DNA of 64,000 nt from an uncultured Lachnospiraceae bacterium (lineage in GTDB: Bacteria > Bacillota > Clostridia > Lachnospirales > Lachnospiraceae). Each line of letters begins with the position of its first letter. The first letter of the stretch is position 1. The notes under the pieces were generated by a model, which was not told the origin of the DNA, ran no database searches, and worked only from the letters and a program-made list of their open reading frames with translations. Both the position numbers and the translations under genes were made by a program. The stretch spans positions 42,773 through 106,772 of the forward strand of contig CALWSF010000002.1 in assembly GCA_944384125.1 (NCBI GenBank). Direction: 5' to 3'. Shown one piece after another: positions 1 to 64,000 of the stretch.

Positions 1-9
1 CTGAACCAT
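1..9 (-). CDS. 5' end of a gene leaving the window on the left (partial)
   Basis: Only the first three codons (Met-Val-Gln) are inside the window, reading leftwards from an ATG at 7-9. The call rests on a strong ribosome site, AGGAGGAGATTGTT, directly before the ATG, and on an AT-rich promoter-like region between it and the preceding carboxypeptidase gene. The product cannot be named from three residues. Confidence 0.6.
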
Positions 10-69
10 AACAATCTCCTCCTTGGGTTTTTATTTAAGTTGTATAAAAAGTCATTTATTATATAATCA

Positions 70-98
70 ATTATAGTATAAATATATAAAAAGCGCAA
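70..98 (-). promoter_or_regulatory. Candidate sigma-A promoter for the gene leaving the window
   Basis: On the minus strand TTGCGC (93-98) is followed by 17 bases and TATAAT (70-75). The -10 is perfect and the -35 keeps the TTG core. It lies about 60 bases before the ATG at 9 in a very AT-rich stretch. Other overlapping TATAAT-like words make the exact choice uncertain. Confidence 0.5.
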
Positions 99-101
99 TC
101 A

Positions 102-1109
102 CTAATTGACAATTTTGCGGATTATATTCGACATATTATCATAAAGTGAAGGACGGCTGTCTGATTTCAGTACTACAGATATATATTCTTTTCCCTGAGT
201 ATCACTGCTGGCCATAATCAGACAGTATCCGGCTGCCTGTGTGGTTCCTGTTTTTCCGCCAAGAACCGTGAGACCTTCCGGTGTTTCCTGATCTCCTTTC
301 TGGTACCAGTTCCCTACCTCCCATATCTGCTGCTTTGGCGCTCCGGATGCGTCTGTATAATCAGCTGTGTAGGATGATGCACCGATTATCTCTCTGAACA
401 GGGGAAGTTTTAAGGCTTCATTAAAAATTAAATAGAGATCATAAGCGGTTGTGTAGTGATTTTCGTCATTAAGACCGCTCGGGTTCATAAAATGGGTCTG
501 TGTAGCACCAAGCTCAGCTGCCCTCTCATTCATGCGTTCTGCAAAGGCATCAATACTTCCGTACATATGTACGGCAATCGCATTGGCTGCATCATTTCCG
601 GAGGGAATCAGGAGGCCGTAAAGAAGCTGCTCCAGTGTAAGCTTATCTCCCGGCTTAATGCCGCAGAGAGATGCCCCTGATTCATTAATTACCGCTTCAT
701 CCGTTACGGTTACCACATCAGAAAGATTGCCCTCTTCAATTGCGATAATGGCAGTCATTACCTTCGTAATACTGGCCGGATAGAGACGTTCAAAGGAATT
801 TTTGCTGTACAGGGCATTGCCGTCCGTAACATCAAAAAGAGCTCCCGCTTCGGATGTGATAAGTGCCTCATCCGATGGCGTCTCGTCTGTTATAATACAG
901 AGATCAGCAGCAAAAAAAGGCGCCAGCTCAGCCGTTTCAGCCGGCACCATCCCTGCTTCTCTCTCTTCAAAAGAATATGGTTTTTCGAGTCCGTTTTTTC
1001 CCTGGCATCCGGTCATAAAAATACCGGAAAAAATAAGGGCCACACACAGACGTGATGCAATCTTTTTCATGTGGCCGCCGCATAACAGTAAATTCCAGTA
1101 TTCTGTCAT
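102..1109 (-). CDS. D-alanyl-D-alanine carboxypeptidase, penicillin-binding lipoprotein-like (DacF family)
   Basis: This is a class of serine peptidase (S11) that trims the terminal D-Ala from peptidoglycan stem peptides outside the membrane. All three active-site motifs are visible: S-I-T-K at residues 113-116, S-G-N at 170-172 and K-T-G at 286-288. The N-terminus has a hydrophobic segment ending in M-T-G-C (Cys35), a plausible lipobox. The ATG at 1109 overlaps the stop of mgsA as ATGA, with GGGAG upstream, which supports coupled translation. An internal ATG at 1070 would give a more classical signal peptide but lacks a good ribosome site. It is the last gene of the cell-shape cluster. Confidence 0.9.
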   Translation of the reverse strand: MTEYWNLLLCGGHMKKIASRLCVALIFSGIFMTGCQGKNGLEKPYSFEEREAGMVPAETAELAPFFAADLCIITDETPSDEALITSEAGALFDVTDGNALYSKNSFERLYPASITKVMTAIIAIEEGNLSDVVTVTDEAVINESGASLCGIKPGDKLTLEQLLYGLLIPSGNDAANAIAVHMYGSIDAFAERMNERAAELGATQTHFMNPSGLNDENHYTTAYDLYLIFNEALKLPLFREIIGASSYTADYTDASGAPKQQIWEVGNWYQKGDQETPEGLTVLGGKTGTTQAAGYCLIMASSDTQGKEYISVVLKSDSRPSLYDNMSNIIRKIVN

Positions 1110-1501
1110 TTATACATCTCCCGCCATTCCATATCACCCCGATCAAGAGCCTTGATCAGCAGTTCAGCCGTTGCAAGATTGGTGGCAAGCGGAATATTGT
1201 GAATGTCACAGAGGCGTACAACATCGTTTACATCAGGCTCATGAGGTTTCGGAGCCAGCGGATCCCGGAGAAAAATCAGAAGATCTATCTGATTATGCTC
1301 TATCTGAGAGCCAAGCTGCTGACAGCCTCCCAGATGACCGGAAAGATATTTATGAATGCTGAGGTTGGTAACCTCCTCAATCAGCCGGCCGGTTGTGCCG
1401 GTTGCATATAACTCATGTTTACTTAATATTCCGCGATAGGCAATGCAAAAATTCTGCATCAGCTTTTTTTTCGCATCGTGCGCGATCAACCCAATATACA
1501 T
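1106..1501 (-). CDS. mgsA: Methylglyoxal synthase family protein with altered catalytic residue
   Basis: MgsA converts dihydroxyacetone phosphate to methylglyoxal in the cytosol, a bypass of lower glycolysis. The 131-residue protein matches the family along its length: AHD near residue 9, the ATGTTG phosphate loop at 33-38, LRDPL at 78-82, PHEPD at 86-90 and the IPLATN block near 103. The base-providing Asp of the GGDQQ motif (Asp71 in E. coli) is Cys60 here (GGCQQ), read directly from a TGT codon. Start ATG at 1501 has AGGAGG upstream; longer upstream frames run through rodA and were discarded. Activity is therefore uncertain. The position between rodA and a carboxypeptidase gene is common in related Firmicutes. 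Confidence 0.85.
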   Translation of the reverse strand: MYIGLIAHDAKKKLMQNFCIAYRGILSKHELYATGTTGRLIEEVTNLSIHKYLSGHLGGCQQLGSQIEHNQIDLLIFLRDPLAPKPHEPDVNDVVRLCDIHNIPLATNLATAELLIKALDRGDMEWREMYK

Positions 1502-1515
1502 TGATACCTGCCTCC

Positions 1516-2640
1516 TTATTGATTTGTGCTTTTTCTTTGAAGTCCGATATTCAGAACAATCCCCACGCCAATAAACATGCTGAGCAGCGAACTCAGACCG
1601 GAACTTATAAAGGGAAGCGGAAGTCCCGTGTTGGGGAAAATGCCTGTTGCAACGGCAATGTTCGCAAAGCTCTGAAACGCCAGAAGTGCCGCAACCCCCG
1701 AAGCGATCAGTCTTCCTGACGTATCCTTTGCACGTGATGCTATCCAGATACACTCATATATGAGAAGAGCATACAGAAATACTACGGCCACACAGCCAAT
1801 GAAGCCCATCTCCTCCCCGATAACTGCAAAGATAAAATCTGTCTGTTCCTCCGAGAGAAAGTTTCCGTTTTTAACAGAACTGAGTGTATTGTTGAACAGC
1901 CCTTTTCCTCTGAGCTGTCCGGATCCGATTGCCATAATCGAATTGTCCTGCTGTCTGTTCAGATCCGCATACTGCGTACTGTTGTGAAAGATTTTGGCAA
2001 GGATTCGCTCTGCCTGATATTTTTTCAGGAACGGAACGAGATCAAGAAGAGCAAGATAAAGGGAAATTCCTGCCAGAGGAATTCCCACTGCCATTGCTCC
2101 CAGAATCCACCGATAACTGAGACCGGCCACAAAAATAATGCACAGCAGTGTAAATATAATTACTATTGTAGTGGAAAGATTGGGCTGCATGTAAACCATA
2201 GCTACCGGAACAATACACATCAGCGCTGCTGCCCCCACTATGGCCGGCTTATTGATTCTCTCCTGATTTCTGGCAAGAAAACAGGAGAGAACGATAATAA
2301 GACCTATTTTCACAAACTCCGACGGCTGGATCTGTACGTTGCCGATGCGAAGCCATCTGGTCGCACCGTTGCTTGTTCTTCCTACAAGAAGAACGGCAGC
2401 GAGCATCCCGACACAGACAGCGTAGATCAGCGTATTAAAGCGAAAATAGCGGTGGTAGTCGATCAGTGATACAACCAGACAGACAGCCAGGGCAACAACC
2501 ACACCCACAATCTGTTTTGTAAAAACGGCTCTGTCCTGACCGCTGGCACTTCCCACCACGAGAATCCCCAGTACGCTCAAAAGCAGTACATAAATTAATA
2601 TACGAAAATTGTAATTTCTAAAGCGGTAGTCGAATATCAT
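1516..2640 (-). CDS. rodA: SEDS-family peptidoglycan glycosyltransferase RodA
   Basis: RodA polymerises lipid II during side-wall elongation, working with a class B PBP. The 374-residue protein is almost entirely hydrophobic with about ten membrane segments. It carries SEDS hallmarks, including a Q-P-S-E-F-K segment about a third of the way in and an IGEEMGF-type loop in the second half, ending with a G-L-P-L-P-F-I-S-S-G block near the C-terminus. The ATG at 2640 has AAGGAG ten bases upstream and overlaps the end of minE by 23 bases. FtsW or SpoVE are close relatives; the partner PBP2 and mreCD in the same cluster favour RodA. Confidence 0.9.
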   Translation of the reverse strand: MIFDYRFRNYNFRILIYVLLLSVLGILVVGSASGQDRAVFTKQIVGVVVALAVCLVVSLIDYHRYFRFNTLIYAVCVGMLAAVLLVGRTSNGATRWLRIGNVQIQPSEFVKIGLIIVLSCFLARNQERINKPAIVGAAALMCIVPVAMVYMQPNLSTTIVIIFTLLCIIFVAGLSYRWILGAMAVGIPLAGISLYLALLDLVPFLKKYQAERILAKIFHNSTQYADLNRQQDNSIMAIGSGQLRGKGLFNNTLSSVKNGNFLSEEQTDFIFAVIGEEMGFIGCVAVVFLYALLIYECIWIASRAKDTSGRLIASGVAALLAFQSFANIAVATGIFPNTGLPLPFISSGLSSLLSMFIGVGIVLNIGLQRKSTNQ

Positions 2641-2917
2641 GCTGTAAATGGCTCCTTAAATCAAGAACCGGTATTGTCGCGCAGATTGCCGGCAGTTTTC
2701 CGGAGATCGTCTCAGACGGGGTTCGGACCACACATACCGTAATATCCCCTGCCTCTATCTCCAGATACCGGGAGATGCTGCGCAGAAAGTCATTCCGTAT
2801 CATCTCAAGAAGCTCAGGCGAACATCCGGCGCGATCAGCTATCAGAAGCAGCTTCAAGCGCTGTCTCGCGATATCGCCTGAGTTTTTTCTGGTAAACAGT
2901 TCTGCAATATGAATCAT
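2618..2917 (-). CDS. minE: Cell division topological specificity factor MinE
   Basis: MinE stimulates the MinD ATPase and drives pole-to-pole oscillation of MinCD, keeping the division septum at midcell. The 99-residue protein has an N-terminal anti-MinCD segment (RKNSGDIARQRLKLLL, about residues 10-25) and a C-terminal topological-specificity domain, matching the usual length of 85-100. ATG at 2917 is preceded by AGGAGGGG. The gene lies 12 bases after minD. MinE, rather than the DivIVA system alone, is typical of Clostridia with a minCDE operon. Confidence 0.93.
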   Translation of the reverse strand: MIHIAELFTRKNSGDIARQRLKLLLIADRAGCSPELLEMIRNDFLRSISRYLEIEAGDITVCVVRTPSETISGKLPAICATIPVLDLRSHLQHDIRLPL

Positions 2918-2929
2918 ATGGTCCCCTCC

Positions 2930-3721
2930 TTACGCCCGTTTCAGAAGGCAGGATATTTTGGACCAGAGACCTGAACTGCTGTCCAGATTTATAAACGGTA
3001 CCGATTCGCCGAGAATTCTTTTGCAAATATTCAGATATGCCTGTCCGGCATATCCGTTCATCCCTACCAGCGGCTCCCCCTGATTGGTGGATATCACAAT
3101 ATCCTCGTCATCAGGGACAGTACCTATGACAGGAATGGAAAGGATATCCATCACATCATCCACTGACATCATATCTCCCCGGCGCACCATATCACTCCGG
3201 ATACGGTTGATAATCAAATCAATGCGTCTGAGTTCATCGGCTTCCAAAAGTCCGATGATACGATCTGCGTCGCGGATGGCGGAAACCTCCGGCGTTGTAA
3301 CTATAAGCGCCCGGTCAGCTCCTGCAATGGCGTTGCGAAACCCCTGCTCAATTCCGGCCGGACAATCTAAAAGTATGTAATCAAACTCTTCTCTTAAGTT
3401 TTCCACTAACTTTATCATCTGCCCGGGCGTCACGGACGATTTGTCCCTCGTCTGAGCAGAAGGTAATAAAAACAGGTCAGGATATCTTTTGTCTCGAATC
3501 AGCGCCTGCTTCATGCGGCAGTTTCCTTCTATCACGTCCACCAGATTGTATATAATCCGGTTTTCCAGCCCCATAACCACGTCAAGGTTGCGCAGTCCGA
3601 TATCCGTATCGATCAGAACAACGCGTTTACCCAGCATGGCAAGGCCGGTACCGACGTTCGCAGAAGTAGTTGTCTTGCCGACGCCTCCTTTTCCGGAAGT
3701 AACAACAATGACTTCACTCAT
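2930..3721 (-). CDS. minD: Septum site-determining ATPase MinD
   Basis: MinD is a ParA/MinD-type ATPase that dimerises on the membrane when bound to ATP and recruits MinC. The deviant Walker A motif GKGGVGKTTT is at residues 10-19, with the signature Lys in the first GKGG. DTDIGLRNLD follows near residue 38 and LLDCPAG near 117. The C-terminus ends in a short basic-hydrophobic stretch that could be the amphipathic membrane-targeting helix. Length (263) fits the family. ATG at 3721 has AGGAGG eight bases upstream. It is followed 12 bases later by minE. Confidence 0.95.
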   Translation of the reverse strand: MSEVIVVTSGKGGVGKTTTSANVGTGLAMLGKRVVLIDTDIGLRNLDVVMGLENRIIYNLVDVIEGNCRMKQALIRDKRYPDLFLLPSAQTRDKSSVTPGQMIKLVENLREEFDYILLDCPAGIEQGFRNAIAGADRALIVTTPEVSAIRDADRIIGLLEADELRRIDLIINRIRSDMVRRGDMMSVDDVMDILSIPVIGTVPDDEDIVISTNQGEPLVGMNGYAGQAYLNICKRILGESVPFINLDSSSGLWSKISCLLKRA

Positions 3722-3795
3722 TTGAACATCCTCCTGTATTCAGTTTACCATTTTATTCTACTCTAAAACAGGAAATAATTCCAGTCTTAAATAAA

Positions 3796-4461
3796 TTAAA
3801 TAAAATTAAAATAATTTAAAAAACTTTTTTTAATTGGACGGACAGCAACAGTTCCGTCCTGTGCGGATGCAATCATAGGGCCTCTTCCGAGTCTGCGTCC
3901 TCTGTCTTTTGTTTCGCAGGGGATATTGGCGATTCGCAGACTGGTCGGAGACATGACCAGTGCTGATATGACCGCGTCATAATTTCCGGCAGCTCCCGCG
4001 TGAACGGAACCGGACAGCTCACCCAGTATTACAACATTTCCTTTGGCTGTCACGCGGGCACCGCGTTCCACATCTCCAATTACCACAATGCTTGCCTCTG
4101 ACTCCAGAATACTCCCGCGTTCCAGATTTCCCCTGTAAAACTGACCGGTTCTGGATGTGAGCTCCATAAGCCGCTCTGTCAGGGCTTTTTCACAGCGGGC
4201 GATCCGGTTGGCATTTGTATCCAGAAGACACAGTATTTCTATCTGAGAATTTTCTGTGATAGCATCCACAATTCGAAGTTCCTCTTCCGGCAAAAGCCGG
4301 CGTCCTTCCAGAGTCAGTGTCATCTGAACTGCTCCCCAGAATTTTGCACTTTCCCGGAATTTTTTTCCTACGTCCTCTACCAGTTTTTCAAAAGAAGGTT
4401 CAGGATTCAGAATAACCGTCATTCCTGCCTTACTTCCTTTTATCACGACAGAACTCTGCAT
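3796..4461 (-). CDS. minC: Septum site-determining protein MinC
   Basis: MinC blocks FtsZ ring assembly away from midcell when carried by MinD. The 221-residue product has the weakly conserved N-terminal domain (to about residue 105) and the beta-helical C-terminal domain with repeated G-rich turns (RGNLERG, GDVERGA, GELSGSVHAG) and the RLGRGP motif that contacts MinD. I chose ATG at 4461, served by AGAGGTGA eight bases upstream. A GTG at 4473 in frame is possible and would add four residues. The 74 bases between minC and minD are unusually AT-rich and hold no recognisable terminator. Confidence 0.92.
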   Translation of the reverse strand: MQSSVVIKGSKAGMTVILNPEPSFEKLVEDVGKKFRESAKFWGAVQMTLTLEGRRLLPEEELRIVDAITENSQIEILCLLDTNANRIARCEKALTERLMELTSRTGQFYRGNLERGSILESEASIVVIGDVERGARVTAKGNVVILGELSGSVHAGAAGNYDAVISALVMSPTSLRIANIPCETKDRGRRLGRGPMIASAQDGTVAVRPIKKSFLNYFNFI

Positions 4462-4476
4462 GATGGCAATCACCTC

Positions 4477-7377
4477 TTAATCTCCATTTATTCGTTCATT
4501 GGATGCGTCAAGCGCTCCGGAATTCATGATATCGTCAAGTGTGGTGTAACCGTAGAAATACCGGTATACATGCTTGGCCACCATCGCCGCATTGGACGAG
4601 GTATATCCGTTTGGTATGTTAACTGTAACAGCAATTTCCGGATTCTCATATGGTGCAAAGGAAATAAAGAATGCGTGGTTTCCCCGTTTGTCCGACTCCT
4701 GAGCGGTACCGGTTTTTCCGGCAATATGAACATCCAGATTATTAAAAATCCTGTTGGTCGAACTGTTGGTAATAACCTGTCTCATTCCCTGTTGTACCGC
4801 ATCCCATGTACTGGAAGCGAAATCAAGAACAGCATGGACAGAAGGTGTATAATCTTTTACAAGATTTCCCTGTGAGTCTGTTTCCTTGTCGATCAGGCTC
4901 AGATCAAAAACGGTACCCCTGTTCGCAAGGGCTGTGACATAGCGCGCCAGCTGTACATTGGCAAACTGATGTGTTCCCTGTCCCATACTGGAACGCTCAG
5001 GGTCTGTGTTACTGATTTCCGGCATAGCCTCATAAATCTCTATACCGGACGGCTGATCCAGACCAAACATGGACGCATATTTGCGCAGGGTTTCCAGTCC
5101 TTTATCCGCATTGTAGGTTCCGTCTGCTTCTGTGGACAGGCGGTGTGCAACCTCGGAAAAGAAATAGTTGCAGGAATTTTCGATACCTCCGATTACATTA
5201 AGAGGTCCGTGAAATCCAGGATATTTCCAGCATCGGATAGGATTGCTGACTTCTTCATAGATACCGGTACAGTTGATTGTATCCAGAAGGCTTATGACAC
5301 CTTCCTCCAGTCCGGCAATGGCAGTAATCGGCTTAAAGGTTGAACCGGGCGCCTTGAGCGTCTGAGTGGCATTGTTTCGAAGAGGAAGTGACTGATCAGA
5401 ATTAAGCTGAGCAAAATACTCACTGTCAGAAATCCGATTGTTGTCATAGCTGGGGTAAGATACAAGCGCCAGCACCTCTCCCGTTTTTACATTTGTCACA
5501 ACACAGCTGGCCGTACATGGATCAAGGGCCAGCTGAGCCGGTGTAATTTCAATATTCCGTATTTTATTCATCAGGAACTGATAGGCATAATCTTCGCCTC
5601 CGGCCCGGAGCTGACTTACTTCAGCTTCATCGTAAGCCAGAACATTCTGTGAGTAAAGCGCCAGACAGAGTTCCCTTCCTGTCACTGTTCCGTTATTGAT
5701 GAGGGAACGGTATATTTCTTTTGTAAAATTCTCATCGTCTGCCAGATTCTCAAAACAGAAATCCACAAGAGCTGTAAATACATCATCTGCATTGGAATAT
5801 CTGCTCTCTATAGGCAGCTTCGTCGTATCAATCCAGTTGCTTGCAATTCCGTAATAAAGGTAATCACGCAGACTGATGGTTCCGTTTTTCCATGCCTGGT
5901 ACTCATCGCCGGAAGTATCAATTGCATCCCGGATGACAACTCCTGCTTCATCACTGGATAAGTACGAATACAGATACTGAAGATACGACTGCATCTCTTC
6001 GGAGAGAGAATTCATCGGAACAGCGTTTTCAGAAAGAAGTTCATTTCTTATATCCTCTTCAATCTGTACACGGGCGCTTTCATATTTGAGGTTGATCTGA
6101 TGTTCCACGTCAGACGCTTCTGCAGAAGAAAAAGCGTCAAGAGACAGAACGTTATTGTTAATCAGCTGAAAATAAGCTGTCTTAACCGGTATCTTAATAC
6201 TGGAGGAGTCTGTGTAAACAATCTCCTCTTCTTCCTGGTTTACAATGGTGTTTAAAAGCACACCGGCCAGCTGCCGTTCGAGAATATTATAGATTCCTTT
6301 CTGCAGATTAAGATCCAGGGTCAGCCAGATATCGTTTCCGGCCACCGGCTGAACCTCATCGGTAATCATCAGGATCCGCCCCACGTTGTCCACATAGGCT
6401 GTCTGTGATCCTTTTTTCCCTTTAAGCTCCAGCTCCATGGAAGATTCGATTCCCGTCCGTCCCACAATATCATTCAGTTCATAATCATCATTGACGGATT
6501 TAAGCTCCTCTAATCTTTCACTTGTAACTTTTCCCGTGTAGCCGATAATCGGAGCAAAATAAATACTTTCGTTGTATACCCGTATCGTGGATTCTTCAAT
6601 GGCAACTCCCGGAAGTTCAGCGGAATGTTCCAGAATATCGGCGACAGTCTCATCTCCAATATCTGTTGCAATCGTAGTTGTCTCATATTTCTGGAAAGCC
6701 GTAAATCGCATGGTGTATCGGATCCCCAGAATCTGGAGTGCAATATCATCCGGTACATCCACAGGATTTCCATTTTCATCGCGGGGTCTTCCGTCCTTGT
6801 CAGGGCTTGCATTCTCCACAAGGCTGTAATCTTCTTTCAAACGCTCGAATAATTCTTCGGCAGTGATGTCTGACGGGTATTTTCCTTCCGCATCATCCAG
6901 CTCATCCACACTGCGAAGACCGTAATAATCACGCAGGAAACGATTGCGGGCTGCCTGTGTCGTACCGGTAAAGGCGATATTTCCGTTCTGATCGATCGAG
7001 AGTTCCAGGCTGGTCTGCACAGTCTCCCCATGCTCAAACAGTATGGAGACCAGACGGTAAAGCATTGTGTTCCACTCATAATCTTTTTTAAAAACACCTG
7101 TATCCTGTATGGATACATCATAGGCAAGTTCATTGTACGCAAGAACATTGCCGTTGCGATCGTATATATTGCCCCGCGTGCTGGCTGTTTTAATAACTTT
7201 TTCCGTCAGTGCAATATAGGCATTCTGGTACTCCTCTCCTTTTACAATCTGCAGGGTAAACAGTCTGACTACCAGTGTACAGAACATCAGACAAAACACC
7301 ACCGACAGTACAAAAAGCCGGGAGGTAATGATTTTTTTTAATGATTCTTTCAGATATTCTTTCAGATCTTCAAACAA
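4477..7377 (-). CDS. mrdA: Class B penicillin-binding protein 2 (elongasome transpeptidase), extra-long
   Basis: PBP2 cross-links new peptidoglycan during elongation, paired with RodA. One N-terminal membrane segment (about residues 20-45) is followed by the PBP dimerisation region and a C-terminal transpeptidase domain. S-T-F-K near residue 676 holds the nucleophile, S-C-N follows near 733, and K-T-G-T is near 886. The protein is 966 residues, against about 630-720 in model species. The excess is a mostly acidic block at roughly residues 375-615, between the L-Q-K-G-I segment and the T-G-E-V-L-A-L strand. The stop lies 16 bases before the minC ATG, and the start overlaps mreD by 8 bases. Confidence 0.93.
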   Translation of the reverse strand: MFEDLKEYLKESLKKIITSRLFVLSVVFCLMFCTLVVRLFTLQIVKGEEYQNAYIALTEKVIKTASTRGNIYDRNGNVLAYNELAYDVSIQDTGVFKKDYEWNTMLYRLVSILFEHGETVQTSLELSIDQNGNIAFTGTTQAARNRFLRDYYGLRSVDELDDAEGKYPSDITAEELFERLKEDYSLVENASPDKDGRPRDENGNPVDVPDDIALQILGIRYTMRFTAFQKYETTTIATDIGDETVADILEHSAELPGVAIEESTIRVYNESIYFAPIIGYTGKVTSERLEELKSVNDDYELNDIVGRTGIESSMELELKGKKGSQTAYVDNVGRILMITDEVQPVAGNDIWLTLDLNLQKGIYNILERQLAGVLLNTIVNQEEEEIVYTDSSSIKIPVKTAYFQLINNNVLSLDAFSSAEASDVEHQINLKYESARVQIEEDIRNELLSENAVPMNSLSEEMQSYLQYLYSYLSSDEAGVVIRDAIDTSGDEYQAWKNGTISLRDYLYYGIASNWIDTTKLPIESRYSNADDVFTALVDFCFENLADDENFTKEIYRSLINNGTVTGRELCLALYSQNVLAYDEAEVSQLRAGGEDYAYQFLMNKIRNIEITPAQLALDPCTASCVVTNVKTGEVLALVSYPSYDNNRISDSEYFAQLNSDQSLPLRNNATQTLKAPGSTFKPITAIAGLEEGVISLLDTINCTGIYEEVSNPIRCWKYPGFHGPLNVIGGIENSCNYFFSEVAHRLSTEADGTYNADKGLETLRKYASMFGLDQPSGIEIYEAMPEISNTDPERSSMGQGTHQFANVQLARYVTALANRGTVFDLSLIDKETDSQGNLVKDYTPSVHAVLDFASSTWDAVQQGMRQVITNSSTNRIFNNLDVHIAGKTGTAQESDKRGNHAFFISFAPYENPEIAVTVNIPNGYTSSNAAMVAKHVYRYFYGYTTLDDIMNSGALDASNERINGD

Positions 7378-7888
7378 GCTTTGAGTCTCTCCTTTGCTCC
7401 CATTCCTTTAGTTTTCGGTTAATAAAGAGGAAAAAGCGATAGACGAACAGTGTCGTCACAGTGGTAAAAATAATTTCCGGCAGAATAATGCTGATAAAAT
7501 AATGCCCGAAATTCAGCCGGTTCCGGATCAGAAAACGGAAAATATATATATAAAGATTATACGCCAGATCACTTACCAGACTCAGTACAAGAGGAAGTGT
7601 GATGTAATCTTCATAATAATATTTGGTACAGATGCCGCTCACATATCCCAGGTTGACAAAAAACAGAGTGTAGAAGCCGAAAGGTCCGCTGTAAAACAGA
7701 TCCATAAACAGGCCTGCAATAAGACCATAAAGCATGCCCCTTTCTCTGCCCTCAATAAAACCTCCTATGAACACGAGAATCAGAAGCAGATTGGGTGCGG
7801 AAGAGAGAAAGGAAAGCTGGGGAAAAACGCAGATCTGGATTGTGAAGGCCAGGATCAGCATTACGATATTAATCAGTATTTTCCGCAT
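7370..7888 (-). CDS. mreD: Rod shape-determining membrane protein MreD
   Basis: MreD is a small polytopic membrane component of the elongasome. The 172-residue product has about five hydrophobic segments, a conserved short loop with FxDLF-like residues (LFMDLFYSGPFGFYTL, near 60-75) and a basic C-terminal tail. ATG at 7888 is preceded by GGGGAGAAG. It overlaps mreC upstream by 20 bases and mrdA downstream by 8 bases, showing tight co-translation of the MreCD-PBP2 module. Confidence 0.88.
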   Translation of the reverse strand: MRKILINIVMLILAFTIQICVFPQLSFLSSAPNLLLILVFIGGFIEGRERGMLYGLIAGLFMDLFYSGPFGFYTLFFVNLGYVSGICTKYYYEDYITLPLVLSLVSDLAYNLYIYIFRFLIRNRLNFGHYFISIILPEIIFTTVTTLFVYRFFLFINRKLKEWEQRRDSKLV

Positions 7889-8717
7889 TTTCTTCTCCCC
7901 CGTTCTTGAGCTGAGTTATAACCAGCACCTCCTGAAGATTGTCAAAATCGGCAACGGGAAGAATCGTTCCCGATTTTGTTACGTTGTTGGCATCAGTAGT
8001 AAGATCGGATGCATATCCGATCAGGATGCCCGGCAGAAAAATATCACTTATGTTAGATGTGACAATCTTATCGCCATCCTGAATATCGGCTTCCTTTTTT
8101 ATGTGGTCCAGACCCAGGCGGCCCTCCTGATACAGAGTCAGATCTCCTGAAACATTGCAGGTGTCCCCGGTTCGCAGCGACATGCCGCTCACGTTGCTGT
8201 CGTCATCTATAATGGCACGGACTGTAGCATAATTGGCACCCACATCTGTGACAATTCCGACAAGACCGCCGCCTGCCATAACATTCATGTTAACCTGGAC
8301 TCCGTCTGAAAGTCCTTTATCAATTCTGAAAACCTGAAACCAGTTTCCCGAGTCTTTGGCAATTACGCGTGCCGCCATCTTGGGGTACTGCATGTATTCC
8401 TGATCAAGCTGATACAGCTCCCGGAGGCGGTCAAGCTCATATACCTCCGACTGGAGACGATTGTTTTCTTCTACCAGCTCATCGATGCGGGCAGATAACC
8501 GGGCATTCTCCTCCTGTGCTTCTTTCAGGGAAGAATAATTCTGTATGGAATTGTAAAGTCCTGTTCCCACGGCATTTACACCCGACTGCAGCGGAACGAG
8601 AATATATCCCACTCCGGTCCGCAGTGGTGTCAGAAAGCTGGAATTGATAGAAGTGGCGGCAATCAGGACAATGCAGAAAGCAGACATCCCCGCCAGAATA
8701 TATTTACTGTTTTTCAT
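7869..8717 (-). CDS. mreC: Rod shape-determining protein MreC
   Basis: MreC is a bitopic protein that links PBP2 and RodA outside the membrane. The 282 residues comprise one N-terminal membrane segment (8-30), a coiled coil rich in Glu and Leu (about 62-105), and the MreC beta-domains including D-x-G-x-x-x-G-V-Q and the G-G-L-V-G-I-V motif near 145-155. The start codon is two bases downstream of the radC stop. In most relatives mreB separates radC and mreC; here nothing does. Confidence 0.93.
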   Translation of the reverse strand: MKNSKYILAGMSAFCIVLIAATSINSSFLTPLRTGVGYILVPLQSGVNAVGTGLYNSIQNYSSLKEAQEENARLSARIDELVEENNRLQSEVYELDRLRELYQLDQEYMQYPKMAARVIAKDSGNWFQVFRIDKGLSDGVQVNMNVMAGGGLVGIVTDVGANYATVRAIIDDDSNVSGMSLRTGDTCNVSGDLTLYQEGRLGLDHIKKEADIQDGDKIVTSNISDIFLPGILIGYASDLTTDANNVTKSGTILPVADFDNLQEVLVITQLKNGGEENAENTD

Positions 8718-8719
8718 AG

Positions 8720-9457
8720 TTATAATAGTCCCCGTTCTTTGAAACTGAAATAAGACTGATCCCCGATTATTACGTGATCCAGAAGATTTATTCCCACAAG
8801 GCTTCCCGCGTCCCGAATCCGCTCTGTCAGTCTTTTATCCTCTTTGCTGGGGGCAGGATCGCCGCTGGGATGATTGTGAACCAGAATAATGCTGACAGCA
8901 TGGTAACGCAGTGCTTCGATAAAAATTTCTCTCGGGGAAGCCACAGACATATTAACTGTTCCGCGAAACAGCAAAACATCCCGTATCAGGGCATGCTTCG
9001 TGTTCAGCATCATTACATGCAGTTCTTCCTGTTCCATATGCCGCATCTCCTCCATACAGAATGCAGCTATGGAGGTCGGGGATGTGAAAGTGACTGCCTC
9101 CTCCATCGACATGGTTCTCCAGATTCTTCTGGAGAGTTCTCCGACACAAAGAAGCTCAATGCCCTTTACTCTTCCAATCCCCTTCTTTTCCATCAGTTCC
9201 GGAAGAGACAGATGAAGAAGGCCCAGGATTCCGGAAGGATGAATCTCCGTCAGGATTCTCTGTGCCAGTGCAAGAGACGTTTCCCCTCTCGTTCCCGTGC
9301 GCAGAAGAACAGCCAGAAGTTCTGCATCTGAAAGCCTGTCCGGACCCATGCTGGCGCATTTTTCGTAAGGTCTCTCCTGCTCCGGAATCTGCTTCATTGT
9401 TCCGGTTCTGCTGCTTTTACATTTTGGAACACTGTGTTTTCTTTTAGGTACTGCCAT
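8720..9457 (-). CDS. radC: RadC family JAB-domain protein
   Basis: RadC-family proteins carry a metalloprotease-like JAB/MPN fold whose cellular role is unsettled; the old link to DNA repair is doubtful. The 245-residue product has an N-terminal UPF0758 helix-hairpin-helix part (DRLSDAELLAVLLRTGT, near 40-56; GIGRVKG, near 93-99) and the C-terminal metal motif H-N-H-P-S-G-D (near 196-202), ending in SFKERG. ATG at 9457 has GGGAGG upstream. It heads the mre cluster, separated from DUF4321 by 56 bases. Confidence 0.93.
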   Translation of the reverse strand: MAVPKRKHSVPKCKSSRTGTMKQIPEQERPYEKCASMGPDRLSDAELLAVLLRTGTRGETSLALAQRILTEIHPSGILGLLHLSLPELMEKKGIGRVKGIELLCVGELSRRIWRTMSMEEAVTFTSPTSIAAFCMEEMRHMEQEELHVMMLNTKHALIRDVLLFRGTVNMSVASPREIFIEALRYHAVSIILVHNHPSGDPAPSKEDKRLTERIRDAGSLVGINLLDHVIIGDQSYFSFKERGLL

Positions 9458-9513
9458 TTTTCCTCCCTGCCGTGCCTCTCCAAGTACGTCAGAAAAAGAA
9501 AAATTGTATTCCG

Positions 9514-9768
9514 TCAGATAAGACGGTATGTAATAACTGCGATGATCACACCGATAATGCTTGCCATAGTAATCCGAATGGTCAGGCCAAATGTGATGAC
9601 GAGGATACCGAAATCAAGAATTACAGGCTCTGTCACTCCGAAAGACTCTCCGAAATTCAGCCAGGAAAGCCACGGGATCCCCGATGCCAAACTGCCGATA
9701 AATCCGCCGAGAACGATTCCCGTCAGAAGAAATAATAACAGAATCCAGAAATTTTTTCCTCTGCTCAT
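9514..9768 (-). CDS. DUF4321 small membrane protein
   Basis: This is an 84-residue protein with two membrane segments (about residues 7-28 and 53-80) flanking a short extracytoplasmic loop with PWLSWLNFG. Proteins of this type, DUF4321, are found next to radC-mreC in many Clostridia; their function is unknown. ATG at 9768 with AAAGGAA seven bases before it is preferred over a TTG at 9786. Its place as first gene of the shape cluster suggests a cell-envelope role, which is inference only. Confidence 0.75.
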   Translation of the reverse strand: MSRGKNFWILLLFLLTGIVLGGFIGSLASGIPWLSWLNFGESFGVTEPVILDFGILVITFGLTIRITMASIIGVIIAVITYRLI

Positions 9769-9940
9769 TTGTGTATTCCTTTCCAATTTCTTCCCTATTT
9801 TAGCATAAACGCGGTTCCATGTATATATAGCGATTATGAGTTTTTTATAAAGATTTTATGTCCCCGTTCCGCACTTTTTACCAGTTTTCATCTGTGTGTG
9901 CAGCTTTTTCGGACACATGACACTATTCTTCCTTCCATGA

Positions 9941-11221
9941 TTAAAGTTTTGCGATGCCAGCCTCCCTCAGCTTTTCAAGGGACATAAGAACTCCCAGTTT
10001 TGCGTGATACCATGTGAGGCCGCCCTGAAAGAAGACGGAATAAGGCGGTTTTATCGGACCGTCAGCAGAAAGTTCAATGGATGAGCCCTGTACAAAGGCT
10101 CCGGCAGCCATGATAACAGGTGAATCATACCCCGGCATATCCCACGGTTCCGGTGTGACAAAACTGTCTACAGGAGCCGCAGCCTGAATTCCCTGACAAA
10201 AAGCAATAACGCCATCCGGACTGCCAAAGGTTACAGCCTGTATTATGTCGTGCCGCTCTTCGCTGCCGCCGGGAACAACAGAAAAACCCAGTTTTTCATA
10301 TACATTGGCTGCAAAGACAGCTCCCTTGAGTGCTCCGGCCACAACAGAGGGGGCGAGAAAAAGCCCCTGGAAAAAGGACTGATTTACACCCAGGCTCGCC
10401 CCTACTTCCCGTCCCAGTCCCGGTGAACCAAGGCGATAGGCCGCGTTTTCAATACATTTTTTTGTTCCGGCGATATAGCCTCCTATGGGGGCAAGGCCGC
10501 CTCCCGGATTTTTGATGAGAGAGCCTACTACCATGTCAGCACCCACATCACTGGGTTCAATCCTCTCTACAAATTCTCCGTAACAGTTATCTACCATACA
10601 GATAACATCCGGTTTAACAGATTTAATAAATGCAATCAGCTCACCGATCTGTTTTACTGACAGGGTGGGACGGGTGGCATAACCTTTGGATCTCTGGATG
10701 GTAACAAGCTTTGTTCTCTCATTAACAGCACTGCGAATGCCCTCATAGTCAAAAGAACCGTCCGGAAGCAGTTCAACCTGACGATAGGTAATGCCATATT
10801 CTCTGAGTGAGCCGTTGGAAGGGCGGATTCCTATGACTTCCTCCAGAGTGTCGTAGGGTTTTCCGACCGGAGAAAGAAGTTCATCTCCCGGTCTTAAGTT
10901 ACCGGCCAGAGCTGTATAGAGAGCATGGGTTCCGCATACGATCTGAGGACGGACGAGAGCATCCTCCGTGTGAAATACATCGGCATACACTTTCTCCAGA
11001 GTTTCTCTTCCAAGGTCGTTGTACCCATATCCTGTGGTGCCTGAAAAATGTACATCACTGACTCTGTTTTTCTGCATGGCTCCGATAACCTTCATCTGGT
11101 TATATTCCGCAGTGGCGTCTATTGCTGCAAAACGGTCTGCCAGAGAATCCTCAATTTCCCGGCCAAAATCAATCACTTTTTTATCTATTCCCATCTGGAT
11201 ATACATATCTGTTAATTCCAT
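9941..11221 (-). CDS. PLP-dependent methionine gamma-lyase-like / aluminium-resistance family protein
   Basis: This is a fold type I pyridoxal-phosphate enzyme of the Alr family (often named aluminium resistance protein or methionine gamma-lyase family). The 426-residue product shows the T-x-x-x-x-G-Y loop (SGTTGYGYND, near 60-70), a GTHALYTAL cofactor-binding segment near 97-105, MVDNCYGEF with the ring-stacking Asp near 202-210, and SLIKNPGGG with the likely Schiff-base Lys near 231. ATG at 11221 has AGGAGAGGA upstream; a TTG at 11248 inside miaA was rejected. The gene commonly follows miaA in Clostridia. The true substrate is not established. Confidence 0.85.
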   Translation of the reverse strand: MELTDMYIQMGIDKKVIDFGREIEDSLADRFAAIDATAEYNQMKVIGAMQKNRVSDVHFSGTTGYGYNDLGRETLEKVYADVFHTEDALVRPQIVCGTHALYTALAGNLRPGDELLSPVGKPYDTLEEVIGIRPSNGSLREYGITYRQVELLPDGSFDYEGIRSAVNERTKLVTIQRSKGYATRPTLSVKQIGELIAFIKSVKPDVICMVDNCYGEFVERIEPSDVGADMVVGSLIKNPGGGLAPIGGYIAGTKKCIENAAYRLGSPGLGREVGASLGVNQSFFQGLFLAPSVVAGALKGAVFAANVYEKLGFSVVPGGSEERHDIIQAVTFGSPDGVIAFCQGIQAAAPVDSFVTPEPWDMPGYDSPVIMAAGAFVQGSSIELSADGPIKPPYSVFFQGGLTWYHAKLGVLMSLEKLREAGIAKL

Positions 11222-11244
11222 TTTTATTTCCTCTCCTGTTTTTC

Positions 11245-12210
11245 TCAAATATCAGCAATACCGGCTTCCTCTCTGAGCTGAGAAAGGATAAATTCCAGGA
11301 CTCTGTCCTGATTATTTCCGAATTCCGGAAGATTCAGCCAGCGCACGTCTCTCTCCCGCCTGAACCAGGTAAGCTGCCTTTTGGCAAAATGGCGTGTATC
11401 GCGTTTTATAGTATAGACTGCCTCTTCAAGGGTGCACGCACCATCCAGATAATCAAGAATCTCTTTATATCCCAGTCCCTGCATGGATACCATATCGCGG
11501 CTGCAGCCCATGGATTTCAGCTTTTTTACCTCTTCTACAAGCCCGTTTTCCATCATCTTATCTACCCTCTGCTCAATCCGCTCATACAGAATGCTGCGAT
11601 CCGTATTTAACACGTAATAGAAAAAGCAGAACGGCGATGTCTTCGCTCTCTCAGTCTGATTGTGCTCGGAAATTTTTTTACCGGTCTGTTCGTAAAACTC
11701 CAGAGCGCGGATAACCCGCTTTATATTATTTTCATGAATGGCAGCTGCCGATTCCGGGTCTATCTGCCGAAGCATTTCATGAAGACTTTCGGGCCCTTCC
11801 TCCCTGGCCTTCTGCTCCATAAGAGAGCGGAACGAAGAATTCTCTTCTGTTTGTGTAAAATCTATATCGTACAGAAGGGCCTGAATATAAAAACCGGTTC
11901 CTCCGGCAATTATGGGTATGTGTCCGCGCTTTTCAATATCAGATAAAGCGCAGTCAGCCATCCGCTTGAAGGAAACCACATTAAAATCCTGGGACGGATC
12001 CAGCACATCAATCAAATGGTGGGGGACACCTTCCATCTCTTCCACTGTTATTTTTGCAGAACCGATATCCATGTGACGATATACCTGCATGGAATCTGCA
12101 CTGATTATTTCTCCGTTTATCCGTTTTGCAAGCCTGACCGACAGTGCCGTTTTGCCCACTGCGGTAGGGCCTGTTATGATGACAAGCGGACGTCCTTTTT
12201 TCTCTATCAT
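11245..12210 (-). CDS. miaA: tRNA dimethylallyltransferase MiaA
   Basis: MiaA adds a dimethylallyl group to N6 of A37 in tRNAs reading U-starting codons; MiaB, encoded upstream in the same run of genes, then thiomethylates it. The P-loop GPTAVGKT is at residues 14-21, followed by the DSMQVYR motif near 40 and the IAGGTGFY motif near 103. Length 321 fits. ATG at 12210 follows GGAGAGAAAAT. It lies 40 bases after mutL, and the downstream PLP enzyme starts 23 bases beyond its stop. Confidence 0.95.
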   Translation of the reverse strand: MIEKKGRPLVIITGPTAVGKTALSVRLAKRINGEIISADSMQVYRHMDIGSAKITVEEMEGVPHHLIDVLDPSQDFNVVSFKRMADCALSDIEKRGHIPIIAGGTGFYIQALLYDIDFTQTEENSSFRSLMEQKAREEGPESLHEMLRQIDPESAAAIHENNIKRVIRALEFYEQTGKKISEHNQTERAKTSPFCFFYYVLNTDRSILYERIEQRVDKMMENGLVEEVKKLKSMGCSRDMVSMQGLGYKEILDYLDGACTLEEAVYTIKRDTRHFAKRQLTWFRRERDVRWLNLPEFGNNQDRVLEFILSQLREEAGIADI

Positions 12211-12250
12211 ATTTTCTCTCCGGATATATTTTCAGAAGATATGCTCCTGT

Positions 12251-14302
12251 CTATACAATTCTCTTAAATTTCTTTTCAAGTTCGTATTTGCTCATGGATA
12301 TTATAGTCGGCCGGCCGTGCGGGCAGGCATAGGGATTTTCAAGCTCGAGAAGCTCATCTATCAGGCGGTTGGCCTCTGCCGGCGACATTGCATGATTTCC
12401 TTTAACTGCCGCCTTGCAGGACATGGAGGCAATTCGTTCATTTACAATATCAGGAGAATTGCCATCCGGATTATCATCGAGATTATCCAGCATCTCAATC
12501 AGGAGATCTTTCTGAGCAATGGAAAAAAGGTTGGCCGGCACTGCACGCACGGCATATTCTTTTCCTCCGAACGGTTCAATCTCGAAGCCGACAGAAGTGA
12601 AATATTTCATATACCGTTCAAGCTTAAGCTGTTCACTGGAATTCAGAGTCAGTATAATGGGAGGATAGATAATCTGAGATGTATAATCTCTGTTTCGCAG
12701 TGAAGCCATTGTTTTTTCATAGAGTACCTTCTCATGAGCGGCATGCTGATCGATAATATAAAGACTGTCACGATACTGAACAAGCCAGTAGGTATCAAAA
12801 AGCTGTCCTAAAAGAACATGCTCCGCACGGGCAGGCCTGCTCAGCAGCTTGTCCTCAAATAAATCCATCTGACGCACCGTTTCCTTTTTGCCGGAACCGG
12901 AAGATCCGCTGGAGACGGATAAATCAGAAGTCCGGTCCGGGACTTCTGGCTTCGCAGATGACGGGGGGATGTCAGGGCCTTTCTTTACTTCTTTAGCACT
13001 GTCGGCTGATGCCTTAACAGGTTTATCCGATTTTAATTCAGGCGGCAGAACCTCTTTTAATCGGGGAGCTGCCGGCAGTGACTCACGGACACTGTTTTCC
13101 GGCTCCGGTTTTCCGGAATCCGTATGCGGGGCTGTTTTCTGTGAATATAGGTTTACCAGCCTGTTTTTTTCAAAAGGCTCAGGTCCTTTTTCACGGATTC
13201 TGGCGGGTTTCAGGAAACGCCCCTCTGTCTGGCCGGTCTGCGGCGATGCCTCCTGCAGAGGTTTGTTCCCGCTGTCTTCTGTATCATCTGTGAGAAGCAC
13301 ACCTGGAATCAGCTCTCTGTCTGACAGAGCCATGGAAACAGTATGATAGACCATACGATATATCATATCGCCGTCACGGAACCGGAGTTCCATTTTTGCC
13401 GGATGTACATTCACGTCAATAAAAGCCGGATCAATGGTAAACTGCAGCATCGTAAACGGGTATTTATGCTGCATCATATACGGCTTGTAAGCTTCCTCGA
13501 TAGCTTTGTTAATAAGTCCGCTGCGAATAAAACGCCCGTTTATAAAATAGTTTTCAAAATTTCTGTTTCCTCTTGCAACAAGAGGTTTTCCAATAAACCC
13601 TTCGATCCGGACAGGGGAAGAACCGGATTCAACTGCAATCAGGTTGGAAGCTACTTCTCTGCCATAAACGGTGTACACGATATCTCTGAGGCTGTGATTT
13701 CCCGATGTGTGCAGGCGCATCTGACTGTTGCTGATAAAGCGAAATGAAATTTCCGGGTGTGACATCGCGATTTTTTCCACAAGATCTGCCACATGGCTTC
13801 CCTCTGCGGCCGGCGTTTTTATAAATTTTTTTCTTACGGGAGTGTTAAAGAAGAGATCACGCGCAATAAAGGTGGTTCCTTCAGGAGCCCCTACCTCTTC
13901 AATATTTTTTTCCTCTCCTCCTTCTATACAGTAGCGGCATCCACTGATAGAATCAGTCGTTTTGGTAATAAGTTCTACTTTGGCAACCGAGGCAATAGAG
14001 GCCAGTGCTTCTCCTCTGAACCCCAGAGACGCAACCTGAAACAGATCATCTGCCGTCCGGATCTTGCTGGTTGCATGGCGCTTAAAAGCCAGTGGAATTT
14101 CATCTCTCGGAATTCCGCAGCCATTATCCGTAACACGAATAACATTGATACCGCCGCCCTGTATCTCCACCGTGATGGCAGTTGCTCTCGAATCGATGGC
14201 GTTTTCCAAAAGTTCTTTTACGACAGAAGACGGGCGTTCTATAACCTCGCCCGCCGCAATCTGATTAATTGTATTCTGGTCCAGCACCTGAATATTGGCC
14301 AT
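12251..14302 (-). CDS. mutL: DNA mismatch repair endonuclease MutL
   Basis: MutL couples mismatch recognition by MutS to strand incision. The N-terminal GHKL ATPase motifs are clear (ENAIDSRAT near 33, DNGCGI near 60, GFRGEAL near 96). A long linker of low complexity spans roughly residues 345-475. The C-terminal endonuclease domain has D-Q-H-A-A-H-E near 519-525 plus ACPHGRP and the CKAAVKGNH block. This marks a nicking MutL of the kind found in bacteria without MutH. ATG at 14302 has GGGGAGGA. It sits 40 bases after mutS. Confidence 0.96.
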   Translation of the reverse strand: MANIQVLDQNTINQIAAGEVIERPSSVVKELLENAIDSRATAITVEIQGGGINVIRVTDNGCGIPRDEIPLAFKRHATSKIRTADDLFQVASLGFRGEALASIASVAKVELITKTTDSISGCRYCIEGGEEKNIEEVGAPEGTTFIARDLFFNTPVRKKFIKTPAAEGSHVADLVEKIAMSHPEISFRFISNSQMRLHTSGNHSLRDIVYTVYGREVASNLIAVESGSSPVRIEGFIGKPLVARGNRNFENYFINGRFIRSGLINKAIEEAYKPYMMQHKYPFTMLQFTIDPAFIDVNVHPAKMELRFRDGDMIYRMVYHTVSMALSDRELIPGVLLTDDTEDSGNKPLQEASPQTGQTEGRFLKPARIREKGPEPFEKNRLVNLYSQKTAPHTDSGKPEPENSVRESLPAAPRLKEVLPPELKSDKPVKASADSAKEVKKGPDIPPSSAKPEVPDRTSDLSVSSGSSGSGKKETVRQMDLFEDKLLSRPARAEHVLLGQLFDTYWLVQYRDSLYIIDQHAAHEKVLYEKTMASLRNRDYTSQIIYPPIILTLNSSEQLKLERYMKYFTSVGFEIEPFGGKEYAVRAVPANLFSIAQKDLLIEMLDNLDDNPDGNSPDIVNERIASMSCKAAVKGNHAMSPAEANRLIDELLELENPYACPHGRPTIISMSKYELEKKFKRIV

Positions 14303-14342
14303 TTTCTGTCCTCCCCGTTATGAACACAGCCGCTTTATTTTT

Positions 14343-16997
14343 TCAGTTCCCCCATCTGTTCTTCAGCTTTGACTGAAGCTTGTCCAGTGTATTCAGAGCG
14401 TCGAGGGGGGACATTCTGTTTACCTCCAGCTCCATCAGTTCTTTTATAATATCATGTTCATTTACTGTATCAAAAATGGACATTTGCTGAAGATCTACCT
14501 CATCGGCTCTTGCGATTTTCTTCCTGGCATGCCCGCCGTTTCCATTTTCAGCAATCTCGCGGGCACGGGCTGTAATATCCGCATCGCTCAGTTCTTCAAC
14601 AAGCTCCTTCGCCCTGGCAATAACCAGCTCCGGCACACCTGCCAGCCTTGCTACCTGAATTCCGTAGCTTTTATCCGCACCGCCTTTTACAATTTTACGC
14701 AGAAAAACAATATCATCTCCCTGTTCTTTTACAGCGATACAGTAGTTATTGACACCGCTTAAGGTTCCCTCCAGTTCTGTCAGCTCATGATAATGGGTCG
14801 CGAAAAGCGTTTTGGCTCCCAGAAGTTTGGTATTGCTTATGTATTCCACCACTGCCCAGGCAATGGAAAGACCATCAAAGGTACTGGTTCCACGGCCTAT
14901 TTCATCAAGAATCAGGAGACTGTTGCGCGTTGCGTTCCGGAGGATATTTGCAACCTCTGTCATCTCAACCATAAAGGTACTCTGGCCGGATGCCAGATCA
15001 TCCGATGCTCCCACACGGGTAAAAATCCGGTCACAGAGACAGATATCCGCTTCATCTGCCGGCACAAAGCTTCCTATCTGAGCCATCAGCGTAATCAGTG
15101 CTGTCTGGCGCATATATGTTGACTTCCCGGCCATATTGGGACCTGTAATAATGGAAAGTCTGTTTTTTCCGTTGTCCAGATACGTGTCATTGGCCACAAA
15201 CATATCATTGGCCATCATTCTTTCCACTACGGGATGACGGCCGTTCTTTATGCGGATGATGCCTTTTTCATTAATAGAGGGTTTCACATAATTATAGCGG
15301 GTAGCCACTGTGGAAAGGGATGCAAGCACATCTGTCATTGCAATTGCACGCGCTGTATTCTGAATGCGGGTTACCTCTCCGGCAATATGATCCCGCACTT
15401 TGCAGAACAGCTCATATTCCAGAGAAAAAAGCTTGTCTTCTGCTCCTAGTATCATCTCTTCCAGACGTTTCAGCTGATCTGTTGTGTATCTCTCAGCGTT
15501 TGTCAGAGTCTGTTTGCGGATGAAATAGTCAGGCACAAGATTTTTAAAGGAATTTGTGACCTCGAAGTAATATCCGAATACTTTATTGAATTTTATTTTC
15601 AGATTTTTAATTCCTGTCTTTTCGCGTTCTTCCTGCTCAAGGTTTGCCAGCCAGTCTTTACCTTCTGTTTTAGCGTGGCGCAGCCGATCTGCTTCCTCGT
15701 CATAACCGTCGCGGATGATGCCGCCCTCTCTGACAGAAACCGGCGGATCTTCTTCGATCGCCGCATCAATAAGATCTTTCAGATCTTCCAGAGGGTCAAG
15801 ATCCGCATCCAACGCTTTAAAAAGATCACTGGAAAATTCACGGAGGATCTGCTTGATATAGGGGAGCATTGCAAGTGAGTTTCCAAATGCGATGAGATCT
15901 CTGGGATTGGCTGTCCGATAGCTGATACGCCCGATGAGACGTTCCAGATCATAAATCGGATTCAGATATTCACAGAGCTCCTCACGGGAGATGTAATTCA
16001 TATTAAGCTCTTCCACCGCGTTCTGCCGGCGGAGAATCTCTTCTCTGCTGATAAGCGGCTGTTCTACCAGTGTGCGGAGCATGCGTGCTCCCATGGCAGT
16101 CTTTGTCTTGTCCAGAACCCACAGAAGTGTGCCTCTCTTCTGTTTTTCTCTCAGGGTTTCTGTAAGTTCCAGGTTTCTCCGTGTGGAAACGTCAAGCATC
16201 ATGTACTGACCTGTAGTATAGGCAGTGATGCGTGTCAGATGTTCCAGAGTATTTTTCTGTGTCTCATAAAGATACTGAAGAACAGCTCCGGCTGCTATGA
16301 CTCCTGTTCCGTACTCGGAAAGCCCCAGTGCTTCCAGATGCTCCACATGAAAATGCTCCCGCAGGATACACCGGCAGGAATCATCAGAAAAGAACCGATT
16401 GTCGAGGGCGGAAACCACGGCATGCAGCCGGACTCTCAGATCCTCGGAATCGATTCCTGACATGTAAAAAGCCTCATTGCATATTATCTCGGAGGGAGAA
16501 AACTTAAATATCTCATCCAGCAGCGCTCTCTCAGTCCGGACTTCTGTCACAAGATAGTCTCCCGTGCTGACATCCACGGTTGACAGACCGAATGTTCCGT
16601 CCAGATAGACAATGCTCATCAGATAATTGTTTTTTGACTCTTCAAGGGCCTGAGAGTTTGTGAGCGTTCCCGGTGTAACAACGCGGATAACCTCCCGCTT
16701 TACCAGTCCCTTTGCCTGGCGCGGATCTTCCATCTGCTCCGCAATGGCTACCTTGTAGCCCTTCTGCACGAGACGGCTTAAATATCCCTCCACTGCATGA
16801 TAAGGAACGCCACACATAGGTGCGCGTTCCTCAAGTCCACAGTCTTTTCCTGTTAATGTAAGTTCCAGCTCCCTTGCCACCGTCTGGGCATCCTCGAAAA
16901 ACATTTCATAGAAATCGCCCAGACGGTAAAAAAGGATGCAGTCCGGATACTGCTTTTTCGTATCCAGATAATGGGTCATCATTGGTGAAAGTGCCAC
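14343..16997 (-). CDS. mutS: DNA mismatch recognition ATPase MutS
   Basis: MutS binds mispaired DNA and starts repair. The mismatch-reading G-D-F-Y-E-M-F motif is at about residues 27-33, the Walker A GPNMAGKST near 620, and the DEIGRGTSTFDG Walker B region near 700. The 884-residue length is usual. The start is GTG at 16997, preceded by GTGAGGTAGG; ATGs at 16982 and 16979 are alternatives that would shorten the clamp edge slightly. It is followed by mutL and preceded by an L,D-transpeptidase gene 13 bases away. Confidence 0.96.
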   Translation of the reverse strand: MALSPMMTHYLDTKKQYPDCILFYRLGDFYEMFFEDAQTVARELELTLTGKDCGLEERAPMCGVPYHAVEGYLSRLVQKGYKVAIAEQMEDPRQAKGLVKREVIRVVTPGTLTNSQALEESKNNYLMSIVYLDGTFGLSTVDVSTGDYLVTEVRTERALLDEIFKFSPSEIICNEAFYMSGIDSEDLRVRLHAVVSALDNRFFSDDSCRCILREHFHVEHLEALGLSEYGTGVIAAGAVLQYLYETQKNTLEHLTRITAYTTGQYMMLDVSTRRNLELTETLREKQKRGTLLWVLDKTKTAMGARMLRTLVEQPLISREEILRRQNAVEELNMNYISREELCEYLNPIYDLERLIGRISYRTANPRDLIAFGNSLAMLPYIKQILREFSSDLFKALDADLDPLEDLKDLIDAAIEEDPPVSVREGGIIRDGYDEEADRLRHAKTEGKDWLANLEQEEREKTGIKNLKIKFNKVFGYYFEVTNSFKNLVPDYFIRKQTLTNAERYTTDQLKRLEEMILGAEDKLFSLEYELFCKVRDHIAGEVTRIQNTARAIAMTDVLASLSTVATRYNYVKPSINEKGIIRIKNGRHPVVERMMANDMFVANDTYLDNGKNRLSIITGPNMAGKSTYMRQTALITLMAQIGSFVPADEADICLCDRIFTRVGASDDLASGQSTFMVEMTEVANILRNATRNSLLILDEIGRGTSTFDGLSIAWAVVEYISNTKLLGAKTLFATHYHELTELEGTLSGVNNYCIAVKEQGDDIVFLRKIVKGGADKSYGIQVARLAGVPELVIARAKELVEELSDADITARAREIAENGNGGHARKKIARADEVDLQQMSIFDTVNEHDIIKELMELEVNRMSPLDALNTLDKLQSKLKNRWGN

Positions 16998-17010
16998 AGC
17001 CTACCTCACT

Positions 17011-18321
17011 TTACTGAAACTTAGGATCAGAAGGATCCCAGGTCTGCTGTTCGGAAATCGGGATGAGTTCAGGTTTGTCAAACGGAGATGCCACCAGCGG
17101 ATCTTCGTAAATCTGCACGGAGGTTCCCAGACTGCAGTTATCGTAAATCCACTTGGAATTCTCGCATGTCAGGCGGACACATCCAAGAGAACGGGTCACG
17201 CCGAGACCGTTGTAGCCCACTGTGAGAAGATCCATCTCATTGGGAGAACCATATGTGATGGAGTGCAGCAGGAATCCCTGCGTGATACGTGTCGCATACT
17301 GCGTATATGTATCATTTACCATCAGTCTCCAGCGATATTTTTCCGGCGTCTGGAATGTTCCGATAGGTGTGTCATCGCCTACGGAGGTAAGCATTGCCTT
17401 AACCGGGATAATATATCCGTTATCGCCGTCTTTTGCATATACTGTCAGACAGTTCAGGGTCTTGTTTACCTTGAGAAGGTAACTGGACTGTTTTCCGATA
17501 ATAGAATCCACATCCTGCACGAGGCGTCCGTATGGGTCAAAATAGAATTTGTAGCCATCCAGATAATGCCAACCTGTCAGAGCTATGCCATTGATGAAAT
17601 AATAGCGGTTGAAATCATATGAAAGCCAGCCGTTATAACCTGTTCCATCTTCATTGTACATGATTGTACCGTTTTGTGCTATTGTCAGCCGGCTGGACTC
17701 AGGAGACAGATAACGGGGAGCAGTGCTCTGGGGAGCTGCACTTCCCTTGGGAAGAAGAATAACTTCTACTGAAATAAGTTTTTCGCCTAAGTCCGTTGTT
17801 CCGGCCAGTTCTCCGTTCTTGGCCCAGCCCATCTTTCCCTGTCCGCTGGATGTCACACTGTAATATACATCCAGTGCTTTTTCCGCCTCTCCGGTAAGCT
17901 GAATCTGTATTGCCTCAAGCCAGCTTCCGTTTCCTACTACACCGGTAGGAAGACCGTCATGATACCACCACAGAAAACCGCCCACATTGGTGTAGCCTCT
18001 GTAGGAAACTCCTCCGATACCCTCAAAATTGTTAAGATTCATGGAAAGAGCGGAAACATCTCCCACATCGCTGTATGAGTAATTGACAGACACATGAAGC
18101 GCTGTGTTGGCTTCCTGATTATCCTGCTGCTGGGACTCATTGATCTCCTGGGGTGTACTGGTGCCCGGACCTCCTGCACTGACCTCCTGGGATGTCCCGG
18201 CATCAGCATTTGCTCCCGCTGCAATATCATCCGCCGGGCCTGCGTATGCAACAGACGTTGCCTGTCCCGCGATCATCACAGCAGACAGAAAGGCTGCCAG
18301 ACTCATGTAATGCTTTCTCAT
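17011..18321 (-). CDS. Secreted L,D-transpeptidase (YkuD) with ChW-like and cell-wall-binding repeats
   Basis: The enzyme should form 3-3 cross-links or anchor proteins in peptidoglycan outside the cell. A signal peptide spans residues 1-28 (AYA-GP cleavage). Residues about 75-195 contain two segments like clostridial hydrophobic-W repeats (GGFLWWYHDG, WLEAIQIQL; KMGWAKNGELAGTTD). Residues 215-270 resemble choline-binding-type repeats (YNGWLSYD, GWHYLDGYKFYF). The YkuD domain follows, with VGDDTPIGTF near 314, His353 and the nucleophile Cys381 in S-L-G-C-V-R, where most relatives have S-H-G-C. ATG at 18321 has AAAGGAGGA. It is embedded between miaB and mutS, an unrelated context. Confidence 0.9.
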   Translation of the reverse strand: MRKHYMSLAAFLSAVMIAGQATSVAYAGPADDIAAGANADAGTSQEVSAGGPGTSTPQEINESQQQDNQEANTALHVSVNYSYSDVGDVSALSMNLNNFEGIGGVSYRGYTNVGGFLWWYHDGLPTGVVGNGSWLEAIQIQLTGEAEKALDVYYSVTSSGQGKMGWAKNGELAGTTDLGEKLISVEVILLPKGSAAPQSTAPRYLSPESSRLTIAQNGTIMYNEDGTGYNGWLSYDFNRYYFINGIALTGWHYLDGYKFYFDPYGRLVQDVDSIIGKQSSYLLKVNKTLNCLTVYAKDGDNGYIIPVKAMLTSVGDDTPIGTFQTPEKYRWRLMVNDTYTQYATRITQGFLLHSITYGSPNEMDLLTVGYNGLGVTRSLGCVRLTCENSKWIYDNCSLGTSVQIYEDPLVASPFDKPELIPISEQQTWDPSDPKFQ

Positions 18322-18336
18322 TGTTCCTATCCTCCT

Positions 18337-19782
18337 TTATTTTACTAAAGTACCCATATAATAAAATCCTCTGGCTTCGTCAAGATAAACGTTAACCAGT
18401 TTTCCGACAAGTTCTTCGCTTCCCGGAAAATGCACAATGGTATTGTTGGACAGACGACCCGTCATCCATCCGTCTTCCTGGACATCTCTCTCCTCTACCA
18501 GAACTTCCTGAACTGTGTGAACATCCCTGCCGCAGTTCTGTGAAGCAATCTCCTGAACCGTATTAAGAAGGGTATCAAACCGCTTCCTGACAATCTCCTC
18601 CGGGACCTGGTTTTCCATGGCCGCAGCAGGCGTACCGGTTCGTTTGGAATAAATAAAAGTAAAGGCGCTGTCATATCTGACTTTCTTTACCACATCCAGA
18701 GTTTCTTCAAAATCCTCATCCGTCTCTCCGGGAAATCCGACAATAATATCTGTTGTCAGAGAGATATCGGGAACCGCATGGCGGATCCGCTCAACAAGCT
18801 GCAGATACTGTTCTTTTGTATAGCGGCGGTTCATCCGCTCAAGAATCCGGCTGCTTCCCGACTGCAGAGGCAGATGAAGATGCCGGCATACCTTTTTTGA
18901 TTCTGCCATTACTGAAATCAGCTCATCGGAGAGATCTTTCGGGTGCGAAGTCATAAAACGTATTCTGGACAGACCTTCAATCTTTTCCACTCTGCGCAGA
19001 AGTTCTGCGAAACTTACAGGCGGATCCAGATTCTTCCCATAGGAATTTACATTCTGTCCCAGGAGCATAACCTCAACGACCCCGCTTCGTACAAGTCCTT
19101 CTATTTCTCTGATGATATCATCCGGTGTTCTGCTTCTCTCCCGTCCCCTCACATAGGGAACAATACAGTAGCTGCAGAAATTGTTGCAGCCAAACATAAT
19201 ATTGACTCCCGATTTGAAGGAATATTTCCGCTCTGAAGGAAGGTCCTCGACGATACGTCTGTTCTCGTCCCAGATGTCAATTACCATTTTCCGGCTGCAT
19301 ATTCTGTCAAACAGAAGCTCAGCAAGCTTGTACACATTGTGGGTACCAAAGATGATATCAACAAAGCGATAACTCTTTTTCAGCTTCTCAACCACTTCCG
19401 GCTCCTGCATCATGCAGCCGCATAGCGCAATCATCATATGCGGATTCTTTTTTTTCAGGCTGTGCAGATATCCAAGACGGCCATATACGCGCTGGTTGGC
19501 GTTTTCCCGGACTGTGCATGTATTATAAAGCACAAAATCCGACTCCTCGCTGTTCCCCTCCTCAAATCCGGCTGCCAGAAGAATGCCCATCAGCTTTTCT
19601 GAATCATGTGCGTTCATCTGACATCCAAAAGTGGATATATAACAGGTCAGAGGGCGTCCCAGCTCCCCGGTTCTCTCCTGTATCCACTCGCGGCAGCGGG
19701 AAATAAAATACTGCTGTCTCTCCGGCTCTGTATCAGGCGCATTGCCGATATCTGTCTGAAAGACGCATTTTCTGTTTTGCAT
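18337..19782 (-). CDS. miaB: tRNA-2-methylthio-N6-dimethylallyladenosine synthase MiaB
   Basis: MiaB is a radical-SAM methylthiotransferase that completes ms2i6A37 on tRNA. The N-terminal UPF0004 domain gives three cluster cysteines (FGCQMN near 53, YNTCTV near 88, CGCMMQ near 122). The radical-SAM motif is C-N-N-F-C-S-Y-C near residues 200-207, and a TRAM domain closes the C-terminus (after about 415). The first 40 residues are a variable leader. ATG at 19782 has AAGGAGATT nine bases upstream. A promoter and an inverted repeat lie in front of it, so it probably heads the miaB-ldt-mutS-mutL-miaA run. Confidence 0.96.
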   Translation of the reverse strand: MQNRKCVFQTDIGNAPDTEPERQQYFISRCREWIQERTGELGRPLTCYISTFGCQMNAHDSEKLMGILLAAGFEEGNSEESDFVLYNTCTVRENANQRVYGRLGYLHSLKKKNPHMMIALCGCMMQEPEVVEKLKKSYRFVDIIFGTHNVYKLAELLFDRICSRKMVIDIWDENRRIVEDLPSERKYSFKSGVNIMFGCNNFCSYCIVPYVRGRERSRTPDDIIREIEGLVRSGVVEVMLLGQNVNSYGKNLDPPVSFAELLRRVEKIEGLSRIRFMTSHPKDLSDELISVMAESKKVCRHLHLPLQSGSSRILERMNRRYTKEQYLQLVERIRHAVPDISLTTDIIVGFPGETDEDFEETLDVVKKVRYDSAFTFIYSKRTGTPAAAMENQVPEEIVRKRFDTLLNTVQEIASQNCGRDVHTVQEVLVEERDVQEDGWMTGRLSNNTIVHFPGSEELVGKLVNVYLDEARGFYYMGTLVK

Positions 19783-19810
19783 ATTTTAAGAATCTCCTTG
19801 TTTCTGTACC

Positions 19811-19844
19811 ATGTATGGCCTGAATTTCCCTTTAAACCATACAT
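19811..19844. repeat. Inverted repeat in the miaB leader (possible operator or 5' stem-loop)
   Basis: ATGTATGG (19811-19818) and CCATACAT (19837-19844) form an exact 8-base inverted repeat separated by 18 bases. It lies just downstream of the predicted miaB promoter, with the outer arm at the expected transcript start. It has no T-run and does not look like a terminator. It could bind a dimeric regulator or form a 5' stem-loop in the mRNA. Confidence 0.5.
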
Positions 19845-19850
19845 TATTTA

Positions 19851-19879
19851 ATCTTACTATAAGGAGGAAGTTTTATCAA
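19851..19879 (-). promoter_or_regulatory. Candidate sigma-A promoter of the miaB operon
   Basis: TTGATA (19874-19879) and TAAGAT (19851-19856) are separated by exactly 17 bases on the minus strand, about 70 bases before the miaB ATG. The predicted start lies at the edge of the inverted repeat 19811-19844. Confidence 0.5.
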
Positions 19880-19921
19880 GTGCTATTCTTTTACGAATTT
19901 TTTCTGAAATTTACAATTTTT

Positions 19922-20497
19922 TTACATGGCCCCGGTACACGCAATAATACCGGACGGTGTCACAATCCGCCTGACTGGGCGATCAAGATGCCAGTGGGAA
20001 ATGGATGAAAATATCTGAAAATCGTAGGCAAGCCCGATTGTATCATGTTCCGGTTCCCGGCTCAGAAATCTGTCATAAAAGCCGGCTCCGTAACCGACTC
20101 GCCATCCGTCGCGGGAGAACCCGACTCCGGGGAGCAGAACGGGGGCATCCGGGCAGACAGCCTTCTCACATGAAAGAAGAGGTTCAGGAATCTGAAAACT
20201 TCCCGGCTCCAGATCCTGTATTCCCCTGATATAGAAAAAATATATTTCTTTCCCTATTACTCTTGGAACAGCCACCCTGAATCCGCATTGTAGGTACCAG
20301 TCAATAATTTTCTCTGTACCCGCTTCCCCTCTGACACTGATATAAGTGTAAACAGTCTGTTTCCCTTCAGTTATAAGACTTTTTACATTCTGCAGGATCG
20401 CCTCGTCCCATGTCCTGCTTTCTGCCGGAGACAGTTTTTTTCTTCTGTCCAGAACACGGCGGCGAACTTCAGCTTTGGAGATCACTGACGTTTCCAT
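19922..20497 (-). CDS. fthC: 5-formyltetrahydrofolate cyclo-ligase
   Basis: The enzyme uses ATP to turn 5-formyl-THF into 5,10-methenyl-THF, returning folate to one-carbon metabolism. The 191-residue protein has the basic N-terminal helix (KAEVRRRVLDRRKKL), YISVRGEAGT near 52 and the signature block LLPGVGFSRDGWRVGYGAGFYDR (positions about 121-143) of the family. The ATG at 20497 overlaps the end of the DUF896 gene by 29 bases and has only a weak GGGA ribosome site, suggesting coupled translation. The stop is followed by the miaB promoter region. Confidence 0.92.
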   Translation of the reverse strand: METSVISKAEVRRRVLDRRKKLSPAESRTWDEAILQNVKSLITEGKQTVYTYISVRGEAGTEKIIDWYLQCGFRVAVPRVIGKEIYFFYIRGIQDLEPGSFQIPEPLLSCEKAVCPDAPVLLPGVGFSRDGWRVGYGAGFYDRFLSREPEHDTIGLAYDFQIFSSISHWHLDRPVRRIVTPSGIIACTGAM

Positions 20498-20696
20498 ATT
20501 TTTTTCCCAGATCCGTAATACTTCCGTCCTTTTCCCGGATTGAAATGCTGTTGAGTGTTCCGCGCATATTTGCCCGGATTGCAGCTATATATTCTTTGCG
20601 GAGCTTTGCCTGCTCCTGTTTTTCTTCCTCCGTGAGACCTACAGACTGACTTTTGTGGTAAAGTGTATTAATCCGATCTATTTTTTCCTGATTCAT
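20469..20696 (-). CDS. DUF896 family protein (YnzC-like)
   Basis: A 75-residue cytosolic protein with the helical hairpin of the DUF896/UPF0291 family: RINTLYHKSQSVGLT (8-22), EEEKQEQAKLRKEYIAAIRANMRGTL (23-48), then the short tail. In Bacillus, YnzC is encoded near the SOS gene yneA, but no biochemical role is firmly known. ATG at 20696 follows GAGGGAG. Its end overlaps fthC by 29 bases. Confidence 0.85.
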   Translation of the reverse strand: MNQEKIDRINTLYHKSQSVGLTEEEKQEQAKLRKEYIAAIRANMRGTLNSISIREKDGSITDLGKKYGNVSDLQS

Positions 20697-20779
20697 ATTG
20701 AATTCTCCCTCTGTTTATTCTGAAAATGTATCTTTTATAAAATTTACCTGCGGGGTTTATCTGAAATGTGTTACTATTT

Positions 20780-22381
20780 TTACACCGGCCGGAAACGGGA
20801 TATGACTGCTTCTGCAATTTTCATTCCGTCCATGGCGGCAGATGTAATTCCGCCTGCATATCCGGCGCCTTCTCCGCAGGGATATACACCTGCCACATTT
20901 CCCTCAAACCGCTCATTCCTGGGGATTCTGAGCGGAGATGAGGTCCTGCTTTCCACTCCTGCCAAAATGGCATCACTCCGATCAAACCCGCGGATCATAC
21001 GGCCGAAACCATCCACACCTTCAAGCAGGGCCAGGGAAAGGCAATCGGGCAGTACATCTCTCAGATTGCCGAAGGACCACAGTCCCTTAAAAGCAGGGCT
21101 GACATCTCCGAAACCAGCTGATATACGGTTTTCTCTGAAATCTCCCAGAAGCTGCACAGGGATACGGCCATTTCCGCATCGATAGGCCGCTTCTTCCAGA
21201 TGTCTCTGAAATGCCACACCGCCGAGGGCTGTCTGATCCGGAAAATCCTCTGGTGTAACCGTCACAATCAGCGCACTGTTGGCATTTTCTCCTTCGCGGC
21301 CATGATTGCTCATACCGTTCACTGCCAGCCGCCCTTCTTCCGACGAGGCATTTACAACATATCCTCCCGGGCACATGCAGAAAGAATAGACTCCCCGGCC
21401 AAAAGAGGTCTGCCTTGTGACTTTATAGCTGGCTGCTCCCAGCACACCGGGCTCTTCCATTCCATACTGGGAAAGATTAATCTGTCTCTGCGGGTGCTGT
21501 ATCCGCAGTCCGACTGCAAAAGCTTTGGGCTGAAGATTCAGATTTTTTCTGTCAAGCATCGCAAAGGTGTCCCGTGCACTGTGCCCCAAAGCCAGTACAA
21601 GCACGTCTGCCGGAATTTCTTCCCGTATCCCGCCCCTCTCTGTCAGCACACCTGAAACATGCCCGTCCCGCACAGAAAAATCATCCATTTTGCATCCAAA
21701 GCGAATTTCGCCTCCAAGACGCAGAATCTCTTCTCTGATATTTTTTACCACCGTTCTGAGAACATCCGTTCCAACATGGGGGTTATTGACATAAAGTATT
21801 TCCGGATCGGCACCTGCCTCGGCCAGAATTTCAAGCACTTTTCTGTTCCGGCCGGCAGGATCCTTTACCAGCGTATTCAGTTTTCCGTCAGAAAAAGTTC
21901 CTGCCCCGCCCTCTCCGAACTGAACATTTGATTCTGTCGAAAGAGCATTTCCGGTCCAGAATTTTTCCACTCGCCCGGCCCGCTTTTCCACCTGCTCGCC
22001 TCTCTCCAGGATAAGCGGTCTGTATCCCGCTTTTGCCAGCATCAGGCCGCAGAACATACCCGCAGGTCCGAAACCGACAATAACCGGCCGTGAACACATT
22101 TTCTCGGAACCGGGGGCCGGAAGTCTGTAAGGCTGCGGACGGCAGACAGAAATATTTTTGTCCGCTGCTTTTCTGACAGCAGTCTCTTCATTTCCCGGGA
22201 TCTCCACATCCACCGTATATGTATAGTGAATATCATTTTTTCTGCGGGCATCAATGGATCGGCGAACAGGTACAAGTTTTGTTATTTTCTCTTCCGGGAT
22301 ACGTAAAAGCTTTGCAGCCTTTTTCCGAAGCTGTTCATGGGTGTGGGTAACGGGGAGCTTTATCTGATTAATCCGTATCAT
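20780..22381 (-). CDS. FAD-dependent oxidoreductase, COG2509-like
   Basis: A 533-residue flavoprotein. A small N-terminal domain (about 1-90; INQIKLPVTH...KAAKLLRIPEEKI) precedes the dinucleotide-binding GFGPAGMFCGL near residue 103, the LILERGEQVEKR segment that contacts the adenine ribose, and GGAGTFSDGKL near 157. The C-terminus ends with the second FAD motif GEGAGYAGGITSAAMDGMK. These match the uncharacterised FAD-dependent dehydrogenases of COG2509. ATG at 22381 with AGGAAGG six bases before it is preferred over ATG 22387. The gene lies 28 bases after another flavoprotein gene and probably shares its transcript. Substrate unknown. Confidence 0.88.
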   Translation of the reverse strand: MIRINQIKLPVTHTHEQLRKKAAKLLRIPEEKITKLVPVRRSIDARRKNDIHYTYTVDVEIPGNEETAVRKAADKNISVCRPQPYRLPAPGSEKMCSRPVIVGFGPAGMFCGLMLAKAGYRPLILERGEQVEKRAGRVEKFWTGNALSTESNVQFGEGGAGTFSDGKLNTLVKDPAGRNRKVLEILAEAGADPEILYVNNPHVGTDVLRTVVKNIREEILRLGGEIRFGCKMDDFSVRDGHVSGVLTERGGIREEIPADVLVLALGHSARDTFAMLDRKNLNLQPKAFAVGLRIQHPQRQINLSQYGMEEPGVLGAASYKVTRQTSFGRGVYSFCMCPGGYVVNASSEEGRLAVNGMSNHGREGENANSALIVTVTPEDFPDQTALGGVAFQRHLEEAAYRCGNGRIPVQLLGDFRENRISAGFGDVSPAFKGLWSFGNLRDVLPDCLSLALLEGVDGFGRMIRGFDRSDAILAGVESRTSSPLRIPRNERFEGNVAGVYPCGEGAGYAGGITSAAMDGMKIAEAVISRFRPV

Positions 22382-22409
22382 AGGCATCCTTCCTGTCTAA
22401 AATAAAATG

Positions 22410-23642
22410 TTACAGCGCAGCATGCGTTCCGGCAATTGCTCCGGTACTCCAGGCCCACTGCAGATTATACCCTCCGCAGATTCCATCCACATCCATTATC
22501 TCTCCGGCGAAATATAATCCTCTTTTTTTTCGTGACTGCATTGTTTCCGGGTCGATCTCCCGCACATCTACGCCTCCGCTGCAGGTCTGCGCCTGGTCAA
22601 AAGAATTGACGGCCGTCACTTCTGTGCTGAATTCCTTAATCAGTGCAGTCAGGCGGTGTATATCCGTATCCCGAAGTTCTTTTACAGGTACATCGGGACG
22701 AATATTTGCCTCTCTGAGAAGAACGGATGTCAGCTTTTTATGCAGCCATCCTGTAAGAAAATTTTCAGCCGTCCGGTTGGAACAGAGCATCTTCCGACTG
22801 TGCAGCATCTTTTCCGTCTCATCAAATCCGGCCACCGGGTAAAAATCAAGGATGGCTTCTACTGCATTGCCCCGATCAAGTTCTCTTGCAGCAAAACGGC
22901 TGACCTGAAAGACAGGAATACCTGATATACCGTAATCTGTAAGCTGGACTTCTCCCTGATCCCGGGCCAGAATCTGCCCGCAGCTGTAAAGTGTCACACT
23001 GGCTTCTGTGCGGATGCCGGCAAGGCGGCTGAAAAAACGTTCCCTGCAGCGCAGCTGCACAAGAGCCGGCAGAGGCTTGATAATATGATGTCCCATCTGC
23101 TTTGCAAGTCTGTATCCGCTCCCGTCTGAACCGGTGGCGGGAGCAGCCTTTCCTCCTGTGGCGATAATGAGACTGTCGCCAAGAAAAACACCGCGGGATG
23201 TCTCCACGCGGTATTCGCAAAGTGAACCGTTTCGATCCGCAATGTGTTCTGTCTCACATTCTGTAATAAGCTTTACTTTTTCCCGCTCCATTTCACTGCA
23301 GAGAATATCAAGAACGGCACTTGCCTGTCCTGAATAAGGATAGAGATAGCCATCTCTTTCCCGGAACACAGCTCCCATATCTCTGAAAAAGTCCAGTGTC
23401 ATCTCAAGCGGAAAACGGCTTATTACCTTCATGGGAAAATCCGGTACCTCACTGCGGTAACAGGAGGCATCCATATATCGGTTGGAAAAATTGCACCTTC
23501 CGTTTCCCGTTGACAAAATTTTCTTTCCGGCTCTTTTGCCGTGCTCTATAAGTGTTACATCCGCACCCTGACGTGCGGCAAACACGGCCGCCGTCATTCC
23601 GGAAGCGCCGGCTCCAATAACAATTACCCGTTTCTGACTCAT
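22410..23642 (-). CDS. HI0933/BaiN-RdsA family NAD(P)/FAD-dependent oxidoreductase
   Basis: A 410-residue flavoprotein. GAGASGMTAAVFAA (residues 11-24) binds FAD; GKKILSTGNGRCNFSN (near 43-58) and the C-terminal YFAGEIMDVDGICGGYNLQWAW block are hallmarks of the HI0933 (YhiN, BaiN/RdsA) family. Family members have been linked to bile-acid intermediate reduction in Clostridium scindens, but most have no known substrate and no other bai genes are present here. ATG at 23642 has GGGAG. The downstream neighbour is a second flavoprotein gene. Confidence 0.9.
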   Translation of the reverse strand: MSQKRVIVIGAGASGMTAAVFAARQGADVTLIEHGKRAGKKILSTGNGRCNFSNRYMDASCYRSEVPDFPMKVISRFPLEMTLDFFRDMGAVFRERDGYLYPYSGQASAVLDILCSEMEREKVKLITECETEHIADRNGSLCEYRVETSRGVFLGDSLIIATGGKAAPATGSDGSGYRLAKQMGHHIIKPLPALVQLRCRERFFSRLAGIRTEASVTLYSCGQILARDQGEVQLTDYGISGIPVFQVSRFAARELDRGNAVEAILDFYPVAGFDETEKMLHSRKMLCSNRTAENFLTGWLHKKLTSVLLREANIRPDVPVKELRDTDIHRLTALIKEFSTEVTAVNSFDQAQTCSGGVDVREIDPETMQSRKKRGLYFAGEIMDVDGICGGYNLQWAWSTGAIAGTHAAL

Positions 23643-23668
23643 ACGTATGCTCCCATTTTTTCTTCTGT

Positions 23669-24049
23669 TCAGCTGCTGTAGGATTCCAGATAGCTGAATA
23701 TTTCCATCATGCTGTCAAACCAGAGTCCTTCCGTCAGCTTTTCCTGTTCGCCGGGGGGAAATTCTGAAAGAGGCATGTGTGTATTCAGACATGCCTCGTC
23801 CTGATTCTCTAAAAATACTATTAAAAATCCGTTTTCGGCCACCAGACAATAAGGTTTTCTCTCCTCCCGGCGGATTACCTGCTCCTGATTGACAACCGCA
23901 TTGTCATCAGGGATTGTCTCCGTCTCCAGTATCCGGTTGGGAACCGGCTGTGCCTGACGCGGTCGGAATGTCCACAGATAAACCGCCGTCAGCAGAAAGA
24001 CTGTCAGAACAGCCGATAACAGAAACAGGCAGATATGATACTTCTTCAT
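23669..24049 (-). CDS. Membrane-anchored protein with BofC C-terminal-like domain
   Basis: A 126-residue protein with one N-terminal membrane anchor (5-28) and an extracytoplasmic part. The segment from about residue 68 (YCLVAENGFLIVF, then PLSEFPPGEQEKLTEGLWF and a final SYLESYSS) resembles the C-terminal domain of BofC, the forespore regulator of SpoIVB signalling. The similarity is judged by eye. ATG at 24049 has AGGAGG eight bases before it; the ATG at 24064 contains that ribosome site and was rejected. It sits between flippase and flavoprotein genes. Confidence 0.55.
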   Translation of the reverse strand: MKKYHICLFLLSAVLTVFLLTAVYLWTFRPRQAQPVPNRILETETIPDDNAVVNQEQVIRREERKPYCLVAENGFLIVFLENQDEACLNTHMPLSEFPPGEQEKLTEGLWFDSMMEIFSYLESYSS

Positions 24050-24135
24050 GAAAAACCTCCTCATGAGCTGTAACCTGAATACTACTAGTATCTGCTGTTT
24101 TTCTGTTTTTAAACCGGCATTCTGATTCTGCTTCC

Positions 24136-25872
24136 CTACAGCATGTGAAACCGTCTCAGAATTGAAATGATTTTTCCGCCTCCCGGAACGGCCCCCAGCT
24201 CCTCCTCATCCACACAGCGGAGCCTGATAAGAAGGATTCCGTATACAAATACTGCCGCCAGAACTGCCAGTACTGTTCCGGCTGCATTGCTGTGAATAAT
24301 CATGGTAACTCCCCGGTACACACCGAATGCCACTGCACCCATAACGGCTGATGCCACTGCAGGGAGAAGAAAGGTTTTGACAATTTCCTGACGGTATTTC
24401 AGATACCTGCGAATAGACCACGCATTAAGCAGGCACATAAAAACGGCAAAGAGAATACTGGCAAAAACCATACTGTATATACCGAGCCTGAATACCATCA
24501 GCATAATATACAGCACCGCCACATGAAGCAGCAGAGATATAAAAGCGTTGCGGACCGGAACATGCATCCGGTTGATTCCCTGAAGGATTGCATTTGTCAC
24601 AGTGGACAGAGACAGGAAAATAACGGCGGATGAACCGACAATCATCATCCGGATCGCTTCCGCATTATTGCTTCCGCTGAAAAGAAGATTGTTTACCGGT
24701 GCCGCGAGAACCGTAAGACCTACAGCAGAAGGAATGGCGATCAGCATTGCAAAGCGGATGGCCAGTCCCGTCTTGGCCAGCACGGCACGCCTGTCCTTTC
24801 TGGCAACCGCTCCTGAAAGCGAGGGAATCAGCGATGAGGACAGAGAATTTGCAATCGCCAGAGGAACATGGACAAGCAGCATATACTTGTTGTTATAGAT
24901 TCCCCAGAGCGCCAGGAACTCATCTCCTCTTCCAAGTGCCTCCATCCCGTAGGCCATAATACTGTTGTCAATAACAGAGTTAATATTATAGACAGCCGAA
25001 CTGATAATTACCGGCACAACCGTAAAGAACAGCGTCACGGAAATTGTTCCGTAGGAATCAGCCCTCTGGCTTCTCTCCCGCCTTGCCCTTCTTTTTACCA
25101 TAGGCCAGTAGAGAAGGAAAAGAAGAACCACAAAAAGCAGAGCCGCAAAGGCGCCGGCCCCCGTACCGATGGTTCCTCCGGCTGCTCCAAAGGCCTGCGG
25201 ATATCCCGTCGCATCCAGCACACGGTTTGAATCCATTCCGATTTTGAAAAGGACACTGGCAGCCACAATGCTTATGACTGCATTGACAATCTGCTCAAGA
25301 ATCTGTGAAATGGCTGTAGGTATCATTGTGCCATGTCCCTGAAAAAAACCTCTGAGGACGCCAAGATACGCCATGATCCATATGGTCGGAGCCAGCGTCC
25401 GCAGTGCATAGACACAAAACGGCGTGTTAAAGAGCGCATTGGCAAAAAAATCCGCAAAATTCCAGGTAATATAACATGCCGCTCCGCCGGCTATCGTTGC
25501 ATATATCAGAGCCGCTCTGAAAACCCGGGTAACATTTTTATACTGCCCTTTTGCAAGCCGCGCTGCCACCATCTTGGATACCGCCAGAGGGAGACTGTAA
25601 GATGACAGTATCAGCATAATGTTATAAACATTGAATGCAGTTGAGTAATATCCCATTCCTTCGTCGCCGATGATATTTGTCATCGGAACACGGTACAGAA
25701 TACCAATTAGACGGACAATAATACCGGCTACCGCCAGAATGCTGCCCTGTATGACAAAATTTGATCCTTTACTGCTGCGGCTTTGCTGCTTTTTAAATTT
25801 TTTCACGGGTGGAACGGCCTGTGCGGCTGCCTGTGCCGTGCCCGGTTTTCGTCTACTCCGTCTGTTTTCCAT
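24136..25872 (-). CDS. MurJ/SpoVB-type polysaccharide or lipid II flippase
   Basis: A 578-residue polytopic protein of the MOP superfamily with about fourteen membrane segments after a basic, disordered N-terminus of about 38 residues. GSNFVIQGSILAVAGIIVRLIGILYRVPMT (about 36-65) and the GDEGMGYYSTAF segment are characteristic of SpoVB/YtgP/MurJ-like flippases. It should move a lipid-linked precursor across the membrane; whether it serves vegetative wall or spore cortex cannot be told from sequence. The weak AAGGCGG precedes ATG 25872. It is separated from ybeY by 252 bases that hold two hairpins. Confidence 0.85.
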   Translation of the reverse strand: MENRRSRRKPGTAQAAAQAVPPVKKFKKQQSRSSKGSNFVIQGSILAVAGIIVRLIGILYRVPMTNIIGDEGMGYYSTAFNVYNIMLILSSYSLPLAVSKMVAARLAKGQYKNVTRVFRAALIYATIAGGAACYITWNFADFFANALFNTPFCVYALRTLAPTIWIMAYLGVLRGFFQGHGTMIPTAISQILEQIVNAVISIVAASVLFKIGMDSNRVLDATGYPQAFGAAGGTIGTGAGAFAALLFVVLLFLLYWPMVKRRARRERSQRADSYGTISVTLFFTVVPVIISSAVYNINSVIDNSIMAYGMEALGRGDEFLALWGIYNNKYMLLVHVPLAIANSLSSSLIPSLSGAVARKDRRAVLAKTGLAIRFAMLIAIPSAVGLTVLAAPVNNLLFSGSNNAEAIRMMIVGSSAVIFLSLSTVTNAILQGINRMHVPVRNAFISLLLHVAVLYIMLMVFRLGIYSMVFASILFAVFMCLLNAWSIRRYLKYRQEIVKTFLLPAVASAVMGAVAFGVYRGVTMIIHSNAAGTVLAVLAAVFVYGILLIRLRCVDEEELGAVPGGGKIISILRRFHML

Positions 25873-25974
25873 AATATTCCGCCTTATCCATCCGGTCAGC
25901 CTGTATAATGCAGACCCAGGCAGCTCCCGGATTCAGCAGAATTTCCTGACCTTCTTTATCTTAATTCCCCGTAG

Positions 25975-26039
25975 CCCGGAACACATTTTTCCGGGTTAAC
26001 GTTTTTTATGCGGCTTTTGGTAAAATAATACCAGCCGCA
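25975..26039. repeat. Two tandem hairpins in the ybeY-flippase intergenic region
   Basis: The 252-base gap 25873-26124 has no credible gene. It holds CCCGGAA / TTCCGGG (25975-25981 and 25989-25995), followed on the plus strand by TTAACGTTTTTT. It also holds a second interrupted stem, TGCGGCT...TGGTA / TACCA...GCCGCA, within 26009-26039. Neither has a T-run in the minus-strand direction of the flanking genes, so a leader or processing role is as likely as termination. Confidence 0.4.
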
Positions 26040-26124
26040 GGGTGTATGCACATCTATATTCGGGTACTCCAAAAATGAGTAATATTCCCGGAGACAATAT
26101 TGAGAGAGTGCAACAGATGTTTTC

Positions 26125-26622
26125 TCATCTCACATATCCCCTTCCGGTCAGGATTTCCTCCTGTTTTTTTTCCATTACAAGACGTTCCTCTTCTTCCATG
26201 TGGTCATAGCCGCACAGATGAAGCATACTGTGAGCTACAAGAAAAGCAAGCTCTCTCTCCCTGGAATGTCCGTAACTGGCAGCCTGCTCTTCTACCTTGT
26301 CCACTGATATAACAATATCTCCCAGAAGAAGCTCGCCTGTCTCCGGATTGAAATAATCCTCAGACTGCTCCTCCAGCCGTTCAAAATCAGAGGGCTTTTC
26401 AAAATCTCCCATGGGAAAAGACAGCACATCCGTTTCCCTGTCAATCTGGCGAAATTCCCGGTTCAGCCTGTGTATCTCCTTATTGTCCGTAAGAAGTATA
26501 TTAACCTCTGCCTCATAAGGGCATCCCTCATAATCCAGAGCAGCTTCAACAATTTCCCGTATAATTGGCTCGTAATCGAGATCCCACGGCCTTTCGGCCT
26601 CATATTCAATCTGAATTGTCAT
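26125..26622 (-). CDS. ybeY: Endoribonuclease YbeY
   Basis: YbeY is a metal-dependent RNase involved in 16S rRNA 3'-end maturation and ribosome quality control. The zinc motif H-S-M-L-H-L-C-G-Y-D-H lies near residues 131-141 (three His in the H-x3-H-x5-H pattern). Length 165 is typical. ATG at 26622 has GAGGGAG upstream, 25 bases after phoH. The phoH-ybeY pairing downstream of yqfCD is strongly conserved in Firmicutes. Confidence 0.95.
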   Translation of the reverse strand: MTIQIEYEAERPWDLDYEPIIREIVEAALDYEGCPYEAEVNILLTDNKEIHRLNREFRQIDRETDVLSFPMGDFEKPSDFERLEEQSEDYFNPETGELLLGDIVISVDKVEEQAASYGHSRERELAFLVAHSMLHLCGYDHMEEEERLVMEKKQEEILTGRGYVR

Positions 26623-26647
26623 TTGTCGCTCCCTCTCTGCCGGTTTT

Positions 26648-27748
26648 TCATCCCTTTCCGGCTCTTCTGTTCTTTATCCTCTGTGCTTTCTTCTTTTTTC
26701 TGCTGAATTTATCCCGCTCTGTATTTGCTGTATCCTGTCCGCTCTTTTCCCTCCGCGAAAAAGAAGCTCTGCGCTTTTCATTTACCCCGGATGCCGCAGA
26801 CTCGTACTGATCATAGGCTTCTACAATCTTCTGGACAAGAGGATGACGGACAACATCACTGCTCGTAAGGAAGCAGAAACCGATATCGTCAATTTTTTTC
26901 AGCACACGGATTGCCGTATCCAGGCCGGAAGCTGCTCCGGCCGGCAAATCTTTCTGGGACTGGTCTCCCGTAATGATAACCTTAGAGCCAAATCCGATTC
27001 TCGTCAGAAACATTTTCATCTGTGCCGGGGTCGTATTCTGCGCCTCATCCAGGATGATAAAAGCGTTATCAAGAGTCCGGCCGCGCATATAAGCCAACGG
27101 AGCAACCTCAATAAGGCCCTTCTCGGAATTGTGCAGATAACTCTCAGCCCCCATGATCTGATAAAGTGCGTCATACAGCGGGCGCAAATAAGGATCTATC
27201 TTACTCTGGAGATCGCCGGGAAGGAAGCCCAGCTTTTCCCCGGCTTCAATGGCAGGACGCGTCAGGATAATCCGGTTTACCTCCCCGCTTTTGAATGCCT
27301 GTATCGCCATTGACATTGCCAGATATGTTTTTCCTGTTCCGGCAGGACCTATACCGAATACAATCATCTTCTGGCGTATCATATCCACATACTGTTTCTG
27401 CCCCATCGTCTTGGGTTTAACCGGTTTTCCGTTGATTGTACGGCAGATTATATCCTGATCAATTTCAAGAATCTTATCTTCTTTCTCTGTAAAAGAGAGC
27501 GAAAGTGCATAATCTACATTCTGCTCTGTAATAACATTGCCCCTTTTGGACAGTTCAAGGAGATTGTTAAAAACACTCTTTGCCTGACGGACGGCCTGCT
27601 CCGGTCCGATAAGCTTCAGTGCTCCGTCACGTGCAATCATTGTCACATGGAGCGTCCTCTCAATTTTCTTAAGAAAAACATCAAACTGTCCGCAGACATT
27701 CTGCTCATGTTCCATAGGAACATCAATCATTGTTTCAATTATACTCAT
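26648..27748 (-). CDS. PhoH-family ATPase (PhoH/YbeZ-like)
   Basis: PhoH-like proteins are cytosolic ATPases, probable RNA helicase-like partners of YbeY. The 366-residue product has an N-terminal KH-like region, Walker A GPAGTGKT (near 132-139) and Walker B IILDEAQN (near 225-232). A Lys/Arg-rich tail of about 40 residues at the C-terminus could bind RNA. ATG at 27748 with AGGAGAA upstream was chosen; the frame extends to 27778 inside yqfD. It overlaps yqfD by 14 bases. Confidence 0.93.
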   Translation of the reverse strand: MSIIETMIDVPMEHEQNVCGQFDVFLKKIERTLHVTMIARDGALKLIGPEQAVRQAKSVFNNLLELSKRGNVITEQNVDYALSLSFTEKEDKILEIDQDIICRTINGKPVKPKTMGQKQYVDMIRQKMIVFGIGPAGTGKTYLAMSMAIQAFKSGEVNRIILTRPAIEAGEKLGFLPGDLQSKIDPYLRPLYDALYQIMGAESYLHNSEKGLIEVAPLAYMRGRTLDNAFIILDEAQNTTPAQMKMFLTRIGFGSKVIITGDQSQKDLPAGAASGLDTAIRVLKKIDDIGFCFLTSSDVVRHPLVQKIVEAYDQYESAASGVNEKRRASFSRREKSGQDTANTERDKFSRKKKKAQRIKNRRAGKG

Positions 27749-28961
27749 TTTCCAACTGTTCTCCTGTTGTGTTCTCACATGGGGTCGGTGTTTCTATGGA
27801 TTCTTCCGTTTTCATGTATGCCTCAAATCGGCAGACGGATCCATTAACTAATATTTTAACATTATTTTCAATAATTTGTACCCCTTTTTCTATTAATTTT
27901 TCTTCTGTTTCCGTCTGAAAAATGTGCGACAGTTCATTAAGCTCGCTCTGCGTATACCATGCGTCAACGGCTGAAATCTCCCGGGCAGAAATAATTCCAA
28001 TTGAAACCGGAAGGTAAAAATCGGAAAACAGACACAGCTTTCTGTAATTTACTGCTGTCTGCCACTCTGACCCGGCTCCGGCAGGCATAAGCCACACAAA
28101 AGACAGATCCCCGACTGCCGCCGCAATCCCGGCACGTTTTTTTCCGGTAGGGATTTCCATACGATGCCACATGGATATCTCTTTTATCTCTGTGCGCTCT
28201 CTTATTCCCGTTATATCCGCGTCTGCATGTACCAGTCTCTCACTGGTCACGGTTCCCGCATCGTCTGTGACAGGAATTCTTCCGGACACAAGAAGCTGCC
28301 CCTTTTTTACTGTGTCTCCCGGTTTTACAGCCGGAATTCCGCTGCGGACAATCATTGATTTGATAACGGCGTCTGACTCCGCAACTAAATCACACGGAGA
28401 ATCATCTTTCCGGGGAATGCCAAGAAGAACTTCATTTTCTTTGATATGAATATAAAGCCTCGTCCCCTCAAGGCGTGCAGACACCCATGTAATTCCTTCA
28501 TATTTCTCCCGGAGTGCCTCCTCCAGGTTTTCACAGGAGACAGAGGATTTTTTTACTCCACAGTAAATCCCCTGTTCAGCCAGAAAATGTTCCAGTTCAT
28601 TATCCGTATACCGCAGATTTCCTTCATAGGAGATATCCCACACATAAAGAGAAAGAATATACAGAAAAACAAAAAAAAGGACGAGTCCTGCGCCCCACAG
28701 CCCTCTTTTCCGGTTTCTGTACAGAAAAAACGGAAGCCCTTTTTTCTCCGTGATATGAAGCCGCACACCGGCTTTTTTTGCAAAAGGGCGGCATTTAAAA
28801 AAATCTTTTGCTCTCATGTAAAACCGGAATTGTTTGCCGAGACAGACAGCGTTCCAGATTTCCAGCCCTGAAAAAGCGCAGAGATTAAAAAAGCGCTCCG
28901 GATTTAGTCCTGTCATTTCTACAGTGAGATATCCATGATATCTGTGAAAAAGCTCTCTCAT
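27735..28961 (-). CDS. yqfD: Sporulation protein YqfD
   Basis: YqfD is a membrane protein expressed under sigma-E in Bacillus, needed for efficient sporulation. The 408-residue product has an N-terminal cytoplasmic domain, one strong membrane segment (about 88-108, LWGAGLVLFFVFLYIL) and a long outer part beginning DISYEGNLRYTDNEL, the typical family layout. I prefer ATG 28961, because its distance to the first conserved block equals that in B. subtilis YqfD. A GTG at 28976 overlaps the yqfC stop as GTGA and would add five residues. Confidence 0.9.
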   Translation of the reverse strand: MRELFHRYHGYLTVEMTGLNPERFFNLCAFSGLEIWNAVCLGKQFRFYMRAKDFFKCRPFAKKAGVRLHITEKKGLPFFLYRNRKRGLWGAGLVLFFVFLYILSLYVWDISYEGNLRYTDNELEHFLAEQGIYCGVKKSSVSCENLEEALREKYEGITWVSARLEGTRLYIHIKENEVLLGIPRKDDSPCDLVAESDAVIKSMIVRSGIPAVKPGDTVKKGQLLVSGRIPVTDDAGTVTSERLVHADADITGIRERTEIKEISMWHRMEIPTGKKRAGIAAAVGDLSFVWLMPAGAGSEWQTAVNYRKLCLFSDFYLPVSIGIISAREISAVDAWYTQSELNELSHIFQTETEEKLIEKGVQIIENNVKILVNGSVCRFEAYMKTEESIETPTPCENTTGEQLENEYN

Positions 28962-28972
28962 GCTGATTTGCC

Positions 28973-29245
28973 TCACACCAGACTGAACTGAGCGGATTCT
29001 ATCTGACCGGTTACCTTGAGCTGTTCCCGATCGTAGTACTCAATGGAAAGCTCCTTCCCTGTGATGGTAAGCCGTGTGCTTTTACCTGCAATTTTAAGGA
29101 CACCATCCGAAAAAAAGAGAATGCTCCTGTAATTTTCCACCACAGCTGATGTGCTGCCGGTAAAAAACAGAAGCATCTCTCCAAGAAAAACATCCTCCGG
29201 CAGGTTAAGAGCCGAAACAATTGCTTTTTTCTGTTTTCCAGCCAA
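28973..29245 (-). CDS. yqfC: Sporulation protein YqfC
   Basis: A 90-residue YabP/YqfC-family protein, part of the sigma-E regulon in Bacillus. LNLPEDVFLGEMLLFFTGSTSAVVENYRSILFFSD lies between residues 14 and 48 (key residues P, E, N-Y-R). GKELSIEYYDREQLKVTG follows near 63-80. The start is TTG at 29245 with AAGGCGG seven bases before it. A sigma-E-like promoter lies 30 to 60 bases upstream. It overlaps or abuts yqfD. Confidence 0.9.
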   Translation of the reverse strand: MAGKQKKAIVSALNLPEDVFLGEMLLFFTGSTSAVVENYRSILFFSDGVLKIAGKSTRLTITGKELSIEYYDREQLKVTGQIESAQFSLV

Positions 29246-29275
29246 GACCTTACCGCCTTATTCCGTCTTTTTTTC

Positions 29276-29304
29276 AGTATATGAAGCGCAGTGTTCCATT
29301 ATTC
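29276..29304 (-). promoter_or_regulatory. Candidate sigma-E promoter of yqfC-yqfD-phoH-ybeY
   Basis: On the minus strand GAATAAT (29298-29304) matches six of seven bases of the sigma-E -35 consensus KMATATT. A 14-base spacer follows, then CATATACT (29276-29283), seven of eight bases of CATACAMT. It lies 31 bases before the yqfC start codon, in front of known sigma-E-type genes. Confidence 0.7.
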
Positions 29305-29314
29305 ACAGGACTTC

Positions 29315-31168
29315 TCAAATATCAGCAGACTGTCTCTCACAAGTGCGGCCAAGAAGGAAAAGTTCCGCCATCAGAGGAACACAGTATATAATAGGCAGTG
29401 CATAGCGCAGGGATGTGACAGGTCCGAGAAGAAGTGTTCCCCAGTAACCGAGTATCAGTGTCAGAGGAAGCAGTCCGCGGTGTTCTTTCCGGTACCAGAC
29501 TCCTGCCGCTGTTACAAGCATCAGCCAGAACGGGAAAGCCTGATTCAGAAGAATTGACAGGATGGGAATTTGCTGGAAAGCCGGTACCAGACTTATTTCC
29601 CGAAGCCATGATTCCAGAACCGGCAGTCTGCTGTTTCTTGTAATCCCCAGAATATTATAAGGTTCCTCCAGAAAAGCTCCGTCAAACAGAATATAACTGA
29701 TCCAGTACTGGGAGTCACACGGATACCAGTAACCCCAGTTTCCCATAAAAAACGAATCTGCATATGTCTCCGGGCGCCGCAGTCCGATCTTCGCCCAGAC
29801 ACGGAAAAATTCTGCGGGATCTTCACTTAGAACCTCTGTGTGAAAACCGCTTTTTACCGGATCTGCATTTACACGCACATAGTTTTTCAGTGCATCCGGT
29901 TCAATCAGTGTTTCTATATATTTTTTTTCTGAATCTGTCAGATATTCCGGTTCCTCAGTATACACGCGTGCCAGCTGCTGCATGGGTACGCACAGCATTT
30001 CCCGTGCATCGCCTTTTTCCACTCCTGCCGCAGCGGGAATGGGACCCGAGAACAGGTACCAGGCTGCTGTGACAGAAAAGGAAAACAGAATAAACCGGCT
30101 GCCCCATCCGGTCTTTTCCCTGTTTTTTTTACACACCAAAGACCATGCACACAAAAGAAGCACAGCAAAAAAGAGATATACATAAATTCCCTGATTGCGG
30201 AACAGGCACATAAAAAAAATCGTCATGAAAAAAGAGACCATCTGAAAAGGGTTCTTTAAAAATTTCCCGGGGTCAGCAGCAAAGTCACAGGCAAGCTCAA
30301 ACGTAAGGAGAAAAAATCCGCCGAACAGAACATCTTTTGTTGTGACAAAAGAAAATATCGTCAGGTATGGATTTGCCACGAGAAAAAGCCATGACAGCCC
30401 AAGGAGCCATGTGGGTGTCCCCCGCTGCTTCATCCTGGTAAGGATAAAAGAAAAAACAGATGTCATAAAGAGTGACTGGGAAAGTGAATGAATCGCCATT
30501 CCCGCCTGATAGCTTCCAAAAAGATATTCTCCTGCTTTCATACAGACACCCAGATAAAAGGTGTGAAGAAGCGGATGATGGGTGCTTAACGGCATTTCTC
30601 CAAAAAGCTGCAGAAGCTGTACAGACGCATCATAGGAGTATATGCCCGGATATACTGCCAGAAACACCGGCAGATAAACACACCAGGAAAAAGCCATCCA
30701 GATAAGCCACGACCTGAAAAAATGATTTCCTGCATCTTTTTTTCTGACGACGGATGGCAGAAGAAGGAGAAGGCACATCATGCAAGAGAAAAGAAGAGTC
30801 AGAATGAGAAGTGCCGGAAAAATTCCTGACCACGATTCTGCTATATGTGTGTTGAGACTGTATCGAAGTCCAAGAAGGATCATCACAGCCATAAGAAATC
30901 CGGGTACAGTACAGAATACAATACGCCGTTTTGTCTGTTTCTGTTCAAATGCCATTCCGTAAATAAGAGCGAACAGTATTCCTCTTGTTATTAAACCTGA
31001 AGGGGAAGGCTCTCCCCAGACAGACACTGTCAGAAAAAGACGGCTCTCAAGCACAAAGCAGGTAAGAAACGACGCAGCCGCGCCGGTCAGCCATATAAGG
31101 CTCCTTCTTTTTCCGGATATAAAAGACATTCCTTTTTCGCTTTTTAACAATGAGCCGCCTGATTTCAT
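29315..31168 (-). CDS. DUF6020-like polytopic membrane protein (possible GT-C-type glycosyltransferase)
   Basis: A 617-residue membrane protein with about twelve hydrophobic segments and one large extracytoplasmic loop (about residues 385-500). Motifs seen include VYPGIYSYDAS near 178-188, a STHHPLLHTFYLG segment near 202-214 and FVTTKDV near 283. An acidic residue in the first outer loop and the HHP motif are reminiscent of GT-C enzymes and of the DUF6020 family; this is by eye. ATG at 31168 has GAAGGAAT. It follows the rpsU terminator, so it needs its own promoter or read-through. Substrate unknown. Confidence 0.65.
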   Translation of the reverse strand: MKSGGSLLKSEKGMSFISGKRRSLIWLTGAAASFLTCFVLESRLFLTVSVWGEPSPSGLITRGILFALIYGMAFEQKQTKRRIVFCTVPGFLMAVMILLGLRYSLNTHIAESWSGIFPALLILTLLFSCMMCLLLLLPSVVRKKDAGNHFFRSWLIWMAFSWCVYLPVFLAVYPGIYSYDASVQLLQLFGEMPLSTHHPLLHTFYLGVCMKAGEYLFGSYQAGMAIHSLSQSLFMTSVFSFILTRMKQRGTPTWLLGLSWLFLVANPYLTIFSFVTTKDVLFGGFFLLTFELACDFAADPGKFLKNPFQMVSFFMTIFFMCLFRNQGIYVYLFFAVLLLCAWSLVCKKNREKTGWGSRFILFSFSVTAAWYLFSGPIPAAAGVEKGDAREMLCVPMQQLARVYTEEPEYLTDSEKKYIETLIEPDALKNYVRVNADPVKSGFHTEVLSEDPAEFFRVWAKIGLRRPETYADSFFMGNWGYWYPCDSQYWISYILFDGAFLEEPYNILGITRNSRLPVLESWLREISLVPAFQQIPILSILLNQAFPFWLMLVTAAGVWYRKEHRGLLPLTLILGYWGTLLLGPVTSLRYALPIIYCVPLMAELFLLGRTCERQSADI

Positions 31169-31194
31169 GATTCCTTCTTCCTTTCACCCGGCCG

Positions 31195-31230
31195 CAAAAA
31201 AGCCCTGGTTCCTCATATAACCAGGGCTTT
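31195..31230 (-). terminator. Rho-independent terminator of rpsU
   Basis: A perfect 12-base stem, AAAGCCCTGGTT (31199-31210) with AACCAGGGCTTT (31219-31230), and an 8-base loop. On the minus strand it ends in a T-run (A-run 31195-31201 on plus). It begins 10 bases after the rpsU stop. Confidence 0.93.
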
Positions 31231-31239
31231 CGCTTTTAA

Positions 31240-31416
31240 TTAGTTGTATTTACGTTTTCTTGCAGCTTCAGATTTCTTTTTACGACGAACGCTGGGCTTC
31301 TCGTAATGCTCTCTCTTGCGAATCTCCTGCTGAATGCCAGCCTTTGCACAGTTTCTTTTGAATCTGCGTAAAGCGCTGTCCAAACTTTCGTTATCTTTAA
31401 CGATTACATTTGACAT
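31240..31416 (-). CDS. rpsU: 30S ribosomal protein S21
   Basis: A 58-residue, very basic ribosomal protein of the small subunit. The translation starts [20 protein letters not shown] and ends EAARKRKYN, matching S21 with its C-terminal Arg/Lys-rich tail. Start ATG at 31416 has a purine-rich GGAGGGAGGTTAGGTG upstream. It is monocistronic, with its own consensus-like promoter (31498-31525) and a strong terminator (31195-31230). Confidence 0.96.
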
Positions 31417-31497
31417 AGCTCACACCTAACCTCCCTCCAGTTGTGTAATAAGTGCATATTAATACAACTGTGTGGGTATTTTTTTAGCACTAGTAAA

Positions 31498-31525
31498 ATT
31501 ATATCACAAAAAATCGATACGTCAA
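31498..31525 (-). promoter_or_regulatory. Sigma-A promoter of rpsU
   Basis: TTGACG (31520-31525), a 16-base spacer and TATAAT (31498-31503) on the minus strand, about 80 bases before the rpsU start. Both boxes are near consensus. The promoter lies between the alaS stop at 31555 and rpsU. Confidence 0.8.
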
Positions 31526-31554
31526 CACAATTTTTATATTTTCTTAATTTTCCA

Positions 31555-34194
31555 CTAATTAAGCTGCCCGGCGACAACTTCGGGCACTTTTTTCAGTGCT
31601 TCGTCGATTCCTGCAGGATTTTTACCGCCGGCCTGGGCCATGTTGGGCCGTCCGCCGCCGCCACCGCCCACAAGGCCTGCGATGGCTTTGATCAGGTTTC
31701 CTGCATGAGCTCCGCGGGACATGGCGCCTTCGGAAGCAGACGCCATAAGATTAACTTTGCCGGCCTGTTCAGATGCAATTACAACCACACAGTCTCCCAG
31801 CTTTTCTTTAAGCTTGTCGCCAAGTCCTCTCAGTCCGTTCATATCCACATCCTTCACACGTACTGCCAGCACGCTGACGCCCTTGATATCCTGAACCTGA
31901 TTCATCACATCGCCCAGAGAGTCATTGGCAAGACGGCTCTTAAGCTTTTCATTTTCCGCATGGAGAGCCTTGATCTCATCCAGCATGCTCTCGAGCTTTG
32001 TGCTCAGGCCGGACGGAGTTGTTTTTGCAATTCTGGCTGCATCATGAAGCTCTTTTTCCACCTCGCGGTAGTGCTCCATAAGTCCGAAAGAGGTAAGCGC
32101 CTCTATTCTGCGCACTCCGGCTGCAATGCCTGCCTCTGAAAGAATCTTGAAGGCAGTAATTGTTCCGGTATTTGCCACATGCGTACCGCCGCAGAGCTCT
32201 GTGGAGAAGTCTCCCATCTTTACAACGCGGACCGTCTCTCCGTATTTCTCTCCGAAAAGAGCCATTGCTCCCGTTTTTTTCGCATCATCAAGAGACATGA
32301 TCTCTGTCACAACAGGCAGAGATGCCGCAATCTCATCATTTACAATCTTTTCAACCTTCTGAATTTCTTCCGGCGTCATGGCTGAGAAATGAGTAAAGTC
32401 AAAACGGAGACGATCTCTTGTGACAAGAGAACCAGCCTGCTCTACATGAGAGCCGAGAACCATCCGGAGAGCCTTGTGGAGCAGGTGAGTCGCAGAGTGA
32501 TTCCGGGCCGTAAGCTCACGGTTCTCTCTGTCAACCGTCAGAGTTACCTTGTCTCCGGTACGGAACATGCCACGGGTAACAGTTCCCACATGTCCCACTT
32601 TTCCGCCCTGAAGCTTGATAGTATCTTTGACAATGAATTCTGCACCGTCTGCCGTAATTACACCGATATCTGCCTGCTGTCCGCCCATGGTAGCGTAAAA
32701 CGGAGTTTCTTTTACTAAAATCGTACCGTTCTGTCCGTCCGTCAGAGCCTCTACAATCTCGTCCTCCGTTGTGAGAACCGTGATCTCAGATACGTGGCTC
32801 AGCCGATCATAGCCCACAAATTCTGTGGTAACAGCTGCATCGATGGACTGATAAACCGTTACATCCGCTCCCATATAATTGGTTGTCTTGCGCGCTGCAC
32901 GTGCCTGCTCTTTCTGCTTCTTCATTGCAGCAGCAAAACCGTCTTCATCCAGCCCGAGATTTTTCTCCTCCAGAATTTCTCTGGTAAGATCAACAGGGAA
33001 ACCGTAGGTATCGTAAAGTTTAAAGGCATTTTCTCCTGAAAGAATCTTCTCGCCCTTTGACGCCATCTCTTCTTCCATATCCGCAAGGATGGAGAGTCCC
33101 TGATCGATCGTCTTATTAAATTTATCTTCTTCCTCGGAAAGCACCTTGAAAATCATGGCACTCTTTTCTTCCAGCTCCGGATATCCGTCTTTGGAAAGTG
33201 CAATAACCGTCCTGGAAAGTTCGGCAAGGAATTCTCCCTCAATGCCCAGTTTCTTTCCATGGCGGGCTGCACGGCGGAGCAGGCGGCGCAGAACATATCC
33301 GCGTCCCTCATTGGAAGGCATAATTCCGTCTGAAATCATGAATGTACATGATTTGATGTGATCTGCCACGATACGCAGAGACACGTCCGTCTCATGATCC
33401 TGCTGGTAAGCGGTGTGCGCCAGCTCACAGACACGATCCAGCAGTGCTTTATTGGTATCTACTGTAAAAAGGGAGTCCGCATCCTGAACAACGACCGCCA
33501 GACGCTCCAGACCCATACCGGTATCGATGTTTTTATGCTCCAGCTCTGTATAGTTTCCGTGACCGTCGTTATTAAACTGGGTAAATACGTTGTTCCATAC
33601 CTCGATGTAGCGATCGCACTCACAGCCTACCGTGCAGCCGGGTTTGCCGCAGCCATACTTTTCTCCGCGATCATAGTAAATCTCCGAGCAGGGACCGCAG
33701 GGACCCGCGCCATGCTCCCAGAAATTGTCTTCACGGCCAAAACGGAAAATCCGCTCTTTCGGAATGCCGATCTCCTTATTCCAGATTTCAAACGCCTCAT
33801 CGTCATTTTCAAAAACAGAGGGATAGAGACGATCGGGATCAAGACCTACTACCTCTGTCAGAAATTCCCAGGACCAGTGAATTGCCTCTGTTTTAAAATA
33901 ATCACCAAAGGAAAAGTTCCCCAGCATTTCAAAAAATGTTCCATGACGTGCCGTTTTTCCTATATTCTCAATATCGCCGGTACGAATGCACTTCTGACAG
34001 GTACATACTCTCGTCCGCGGCGGGATCTCCTGTCCGGTAAAATATGGCTTCAGCGGTGCCATACCCGAATTAATCAGCAAAAGGCTGTTGTCGTTGTGCG
34101 GAACCAGAGAGAAACTCTTCATGGCCAGATGTCCCTTGCTTTCAAAAAACTCCAGGAACATTCTTCTAAGCTCGTTCACACCGTATTTTTGCAC
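31555..34194 (-). CDS. alaS: Alanyl-tRNA synthetase
   Basis: AlaRS charges tRNA-Ala and edits mischarged Ser/Gly. The class II aminoacylation domain is at the N-terminus (FFESKGH near 15-21; TFFEMLGNFSFGDYF near 84-98). The editing site H-S-A-T-H is near 558-562 with C-G-G-T-H near 659-663, and a C-Ala domain ends in a Gly-rich segment (VGGGGGGRPNMAQAGGK). 879 residues is normal. The start is GTG at 34194 after GGAGGAAGC. The 60-base leader is too short for a T-box. Confidence 0.97.
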   Translation of the reverse strand: MQKYGVNELRRMFLEFFESKGHLAMKSFSLVPHNDNSLLLINSGMAPLKPYFTGQEIPPRTRVCTCQKCIRTGDIENIGKTARHGTFFEMLGNFSFGDYFKTEAIHWSWEFLTEVVGLDPDRLYPSVFENDDEAFEIWNKEIGIPKERIFRFGREDNFWEHGAGPCGPCSEIYYDRGEKYGCGKPGCTVGCECDRYIEVWNNVFTQFNNDGHGNYTELEHKNIDTGMGLERLAVVVQDADSLFTVDTNKALLDRVCELAHTAYQQDHETDVSLRIVADHIKSCTFMISDGIMPSNEGRGYVLRRLLRRAARHGKKLGIEGEFLAELSRTVIALSKDGYPELEEKSAMIFKVLSEEEDKFNKTIDQGLSILADMEEEMASKGEKILSGENAFKLYDTYGFPVDLTREILEEKNLGLDEDGFAAAMKKQKEQARAARKTTNYMGADVTVYQSIDAAVTTEFVGYDRLSHVSEITVLTTEDEIVEALTDGQNGTILVKETPFYATMGGQQADIGVITADGAEFIVKDTIKLQGGKVGHVGTVTRGMFRTGDKVTLTVDRENRELTARNHSATHLLHKALRMVLGSHVEQAGSLVTRDRLRFDFTHFSAMTPEEIQKVEKIVNDEIAASLPVVTEIMSLDDAKKTGAMALFGEKYGETVRVVKMGDFSTELCGGTHVANTGTITAFKILSEAGIAAGVRRIEALTSFGLMEHYREVEKELHDAARIAKTTPSGLSTKLESMLDEIKALHAENEKLKSRLANDSLGDVMNQVQDIKGVSVLAVRVKDVDMNGLRGLGDKLKEKLGDCVVVIASEQAGKVNLMASASEGAMSRGAHAGNLIKAIAGLVGGGGGGRPNMAQAGGKNPAGIDEALKKVPEVVAGQLN

Positions 34195-34252
34195 GTTGCT
34201 TCCTCCTAACAGTTTCTTATATTTTTAGAATAAATTTTTTCTCATTCTTTAT

Positions 34253-34281
34253 ATCCTATCATAGGAAAAACCATTTATCAA
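34253..34281 (-). promoter_or_regulatory. Candidate sigma-A promoter of alaS
   Basis: TTGATA (34276-34281), 17 bases, then TAGGAT (34253-34258) on the minus strand, about 60 bases before the GTG start. No other gene lies in the interval 34195-34358. Confidence 0.6.
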
Positions 34282-34358
34282 GCATTTTCCCGGCTCTGTT
34301 TGCCACATTTTGGTCGCCCTGACTTCCGCAGAATCATATTTCTCTCAGTTTCCCTTCT

Positions 34359-34391
34359 GAAAAAGAAACGGACACTATCCATCCGTTTCTT
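34359..34391 (-). terminator. Terminator overlapping the end of the LprI-like gene
   Basis: AAGAAACGGA (34363-34372) pairs exactly with TCCGTTTCTT (34382-34391). On the minus strand the stem is followed by further T residues. It spans the stop codon at 34375-34377. A second 10-base pairing (GGACACTATC with GATAGTGTCC, 34370-34379 and 34398-34407) overlaps it and is mutually exclusive with it. Confidence 0.75.
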
Positions 34392-35310
34392 CAGGAAGAT
34401 AGTGTCCATACGTATCAAGTATCTCATAAACGCGGCTTCGGGTAGTACCCGCCAGAGACGCTGTGTATTCCAGCCCCTCCATTGAACCGCCTTTATATTT
34501 GGCTGCCGCTTTTCCGGCAGCGGCATCTCTGTTTCGGATCCATTCCCTCTCGGCTTTCTGAAGTTTCTCCGCCTCCTCATCTGTCATACAGCTGATTACC
34601 GCCTTATAAATCCGGTTCAGTTCCGTATCCCACAGACGATATTCATAATCCGCAATATTTTTAAGAGAGTCCGTGCTGGATGCGGCGTCTGACTCCCGCA
34701 TGCTTTTCACAGTAGCGTCAATCTCTTCAAATCTTTTCCGGTACTCCTCCGCAGTCGAAATATCTTCCTCAGAGGCAGCGCCTTTTCCTGCAAGGGGGGA
34801 TACCACTGTTTCTGACGGCACCGCCGAGCGGGCTGACCTGCCCATGGAGGCTGCAGAATCATCCGCAGAAGCCTGTGCCATTTCAGGGTATGCCTCGCCT
34901 TCTTCCAAAGACTCATCAGAAACTGAATTTTCGGAAAAAGTCTCCTCTGCCTGCACCCCGGCCGCCGGTTCTGCCGCTTCAGCCAGGGCAGGGGCCGGGA
35001 TATTCTCTTCTGTGACCGAAGATTCTGTGACCTCATCAGAAGTTTCCGGCAAAGCCTCCGGGGCCGGCGAATCATAGAAAAGAGAAGCTCTCTGCATCTG
35101 CGGATTTATATCCTGCGCAGCCGCATTACCCTGTTCTGTATCCTCCGGCAGTGCCTCTGCCTGTCCCTCATCAAAAATCGCAGATGAAACCAGAGCTGAT
35201 TCATCTGAATTTTCGCTGATATACTGTCGGGTTGCATAAGTGGAAAAAGTGCCCAGAACGATAATCAGGCAAATTGTAATAAAAACTCCTTTATTATTCA
35301 AACTTCTCAA
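34375..35310 (-). CDS. Membrane-anchored protein with C-terminal LprI-like (DUF1311) domain
   Basis: A 311-residue protein with an N-terminal hydrophobic segment (about 7-25) and a long acidic, Ala/Glu/Ser-rich low-complexity stretch (about 35-185). The C-terminal domain (about 190-305) has the DUF1311/LprI pattern: YEYRLWDTELNRIYK, then EAEKLQKAEREWIRNRDA. LprI-type domains in mycobacteria inhibit lysozyme, but the role in Clostridia is unknown. The start appears to be TTG at 35310 with GAGGG upstream. It is followed by its own terminator. Confidence 0.75.
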   Translation of the reverse strand: MRSLNNKGVFITICLIIVLGTFSTYATRQYISENSDESALVSSAIFDEGQAEALPEDTEQGNAAAQDINPQMQRASLFYDSPAPEALPETSDEVTESSVTEENIPAPALAEAAEPAAGVQAEETFSENSVSDESLEEGEAYPEMAQASADDSAASMGRSARSAVPSETVVSPLAGKGAASEEDISTAEEYRKRFEEIDATVKSMRESDAASSTDSLKNIADYEYRLWDTELNRIYKAVISCMTDEEAEKLQKAEREWIRNRDAAAGKAAAKYKGGSMEGLEYTASLAGTTRSRVYEILDTYGHYLPEETDG

Positions 35311-35447
35311 CCATCCCTCGCATTGTTTGATTAAAAGATATCACATTTAAATGCGAAAGAAAATAGAAGTCGCAAAGACGTAATATTATTGTAAGAAAGT
35401 AAGAAAGCTTACATCAGAGCCATTTAAGCATACAGAAAAATCGACTG

Positions 35448-35930
35448 TTACCCCTCTGATACTCCAGAATCCTCCATAAGCTCATCTCCGTCAGCTGCTG
35501 ACGTAGCCAGATAATCACATCTTTCATTTTCGGGATGTCCGTTATGCCCTCTTACCCAGAAAAAAGTGACCTGATGAGGCGCTTTGGCTTCCAGAAGCCG
35601 TTTCCAGAGATCTGTATTTTTCACATCCTCATTTTTCCCGCGCTTCCATCCTTTTTTAATCCATCCCTCAATCCAGTGCTGATTAAATGCATTAACGAGA
35701 TACTGAGAATCTGAATACAGTTCTACTTCACAGGGACGGTTTAATGCCTCCAGACCCGCAATTGCAGCCATCAGCTCCATTCTGTTATTTGTAGTCCGGC
35801 GAAAACCGCCTGACAGCTCTTTAACATGCAGTTTCCCCGATGGATCCGTGTAATGAATAACCGTTCCGTATCCGCCCGGCCCATCCGGGTTTCCCCGGGC
35901 GGATCCGTCTGTGTATATTTCAACTTTCAA
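35448..35930 (-). CDS. rnhA: Ribonuclease HI
   Basis: RNase HI cuts RNA in RNA-DNA hybrids. The four catalytic acids are in place: Asp8 (YTDGSARGN), Glu52 (NRMEL), Asp74 (YSDSQY) and Asp139 (NERCD); the loop His near 129 and the basic protrusion ([11 protein letters not shown], 90-100) are present. The start is TTG at 35930 with AAGGAGA seven bases upstream. No own promoter was seen between it and the preceding terminator. Confidence 0.95.
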
Positions 35931-35966
35931 TTTCTGTCTCCTTTCAGTTTGGTCCTTTTTTCGGCG

Positions 35967-36001
35967 AAAAAGGGATACGCCTTACTGCACCGGCGTATCC
36001 C
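35967..36001 (-). terminator. Rho-independent terminator after the beta-CASP nuclease gene
   Basis: GGGATACGCC (35972-35981) and GGCGTATCCC (35992-36001) form a perfect 10-base stem with a 10-base loop. On the minus strand it is followed by TTTTT. It starts 11 bases after the stop of the preceding gene. Confidence 0.9.
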
Positions 36002-36011
36002 AGAAAATATT

Positions 36012-37616
36012 TTACCGATCCCATTTGTCGCACAGAGAGTTGATCTGATCGGCAAAACGCGCCAGATCTTTGTTGGCGCCTCCCTCGTTGCGCATGATAA
36101 CTTTGCGGAGGCGTTCTCCGGCAGCAACGAGGCGTCCGAATACACCGGCTGCCTTTTTCGTCGTTTCCGGCACATCCCGCTGAATAAGAACTCCCTTCGT
36201 TACTGCCAGGAACTTTCCTTCCCGCAGATCGTAGGAAGTCCCGGAAAACGGGGCCATCGCCTCAATTCCATAAAGTTCTTTTACCGTCTTTGCAAATTCA
36301 TCACAGACCTCATCATCGCCGTGTACCACAAACACCTGGCTGGGATGCTCCATAAAGCTTCCAATCCACTGAAGCAGTCCGTTCTGATCGGCATGTCCGC
36401 TGATTCCCTCAATTTTTTCAATGCGTGCTTTTACCTCAATGGATTCGCCAAAGAGCTTCACTTCCTCACGGCCTTCCGTGATGCTTCTTCCCAGAGTTCC
36501 AACCGCCTGATATCCGGCAAAAAGGATGGTACACTCCGGTCTCCACAGATTGTGCTTTAAATGGTGGCGGATACGCCCTGCGTCACACATTCCTGCCGCT
36601 GATATGATAACCTTCGGCTCCTGATCAAAATTAATCGCAATGGAATCCTCACTGGTAATGGAGAGATGCAGTCCCGGGAAAGAAATGGGATTAATTCCTT
36701 TTTTAACCAGTGCCTTTGTCTCATCATTATAACAGTCCAGCATGTTTTCCTTGAAAACGGCAGTTGCTTCCACCGCCATGGGACTGTCAAGATAAACAGG
36801 AAAATTCTCATGTCCTTTTACGAGATTTCGCTCTTTAATGATTCTGATGTAGTTGAGAACTTCCTGTGTACGGCCTACGGCGAAAGCAGGAATAACCACA
36901 TTTCCTCCCTTGTCCAGCGTTTCTTTAATGACACGGGCAAACTCCTCCACATGATCGCCGCTCTGTTTATGAAAGCGATTGCCGTAGGTGCTCTCCATTA
37001 CCACATAATCCGCCTGATGAATATACTGCGGACTTCGGATCAGAGGCTTGTTTTTATTTCCGATATCGCCTGAAAATACAATCTTTTTTGAACAGTCCCC
37101 CTCTGTCATCCATACTTCAATGGATGCGGAGCCCAGAAGATGTCCCACATCAGTAAAACGGATATCAAATCCGGGCTTCAGATGGATGGTATCCCCATAA
37201 TCACAGGGAACAAAGTGATCCAGAACCCCTTCTGCATCGGCCATCACATAAAGCGGCGGCTGCTCCTGCCTGCCGGCTCTTTTGGCCTTTCTGTTTTTCC
37301 ACTCCGCCTCAGATTCCTGAATATGCGCACAGTCTTTCAGCATAATCTCACACAGATCACAGGTGGCCCTTGTCGCCATGACCTGCCCACGGAATCCTCT
37401 GGCATAAATATAGGGAAGCATGCCCACATGATCAATGTGGGCATGTGTTACCAGGACATAATCCACATCGCTGTAGCTGACGGGAAGCTCAGCATTTTCA
37501 TATTTGTTGACCCCCTGCTCCATCCCGCAGTCAATAAGTACTCTCAGATCACATGCTTCCAGAAGGTGGCAGCTTCCGGTTACCTCATGATCCGCCCCGA
37601 TAAACGTTAATTTCAT
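36012..37616 (-). CDS. Beta-CASP metallo-beta-lactamase-fold RNase-like protein
   Basis: A 534-residue protein of the MBL/beta-CASP group, the family of CPSF-73-like RNA exonucleases and endonucleases. Zinc ligands include T-H-A-H-I-D-H near residues 58-64, GHLLGSA with His near 158, FSGDIG near 179, and the C-terminal beta-CASP motifs (SAAGMCDAGR, SGHADQ and VVHGDDE). It is expected to process RNA in the cytosol. ATG at 37616 with GGGAG eight bases before it was chosen over ATG 37631, which contains that site. It has its own promoter and terminator. Confidence 0.9.
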   Translation of the reverse strand: MKLTFIGADHEVTGSCHLLEACDLRVLIDCGMEQGVNKYENAELPVSYSDVDYVLVTHAHIDHVGMLPYIYARGFRGQVMATRATCDLCEIMLKDCAHIQESEAEWKNRKAKRAGRQEQPPLYVMADAEGVLDHFVPCDYGDTIHLKPGFDIRFTDVGHLLGSASIEVWMTEGDCSKKIVFSGDIGNKNKPLIRSPQYIHQADYVVMESTYGNRFHKQSGDHVEEFARVIKETLDKGGNVVIPAFAVGRTQEVLNYIRIIKERNLVKGHENFPVYLDSPMAVEATAVFKENMLDCYNDETKALVKKGINPISFPGLHLSITSEDSIAINFDQEPKVIISAAGMCDAGRIRHHLKHNLWRPECTILFAGYQAVGTLGRSITEGREEVKLFGESIEVKARIEKIEGISGHADQNGLLQWIGSFMEHPSQVFVVHGDDEVCDEFAKTVKELYGIEAMAPFSGTSYDLREGKFLAVTKGVLIQRDVPETTKKAAGVFGRLVAAGERLRKVIMRNEGGANKDLARFADQINSLCDKWDR

Positions 37617-37658
37617 TGAACCATCTCCCATTGCATTTTTTTAACATCCAATGGTTTA

Positions 37659-37687
37659 AGTATACATGATCTCAGATGATAATGCAA
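37659..37687 (-). promoter_or_regulatory. Candidate sigma-A promoter of the beta-CASP nuclease gene
   Basis: TTGCAT (37682-37687), 17 bases, TATACT (37659-37664) on the minus strand. It overlaps the last codons of spoIVA and lies about 45 bases before the ATG at 37616. It would allow vegetative expression independent of spoIVA. Confidence 0.55.
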
Positions 37688-39147
37688 ATCATACCACCGC
37701 TGCTGTCATTGATTATTTTCTGCAGTGTATCCTGAAGCTTAATCTGACAGTCCTCTGTCATCTGGGAAACCTTTGCCTGGATTCCGTCCTCTACTATCTG
37801 TTCAATAGATTTTCCGAAAATATTGGTATTCCAGACACCATCCTCACTCTGACCTGCATTCTCTTTTATGTAGCGAATCAGATCCTCCGCCTGCTGCTCA
37901 TTTCCCACAATAGGAGCAATTTCAGTCTCAATCTGCGCTTTGATAAGGTTAATGGAAGGCGCCTGCGCTTTCATCTTTACACCATATTTATTGCCATGAC
38001 GGATAAGCTGCGGCTCATCAAGCACAATCTCAGAGCGATCCGGTGTTACCACTCCATAACCTTTCATCCGCACCTGACCTACCGCACCGGCGACCTTTTC
38101 GTATTCCCGCTGCATGGATGCCAGTTCGCGAAGCGTCTGCATGAGCTGATATTCTCCCTCAATAGGCATTCCAACGTATTCGCTGAGAATACGGTAATAA
38201 TGTCCCTCATCCACCTCTATATCTGCCTGGACACTTCCGTCATCCATCTTCATGGAAAGAATCCGGACCCGCTTTACAGCCTCGCCGTTTTCAGGAGGAA
38301 GGAAGCGCGACACATCTCTCATGTGTACTGTTTTTTTCATCATATCTCTGACAGCCTGAATGACAGCTTCTTTAAGCCAGTGATCTCTGGGAAGAATTTC
38401 CATCCATTTCGGAATGGAAAAATCAATCTCTGTTACCGGGAATTCTTTAAGTATCTGTTCCAGGATTCCCTTTATATCTTCTGTCTTAAGCTGTTCACAG
38501 TTGACCGGAACCACCTGTACGCCATATTTTTCTTCCATCTGGGCGGCCAGATTCTTTGTCTCTTCCGAATAGGGGCGAAGAGAATTTAAGAGAATTAAAA
38601 AAGGCTTATTCAGGCTTTTAAGTTCTTTGATCGTTTTCTCTTCAGCCGGGACATAACTGTTTCTTTTTATCTCTCCGATACTTCCGTCCGTTGTGACAAC
38701 AAGACCGATAGTAGAATGATCTGTTATAACCTTTCTTGTACCCAGCTCAGCTGCTTCCGTAAAAGGAATCTCCGTATCAAACCAGGGTGTTTTTACCTGC
38801 CGTTCCGCATCATTTTCAATATGACCTGCCGCTCCTTCCACCATAAATCCAACGCAGTCAATGAGACGGACCTTTACATCGATTCCTTCCCCGAGAGAAA
38901 TCTGAGCCGCCTCTTTGGGAATAAATTTGGGCTCCGTTGTCATAATTGTTTTTCCTGCTGAAGACTGGGGAAGTTCGTCGCGCGTCCTCTCCCTTGCATG
39001 GGTATCCTCCATCCCGGGAAGCACCATCAGTTCCATGAATCTTTTGATAAAAGTCGATTTTCCTGTACGGACCGGCCCTACAACACCTATGTATATCTCT
39101 CCTCCGGTTCTCGCTTTTATGTCACTGTATACATCAAAATTGTCCAT
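37672..39147 (-). CDS. spoIVA: Stage IV sporulation protein A, spore coat morphogenetic ATPase
   Basis: SpoIVA polymerises with ATP hydrolysis around the forespore and forms the basement layer of the spore coat. The 491-residue product is the usual length. It starts MDNFDVYSDIKARTGG, has Walker A GPVRTGKST near residue 24 and ends in a hydrophobic segment (GGMICIII), like the SpoVM-interacting C-terminus of its homologues. ATG at 39147 has AAGGGGG upstream; a frame extension to 39186 was rejected. The ribosome site is embedded in a hairpin, with a sigma-E-like promoter just before it. Confidence 0.96.
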   Translation of the reverse strand: MDNFDVYSDIKARTGGEIYIGVVGPVRTGKSTFIKRFMELMVLPGMEDTHARERTRDELPQSSAGKTIMTTEPKFIPKEAAQISLGEGIDVKVRLIDCVGFMVEGAAGHIENDAERQVKTPWFDTEIPFTEAAELGTRKVITDHSTIGLVVTTDGSIGEIKRNSYVPAEEKTIKELKSLNKPFLILLNSLRPYSEETKNLAAQMEEKYGVQVVPVNCEQLKTEDIKGILEQILKEFPVTEIDFSIPKWMEILPRDHWLKEAVIQAVRDMMKKTVHMRDVSRFLPPENGEAVKRVRILSMKMDDGSVQADIEVDEGHYYRILSEYVGMPIEGEYQLMQTLRELASMQREYEKVAGAVGQVRMKGYGVVTPDRSEIVLDEPQLIRHGNKYGVKMKAQAPSINLIKAQIETEIAPIVGNEQQAEDLIRYIKENAGQSEDGVWNTNIFGKSIEQIVEDGIQAKVSQMTEDCQIKLQDTLQKIINDSSGGMICIII

Positions 39148-39154
39148 AAAATTA

Positions 39155-39196
39155 CCCCCTTGCTGTGCTGATACAAGTATATGCACGGCAAGGGGG
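39155..39196 (-). promoter_or_regulatory. Hairpin sequestering the spoIVA ribosome binding site
   Basis: CCCCCTTGCTGTGC (39155-39168) pairs with GCACGGCAAGGGGG (39183-39196): 14 pairs, one of them G-U. The loop itself has ATAC/GTAT pairing. In the minus-strand RNA the 3' arm contains the spoIVA Shine-Dalgarno AAGGGGG. Only a TAATTTT follows, so it is a weak terminator at best. Confidence 0.75.
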
Positions 39197-39205
39197 ATTT
39201 CATGC
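39176..39205 (-). promoter_or_regulatory. Candidate sigma-E promoter of spoIVA
   Basis: GCATGAA (39199-39205), a 15-base spacer, then CATATACT (39176-39183) on the minus strand. The -10 matches seven of eight consensus bases and is identical to the -10 of the yqfC promoter in this window; the -35 matches four of seven. The predicted start, near 39169, falls after the 5' arm of the hairpin. Confidence 0.6.
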
Positions 39206-39241
39206 GCCCGACTTCTGATTTGCAGAGTGCCCGTTTATCTC

Positions 39242-39952
39242 CTACTCACTCAGATATGCTTTTTTAACCTGCTCATTATTCATGAGCTCCTTTGCATCAC
39301 CGGAAAGAACAATTTTTCCTGTCTCAAGAACATACGCCTTATTTGCAATTGACAGTGCTTTTTTTGCATTCTGCTCTACAAGAAGAACTGTCGTTCCGTC
39401 CTTATGAATCTCTTCAATAATATCAAAAATCTCATTTACATAAATAGGGGAAAGACCCATGGACGGCTCATCCATAACAATGAGACGCGGATGAGACATC
39501 AGAGCACGTCCCATAGCCAGCATCTGCTGTTCACCGCCGGAAAGCGTTCCTGCCAGCTGATTTTTCCGCTCCTCAAGACGCGGAAAGCGGGCATAGACCT
39601 TTTTTATCGTATCCTCAATCTCCTGCCGATCTGTTCTTGTGTAGGCCCCCATTTTCAGATTCTGAAGAACAGACAGCTGTGCAAATACGCGTCTGCCCTC
39701 CGGAACATGGGCAATTCCCATGGGAACCAGCTTGTATCCCGGCACTTTTGTGATATCCTTTCCCTCAAATATAATAGATCCTGATTTGGCGGGAATCAGA
39801 CCGGTAATAGTATGGAGCGTTGTTGTTTTTCCGGCCCCGTTTGCTCCTATAAGAGCTATTACATCTCCCTGTTCAACCTCAAAGGAGATCCCCTTCAGGG
39901 CCTGGATTACCCCGTAATATACGCTTAAATCCCTAACCTCCAGCATTGCCAT
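39242..39952 (-). CDS. livF: Branched-chain amino acid ABC transporter ATP-binding protein LivF
   Basis: One of two ATPases of a Liv-type importer. The 236-residue protein has Walker A GANGAGKTT (near 37-45), signature LSGGEQQML (near 136-144) and Walker B LIVMDEPS. TVLLVEQNAKKAL in the C-terminal part is typical of LivF. ATG at 39952 follows GGGGGAGA; the longer frame to 40015 lies inside livG. It is the last gene of the operon, and the spoIVA region follows 95 bases later. Confidence 0.93.
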   Translation of the reverse strand: MAMLEVRDLSVYYGVIQALKGISFEVEQGDVIALIGANGAGKTTTLHTITGLIPAKSGSIIFEGKDITKVPGYKLVPMGIAHVPEGRRVFAQLSVLQNLKMGAYTRTDRQEIEDTIKKVYARFPRLEERKNQLAGTLSGGEQQMLAMGRALMSHPRLIVMDEPSMGLSPIYVNEIFDIIEEIHKDGTTVLLVEQNAKKALSIANKAYVLETGKIVLSGDAKELMNNEQVKKAYLSE

Positions 39953-39965
39953 GTTGAATCTCCCC

Positions 39966-40724
39966 CTATTCTCCCAGATATGCCGCAATAACCTGCGGAT
40001 TGTTGAGCACCTCACTGGTCGGTCCCTCCGCCAGCATGTGGCCGAAGTTCAGAACCGTAAGCCTCTCGCAGATGCCTGATACCAGTTTCATATCATGCTC
40101 AATAAGCAGAACTGTCATATCAAAATGGTCACGGACAAAACGGATTGTTTTCATGAGCTCCTCCGTCTCATTCGGATTCATTCCGGCTGCCGGTTCGTCA
40201 AGAAGAAGGAGCTTTGGTTCTGTGGCAAGTGCGCGGGCAATCTCAAGCTTTCTCTGTTTACCATAAGGAAGATTGGATGCCTTAAAAGCAAACTCTCCAT
40301 CCAGATCAAATACCTTCAGAAGTTCCATGGCCTTTTCATCCATAGCTTTTTCTGTCCTGTAATAGGAAGGAAGACGGAAAATCCCCTCCAGTGTGGAATA
40401 ACGGTAATGATTGTGCAGGCCGACTTTTACATTGTCCAGCACACTCAGATCCTTAAACAGGCGAATGTTCTGAAAAGTTCTTGCAATTCCCGCCTGATTG
40501 ATAGCGGCTGTCCGATGCCCGGTAATATCGGTTCCATCCAGGGTAATACGGCCGCAGTCCGGCTTGTATACACCGGTCAGAAGATTGAATATAGTTGTTT
40601 TTCCGGCTCCGTTAGGGCCTATAAGACCGTATAACTGCCCTTTTTCAACGGTTATATTAAAGTCATCCACCGCTTTCAGTCCGCCGAAGGAGATACTCAG
40701 GTTTTTTACTTCCAGCATTGCCAT
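39966..40724 (-). CDS. livG: Branched-chain amino acid ABC transporter ATP-binding protein LivG
   Basis: The second ATPase of the Liv importer, 252 residues. Walker A GPNGAGKTT is near 36-44, Walker B LLLLDEPAAGMNP near 172 and the H-loop LLIEHDMKLV near 205. The additional GxxRTFQNIRLF segment near 78-92 is characteristic of LivG. The signature is degenerate (LPYGKQRKLEIARAL), as is usual in this family. ATG at 40724 is preceded by GGGAGGCG, three bases after the livM stop. Confidence 0.93.
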   Translation of the reverse strand: MAMLEVKNLSISFGGLKAVDDFNITVEKGQLYGLIGPNGAGKTTIFNLLTGVYKPDCGRITLDGTDITGHRTAAINQAGIARTFQNIRLFKDLSVLDNVKVGLHNHYRYSTLEGIFRLPSYYRTEKAMDEKAMELLKVFDLDGEFAFKASNLPYGKQRKLEIARALATEPKLLLLDEPAAGMNPNETEELMKTIRFVRDHFDMTVLLIEHDMKLVSGICERLTVLNFGHMLAEGPTSEVLNNPQVIAAYLGE

Positions 40725-40727
40725 ATC

Positions 40728-41792
40728 TTACGCCTCCCTCTTTGTCTCTTTTTTCCGGAAAGATGCCAGAATCCTTTCCCGATATTCAATTGCTTTCGGG
40801 CTTGAGGTCATAAGCATCATCACAATCAGAACAATCGCATAAATAAGCATACGATAATCATTAAGTCCCCGCAGCATTTCCGGAAGAAGTGTCAGAACTA
40901 CAGCTGCAATAATGGAGCCGCGGATATTTCCGATTCCGCCAAGAACGACAAAGACAAGAATCGTGATAGACATATTATAGCCAAAGTTTTTCGGCGTTGC
41001 AGCCAGTGTTGCAAGATTGTGGGCATACAGAACGCCTGCCACTCCCGCAAGCGCAGCGGATACAGAAAACGCCATCAGCTTGTATTTCGTAATATTGATT
41101 CCCACTGATTCAGCCGCAATACGGTTATCCCGGATTGCCATGATAGCGCGGCCCGTGCGGGAATTAATCATATTGAGAACAATAAAAAGTGTAATAAGAA
41201 CCAGGATGATTCCAATGGTAAAGGTAGCTGTTTTTGGTGTCCCCGTAATGCCCTGAGCTCCTTTTATGATAACTTCTCCGTCCGCTTCAAGACCCAGGGA
41301 AGCCACATCCTTGACAGAGATATGAAATCCGTTTCCGTCAATTCCCACATAAAGAACATTGATTACATTTTTAATGATTTCGCCAAAAGCCAGCGTTACA
41401 ATTGCAAGGTAGTCTCCCTTAAGGCGAAGTACCGGGATGCCGATAAGAATACCGAAAAGAGCGGCAACTGCAGCACCGATGAAAAGGGCAATAACAAATC
41501 TGAGCTGATCACTGGCAATTGTCTCTGACATGGCATGGTTGAAAAAAGCTCCTGAAAAAGCTCCCACGCACATGAAACCTGCATGTCCAAGGCTGAGTTC
41601 TCCCAGAATTCCCACAGTAAGATTCAGTGAAACCGCCAGTATTACATAGATGCAGAGGGGAACAAGAATTCCCTTTAAAAGACTGTTTATATGGCCTCCC
41701 GCCATCAATGCCTGAATCACAATATAGCAGATGATTACGAGGCCGTACGTAATCAGATTCTGAACCAGAATTTTATTTTTGTACGCTTTCAT
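40728..41792 (-). CDS. livM: Branched-chain amino acid ABC transporter permease LivM
   Basis: A 354-residue membrane permease with about ten hydrophobic segments. LGELSLGHAGFMCVGAF (near 61-77) and the EAA-like loop GRAIMAIRDNRIAAESVGIN (near 213-232) are the LivM signatures, and VLGGIGNIRGSIIAA lies near 287. It pairs with LivH to form the channel. The gene starts 10 bases after the livH stop and its end lies three bases before the livG start. Confidence 0.93.
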   Translation of the reverse strand: MKAYKNKILVQNLITYGLVIICYIVIQALMAGGHINSLLKGILVPLCIYVILAVSLNLTVGILGELSLGHAGFMCVGAFSGAFFNHAMSETIASDQLRFVIALFIGAAVAALFGILIGIPVLRLKGDYLAIVTLAFGEIIKNVINVLYVGIDGNGFHISVKDVASLGLEADGEVIIKGAQGITGTPKTATFTIGIILVLITLFIVLNMINSRTGRAIMAIRDNRIAAESVGINITKYKLMAFSVSAALAGVAGVLYAHNLATLAATPKNFGYNMSITILVFVVLGGIGNIRGSIIAAVVLTLLPEMLRGLNDYRMLIYAIVLIVMMLMTSSPKAIEYRERILASFRKKETKREA

Positions 41793-41802
41793 CTTTATGC
41801 AC

Positions 41803-42684
41803 CTACACTTTCTCGTTCATCTTTTTGCCAAGAATTCCGGTGGGCCGGACAAGCAGCACAATGATCAGGACTGAAAATACAATTGCGTCAGAAAGCTGGG
41901 AAGAAATGTATGCCTTGGCAAGATTCTCAATAATTCCCAGCAGAATTCCTCCTATCATGGCACCCGGAATAGAGCCGATTCCGCCGAAAACAGCTGCGAC
42001 AAATGCCTTGATACCCGGCATGGAACCGGTGTACGGCGTAAGTGACGGATACGCGGAACACAGAAGAACTCCCGCTACGGCTGCCAGGGCCGAACCGATT
42101 GCGAAAGTAACAGCAATTGTCCCGTTTACATTGATTCCCATCAGTGTGGCGGCTCCCCGATCTTCCGAGACAGCCAGCATGGCCTGACCGATTCTGGTCT
42201 TGTTAATAAAAGCAGTCAGCGCAATCATAATAACGATGCAGCTCAATATGGTTACAATTGTTACGCCGGAAATAGAAAGCTCCCCTCCGGCCAGCTTGAG
42301 AGCCGGCACATTAACCACCGAAGTGAACTGTCTGGCATTTGAACCAAACACAAGAAGCGCAATGTTCTGCAGAAGGTAGCTGACTCCGATTGCGGTAATC
42401 AGAACAGCGAGAGGAGACGCACCTCTGAGGGGACGGTATGCGACCTTTTCAATCGTGACGCCAAGAACCGTGCAGATGACCACTGCCACCAGGATTCCCA
42501 CTGCCGAGGAACCGCCCATCGTGCTCACAATGGTAAATACGGCGAAGCCGCCTACCATAATAATATCTCCGTGCGCAAAATTAAGCATTTTAGCAATGCC
42601 GTATACCATGGTGTAGCCCAAAGCAATAATCGCATATACACTGCCCAGGCTGATCCCATTAATCAAATAAGAAAGAAAACTCAT
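41803..42684 (-). CDS. livH: Branched-chain amino acid ABC transporter permease LivH
   Basis: A 293-residue permease with about eight hydrophobic segments. NGISLGSVYAIIALGYTMVYGIAKMLNFAHGD near residues 8-39 and AAVFGGIGSIPGAMIGG near the C-terminus are family signatures. ATG at 42684 with AGGTAGGTG upstream is preferred; an upstream extension to 42822 has no membrane or permease character and runs through the livJ-livH hairpin. Confidence 0.93.
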   Translation of the reverse strand: MSFLSYLINGISLGSVYAIIALGYTMVYGIAKMLNFAHGDIIMVGGFAVFTIVSTMGGSSAVGILVAVVICTVLGVTIEKVAYRPLRGASPLAVLITAIGVSYLLQNIALLVFGSNARQFTSVVNVPALKLAGGELSISGVTIVTILSCIVIMIALTAFINKTRIGQAMLAVSEDRGAATLMGINVNGTIAVTFAIGSALAAVAGVLLCSAYPSLTPYTGSMPGIKAFVAAVFGGIGSIPGAMIGGILLGIIENLAKAYISSQLSDAIVFSVLIIVLLVRPTGILGKKMNEKV

Positions 42685-42722
42685 ACTGGTGCACCTACCT
42701 CTTTTTTTCGGATGGAATGATG

Positions 42723-42753
42723 AAAAGAGGGCTGCCTCCCGGCAACCCTCTTT
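42723..42753 (-). terminator. Attenuating hairpin between livJ and livH
   Basis: AAAGAGGGCTGCC (42724-42736) pairs with GGCAACCCTCTTT (42741-42753) with one G-U pair and a 4-base loop. On the minus strand TTTT follows. It lies about 80 bases after the livJ stop and would leave more mRNA for the binding protein than for the permeases. A repeated CTGCAGCGG (42779-42787 and 42806-42814 approximately) lies just upstream. Confidence 0.75.
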
Positions 42754-42833
42754 AAAGGACCACTGCGGAAATAGCTGCTGCAGCGGGCCACTTTCCACCC
42801 TCTCTGCAGCGGATCGCCCCATGTGAGCAGTCG

Positions 42834-44027
42834 TTACTGCATCACATAAGCACCGTCAACAATTTTAACTGCCTTCGGCTCCTTGTTGGGTTCGCCTGCT
42901 TCATTCCAGGTCATTCCCTCGCCGGTTAATCCGTCGATTGTGATCTCTGTCATGGCAACCTTCATTGCATCGCAGAGATCGGACACACTCATATCCGGTG
43001 TGGCTTCAGCCTTTTCAAGAGCAGCCTTCATCGCATAAATTCCGTCATAAGCGCCGGCGGCAAACTGAAGCGGCTCAACACCGTATGCAGCCTCATAGGC
43101 AGCAACGAAATCCTGGCTTCCCTCCTCATCAACAGAGAAAGGTGTAAGGAGCATCAGTCCCTCAGCAAGAGAAGTATCAAAATTTTCTACACTTAAGATT
43201 CCGTCCATACCGTCACATCCAAAGAAAAGCGGTTTGAAATCTTTGTCTGAGGCCTGCTTAAGAATTACAGAAGCCTCCTGGTAGTAAATGGGAAGAAATA
43301 CAAGCTCTGCGCCTGCTTCCTTACATTTATCAAGCTGCACGGAAAAATCTGTGTTTGTATCAGCTGTGAAAGCTTCACTTGCTACAACTTCAAGTCCCTG
43401 ATTGCCCGCCTCAGCTGCAAAAGATTCGCGGATACCATCTGAGTACTCGCTGGAGCTGTCATAAATAATACCGATTTTGGTAGCAAGCTTGTGCTCGCCA
43501 ATATACTGGGCGGAAGCTCTTCCCTGATCCGGATCAGAGAAGCAGACACGGAATGCATTGGAACCGGCGATACATGCAACAGCTGAACCTGAAGGTGTAA
43601 GCTGGAACAGATTATCAACCTCACTCTCAGCTCCGACTGCAATACAGGGCTTGCTGGTTACAGTTCCCAGAAGAAGCTGCATGCCCCAGTCTTTTAATGT
43701 ATTATAAGCGTTTACGGCCTTCTCCGGATCACTTTCATCATCCTGGAAATTGTACTCAATCTGATAACCGTTTACGCCGCCTGCCTCATTGATTTCCTTG
43801 ATGGCAAGCTCCATACCGTTTGCAACAGCCTGTCCATATGCAGCATTGGCACCTGTAACAGGTCCGATCCCACCAATCTTAAAGGTTGCGCCATCAGCTG
43901 ACTCCTCCCCCTGAGAAGCAGCTCCCGTCTCTTCAGCAGAATCAGAAGTGCTTCCTGAACTGCCGCAGGCAGTCATGGACATAGCCATTACCGCGGCAAG
44001 GCCCAGACTTAATAATCTTTTTTTCAT
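42834..44027 (-). CDS. livJ: Branched-chain amino acid ABC transporter substrate-binding lipoprotein
   Basis: The 397-residue receptor of the Liv system. A signal peptide with lipobox M-T-A-C (Cys near 21) is followed by a Ser/Glu-rich linker and a type I periplasmic-binding fold: FKIGGIGPVTGANAAYGQ near 47, EINEAGGVNGY near 77, FQLTPSGSA near 139. ATG at 44027 stands nine bases from AGGAGG; ATG 44033 would be only three bases away. It has a consensus promoter and leads livHMGF. Confidence 0.93.
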   Translation of the reverse strand: MKKRLLSLGLAAVMAMSMTACGSSGSTSDSAEETGAASQGEESADGATFKIGGIGPVTGANAAYGQAVANGMELAIKEINEAGGVNGYQIEYNFQDDESDPEKAVNAYNTLKDWGMQLLLGTVTSKPCIAVGAESEVDNLFQLTPSGSAVACIAGSNAFRVCFSDPDQGRASAQYIGEHKLATKIGIIYDSSSEYSDGIRESFAAEAGNQGLEVVASEAFTADTNTDFSVQLDKCKEAGAELVFLPIYYQEASVILKQASDKDFKPLFFGCDGMDGILSVENFDTSLAEGLMLLTPFSVDEEGSQDFVAAYEAAYGVEPLQFAAGAYDGIYAMKAALEKAEATPDMSVSDLCDAMKVAMTEITIDGLTGEGMTWNEAGEPNKEPKAVKIVDGAYVMQ

Positions 44028-44087
44028 AATCATTCTCCTCCTGTCCAGCTGTCTGCAAAATTTGCTGACAACTAATTGATTGAGGCA

Positions 44088-44116
44088 ATTATAAATTTAA
44101 CCTTTTCAAATGTCAA
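44088..44116 (-). promoter_or_regulatory. Consensus sigma-A promoter of the liv operon
   Basis: TTGACA (44111-44116), exactly 17 bases, and TATAAT (44088-44093) on the minus strand, a full consensus match. It lies about 60 bases before the livJ start. The 271-base gap 44028-44298 holds no gene; about 55 bases further upstream there is a degenerate CodY-box-like AATTTTCCCAAAACG (44172-44186). Confidence 0.85.
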
Positions 44117-44298
44117 TATGAAATGCCGGCAAAACACAGGAATAAACAAATAAAAACGCGGGTTTTGGCTGAATTTTCCCAAAACGATAACCTGTATTTA
44201 TACAAGATATTCCGTATGATTATATCTGACATCTGAAACACTGTGCCGCAGGAGAAAAATAATACTCTGTTTTTGGATACTGAGTCAGGAAAAACGAA

Positions 44299-45309
44299 TC
44301 AGCCCTCCCAGGGAAGACCGCTGTTTTCTATGCGTTTATCACGCAGCATAAGATCGGACACTGCCTCTCTCGGATCCTTGCCATCAAAAAGGACTGCATT
44401 AACCTGCTCGACGATCGGCATATCACAGTCATATTTTCCTGCCAGAAGAAGGCCGGCCCGGGCGGAATAAACTCCCTCCACTACCATATTTACCTCCTTC
44501 ATGGCCTCTTCCATTGTATATCCCTTTCCTATGAGAATACCGGCTCTCCGGTTCCGGCTGTGCATGCTGGCACAGGTTACAATCAGATCGCCGATGCCGG
44601 AAAGACCTGCGAATGTCTGTGCTTTTCCTCCCATGGCCACACCCAGACGGGTAATTTCAGCAATTCCTCTTGTGATGAGAGCCGCTTTGGAATTGTCGCC
44701 GTATCCCAGTCCATCTGCGATTCCCGCAGCAAGTGCAATCACGTTTTTCAGGGCAGCCCCGACCTCTATGCCAAGCATATCGGGACTTGTATACACACGA
44801 AAAACAGGGCTCATAAATACAGACTGAATATATTCTGCTGTCTTGCGTCTTTTAGCTCCAGCCACACAGGTAGTCGGCAGCCCCCGGCTTACCTCTTCCG
44901 CATGACTTGGACCTGAAAGAACCGCCACTTCGGCATTGGGAATTTCTTCCTCAATGATCTGTGACATGGTCATCAGCGTTTTCTCTTCAATTCCCTTTGC
45001 AACATTTACAACAATCTGTCCGTATCTTAAAAATTCCCGCATTTTCGCTGCCGTGCTTCTTATGTATACAGACGGGACTGCCAGAACAAGAATATCTTTC
45101 TCTGCCATAACCTTCCTGAGATCTGATGAAAACTCAACTGAATCCGGAATTACAGCATCCGGAAGATTCTTATGGCATCTTGTACGGGCAAGCTCTTCAA
45201 TCTCTTCATGAATAGCTGACCAGACAGCCACCTGGTGTCCGTTATTGCTGAGCAGAATTGCCAGCGCTGTTCCCCATGTTCCTGATCCGATGACTCCTAT
45301 CGATATCAT
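44299..45309 (-). CDS. gpsA: NAD(P)-dependent glycerol-3-phosphate dehydrogenase
   Basis: GpsA reduces dihydroxyacetone phosphate to sn-glycerol 3-phosphate for phospholipid synthesis. The Rossmann motif GSGTWGTALA is at residues 8-17, VLAVPSVYIRS near 74 and the active-site lysine segment EVGAALKNVIALAAG near 185-199. Length 336 is usual. It starts 28 bases after plsY, whose acyltransferase product uses glycerol 3-phosphate, so the two enzymes act in sequence. No clear terminator was seen after it. Confidence 0.96.
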   Translation of the reverse strand: MISIGVIGSGTWGTALAILLSNNGHQVAVWSAIHEEIEELARTRCHKNLPDAVIPDSVEFSSDLRKVMAEKDILVLAVPSVYIRSTAAKMREFLRYGQIVVNVAKGIEEKTLMTMSQIIEEEIPNAEVAVLSGPSHAEEVSRGLPTTCVAGAKRRKTAEYIQSVFMSPVFRVYTSPDMLGIEVGAALKNVIALAAGIADGLGYGDNSKAALITRGIAEITRLGVAMGGKAQTFAGLSGIGDLIVTCASMHSRNRRAGILIGKGYTMEEAMKEVNMVVEGVYSARAGLLLAGKYDCDMPIVEQVNAVLFDGKDPREAVSDLMLRDKRIENSGLPWEG

Positions 45310-45336
45310 ATGAGATACTCCCTTTCTGTCCGACTT

Positions 45337-45972
45337 TTAAGATGTTTTTTTTGCTCCGATCTTATTTTCTGTTCCTGAGAGAAGTCTTTTTATGTTGGTC
45401 CGATGCCTCCAGACAGCCATTGCCATAAGAATTCCGGCAAGCACATAAAATTCCGGAAGACACGCTGCATCAATCCGATAGCTTCCCATACTTCCGAAAA
45501 TTACCAGCTCTGCGAAGAACGCAATGGAAATCAGGATGGATCCCAGTGACACATAGCGCGTGAGAAAAACAGTAACTGAAAAAATCACAAAGCAGGTCAG
45601 CGTAATCCGAAAATCCATGGCAGTCATGATGCCGGCCATGGAAGCTATGCCCTTCCCTCCTTTGAATTTCAGATAAAACGGGAAATTGTGGCCCAGGGTT
45701 ACACCAAATCCGGCATAGAGAGCCAGAAGATCCACACTGGGATTTTCTCTGAACAAAACGCGGACCAGACACATGGCTGCTACTGCCTTGAAGAAATCTC
45801 CCAGGAATACAATGGCCCCCGCTTTTTTTCCCATTACCCGGAGGACATTGGTAGAACCGGCATTCCCGCTTCCGTACTGCCGTATATCCATATTCTTTGT
45901 CCGTCCATACAGATATCCGGACTGAATCAGGCCGAACGCATAGCCAATCGCCAAACATATCAGACGTTCCAT
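45337..45972 (-). CDS. plsY: Glycerol-3-phosphate acyltransferase PlsY
   Basis: PlsY transfers an acyl group from acyl-phosphate to glycerol 3-phosphate in the membrane. The 211-residue product has about five membrane segments and the three PlsY motifs: SGNAGSTNVLR near 35-45, GHNFPFYLKFKGGKGIA near 99-115, and a C-terminal HRTNIKRL near 190. ATG at 45972 has AAGGAG; it starts one base before the der stop codon region ends, so translation is likely coupled. The next gene is gpsA. Confidence 0.95.
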   Translation of the reverse strand: MERLICLAIGYAFGLIQSGYLYGRTKNMDIRQYGSGNAGSTNVLRVMGKKAGAIVFLGDFFKAVAAMCLVRVLFRENPSVDLLALYAGFGVTLGHNFPFYLKFKGGKGIASMAGIMTAMDFRITLTCFVIFSVTVFLTRYVSLGSILISIAFFAELVIFGSMGSYRIDAACLPEFYVLAGILMAMAVWRHRTNIKRLLSGTENKIGAKKTS

Positions 45973-45973
45973 T

Positions 45974-47308
45974 TTACTGCTCCTTTCCCTTTCTCTCACG
46001 AATCAGGAACTTAAGCGAGGTTCCTTTGAAACCGAATGCTTCCCGGATTTTATTTTCCAGATAGCGCGTGTAGGAAAAATGCATCAGCTGCTTATCATTT
46101 ACAAAAACGACAAAAGTAGGCGGTTTAACCGCAACCTGTGTAATATAATAAAGCTTCAGCCTCTTTCCCTTGTCAGAGGGCGGCTGCTGCAGGGCAACTG
46201 CCTCAGCCATAATCTCATTAAGCACACCGGTTGCAATCCGAAGCGTCTGATTTTCACGTACCATATCAATAAGCTCAAACAGTTTTCCGAGACGCTGGCC
46301 TGTCAGTGCGGAAATGAAAACAAACTCCGCATAGGGAATAAAAGACAGCGTCGTCTTTATTTTGTTTGTATACTCATAGATGGTTTTATCATTTTTTTCT
46401 ACGGAATCCCATTTGTTGATAACAACAATGATTCCCTTCCCTCTCTCATGGGCTATGCCTGCAATTTTAGCATCCTGCTCTGTCACGCCCTCAGCGGCGT
46501 CAATCACAACAAGGACAACATCAGCCCTCTCTACGGCTGTTACAGTGCGTATAATGCTGTACCGCTCCAGCTCTTCTTTGATTTTGCTTTTACGCCTGAG
46601 ACCTGCCGTATCTATAAATACATATTCCGTACCATTGTGCACAATTTCCGTATCGACAGCATCCCGTGTTGTCCCGGCAATATCAGACACAATTACCCGG
46701 TTTTCTCCCAGCAGTTTATTTATAATAGAGGATTTGCCCACATTGGGCTTTCCGACGATGGCAATACGCGGTCTGTCATCCTCCTCTTCAGCACCGCTTC
46801 CCTCCGGAAAATGCGCAATCACGGCATCCAGAAGCTCACCAAGGCCGAGACGGGATGCCGCTGAAATTGCCAGCGGGTCTCCGATTCCCAGATTATAGAA
46901 TTCATAAATATCATTTCCGAATTTTGCCATACTGTCAACTTTATTTACGGCCAGCACAACCGGTTTTTTGGATTTTCGCAGCATATCCGCTACCTTTGAA
47001 TCTGAATCCGTAAGTCCCTGACGGACATCGACAATAAATATGATCACATCTGCCGTGGCAATGGCAATTTCCGCCTGTTCCCTCATCTGTGACAGGATAA
47101 TATCCCGTGATTCCGGCTCAATACCTCCGGTGTCAATCAGAGTAAAGGATTTATCCAGCCAGCTGCAGTCTGCATAGATCCGGTCTCTTGTTACACCGGG
47201 GGTGTCTTTTACTATAGAAATCATATCGCCTGCCAGAACGTTAAACAGCGTGGATTTACCCACATTGGGCCGTCCCACAACGGCTACGATCGGTTTCTTC
47301 TTACTCAT
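45974..47308 (-). CDS. der: Ribosome biogenesis GTPase Der (EngA)
   Basis: Der is a double-GTPase needed for 50S subunit assembly. The 444-residue protein has two G domains, with P-loops GRPNVGKST near residues 11-19 and GKPNVGKSS near 187-195. It ends in a KH-like domain (from about 355) with a basic tail. ATG at 47308 follows GGATGGAGG; an extension to 47392 lies in the preceding gene and was rejected. It overlaps that gene by 8 bases. Confidence 0.97.
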
Positions 47309-48704
47309 TTTTTTCCTCCATCCCTCGCATGGCGCCGTCCGGCATGTCTGCTCCGGCCGCCAGCTCATACTTTCCGTGTTCCGGCGGTTCAATCTTTACC
47401 GGATGCAGCACCGCCTCCACAAAGTCATATCCGCTTGATTTTACAATATCGACCCGGACTTGTAAAGCATTTTGTACCTGTCCGCGCGTTACATCATCAA
47501 GAAAAACCTCCTCCCCGCTCCGGAACATTACCGACGGCAGAAGAAGACGATTTCCCAGTACTCTTCCCTTCAGCTGCCCGATCAGATCTTTCCCTGTTAT
47601 AAGTCCCGCAACTGTAATCTTCTCCCCGAAAAACTGATTAACAATGGGATATACATGCACATTTCTTCCCGGAAAGCGCCTGCAGATCTGCGCTACGTAC
47701 TCCTTTATAAATGGATAGGCCAGAAGACCGGTTGCAATTGAAAGTTCTTCTTTTTCTCCGTCATCCTCACGGCCGGCAAGGGCTTCCTCTATCTCATCCG
47801 TCATAAGGCGAAGCATACCCACCCCATTTTCCAGCTGCAGATAACCGTCATATCTTTCCGCCTCCGGCAGCGGCCGGCCGGCAAGAATATAAAATTCATC
47901 GCTGGCATGAATAAAATGCGTCCCGTGCTTCTCAAAGAGACGTTTCTGCCAGTTTTCAATGCAGTCAATTACCTCTCCTGCTTCCTCTGGTGTGAATGGT
48001 TCCAGCGGGTAAAGCCCGTCCCTGTACTTTGAAAGGCCTACCGGAACCACGGAAACACTTTCCATACACGGAATGTACGCCGAAAGTTCTCTTATGGAGC
48101 GCTCCAGCTCCTCTTTGTCATTTACTCCTTTGCACAGAACAATCTGTCCATTCATGGGAATGCCTGCTTCAAACAGACGATCTATCTTTTTCAGTGCCTC
48201 TCCCGCAAAGCGGTTGTTCAGCATTCTGCACCGCAGCTGCGGATTCATTGTCTGGACCGAAATATTGATAGGTGCCAGCTTGAAACGGATGATACGCTCA
48301 ATATCCCGATCCTGCATATTCGTGAGTGTAATATAATTTCCCTGCAGAAAGGAAAGGCGTGAATCATCATCCTTAAAATAGAGGGTTTCGCGCATCCCCG
48401 GCGGCATCTGATCAATAAAACAGAAAATGCACTTATTCCGGCAGGTGCGGTAATCGCTCATAAGCCCGTTCTCAAAGGTAAGTCCCAGATCCTGGTAATC
48501 GTTTTCAATATCCAGTTCCCATTCCTCACCGTTTGTCTTGCGGACAACCGCTGTGACGGACTCGCTGTTAATCTTATATTCATAATCAAATATGTCTTCA
48601 ATCTCTTCTCCGTCAATTGTCAGAAGTATATCGCCCGGCTCCAGCTCCAGAGCTTCTGCAATTGATCCGGGATCTACCGATTTAATCAAATGTCCCTTAT
48701 TCAT
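47301..48704 (-). CDS. DUF512 protein: PDZ-like domain plus radical-SAM-type Fe-S domain
   Basis: A 467-residue protein of the DUF512 family that accompanies der in many Firmicutes. Residues about 5-65 form a PDZ-like module ([21 protein letters not shown]). C-R-N-K-C-I-F-C-F near 92-100 provides three Cys in a C-x3-C-x2-C arrangement, followed by a radical-SAM-like barrel and the DUF512 domain. The reaction is unknown. ATG at 48704 is supported because the predicted promoter (48738-48766) would exclude the ATG at 48755. Confidence 0.85.
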
Positions 48705-48737
48705 CGTCTCTGCGATTCCTTTCCTTCTCTGGTTCCT

Positions 48738-48766
48738 ATCATACCAATATTCCATATTTTTGTAAA
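48738..48766 (-). promoter_or_regulatory. Sigma-A promoter of the DUF512-der-plsY-gpsA operon
   Basis: TTTACA (48761-48766), 17 bases, TATGAT (48738-48743) on the minus strand, about 30 bases before the ATG at 48704. It is divergent from the prs promoter about 60 bases away. Confidence 0.65.
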
Positions 48767-48822
48767 GCCGGCGGTTTCATGACACCAGCTACTGTGTATC
48801 TTTAAAAAAAACATATTTGCTA

Positions 48823-48852
48823 TTGACGAGCCTTGTCAGGGAATGGTATAAA
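48823..48852 (+). promoter_or_regulatory. Sigma-A promoter of prs
   Basis: TTGACG (48823-48828), 18 bases, TATAAA (48847-48852). Transcription would start near 48859, leaving an 80-base leader before the prs ATG at 48939. Confidence 0.65.
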
Positions 48853-48863
48853 AAAGTGGGACA

Positions 48864-48917
48864 GCACTGCGTCCTTTTAAACGGCAGTGCAAAAATTACC
48901 GGCAGTAAATTTCTGCC
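48864..48917 (+). promoter_or_regulatory. Two hairpins in the prs 5' leader
   Basis: GCACTGC (48864-48870) pairs with GCAGTGC (48884-48890), extended by GT/AC past a bulged G, and is followed by AAAAA. A smaller GGCAG (48901-48905) / CTGCC (48913-48917) hairpin follows. They end nine bases before the ribosome site. No known purine riboswitch core was recognised. Confidence 0.4.
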
Positions 48918-48938
48918 CCGATAATGGAGGATTTGGTC

Positions 48939-50153
48939 ATGTCCAACGACTATGTTTTTAATGATACCCTTCCGGTTGCCCCGCTGAAGATCGCAGCACT
49001 TCAAAGCTGCCGGGAACTGGCTGAAAAGGTAAACGCGCATATTATCAACTTTCGCCGAAATGATATCGAAATACTGAAAAAAAGACAGGAAAATCTGCAG
49101 TACCGCGGCTATGATGCCGATTCCTACCTGCTTGACTGCTCATGTCCCAGATTCGGAAGCGGCGAAGCGAAAGGTGTGGTCAATGAATCCGTCCGCGGAA
49201 CAGATATTTACGCCATGGTTGATGTAACGAACTACAGCCTGACCTACAAGATGAGCGGTTTCACAAACCATATGTCTCCCGATGATCATTTTCAGGATCT
49301 GAAGCGCATCATAGGCGCCACTGTTGCTACTGCACACCGCGTCAATGTTATCATGCCGTTCCTTTATGAGGGAAGACAGCACAAAAGAAGCAGCAGAGAA
49401 TCGCTGGACTGCGCTATGATGCTCGAAGAGCTGATTCACATGGGAGTCAGCAATATCATTACTTTTGATGCGCATGATCCGAGAGTACAGAATGCAATTC
49501 CGCTCAGCGGATTTGACAATTTCATGCCAACCTATCAGTTCATCAAGGCACTGTTTGCCCATGACAAAACACTGAAGATCGATAAAGATTACCTTATGGT
49601 AATCAGCCCGGATGAGGGTGCCATGTCGCGGGCCGTCTATCTGGCCAACAACCTTGGCGTCGACATGGGAATGTTTTACAAGCGCCGTGATTACTCCCGC
49701 ATCGTAAACGGACGCAATCCCATTGTAGCTCATGAATTCCTGGGCTCTTCTGTTGAAGGAAAGACTGTCCTCATTATTGATGATATGATCTCCTCCGGCG
49801 AGAGTATGCTGGATACGGCAAGAGCTTTGAAAGAGCGGAAGGCAAAACGGGTTGTTGTCTGCACTACTTTCGGACTTTTCACGAACGGACTCGAAAAATT
49901 TGATGAGTTTTACGCAAAGGGTTACATTGACTGTGTGGTAACTACAAATCTTAACTACCGTACTCCTGAACTTCTTGAGAGAGAATGGTATGTGGAAGCT
50001 GATATGAGCAAGTTCATTGCAGCTATCATCAATTCCCTGAACCATAATGTATCTCTTGAAAATGCTCTTACACCCACTGCAAAAATTCAGAAGATCATCC
50101 GCCGTTACAATGATGAAGCAGACGGATATCAGTATTATAAATCGCTTGTATAA
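48939..50153 (+). CDS. prs: Ribose-phosphate pyrophosphokinase, long form
   Basis: PRPP synthetase makes 5-phosphoribosyl 1-pyrophosphate for nucleotide, His and Trp synthesis. The PRPP-binding loop VLIIDDMISSGESMLDTA is near residues 281-298, and TFDAHDPRVQNAIP near 179 matches the catalytic-flexible loop region. At 404 residues it is about 90 longer than the 315-residue classical enzyme, with extra sequence near the N-terminus (25-75) and C-terminus. ATG at 48939 has GGAGG eight bases upstream; ATG 48924 lies before it and lacks a site. It is one of two plus-strand genes and is monocistronic. Confidence 0.93.
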   Translation: MSNDYVFNDTLPVAPLKIAALQSCRELAEKVNAHIINFRRNDIEILKKRQENLQYRGYDADSYLLDCSCPRFGSGEAKGVVNESVRGTDIYAMVDVTNYSLTYKMSGFTNHMSPDDHFQDLKRIIGATVATAHRVNVIMPFLYEGRQHKRSSRESLDCAMMLEELIHMGVSNIITFDAHDPRVQNAIPLSGFDNFMPTYQFIKALFAHDKTLKIDKDYLMVISPDEGAMSRAVYLANNLGVDMGMFYKRRDYSRIVNGRNPIVAHEFLGSSVEGKTVLIIDDMISSGESMLDTARALKERKAKRVVVCTTFGLFTNGLEKFDEFYAKGYIDCVVTTNLNYRTPELLEREWYVEADMSKFIAAIINSLNHNVSLENALTPTAKIQKIIRRYNDEADGYQYYKSLV

Positions 50154-50168
50154 AGATACATTTATCAG

Positions 50169-50200
50169 AAAAATGCTCCGCTTTTATGCGGGGCATTTTT
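50169..50200 (+). terminator. Terminator of prs (probably bidirectional)
   Basis: AAAAATGCTCCGC (50169-50181) pairs with GCGGGGCATTTTT (50188-50200) through one G-U pair, with a 6-base loop and T-run. It starts 15 bases after the prs stop. The A-run on the other side could also stop transcripts from the GNAT gene. Confidence 0.92.
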
Positions 50201-50225
50201 CATCTTCCATATTCTTTCCAATTTC

Positions 50226-50747
50226 TCACATTTCCCTGGGGTACAGCGGATTTCGGGCTTCCAGATAGAAATATGACCATCTCTCCCCATGAAAATCCCG
50301 CGTAAAACCGGGACGGCTGCACAGGGCAAATCCTTCAGCCTCATAGCAGTGTCTGGCAGCTGCGTTGCAGTCATATACTCCCAGCGTAACGGCGGACAGC
50401 TTCAAAATACGAAATATATAATCCAGTGCCAGGCGAATCATTTCGCGTCCCAGACCGTTCCCCCTCATTTCGGGGTCAAGTATAATAAATCCCATGTGTC
50501 CCCTGTTTTTCTCCCAGTCAATATCCCGGACAGAAAAATGTCCCACAGGCTTTCCTTCTTTATCCGTCACTGTGAAGGCAGCTTTATCCTCATCCTGGGA
50601 AAATGCATTATAATAGCACTCAAACTGTTCATCTGTAAGCGGCCACTCAAACCGATCCGCCCTCCAGAGTTCTGCCGTTCTTTCATCCGGTATCCATTTT
50701 ATAATTCTTTTTCCGTCATTTTTTCTGTATGGTCTTATCCGAAGCAT
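50226..50747 (-). CDS. GNAT family N-acetyltransferase
   Basis: A 173-residue acetyltransferase of the GNAT fold. The acetyl-CoA site is RGNGLGREMIRLAL near residues 105-118, preceded by MGFIILDPE and followed by VTLGVYDCNAAARHCYEAEGF (near 129-149), the layout of RimJ/RimL-like enzymes. The acceptor substrate is unknown. It starts 20 bases after the recG stop and probably is the last gene of the Asp23-yloV-recG transcript; it runs into the shared terminator at 50169-50200. Confidence 0.85.
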   Translation of the reverse strand: MLRIRPYRKNDGKRIIKWIPDERTAELWRADRFEWPLTDEQFECYYNAFSQDEDKAAFTVTDKEGKPVGHFSVRDIDWEKNRGHMGFIILDPEMRGNGLGREMIRLALDYIFRILKLSAVTLGVYDCNAAARHCYEAEGFALCSRPGFTRDFHGERWSYFYLEARNPLYPREM

Positions 50748-50766
50748 CCTTTTTCCTCCCTGTTTT

Positions 50767-52821
50767 TTAGAGATTCATTCTCTCACAGCTTTTTTCCAGA
50801 TATCTGTCAAGTCTGCGCCTAAGCTCCTGGTTTTCCTCCCTTTCAAGCACAGGATCTTTGTCCAGAAGAGCCGAAACCTCTTCAGAAACCTCTTTCAGAA
50901 CAGCTGCATCTGTAAATACATCCGCCAGGCCAAATTCCAGTTCTCCGCTCTGACGCATGCCAAAAATATCTCCCGGCCCCCGCAGCTTCAGATCCTCCGA
51001 TGCAATGTAAAAACCGTCATTGGAACGATTCAGTATCTCGAGCCGTTTTTGTGTCTCTTCATCATCAGAATTATTAACCATAATGCAGTAGGACTGAGAA
51101 GCGCCGCGTCCTACCCGGCCGCGCAGCTGGTGCAGCTGTGCCAGCCCGAATCTCTCTGCATTTTCGATCATCATAACCGTCGCATTGGGAACATTAATCC
51201 CCACTTCAATTACCGTTGTTGAGACAAGAACCTGAATCTCCCCTTCTGCAAACCGCTCCATGATTCTGTTCTTATCTTTGGGTTTCATTTTTCCGTGCAG
51301 ATATTCCACACGGACTGAAGACGGCAGCTTCTCCCGCAGAAGTGCTGCGTAATCCACAACATTTTCCGCGTCCAGCATTTCACTTGCCTCCACCATGGGA
51401 CATATCACATAGGCCTGTCTCCCGCTCTCCACCTCCCGTTCAATAAAGCGGTAGGCATTGTCCCGGTATCCGCGATTTACCACACAGTTTTTCACAGGCT
51501 TTCGCTTTGCAGGCAGTTCATCAATAACAGAAATATCCAGATCCCCGTAAAGAATAATTGCCAGCGTCCTGGGAATGGGAGTAGCGCTCATAACAAGTAC
51601 ATGCGGTTCTGCCCCCTTATTTTTAAGGTTCTCTCTCTGTCCCACTCCGAAACGATGCTGCTCATCTGTTATGACAAGTGCCAGATTATCATATATAACC
51701 CGCTCCTGAATAAGTGCGTGCGTTCCGATAATAATATCGGCCTCATGATTCTCTATGGCTTCATATACCAGACGTTTTTCCTTCTGTGTCATGGAACCTG
51801 TAAGGAGCACTGTTCTGGTCTGCAGTCCCAGCATTTTAAGGAGCTCTGTTACAGAGTCATAATGCTGTTTTGCAAGAACCTCCGTCGGCACCATCAGAGC
51901 GCCCTGATATCCGTTGGCAGCTGCCTGGAGAAGCGCAAATACCGCCACGACTGTTTTGCCTGAGCCCACATCTCCCTGTATCAGACGGTTCATAACATGT
52001 CCGCTTTTCAGATCAGCGCACACCTCATCCAACGTCCTTTTCTGAGCCGCGGTAAGCATATAGGGCAGCCGGTTTTCTTTTTCCCTGATCTCATCACTGA
52101 TAACAAAAGGATACCGGCTTTTCACATTCTCCTTTGCTTCTTTCATGAGGCGGATTACCAGAAGAAACATGAAAAACTCATCAAAAACCAGACGTTTCCG
52201 GGAAAAAAGGAGTTCCTGTTCGTTTGCCGGAAAGTGTATGTGTTCCAGAGCAAAATTAATCTCCGCAAGAGAATATTTCTCCCTTATGTCCCCTGGCAGA
52301 TATTCTCTCTCCAGCTCATGCCGCTCAAGTGCACCGGATACTGCCCTGACGATTATTTTATTCCCCAGCCCTTTTGTCTGTCCGTAAATCGGCTGCATGG
52401 AGGCAATAAGACCTTCATACTTTTCCGTCCGGTATATCTCAGGCTGCTCCATTAAAAGCCGTCCTCTTTTTTTAACAATTTTACCCCGGAAAACAAATCT
52501 CTCTCCGGCCTGCAGCGTACTGCGCAGATACGGCATGTTATACCATACCAGGTCGAGATTTCCCGTCGAATCCTTTACTTTTGCCGTGGTAACCTGAAGT
52601 CTTCCGTAGCGCACAACAGAGGCAGATTTAACCAGTATTCCTTCCACTGCTGCCATGGTGTCGGGAAGAATTCCGTTTATGAAACGGGGGGCACAGAAGG
52701 TATCGTATGCCCGGGGATAATAATGTATAAGCTCATCTACCGTATTTACCCCCAGCCGTGAAAACAGCGCTGCTGTTTTTTCCCCTATTCCCTTTATGGA
52801 TGTAATCTTTTCATCAATCAT
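50767..52821 (-). CDS. recG: ATP-dependent DNA helicase RecG
   Basis: RecG reverses stalled replication forks and processes branched DNA. An N-terminal wedge/OB-fold domain (about 1-240) precedes helicase motifs: GDVGSGKTVVA near 283-293, a D-E-Q-H box near 382-385, SATPIPRTLA near 410, then QLRGRVGRGASQSYC near 555-570. 684 residues matches the family. ATG at 52821 with GAGGAAA upstream was chosen over the longer frame to 52869, which crosses the upstream hairpin. Confidence 0.96.
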   Translation of the reverse strand: MIDEKITSIKGIGEKTAALFSRLGVNTVDELIHYYPRAYDTFCAPRFINGILPDTMAAVEGILVKSASVVRYGRLQVTTAKVKDSTGNLDLVWYNMPYLRSTLQAGERFVFRGKIVKKRGRLLMEQPEIYRTEKYEGLIASMQPIYGQTKGLGNKIIVRAVSGALERHELEREYLPGDIREKYSLAEINFALEHIHFPANEQELLFSRKRLVFDEFFMFLLVIRLMKEAKENVKSRYPFVISDEIREKENRLPYMLTAAQKRTLDEVCADLKSGHVMNRLIQGDVGSGKTVVAVFALLQAAANGYQGALMVPTEVLAKQHYDSVTELLKMLGLQTRTVLLTGSMTQKEKRLVYEAIENHEADIIIGTHALIQERVIYDNLALVITDEQHRFGVGQRENLKNKGAEPHVLVMSATPIPRTLAIILYGDLDISVIDELPAKRKPVKNCVVNRGYRDNAYRFIEREVESGRQAYVICPMVEASEMLDAENVVDYAALLREKLPSSVRVEYLHGKMKPKDKNRIMERFAEGEIQVLVSTTVIEVGINVPNATVMMIENAERFGLAQLHQLRGRVGRGASQSYCIMVNNSDDEETQKRLEILNRSNDGFYIASEDLKLRGPGDIFGMRQSGELEFGLADVFTDAAVLKEVSEEVSALLDKDPVLEREENQELRRRLDRYLEKSCERMNL

Positions 52822-52878
52822 TTTAATTTCCTCATTATGCTGCATGTGCTGTGTCCGTTCTCCCCGCATCTACAGCAC

Positions 52879-52908
52879 TGCCCCGCAGACGAAGCTGTCT
52901 GCGGGGCA
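52879..52908 (-). terminator. Perfect hairpin between yloV and recG (no T-run)
   Basis: TGCCCCGCAGAC (52879-52890) and GTCTGCGGGGCA (52897-52908) form a perfect GC-rich 12-base stem with a 6-base loop. It starts 12 bases after the yloV stop. There is no T-run on either strand, so it may serve as an mRNA stabiliser or a weak attenuator before recG. Confidence 0.5.
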
Positions 52909-52919
52909 ATACACAGGAA

Positions 52920-54623
52920 TTATTCCACTGAAAGAATATAATAGTAAATCGGCTGTCCGCCGAAATGGCACTCAATCTCACAGGAAGGAAATTCCGCCTT
53001 CGCTTTTTCACAAAGTGCCCCGGCTTCTTCTTCCGAGACATCTCTGCCATAATAAACAGTTACCAGCTCAGAATCTTCATCAATCATTGCCCGCAGGGAA
53101 GAAAGCGCTGTCTCTTCCACTGATTTTTCCACTGCAAGCATGCCGGAATCTCCGATTCCCATTATATTTCCCTGTTCAATTGCCATCCCGTCCACGGTCG
53201 TGCTGCGCACTGCATAGGTTATCTGTCCGCTTTTTACCGTGTTCATCTCTGCTGTCATCTGTTCGAGATTTTCATCCGCGGAACACTCAGGAGAAAAATT
53301 GATCAGAGCGGTAATACCCTGAGGAATCGTTTTTGAAGGTACAACTAAAATCTTTTTTTCTTTTTCAAGCTGCGCCGCCTGCTCTGCAGCCAGGATAATA
53401 TTTTTGTTATTGGGCAGTATGAACACCGTATCAGCATTAACAGCATCTACCGCATTCAGAAGATCCTCCGTACTGGGATTCATCGTCTGGCCGCCCTCTA
53501 CAATATAGTCAGCACCGATTCCTCTGAAAATTTCCGCGAGGCCCTCTCCGGCAGAAACAGCCACAAAACCGAAAGGACGCCTGGGAGCTGTCGGGTCTGT
53601 CGTTTTCGGGGCGTCAGCCTCATCCGGATGTCTGTCACGCTTCTGCTGGGCTGCCAGCGATTCTGCGTCCTTAATGAGACGCTCCCTGTGCTCTTCCCGC
53701 ATATTGTCGATCTTGATACGGGACAGAGAACCGTATGTCAGAGCCTTCTGTATGGCAAGACCCGGATCATTGGTGTGAACATGAATTTTTACAATATCCT
53801 CATCGGAAACGACAACAAGAGAATCGCCGATGGATTCCAGATACTCTTTAAGCTTCTCTTCATCCTCCGCCTGAAAACTGCGCTCCAGATTGATAATAAA
53901 TTCCGTGCAGTAGCCATAGCGGATATCCGTTTCTTCTATCTGTCCTAAAGACCGGGCTTCCCGGTTTCCCGCACTCTCTTCCCCGGAGAAAACAGGGGCA
54001 AGCTCTTTTCCCTGAAGTCCTTCCAGACAGCCTTTCATGACCTGAATAAGTCCCTGTCCGCCGGAATCCACAACCCCTGCTTCTTTTAAGACCGGAAGCA
54101 TATCCGGAGTATGGCTCAGAACATCTTCTCCATAGGCTATGACCTTCTCGGCAAAAACAAGGATGTCATCCGTCTGTGCAGCCAATTCTGATGCCTTGTC
54201 TGCCATTCCTCTGGCCACAGTCAGGATCGTTCCTTCCTTGGGTTTCATTACTGCTTTATAGGCTGTCTCCGCAGCCCGGTTAAAGGCATCTGCCAGAACG
54301 GATGTCGTAATGGTGTCCGCCGTTTTTATCTCCTTTGTAAATCCACGGAAAAGCTGTGAGAGAATAACACCTGAATTTCCCCGTGCTCCGCGCAGAGAAC
54401 CGGAAGAGATAGCCCTGGCAAGATTCTCTATCGTCGGCTCCTCTATGGCAGCAACCTCCCGGGCCGCGGAGAGCATCGTCATTGTCATATTGGTACCGGT
54501 ATCTCCATCGGGAACCGGAAATACGTTCAGCTCATTAATCCATTCTTTATTGGATTCAAGATTTCTTGCGCCTGCCAGAAACACGCGTTTCATCAGCTCA
54601 GCATCAATACAGTTCATACCCAC
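52920..54623 (-). CDS. yloV: DAK2-domain protein YloV (FakA-like fatty acid kinase)
   Basis: YloV/FakA proteins phosphorylate fatty acids held by FakB carriers, feeding host or recycled fatty acids to phospholipid synthesis. The N-terminal DAK2 domain has NVFPVPDGDTGTNM near 33-46 and LRGARGNSGVILSQLFRG near 85-102, with the ATP/Mg site Asp residues. A linker and a C-terminal DegV-like domain (from about 330) follow. The start is probably GTG at 54623, eight bases from AGGAGG; ATG 54617 is possible. It lies 13 bases after the Asp23 gene. Confidence 0.9.
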   Translation of the reverse strand: MGMNCIDAELMKRVFLAGARNLESNKEWINELNVFPVPDGDTGTNMTMTMLSAAREVAAIEEPTIENLARAISSGSLRGARGNSGVILSQLFRGFTKEIKTADTITTSVLADAFNRAAETAYKAVMKPKEGTILTVARGMADKASELAAQTDDILVFAEKVIAYGEDVLSHTPDMLPVLKEAGVVDSGGQGLIQVMKGCLEGLQGKELAPVFSGEESAGNREARSLGQIEETDIRYGYCTEFIINLERSFQAEDEEKLKEYLESIGDSLVVVSDEDIVKIHVHTNDPGLAIQKALTYGSLSRIKIDNMREEHRERLIKDAESLAAQQKRDRHPDEADAPKTTDPTAPRRPFGFVAVSAGEGLAEIFRGIGADYIVEGGQTMNPSTEDLLNAVDAVNADTVFILPNNKNIILAAEQAAQLEKEKKILVVPSKTIPQGITALINFSPECSADENLEQMTAEMNTVKSGQITYAVRSTTVDGMAIEQGNIMGIGDSGMLAVEKSVEETALSSLRAMIDEDSELVTVYYGRDVSEEEAGALCEKAKAEFPSCEIECHFGGQPIYYYILSVE

Positions 54624-54636
54624 AGGGTTTTCCTCC

Positions 54637-54993
54637 TTAATCAATCACTCGCACGCCTTCCACAAAAATGTTGATTTTCTCCACCGTCATGCCGGTAAAC
54701 TCTTCCACCTTATACCGCACACTCTCAATCAGATTGTTTGTAACCGTCGATATACTGACTCCATATGAAACGATTACATGAAAATCAATGCTGATGGCAT
54801 TGTCCCTTATTGAAACGTTGATGCCGCGGGTCAGACTCTCTCTCTTCAAAAGATTTACGAGACCGTCCTTCATATTTACAGCAGCCATACCTACTATTCC
54901 AAAACACTCCACCGCCGTCGTACCGGCATACATAGCAATCACTTCCGGATCAATCTGGATAGATCCCCATTTATTGTCAATGCGACCTTTCAT
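54637..54993 (-). CDS. yloU: Asp23/Gls24 envelope-stress family protein (YloU-like)
   Basis: A 118-residue Asp23/Gls24 domain protein. GSIQIDPEVIAMYAGTTAVECFGIVGM lies at about 11-37 and YGVSISTVTNNLIESVRYKVEEFTG near 79-103, as in YloU. The gene precedes yloV as it does in Bacillus and most Firmicutes, which supports a role with the fatty acid kinase or envelope. ATG at 54993 has GGAGG ten bases upstream. A TATAAT box is at 55070-55075. Confidence 0.92.
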   Translation of the reverse strand: MKGRIDNKWGSIQIDPEVIAMYAGTTAVECFGIVGMAAVNMKDGLVNLLKRESLTRGINVSIRDNAISIDFHVIVSYGVSISTVTNNLIESVRYKVEEFTGMTVEKINIFVEGVRVID

Positions 54994-55069
54994 AATATGA
55001 CAGCCTCCATTCTTATTTTTTATCACAGGCCGGCAGAAGTCACTCTTTACGGCCAACAGTTACATGGAC

Positions 55070-55098
55070 ATTATACCTTAGTTTGTGCAAAAAAGAAA
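55070..55098 (-). promoter_or_regulatory. Candidate promoter of the Asp23-yloV-recG operon
   Basis: A perfect TATAAT (55070-55075) lies on the minus strand about 75 bases before the ATG. The -35 at 17 bases is poor (TTTCTT, 55093-55098). It is divergent from the rpmB promoter within the 208-base gap 54994-55201. Confidence 0.5.
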
Positions 55099-55116
55099 CA
55101 AATTTTTAATTTTCAC

Positions 55117-55145
55117 TTGCAAATTCCAAATCTTTCTGCTATTAT
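55117..55145 (+). promoter_or_regulatory. Sigma-A promoter of rpmB
   Basis: TTGCAA (55117-55122), 17 bases, TATTAT (55140-55145), about 55 bases before the rpmB ATG. Confidence 0.65.
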
Positions 55146-55201
55146 GTTTTTGTTATGGATTTTTAATAGGAAGTCCAATGATCGGTTAAGGAGGTGCTGA
55201 G

Positions 55202-55387
55202 ATGGCAAAGTGTGCAATCTGTGAAAAAGCTGCTCATTTTGGTAATGCGGTTAGTCATTCACATAGAAGATCCAACAAGATGTGGAAAGCAAACGTTAAG
55301 TCCGTTCGGGTTAAGACAATCGGCGGAACACAGAAGATGTACGTATGTACTTCTTGCTTAAGATCCGGATTAGTTGAAAGAGCCTAA
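55202..55387 (+). CDS. rpmB: 50S ribosomal protein L28
   Basis: A 61-residue large-subunit protein. Two Cys pairs, C-A-I-C (4-7) and C-T-S-C (near 49-52), mark the zinc-binding form. HSHRRSNKMWKANVKSVRV (near 19-37) is the basic core. ATG at 55202 has a textbook AAGGAGGTG upstream. It is a single-gene transcript with its own promoter and terminator, divergent from yloU. Confidence 0.97.
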   Translation: MAKCAICEKAAHFGNAVSHSHRRSNKMWKANVKSVRVKTIGGTQKMYVCTSCLRSGLVERA

Positions 55388-55401
55388 ATCGATTAGAGAG
55401 T

Positions 55402-55433
55402 AAGCCCCAGGCAGAGATGTCAGGGGCTTTTTT
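55402..55433 (+). terminator. Terminator of rpmB
   Basis: AAGCCCC (55402-55408) pairs with GGGGCTT (55423-55429) and is followed by T residues. It begins 14 bases after the stop codon. Confidence 0.85.
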
Positions 55434-55447
55434 CATTTTCCGTTTTG

Positions 55448-55473
55448 AAAAAACAGAGGCAGTTTGTCCTCTG
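55448..55473 (-). terminator. Terminator of the 45-residue membrane protein gene
   Basis: CAGAGG (55454-55459) pairs with CCTCTG (55468-55473). On the minus strand the stem is followed by TTTTTT (A-run 55448-55453). It starts about 19 bases after the stop at 55492. Confidence 0.75.
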
Positions 55474-55491
55474 CCTTTGCAATATTTTAAA

Positions 55492-55629
55492 TCAACGGCA
55501 AAACATATTATATCCGATAATCAGACAGGAAAGAGCCAGACAAACCCACAGAAAATTTTTGGGAAAGATCAGTATCAGAGTCATTCCAATGCCCATTGAA
55601 AAAAGAATCAGTCCGCACAGGCGTTTCAT
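55492..55629 (-). CDS. Small membrane protein, 45 residues
   Basis: An ATG at 55629 with GGAGG five to six bases upstream opens a 45-codon frame. It begins MKRLCGLILFSMGIGMTLIL and ends IIGYNMFCR. It has two hydrophobic segments (5-21 and 25-41) around a short P-K-N loop and a basic start, so it should insert in the membrane as a hairpin. It lies 64 bases after gerW in the same direction and is followed by a terminator. I do not recognise a named family; the ribosome site, two-segment design and terminator make it a likely real gene. Confidence 0.75.
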   Translation of the reverse strand: MKRLCGLILFSMGIGMTLILIFPKNFLWVCLALSCLIIGYNMFCR

Positions 55630-55693
55630 TTTTGCCTCCGTCACAAAAAAACGTTGGTACTATATGATATGAAATCCACCTGTGCGCAAGACC

Positions 55694-56116
55694 TTATTTT
55701 TCTGCCGCGTTAATCTCTTCCTTTTCCATATCTTTTGCCATCTTTTCTGCCGTCTCCATTGCATCTGAAGAAATGGGCTCGCCTTTGCCACCTGTAAACC
55801 GGTTGACAAAATCCGGCACCATGTCAATAATCTTTGTTACCGCATCCTGATGCTTGATATTTACAAGACGTGTTGTACCATTCTGAATAATCAGAACTGC
55901 ACTGGGAGTCATCTTTGCGCTCATACCCCCCGCACCGTTATTTTTGGCCTGCTGATTAAAAGCACCCGCTGCCATTCCGCAGGAAACATCCACGAGAGGA
56001 AGTATGATGGCATCCCCTACCATTACTGCCTCTCCCACCACTGTTTTTGTCGTAACAAAATGCTCCATCCCTTTAAACAGTGCCTCTACGGTAGATGGAA
56101 ACTGATTGTCTGCCAT
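55694..56116 (-). CDS. ytfJ: GerW family sporulation protein (YtfJ)
   Basis: A 140-residue protein of the GerW/YtfJ family, linked in Bacillus to spore germination with L-alanine. VVGEAVMVGDAIILPLVDVSCGMAAGAF lies at about 26-53, and a Gly-rich NNGAGGMSAKMTPSAVLII segment follows. The C-terminal 35 residues are acidic and helical. ATG at 56116 follows ytfI by one base, with GAGGAGG inside the ytfI end. Together with ytfI it points to a sporulation role. Confidence 0.92.
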   Translation of the reverse strand: MADNQFPSTVEALFKGMEHFVTTKTVVGEAVMVGDAIILPLVDVSCGMAAGAFNQQAKNNGAGGMSAKMTPSAVLIIQNGTTRLVNIKHQDAVTKIIDMVPDFVNRFTGGKGEPISSDAMETAEKMAKDMEKEEINAAEK

Positions 56117-56117
56117 T

Positions 56118-57197
56118 TTAATCTCCTCCTCGGTTCATATATTTTCGGAATAAATTTCTCAGATTTCTGTCCAAAAGCAACCGGATACAGATAAAAAGAA
56201 TTGTTCCCAGGCGAAGCCGTCCCCAGATCCTGATTTCCCCTTCCAGTATTTTTTCGTCAAATACAGGACATATTTCCAGCTGCTTTCCGTACAGCGGATA
56301 AAACAGAGCAGCCGCACTTAAAATCTGTCCCATGAGGCAGGGATCTTCCAGGCCAAAAGTAATATTTCCTTCAAGCCGGACCGGCTTCAGATGAAGAAGA
56401 AGCCTTGAGAACTCTTTTTTTATCAGAGCCAGTGTTTTCCTGTTTTCCTCATCCTCCCAGAAAAGAGCTGCCTTCCTGTAATATCCTTTTACTTTTTCAG
56501 CTGTCTTCTCCATATTTTCCAAAGCCCCTTTTATGCGGAGAATAAAGGAACGGATATTTGCCGGCAGACTGTATATGCGCTGACGCAGTCTGTGGAACAC
56601 TTTTTTTATTCTGCTTTTAATCCTGGCTGCGGTACGCCCAATAAAAGAAATTTTCTGTTTTTTTCTGCCGGATGCCGTTTTTTTATTTCTTTCTTCCGGA
56701 CTTATGTCTCTGACTGGAAATGCATCTCTCTTACTGTCTTCTGTCTGCTCAGCCGCATATTCACATCTGCCGCCGTCCGCTCTCTCCGTCAGCTTCTCTG
56801 ATAAATCCCGGTCCTCTTCCTTGATTTCCTGGGCGGACAGGATCATATCCTCTCCGTCTGTCAGAAACCCGCTCTCCCCCTGAAGATAATCCGAACTCTC
56901 ATCCTCAAAGTCCTCTGCATTTTCGGAAGTATCCGAATCTCTGAACAGCCTGATGCCAAGAATTTTTGCCGTGGTTTTAAGCGTTCCGTCATATTCAATC
57001 TGAAAAACAATTAAATGCAGCAGCCAGGTAAACTTTATATGCCACACCGGTCTCTCATACAGTGAACCATTTCCCCTGTAACGCAGAGGAACAAAAAGAA
57101 TAAGAAGCACGATTGTGAGTATTATTCCCAGCACCAGCAAAAGAACAAATCCGATTATTTTTAGTAATAGCAGCAAAATATGAAGCAAGCCACTCAC
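56118..57197 (-). CDS. ytfI: DUF2953 membrane protein (YtfI)
   Basis: A 359-residue protein with one long N-terminal membrane segment (about 5-35). VPLRYRGNGSLYERPVWHIKFTWLLHLI is found at about 37-64. A charged, probably disordered stretch (about 90-190) is followed by a helical C-terminal half. These are features of DUF2953, paired with ytfJ in many spore formers. The start overlaps the preceding gene by 4 bases. The basic region RKKQKISFIGRTAARIKSRIKK near 177-198 may lie on membrane or nucleic acid. Confidence 0.82.
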   Translation of the reverse strand: MSGLLHILLLLLKIIGFVLLLVLGIILTIVLLILFVPLRYRGNGSLYERPVWHIKFTWLLHLIVFQIEYDGTLKTTAKILGIRLFRDSDTSENAEDFEDESSDYLQGESGFLTDGEDMILSAQEIKEEDRDLSEKLTERADGGRCEYAAEQTEDSKRDAFPVRDISPEERNKKTASGRKKQKISFIGRTAARIKSRIKKVFHRLRQRIYSLPANIRSFILRIKGALENMEKTAEKVKGYYRKAALFWEDEENRKTLALIKKEFSRLLLHLKPVRLEGNITFGLEDPCLMGQILSAAALFYPLYGKQLEICPVFDEKILEGEIRIWGRLRLGTILFICIRLLLDRNLRNLFRKYMNRGGD

Positions 57198-57517
57198 CTC
57201 TGCCCGTTTAATTCCAGAAATCTTTTTAAATCAAACCCGCCTGTCTCCCGGTACAGGTCGCTTACAATTCTGCCTGCTGTCTCAAGTACATCGTCATAAG
57301 ACGCACCGATTCCCAGAACTAAAAGGCTTTCCTGTTTTTTGTAATATTCTCCCAAAAGCTCGGAAGCAGGAAGTATGTCCAGTATGTTTGATGAACCGGC
57401 AGCCGGCACAATAACATAAACCCCCGGCTGAAACCGGCCATGCCGGATATTCTGAATAATAGAAAAACGGCGGCTTTTTGCTCTTTCCCCCACATACAAA
57501 TATTTATACCAATGCAT
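57194..57517 (-). CDS. Conserved-looking protein of unknown function, 107 residues
   Basis: Not recognised. The 107-residue product is soluble with mixed helix and strand. Visible features are a basic start (ERAKSRRFSIIQNIRHGRF), a hydrophobic VYVIVPAAG strand near 33-41, and LLVLGIGASYDDVLETAGRIVSDLYRETG near 65-93, a Gly-containing turn then a long helix. It overlaps the upstream gene by 14 bases and ytfI by 4 bases, so it is translated with them. The GGAGG three bases before the ATG is unusually close. Confidence 0.65.
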   Translation of the reverse strand: MHWYKYLYVGERAKSRRFSIIQNIRHGRFQPGVYVIVPAAGSSNILDILPASELLGEYYKKQESLLVLGIGASYDDVLETAGRIVSDLYRETGGFDLKRFLELNGQR

Positions 57518-58787
57518 ACTCCTCCACCATTATCTGCTCCAGTCCCAGACGACAGAGCTCTCTCTCCACAGGATCCGTACAAAGGGAAAGGCTTCCATAA
57601 ATATAGCTTTCCGCATCCTCAAGAGTTTTAAACCACACCGGCACTTCTGACAGAACACCCGCCATGATAATCTGTCCCGTCTGCCTGTCAGCCTTTTTAA
57701 TCCGGGCATCAATTGCTGCAATTACTCCGTTTAACAGCTCGTCCACCCTGTTTTCAGATGCCGGAGCAGGAGAAAGCCGGCCGTGGAGAGAAAATCCTGC
57801 CTTTTTTCGGAAAATCTCCTCCGTAAGAGCCGGTACAGCCGCTCTGAGGGATCTTTCTGAAAATGTCCCTGCCCCGGTATCAGAATTTTCCCTTTCATTG
57901 TCAGGTTCTCCGGCAATACAGCAGTCAAAAGCAGATAAACCGTCTGCAGAACAGGACTCATACTCATCCCGGGCATCCCGTTCCAATTTTTCCAGATGAG
58001 CTGCAAAATTTTCTCCATAAACAGAATGTCTGTCTTTTAAAGGCTCGTGAGCCCATGGAAAAAACTCTTCCTGCACCGAAGCTTCCATACCTTCCCCGGT
58101 TCCTGTAAGGGCCATAAGAAGAAGAGCATCAGCCAGAAGAACGGATTTTTCCAGTTCCTTCTCTTTTCTTACAGCAGCCATTCTGTCTTGTCGGAATATT
58201 TCTGCCGCAGATTCCGGATTTTCCATGACGGCATTTCCCTCCGGAATATCCCCTTTAATCCGTCTCTCAACTGCTGACACAGCTTCCATGAGAAGAAACT
58301 GCGGTTTTCCTGTCATGAGATGAAAACTCTGCTCCAGAATCCTGTAAAATTTCCCTTTTGTCACATATACGGGAAGAATCCCCACTGCATAACGGGAACG
58401 GCGTTCCATCTCTCCAGGCTGTTCGCCGTCCATAATATATTCCAGTATCCTGTCCGCAAGCTCATCCCATGCCGGAACAGACAGGCTCTTTCCTTCCAGA
58501 ATCTTCCGCTGCGCCTCATAAAGTTTCACAAACGCATGCTCCGCATCACGGGCGGTCTCACAGAGATTCTCCCACGCTGCTTCCCGGAATAATGCAAGTT
58601 CGCCGGCACATTCTCTGCCTTCCATAATACAAAAGAGAAATTTCTCAAGAATTTCCATTTTACCTTCCCGGTAAAATTCTTTTCCGCTCTTAAATGCCTC
58701 ATAAAAGCCCACGGAAGCCCTGATACAGGAATATCTGTAAACAGCCTCCCTGTATCTTAGACATCTCTCATCCTCCACAGGCACCAC
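57504..58787 (-). CDS. Unrecognised protein, 427 residues, next to ytfIJ
   Basis: Not recognised. The product is mostly helical and hydrophilic, without signal peptide or membrane segment. It is rich in Glu, Arg and Ala, with eight or more Cys including a cluster C-F-I-C-M-E near 52 and DCCIAG near 288. It contains an acidic, variable middle (about 185-330) and a helical C-terminal end (VERELCRLGLEQIMVEE). It starts 12 bases after cinA and its end overlaps the 107-residue gene. The layout places it where recA often follows cinA; it bears no resemblance to RecA. Confidence 0.6.
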   Translation of the reverse strand: MVPVEDERCLRYREAVYRYSCIRASVGFYEAFKSGKEFYREGKMEILEKFLFCIMEGRECAGELALFREAAWENLCETARDAEHAFVKLYEAQRKILEGKSLSVPAWDELADRILEYIMDGEQPGEMERRSRYAVGILPVYVTKGKFYRILEQSFHLMTGKPQFLLMEAVSAVERRIKGDIPEGNAVMENPESAAEIFRQDRMAAVRKEKELEKSVLLADALLLMALTGTGEGMEASVQEEFFPWAHEPLKDRHSVYGENFAAHLEKLERDARDEYESCSADGLSAFDCCIAGEPDNERENSDTGAGTFSERSLRAAVPALTEEIFRKKAGFSLHGRLSPAPASENRVDELLNGVIAAIDARIKKADRQTGQIIMAGVLSEVPVWFKTLEDAESYIYGSLSLCTDPVERELCRLGLEQIMVEEYALV

Positions 58788-58799
58788 ACTCCCAAAATG

Positions 58800-60053
58800 T
58801 CAGTCCTTTTTATAATTTTTCAAAATAGAACGCCTCAGAAGATCCAGAGCCTGAACAACTGTCTGTTCCCTGATTTTCTGCCGGTTGCCCTGGAATCTGA
58901 ACTCTTCCACCGATACATGATCCTTCAGATAGCAGGCAATGTAGACAAGTCCCACCGGTTTTTCCTCCGTGCCGCCGTCCGGTCCGGCAATTCCCGTTAC
59001 CGCAATACACACATCTGCATCTGTGGCAAAAACGCCGCCTGCGGCCATCTCCCTGGCAGTCTGCTCACTCACGGCTCCGTATTTTTTAAGCGTAGTCTTG
59101 CTCACATCCAGGATTTTCCTTTTTGCTTTATTGGAGTAGGTAATGTATCCCTCACGGAACACATCGGAAGCTCCCGGCACATTTACGATTCTCCCGGCCA
59201 GAAGGCCGCCTGTGCATGATTCCGCTGTGGTAACTGTCAGTTCATACTTTTTCAGAAGTCTTACTACCACATCCTCAAGGTTTTCCTTTTCATCCGTCGT
59301 ATAGACAGCTGCCCCGAACCTTTTTTTGATCTCCTTGACAACCGGTTTTAACAGCTGCTTGGCCTCTTCATCCGTCTCTGCCCGGGCTGTCACTCTCAGA
59401 TGTACTTCCTTCGTCTTTGCATAGGTTGCCAGAGTGGGATTTTTCTGGCTGTCAATCAGATCCAGAAGCATCTCTTCCACCTTGCTCTCGCCGTACCCGC
59501 ATATTTTTATCATCTGTGAACGAATCGCTCCCGACTCCCGCTTCTGAATATACGGACAAATCTGATTCTCCATCATCGGATAAAGCTCATTGGGCGGGCC
59601 TGGCAGGAGGATGGCCGTTTTGCCGTCTTTTTCAAGAGCCAGACCGGGGGCTGTCCCGTTTTCATTGGGAAATACAACTGCCCCTTCCGGAACAAGCGCC
59701 TGTCTCCAGTTGCTTTCCGGAATATCCTTCCTGTTTCTCTGACGGTACCAGTCCGCAAGCCTTGACCGGATATCTGCATCCTCAATCAGCTTTACCCCCA
59801 TTACTTCTGCACAGACATCCTTTGTTATATCATCCTCAGTAGGTCCCAGTCCGCCGTTCAGAATAATGAGATCCGCCCGGTTTAAAGCCGTCCGGATAAC
59901 TTCTGTCATTCTCTCTCTGTTGTCGCCCACTGTAGTCTGATAGTATACAGACAGTCCCAGCATGGCACATTTCTCAGAAAGATACTGTGAATTGGTATTT
60001 ACAATGTTCCCAAGCAGCAGCTCTGTTCCCACAGATATCAGTTCGACTGTCAT
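58800..60053 (-). CDS. cinA: Competence/damage-inducible protein CinA with nicotinamide-nucleotide amidase domain
   Basis: The N-terminal domain (about 1-170) is molybdopterin-binding-like (GTELLLGNIVNTN near 8-20, LNGGLGPTEDD near 67-77). The C-terminal CinA/PncC domain (about 260-415) carries TTAESCTGGLLAGRI near 268-282, a catalytic Ser/Cys-region of NMN deamidases, and ITGIAGPDGGTEEKPVGLVYI near 348. It probably recycles pyridine nucleotides. ATG at 60053 lies two bases before the pgsA stop. In many Firmicutes recA follows; here it does not. Confidence 0.94.
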   Translation of the reverse strand: MTVELISVGTELLLGNIVNTNSQYLSEKCAMLGLSVYYQTTVGDNRERMTEVIRTALNRADLIILNGGLGPTEDDITKDVCAEVMGVKLIEDADIRSRLADWYRQRNRKDIPESNWRQALVPEGAVVFPNENGTAPGLALEKDGKTAILLPGPPNELYPMMENQICPYIQKRESGAIRSQMIKICGYGESKVEEMLLDLIDSQKNPTLATYAKTKEVHLRVTARAETDEEAKQLLKPVVKEIKKRFGAAVYTTDEKENLEDVVVRLLKKYELTVTTAESCTGGLLAGRIVNVPGASDVFREGYITYSNKAKRKILDVSKTTLKKYGAVSEQTAREMAAGGVFATDADVCIAVTGIAGPDGGTEEKPVGLVYIACYLKDHVSVEEFRFQGNRQKIREQTVVQALDLLRRSILKNYKKD

Positions 60054-60055
60054 AT

Positions 60056-60598
60056 TTAGATGCTCCCTTCTGTCAGTATCTTATAATTTTTTGCAATATA
60101 GTCAACAAGAGAAATAATCGTCAGGGCAAGAGCGATCCACACACAGGCGGAAGTCACAATCTGAATAGCCTGAATATCCAGGATAAGCAGAATAACCGCA
60201 ATCATCTGGAAAGTTGTCTTGAATTTGCCCCAGTAGCTGGCGGCAATTACCACTCCGTTGTCAGAGGCCACAAGACGGAATCCGCTTATGATAAATTCAC
60301 GGCTGATAATAACAATTACCATCCATGCCGGGAGCTGTCCCAGCTCTATCAGGCAGATGAGCGCAGAGCAGACAAGCAGCTTGTCGGCAAGCGGATCCAT
60401 AAATTTCCCGAAGTTTGTCACGAGATTATACTTTCTGGCAATCTTTCCGTCCAGCAAATCAGTCAGACTGGCTACAATAAACAGAATAAGCGCAATCATG
60501 CGAAAGGTTGTGTTCTCCCCGTTCTGCCACAGAAGAAAGAAAACAAAAAAAGGAATCATGATGACGCGCAGCGTCGTAAGTTTATTCGGTAAATTCAT
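60056..60598 (-). CDS. pgsA: CDP-diacylglycerol-glycerol-3-phosphate 3-phosphatidyltransferase
   Basis: PgsA makes phosphatidylglycerol phosphate in the membrane. The 180-residue protein has about four hydrophobic segments and the CDP-alcohol phosphotransferase motif DLLDGKIARKYNLVTNFGKFMDPLADK (residues about 47-73), which holds the conserved Asp residues. It overlaps the end of rimO by 17 bases and cinA follows two bases beyond its stop. Confidence 0.95.
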   Translation of the reverse strand: MNLPNKLTTLRVIMIPFFVFFLLWQNGENTTFRMIALILFIVASLTDLLDGKIARKYNLVTNFGKFMDPLADKLLVCSALICLIELGQLPAWMVIVIISREFIISGFRLVASDNGVVIAASYWGKFKTTFQMIAVILLILDIQAIQIVTSACVWIALALTIISLVDYIAKNYKILTEGSI

Positions 60599-61919
60599 CG
60601 CTCAACTCTCCTATCAAATCGTATTCCAATGCCCCCGTTACCCTTACCCGGCAGAAATCTCCGGACATAAACGGTACATTGCTGTTTACAAAGATAAGAC
60701 CATCCACATTTGGGGCGTCCATATAGGTTCGTCCGACAAGTACATTCTCATCAGCCACCTTTCCTTCAATCATGACCTCCATCTCCCGGCCCTTCATCTG
60801 TTCCGCACGCTCAAATGCTATATCCTGCTGCAGCTCCATGATCTCGTTGCGGCGCTCGTTTTTCAATTCTTCCGGCACCTGATCCGGATAAGAAGCTGCC
60901 GGTGTATCTTCCTCTGCCGAATAGGCAAAAACGCCGAGACGCTCAAATTTCATCTCCTCCACAAACCGGAGAAGCTCCTCGTGATCCTCCGGAGTCTCTC
61001 CGGGAAAACCTGAAATGAGGGTCGTTCTGAGTACAATGTCCGGTATCTCTTCCCGGAGCCGCGCAATCCGCGCTCTCAGATCCGCCTGATTTGTCCGCCT
61101 TCCCATCCGTCTGAGTATCTCATCGCTTGCATGCTGAATCGGGATATCCAGATAATGGCATACCTTTTTTTCCTCTTTAATTGCCTTAATCAGCTCTTCC
61201 GTAATCTCCTCAGGGTAACAGTACTGGATGCGTATCCACCGAATCCCGTCAATCCTGCACAGCCGTTTGAGAAGTTCGGGAAGACTCTTTTTCCCGTAGA
61301 GATCCACACCATACAGCGTCGTCTCCTGTGCCACAAGGATAAGTTCTTTTACCCCCTGCTCAGCCAGTTCTTCAGCTTCTTTTACAAGCTCTTCCATGGG
61401 GACACTCCGGTAGGGGCCTCTCAAAGACGGAATAATACAGTAAGTACACCGTTTGTCACACCCCTCTGCAATTTTGAGGAATGCATAATAACCGCCTGTG
61501 GTAACCAGCCGTTTTTCTTTTACCTCAGGGAGCAGTGACAGATCATGAAAGCAGGAAACACGCTCCCCTTTCAGGACCCGATCAAGCACTTTGCTGATCT
61601 CATCATAGGTGGAGGTTCCCAGTATTCCGTCAACCTCCGGTATTTCTTCCAGTATTTCATCTTTATAGCGCTGTGCCATGCATCCGCTCACAATGAGTGC
61701 CTTTAATTTTCCGGTTTCCTTGAGTCTTGCCATCTCCAGGATAACGTTTACACTCTCTTCTTTCGCATCGCCTATAAAACAGCATGTGTTGATAAGAATA
61801 ACATCCGCGTCATTCTCATCATCTGTAAATGTATAGCCATCCCTGCTCAGGAGTCCCAGCATGCGTTCCGAATCTACCAGATTTTTATCGCAGCCCAGGG
61901 AAATACAAAGTAACTTCAT
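60582..61919 (-). CDS. rimO: Ribosomal protein S12 methylthiotransferase RimO
   Basis: RimO methylthiolates a conserved aspartate of ribosomal protein S12. The N-terminal UPF0004 domain shows SLGCDKNLVDSE at 7-18, NTCCFIG near 45 and SGCMAQRY near 78. The radical-SAM motif is C-D-K-R-C-T-Y-C near 154-161. A TRAM domain ends the protein. The 445-residue length and the D-K-N-L-V-D motif distinguish it from MiaB, which is also present in the window. It begins a run with pgsA and cinA. Confidence 0.96.
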   Translation of the reverse strand: MKLLCISLGCDKNLVDSERMLGLLSRDGYTFTDDENDADVILINTCCFIGDAKEESVNVILEMARLKETGKLKALIVSGCMAQRYKDEILEEIPEVDGILGTSTYDEISKVLDRVLKGERVSCFHDLSLLPEVKEKRLVTTGGYYAFLKIAEGCDKRCTYCIIPSLRGPYRSVPMEELVKEAEELAEQGVKELILVAQETTLYGVDLYGKKSLPELLKRLCRIDGIRWIRIQYCYPEEITEELIKAIKEEKKVCHYLDIPIQHASDEILRRMGRRTNQADLRARIARLREEIPDIVLRTTLISGFPGETPEDHEELLRFVEEMKFERLGVFAYSAEEDTPAASYPDQVPEELKNERRNEIMELQQDIAFERAEQMKGREMEVMIEGKVADENVLVGRTYMDAPNVDGLIFVNSNVPFMSGDFCRVRVTGALEYDLIGELSDEFTE

Positions 61920-61998
61920 GGGTTTCCCTCCATATTAGTAGTAATAAAGCCATCCCATGCACGCACGCAACGAGCACGAGACGGCCTCCGCATTCGTA

Positions 61999-62253
61999 TC
62001 AGAGCTCCTCCTCCGGGGAATTATCCTCATTTACAATTTTTACTTTCTGCTGATAAAGCTCATCAATCGCAATGGAGAGAGGCTTTCTTCCGCCCTCCAC
62101 AACCGTCGCCTCCTCACCCGCAATCAGCTGTCTGGCGCGTTTTGCTGTGGCAATCACAATTGAATAGCGGCTCTGAACCAGCGGTTCATCCCCGGGCTCC
62201 ACTCCACTGTTTACTACTTTAATCAGATCATTATATGATGGACGCAGCATCAT
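61999..62253 (-). CDS. rpoZ: DNA-directed RNA polymerase omega subunit
   Basis: The 84-residue omega subunit. MLRPSYNDLIK (2-12) and the conserved SRYSIVIATAKRARQLI (about 28-44) contact beta-prime, and KPLSIAIDELYQQKV follows near 57. ATG at 62253 has AAAGGAG ten bases upstream; a second ATG is directly next to it. It lies 16 bases after gmk, the usual pairing in Firmicutes. Confidence 0.94.
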   Translation of the reverse strand: MMLRPSYNDLIKVVNSGVEPGDEPLVQSRYSIVIATAKRARQLIAGEEATVVEGGRKPLSIAIDELYQQKVKIVNEDNSPEEEL

Positions 62254-62269
62254 AACTATCAGGCTCCTT

Positions 62270-62890
62270 TCAAATTTGTTTCATCTCTTCTTTTATTTTT
62301 TCTGCAAATGACAGATGGTTTTTCATTCTCATGTGCATTGACTGGATCAGATTGTGCAGTTCTTTTACGCAGCAGTCCACATTATCATTGATGAGCAGAT
62401 AGTCGTATTCATCCATCTGCTGTGCTTCTTCCTCTGCACGTCTGAGCCGTGCTTCTATCGTCTCGGGCGATTCCGTATTCCGCCCCACAAGGCGGCGGCG
62501 AAGTTCCGCAGCTCCCGGCGGTGCAATAAAAATCAGCACTGCATCCGGGAAACTCTCCCGTATCTTCAATGCCCCCTGAATCTCAATTTCAAGAAGAACA
62601 TCTTTTCCGGCCTGCAGATTGGACATAACATAGTCTTTCGGAGTTCCGTAATAATTCCCCACATACTGTGCATATTCCAGAAGCTCCTTTTCGTCTATCA
62701 TCCGCTCAAATTCTTCTCTTGTTCTGAAAAAATAGTCTCTTCCGTCTATCTCGCCTTCCCGCGGACTGCGGGTTGTGGCCGATACAGAAAGTGCATAATT
62801 GTCATATTTCTCCAGCAGGGCCCGCATTACCGTTCCCTTTCCGGAACCTGAAAAGCCGGATATAACCGCCAAAACTCCCTGATTATCCAT
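62270..62890 (-). CDS. gmk: Guanylate kinase
   Basis: Gmk phosphorylates GMP to GDP. The 206-residue product has the P-loop SGFSGSGKGTVM near 10-21, the GMP-binding SVSATTRSPREGEIDGRDYFF (around 34-54), and lid residues near 130-145. ATG 62890 with AAGAGG six bases upstream is preferred over ATG 62896, whose ribosome site would be immediately adjacent. Order yicC-gmk-rpoZ is typical, but the remA gene that often lies between yicC and gmk is missing. Confidence 0.96.
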   Translation of the reverse strand: MDNQGVLAVISGFSGSGKGTVMRALLEKYDNYALSVSATTRSPREGEIDGRDYFFRTREEFERMIDEKELLEYAQYVGNYYGTPKDYVMSNLQAGKDVLLEIEIQGALKIRESFPDAVLIFIAPPGAAELRRRLVGRNTESPETIEARLRRAEEEAQQMDEYDYLLINDNVDCCVKELHNLIQSMHMRMKNHLSFAEKIKEEMKQI

Positions 62891-62902
62891 TTTCATCCTC
62901 TT

Positions 62903-63781
62903 TTATTCAATATTCTGAATCTGTTCGCGCACCTTTTCAATCTCCGTTTTCAGTGCAATGGCACTGTTGGAAATCTCCAGAGCACCGGCTTTGGAAAGAA
63001 TAGTATTTGCCTCCCGGTTCATCTCCTGGGCAATAAAATCAAGCTTCCTTCCCACACTGCCTCCGGCCAGCAGTTCGGCCCTCGTAGCCTCAATATGACT
63101 TTTCAGGCGAACTGTCTCCTCATCCGTACATATCTTATCAGCAAATATGGTTACCTCTGCAGCAATCCTTCCCTCATCTATGGATGATGACTCCAGAAGC
63201 TCCTTTACCTTCTCCTCCAGGCGGCTGCGGTACTCCTCCACAATTCCGGGGGAGCGGGTTTCAATCTCGTCAACCAGCTTTTCCATGTAATCCAGCTTGC
63301 CCAGAAGATCTGTCCGAAGGCTCTCGCCCTCCCGGGTTCTCGACTCCACAAAACGGGAAGCCGCCTCCCTGATCGCAACCTCCAGAATCTTCCACATATG
63401 CTCCTCATCCTCCGGCTCCTGCTCCATGGTAAGAACCTCCGGACATCTTGAAAGTGAAGAAACCGTAACATCATTTTCAATTCCGAATTCCTCAGCCATC
63501 TGCCGGAAATACTCCATATATTCCCCGGCCAGAGCCCGATTGTACTTGAGGGTCATCCTGTTTTCCGTATAATCCTCAAATGAGACAAACAAATCAACCT
63601 TTCCCCGCTGAATGTATTCTTTAAGCAGGGTACGGATCGCCGCCTCAAAGCAGTTGAATTTTTTCGGCATCTTGATGCCGAGATCCAGATACCGGTGATT
63701 CACGGCCTTCATCTCAACCGAAAGTTTATATTCCTTTGTCGTGGCCTCACAGCGTCCGAATCCGGTCATACTTTTAAGCAT
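62903..63781 (-). CDS. yicC: YicC family endoribonuclease
   Basis: YicC-type proteins form hexameric RNases. The 292-residue protein begins MLKSMTGFGR, has EMKAVNHRYLDLGIKMPK near 23-40 and ends with ALKTEIEKVREQIQNIE, with EGGSVGRKLDFIAQEMNREANTI-like residues (AGGSVGRKLDF... near 240-262) as in the family. ATG at 63781 is used; a frame extension to 63829 would begin at the -10 box of its promoter. Upstream spacing to the window edge holds a promoter and a terminator. Confidence 0.93.
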   Translation of the reverse strand: MLKSMTGFGRCEATTKEYKLSVEMKAVNHRYLDLGIKMPKKFNCFEAAIRTLLKEYIQRGKVDLFVSFEDYTENRMTLKYNRALAGEYMEYFRQMAEEFGIENDVTVSSLSRCPEVLTMEQEPEDEEHMWKILEVAIREAASRFVESRTREGESLRTDLLGKLDYMEKLVDEIETRSPGIVEEYRSRLEEKVKELLESSSIDEGRIAAEVTIFADKICTDEETVRLKSHIEATRAELLAGGSVGRKLDFIAQEMNREANTILSKAGALEISNSAIALKTEIEKVREQIQNIE

Positions 63782-63817
63782 AGAAGTCCCATCTCTCTTT
63801 CGTCCATAGATAATGGT

Positions 63818-63846
63818 ATTATAATGCAAATAAAGCGGTGCGTCAA
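63818..63846 (-). promoter_or_regulatory. Sigma-A promoter of the yicC-gmk-rpoZ transcript
   Basis: TTGACG (63841-63846), exactly 17 bases, TATAAT (63818-63823) on the minus strand, about 35 bases before the yicC ATG. It also rules out the upstream frame extension, whose ATG lies between the promoter and its expected start. Confidence 0.85.
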
Positions 63847-63950
63847 CCGAAACAATTCTCCTGACTGCGCCCTCCCGTATCCCCTTCAGATCAATATCAG
63901 GTTGTTTTTATATGTTTTTTTCATTATAATCCCATCTTTGACAGTTGAGA

Positions 63951-64000
63951 GAATAAAAAATCGCTGTAAACCCTTGTATTTACTGGGCTGCAGCGATTTT
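63951..64000 (-). terminator. Terminator of a gene beyond the right edge
   Basis: AAAATCGCTG (63957-63966) pairs with CAGCGATTTT (63991-64000), with CCC/GGG pairing inside. On the minus strand it is followed by a T-rich tract. The hairpin ends exactly at the window edge, so the gene it serves is outside. Confidence 0.85.

Follow-up and report, generated by a model that had tools for sequence, protein, structure and literature searches.

A candidate start-site insulator at spoIVA of Lachnospiraceae: a sigma-E-like promoter within a predicted RNA hairpin

Many sporulation genes lie directly behind growth genes. How could such a gene be kept silent when transcription runs in from upstream? The question is raised by spoIVA in the window, i.e. 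the whole 64,000-nucleotide stretch of DNA that was analysed, from an uncultured Lachnospiraceae bacterium, where the gene follows a livF-like frame on the same strand. The answer that we consider probable, based on RNA folding and on the comparison of leaders, is a compact insulator at the start site. The gene's sigma-E promoter would lie within an RNA hairpin that hides the ribosome site. The features involved are the following.

37672..39147, minus strand: spoIVA coding sequence, ATG at 39147 (TIGR02836, E 1.5e-203, residues 1-491)
39145..39152, minus strand: outer 3′ strand, containing the AUG (39147-39145), in the minimum free energy (MFE) structure of the read-through RNA
39148..39154, minus strand: U-rich spacer between the Shine-Dalgarno (SD) site and AUG, TAATTTT, a possible weak terminator tract
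39155..39160, minus strand: SD site AGGGGG, read from the sequence; opening cost 18.3 kcal/mol in read-through RNA versus 0.8 kcal/mol in RNA from the predicted start
39155..39168, minus strand: hairpin 3′ arm, with which the spoIVA mRNA is predicted to begin
39169, minus strand: predicted transcription start, an A, 7th base past the -10
39176..39183, minus strand: sigma-E-like -10 CATATACT, conserved, overlapping the 5′ arm and the loop
39183..39196, minus strand: hairpin 5′ arm, within the -35/-10 spacer and the first -10 base
39197..39204, minus strand: outer 5′ strand, whose partner in the MFE structure of the read-through RNA is 39145-39152, including the AUG
39200..39204, minus strand: imperfect -35, CATGA, where relatives show ATA
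39242..40015, minus strand: livF-like frame upstream of spoIVA, stop at 39242-39244 (extent as listed, start provisional)

The hairpin and the two RNA forms in the window

The first-pass annotation of this DNA had described a 14-base stem holding the spoIVA SD site in its 3′ arm, and this stem was confirmed. On the minus strand, CCCCCTTGCCGTGC (39196-39183) pairs with GCACAGCAAGGGGG (39168-39155) at 13 of the 14 positions, the single mismatch being a C-A (39187/39164). The hairpin has an MFE of -24.8 kcal/mol, which none of 200 dinucleotide shuffles equalled (z -4.67); the window contains 18 inverted repeats with arms of at least 12 nt lying no more than 40 nt apart, this one included. A search of positions 38900-39400 with the Rfam 15 families gave no match at E values up to 1. 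In the longer RNA, 39204-39197 also pair with 39152-39145, so that the spoIVA AUG is in the stem as well, and the stem is bigger than first noted.

Sigma-E promoters have the consensus CATAnnnT at -10 and ATA at -35, at a fixed spacing. The annotation had placed a sigma-E-like promoter over the loop and the 5′ arm. The -10-like element at 39183-39176 fits the consensus and is conserved in relatives. At the -35 position relatives show ATA, whereas the window reads ATG, within CATGA, so that its -35 is imperfect.

In the mechanism that we propose, the -35/-10 spacer, in which the C-run of the 5′ arm is located, would encode that arm, and the spoIVA mRNA would begin with the 3′ arm and its SD site. 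Polymerases coming from a codirectional upstream operon would copy both arms, the hairpin would form, and SD and AUG would be hidden; better copies of the hairpin might also stop transcription immediately ahead of the AUG. In the mother cell, polymerase carrying sigma-E would start at about 39169, inside the hairpin, and yield an mRNA lacking the 5′ arm, which would be translated.

Both RNA forms were folded, as the annotation had suggested. For six 5′ ends between 39400 and 39197, giving read-through RNA, the mean unpaired probability of the SD site was 0.001-0.003. It was 0.74 in the RNA starting at 39169, whose predicted fold does not contain the hairpin; the expectation that a transcript from the internal promoter would lack the 5′ arm and keep its ribosome site free was borne out in this computation. 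Concealment of SD and AUG in the read-through RNA, and an accessible SD in RNA from the predicted start, are thus supported by computation, and from this we infer a translation block in cells. One point goes against the insulator: with five 5′ ends within 39192-39176, the SD was only half open (0.45-0.59).

Conservation, covariation and promoter position among relatives

The comparison covered 168 spoIVA leaders, from 78 of the 80 loci of one set (L047 and L066 had no usable start and were dropped), 89 further loci and the window; L001-L007, copies of genomes already included, were left out. By title or by search scope, 150 of these leaders were assigned to Lachnospiraceae; the other 18 (L071-L088) come from Clostridia further away, most of them titled as Ruminococcus or Oscillospiraceae. 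Removal of 11 identical leaders from the 150 left 139 distinct ones. For each leader the cost of opening the SD site was computed twice, for a transcript beginning 95 nt upstream and for one beginning at the predicted start, and a hairpin was called when the two costs differed by at least 6 kcal/mol; this cut-off, the start codons, the SD and the start sites were all assigned by script. As background, 400 other gene starts of the 80-locus set were used (8 of 408 were dropped by random sampling).

Median opening costs in read-through and short RNA were 12.9 and 2.6 kcal/mol in Lachnospiraceae, against 2.5 and 1.8 in the background. A difference of at least 6 kcal/mol was found in 104 of the 139 distinct leaders and in 11 of the 400 background starts (Fisher p 9e-67). 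The opening cost reached at least 8 in 114 of the 150 leaders, all of which pair at least 4 of the 6 SD bases upstream of the predicted start. The 35 leaders missing the cut-off include two from Hungatella (L026 and L061; L023 passes). Among 20 spoIVA leaders of other families of the class, 4 passed. One of these 4 is L315, which is also one of the two leaders from the same order and has a long hairpin and a T-run by eye.

Loss of stem pairing in close relatives had been named beforehand as evidence against the reading. It was seen once, in the nearest sister L009 (SpoIVA 88% identical), where the CCCCCTTG arm is lost. The spoIVA leaders of the genus pass the opening-cost test in 7 of the 8 genomes (L008 fails). 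In L009 the SD is still partly paired to other upstream bases, and the leader passes the energy cut-off and is counted as a hairpin; the locus also has a strong separate terminator (d 34.4) upstream. The spoIVA leader of L169 carries an unusually long inverted repeat with arms of about 22 nt, one mismatch by eye, and the -10 CATACAAT inside the stem.

The annotation had also proposed an alignment of relatives for compensatory base changes, and pairing proved to be conserved with covariation. With RNAalifold, 69 hairpin leaders gave 5 pairs, 4 of them with double changes. Because the register of the 5′ arm shifts among species, an alignment by columns understates covariation, and a swap test was used, in which the pairing of each leader's own upstream segment with its SD segment is compared with that of partners exchanged among leaders. 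For 107 leaders below 80% identity, taken from the 139 irrespective of the hairpin, the native mean was -15.68 against -11.91 (sd 0.27) for permuted partners, z -14.2. The 18 more distant Clostridia gave z +1.7. A control segment 60 nt further upstream, available for 74 leaders, gave z -0.8, and the same 74 on the real segment z -12.9. Compensatory arms can be recognised by eye: CCTCC/GGAGG in L055, CCCCTTTGGC/GCCAAGGGG in L070, GGTCTG/CAGACC in L014.

These results bear on two other explanations. A chance encounter between a G-rich SD and a nearby C-rich promoter spacer deserves mention in that SD hairpins of -9 kcal/mol or better occur at 162 of 731 sampled starts (sampling described below) and are not rare by themselves; we reject it, given the swap test with its null controls and the proportions of leaders and background starts that pass. 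It is also very improbable that the inverted repeat works as DNA, as a promoter-overlapping operator to which a dimeric regulator binds. Operators often take the form of a dyad across a promoter, and a dyad would covary too, but here arm sequence, spacing and register all vary, and in the RNAalifold set U-G cells are frequent (65 of 345, with C-A at 16), a bias that the SD constraint could also give.

The promoter motifs keep their place in many leaders. The commonest -10 forms of the 104 hairpin leaders are CATATACT (39) and CATATATT (27), together 66. A second set comprises the 104 leaders whose -10 is in the usual position, whether or not they have the hairpin; 63 of them carry ATA exactly 19 nt 5′ of the -10, and 84 carry ATA at 18-21 nt. 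Across leaders the -10 and -35 motifs fit sigma-E, whose use, like the start site, we infer from them. In 74 of the 104 hairpin leaders the predicted 5′ end falls 21-23 nt ahead of the AUG. This recurrent arrangement, including the -10 with ATA at 19 nt, argues against a hairpin that works within the spoIVA mRNA, for stability or as a regulated leader, with transcription starting upstream of 39197. That possibility, which we regard as improbable, has a parallel in B. subtilis sigG, where the passages available of one paper describe a small ribosome-site hairpin within the mRNA that dampens expression (PMC5942855).

Upstream genes and a possible terminator role

The annotation had presented the insulator as a protection against read-through from the liv operon. 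Crude ORF calls for 61 hairpin leaders give livF as the nearest upstream frame in 20; the others comprise 29 that follow some other codirectional frame, 8 that follow one on the reverse strand and 4 that follow gpsA. As upstream genes vary, insulation from liv alone is too narrow, and with yabP, spoIIE and most spoIID leaders of the genus being similar (see below), we rejected this part of the claim. A codirectional upstream frame was found at 101 of 103 hairpin loci versus 29 of 34 others (p 0.01).

The stem followed by its U-rich spacer resembles a terminator of the upstream operon, a point absent from the first-pass annotation. T content of the spacer was 77% in hairpin leaders, 42% in Lachnospiraceae without hairpin, 27% in the background and 14% in the 18 distant leaders; a run of at least three T was present in 93/104, 9/35, 35/400 and 0/18, respectively. 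Separate upstream terminators were found at 4 of 103 hairpin loci versus 9 of 34 without hairpin (p 4.8e-4; one leader per group dropped, less than 450 nt upstream). Divided by gap length, the counts with and without hairpin are 0/46 versus 0/5 up to 75 nt, 1/40 versus 3/14 at 76-150 nt and 3/15 versus 5/10 above 150 nt (the ninth terminator of the hairpin-less group belongs to a locus without codirectional frame), so that gap length accounts for part of the association. Since a U-rich spacer and a scarcity of separate terminators accompany the hairpin, it may also terminate the upstream operon. A classical terminator score above 0 was obtained for 35 of 97 closed hairpins and for 0 of 16 in the hairpin-less group, and the window scored -3.8; the score being weak, we word termination conditionally throughout.

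Could the hairpin be a plain intrinsic terminator of the upstream operon, with the SD overlap a by-product of compaction and the hiding irrelevant? We find this rather unlikely, though it has the U-rich spacer and the rarity of separate terminators on its side. Intrinsic terminators likewise consist of a stem and a U-rich tract, often just past the upstream stop codon, and among 19 livF loci the distance from the livF stop to the 5′ arm is 6-20 nt in 12 and 6-25 nt in 13. The spoIVA element differs from them by its large loop containing the -10, by a 3′ arm that is the SD site, by the pairing of both SD and AUG in the window, and by the weak classical score. A livF stop 6-20 nt before the 5′ arm also means that a terminating ribosome could disturb the hairpin.

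Other sporulation genes and known systems

Leaders of other sporulation genes were examined in the 8 genomes of the genus by two criteria: (A) an SD hairpin of -9 or better with five or more T among the 8 nt that follow, and (B) an opening-cost difference of at least 6 kcal/mol. By criterion A, spoIVA passed in 7/8 genomes, yabP in 6/8 (8/8 for the hairpin alone) and spoIID in 3/8, while spoIIIAA, ylbJ and a 780-aa SpoIID-like gene passed in 0/8 and intact spoIIID in 0/6. By criterion B, the yields were 7/8 for spoIVA, 6/8 for yabP and for spoIID, 5/8 for spoIIE and 1/8 for spoIIIAA, with 0/8 for ylbJ and the 780-aa SpoIID-like gene, 0/6 for intact spoIIID and 0/7 for sigG (the eighth sigG, split, was left out). 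A rule for all sporulation genes is ruled out by spoIIIAA, ylbJ, spoIIID, the 780-aa SpoIID-like gene and sigG.

In all 8 yabP leaders (L241-L248) a sigma-E-like promoter is enclosed by an SD hairpin (CCTCC.../...GGAGG), and the spacer is T-rich. The hairpin is present in yabP of the window's own genome (L246), whose fixed short RNA stays mostly closed (8.8 versus 7.6). All 8 spoIIE leaders (L320-L327; L260 3972-5520) have an SD hairpin of -13.9 to -25.9 with a T-tract; in 7 of them the promoter reads TTTGACA, 21 nt, TATAAT, and the spacer holds the 5′ arm of the SD hairpin. For spoIID, arms and a T-rich spacer were seen by eye in 6/8 (L195-L197, L200-L202); L198, whose start was mis-called by the script, was checked by eye only. 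Across the family, among 29 spoIID leaders including that of the window genome (L216 was left out of the 30 loci), 6 passed criterion A and 9 criterion B.

The frequency of such leaders was estimated from 731 gene starts, sampled in 400 kb from each of two genomes and in the window. In the genome of the same genus, a hairpin with U-tract was found at 7 of 323 starts, one with a sigma-E-like motif inside; this one is spoIIE (TIGR02865), and its promoter reads better as TTGACA/TATAAT. The second Lachnospiraceae genome gave 4 of 355, with the motif inside at one, an EamA-like transporter by our own reading. The window gave 1 of 53, namely spoIVA, whose -35 fails the strict motif. With 12 of 731 starts in all, one being spoIVA, the arrangement is not a genome-wide commonplace. 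The scan missed yabP in a stretch holding that gene (L260) and so undercounts.

A broader reading, to which we give an even chance, is that Lachnospiraceae possess a recurrent fused element of about 50 bp at early sporulation genes, combining upstream-operon terminator, promoter and ribosome site. The promoter would be nested in the terminator, only RNA born inside would escape termination and be translated, and the element would be a general separator of growth and sporulation in compact genomes. It would comprise spoIVA, yabP and spoIID with sigma-E-like promoters, and spoIIE with a promoter of the sigma-A/Spo0A type. The layout at spoIVA and these other early spore genes suggests a compact separation of the growth and spore programs. 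If the reading is true, one short element keeps genes placed behind growth genes silent without a separate terminator, provides a sequence signature for early sporulation start sites in gut bacteria for which genetic tools are scarce, and is a compact insulator part.

The underlying logic has precedents. In the IS10 transposase gene, read-through RNA hides the start site and RNA from the internal promoter does not, which shields the transposon from outside promoters. As described in the passages available for phage T4 gene e and I-TevI, long early transcripts fold and conceal the ribosome site, with a 100-fold reduction, the gene e mRNAs made from late promoters do not include the 5′ part and are translated well, and leaders like that of gene e are predicted in related phages (PMC3014915). 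What resembles the arrangement proposed for spoIVA is a promoter inside a structure that silences the longer RNA; unlike spoIVA, gene e belongs to a phage early/late switch with no sporulation sigma factor, and those passages mention no terminator role. For B. subtilis sigG (spoIIIG), the passages available report that a hairpin of 20 or more pairs was proposed to block translation of spoIIG read-through, and that mRNA starting at the sigG promoter is unable to form this large hairpin (PMC5942855). The likeness to the spoIVA proposal is a read-through hairpin absent from own-promoter mRNA; the differences are that sigG is a forespore gene of Bacillus, and that in the window's genus sigG and spoIVA behave oppositely in criterion B.

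Already known from T4 gene e and B. subtilis sigG, this logic would here be extended from a phage and a single B. subtilis gene to a whole family. What is new is a fused layout conserved before several sporulation genes: the arms covary across the family, the hairpin is joined to a U-tract like that of a terminator, and more than one early sporulation gene has such a leader. The titles and abstract openings searched in the literature named no such element at spoIVA, and a printed description may still exist.

A last observation concerns spoIIID in the genus. In L297 (843-962 and 8215-8352; G001:C22:153842-153961 and 161214-161351) the gene is interrupted by about 7.2 kb encoding a large serine recombinase (6693-8228, Pfam Resolvase/Recombinase) and a Mob_Pre protein (5388-6332), possibly a skin-like element. 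The window's own genome has spoIIID split at the same place, on two contigs (G000:C44:19111-19233 and C79:440-577; L299 and L298), and the remaining 6 of the 8 genomes have the gene uninterrupted.
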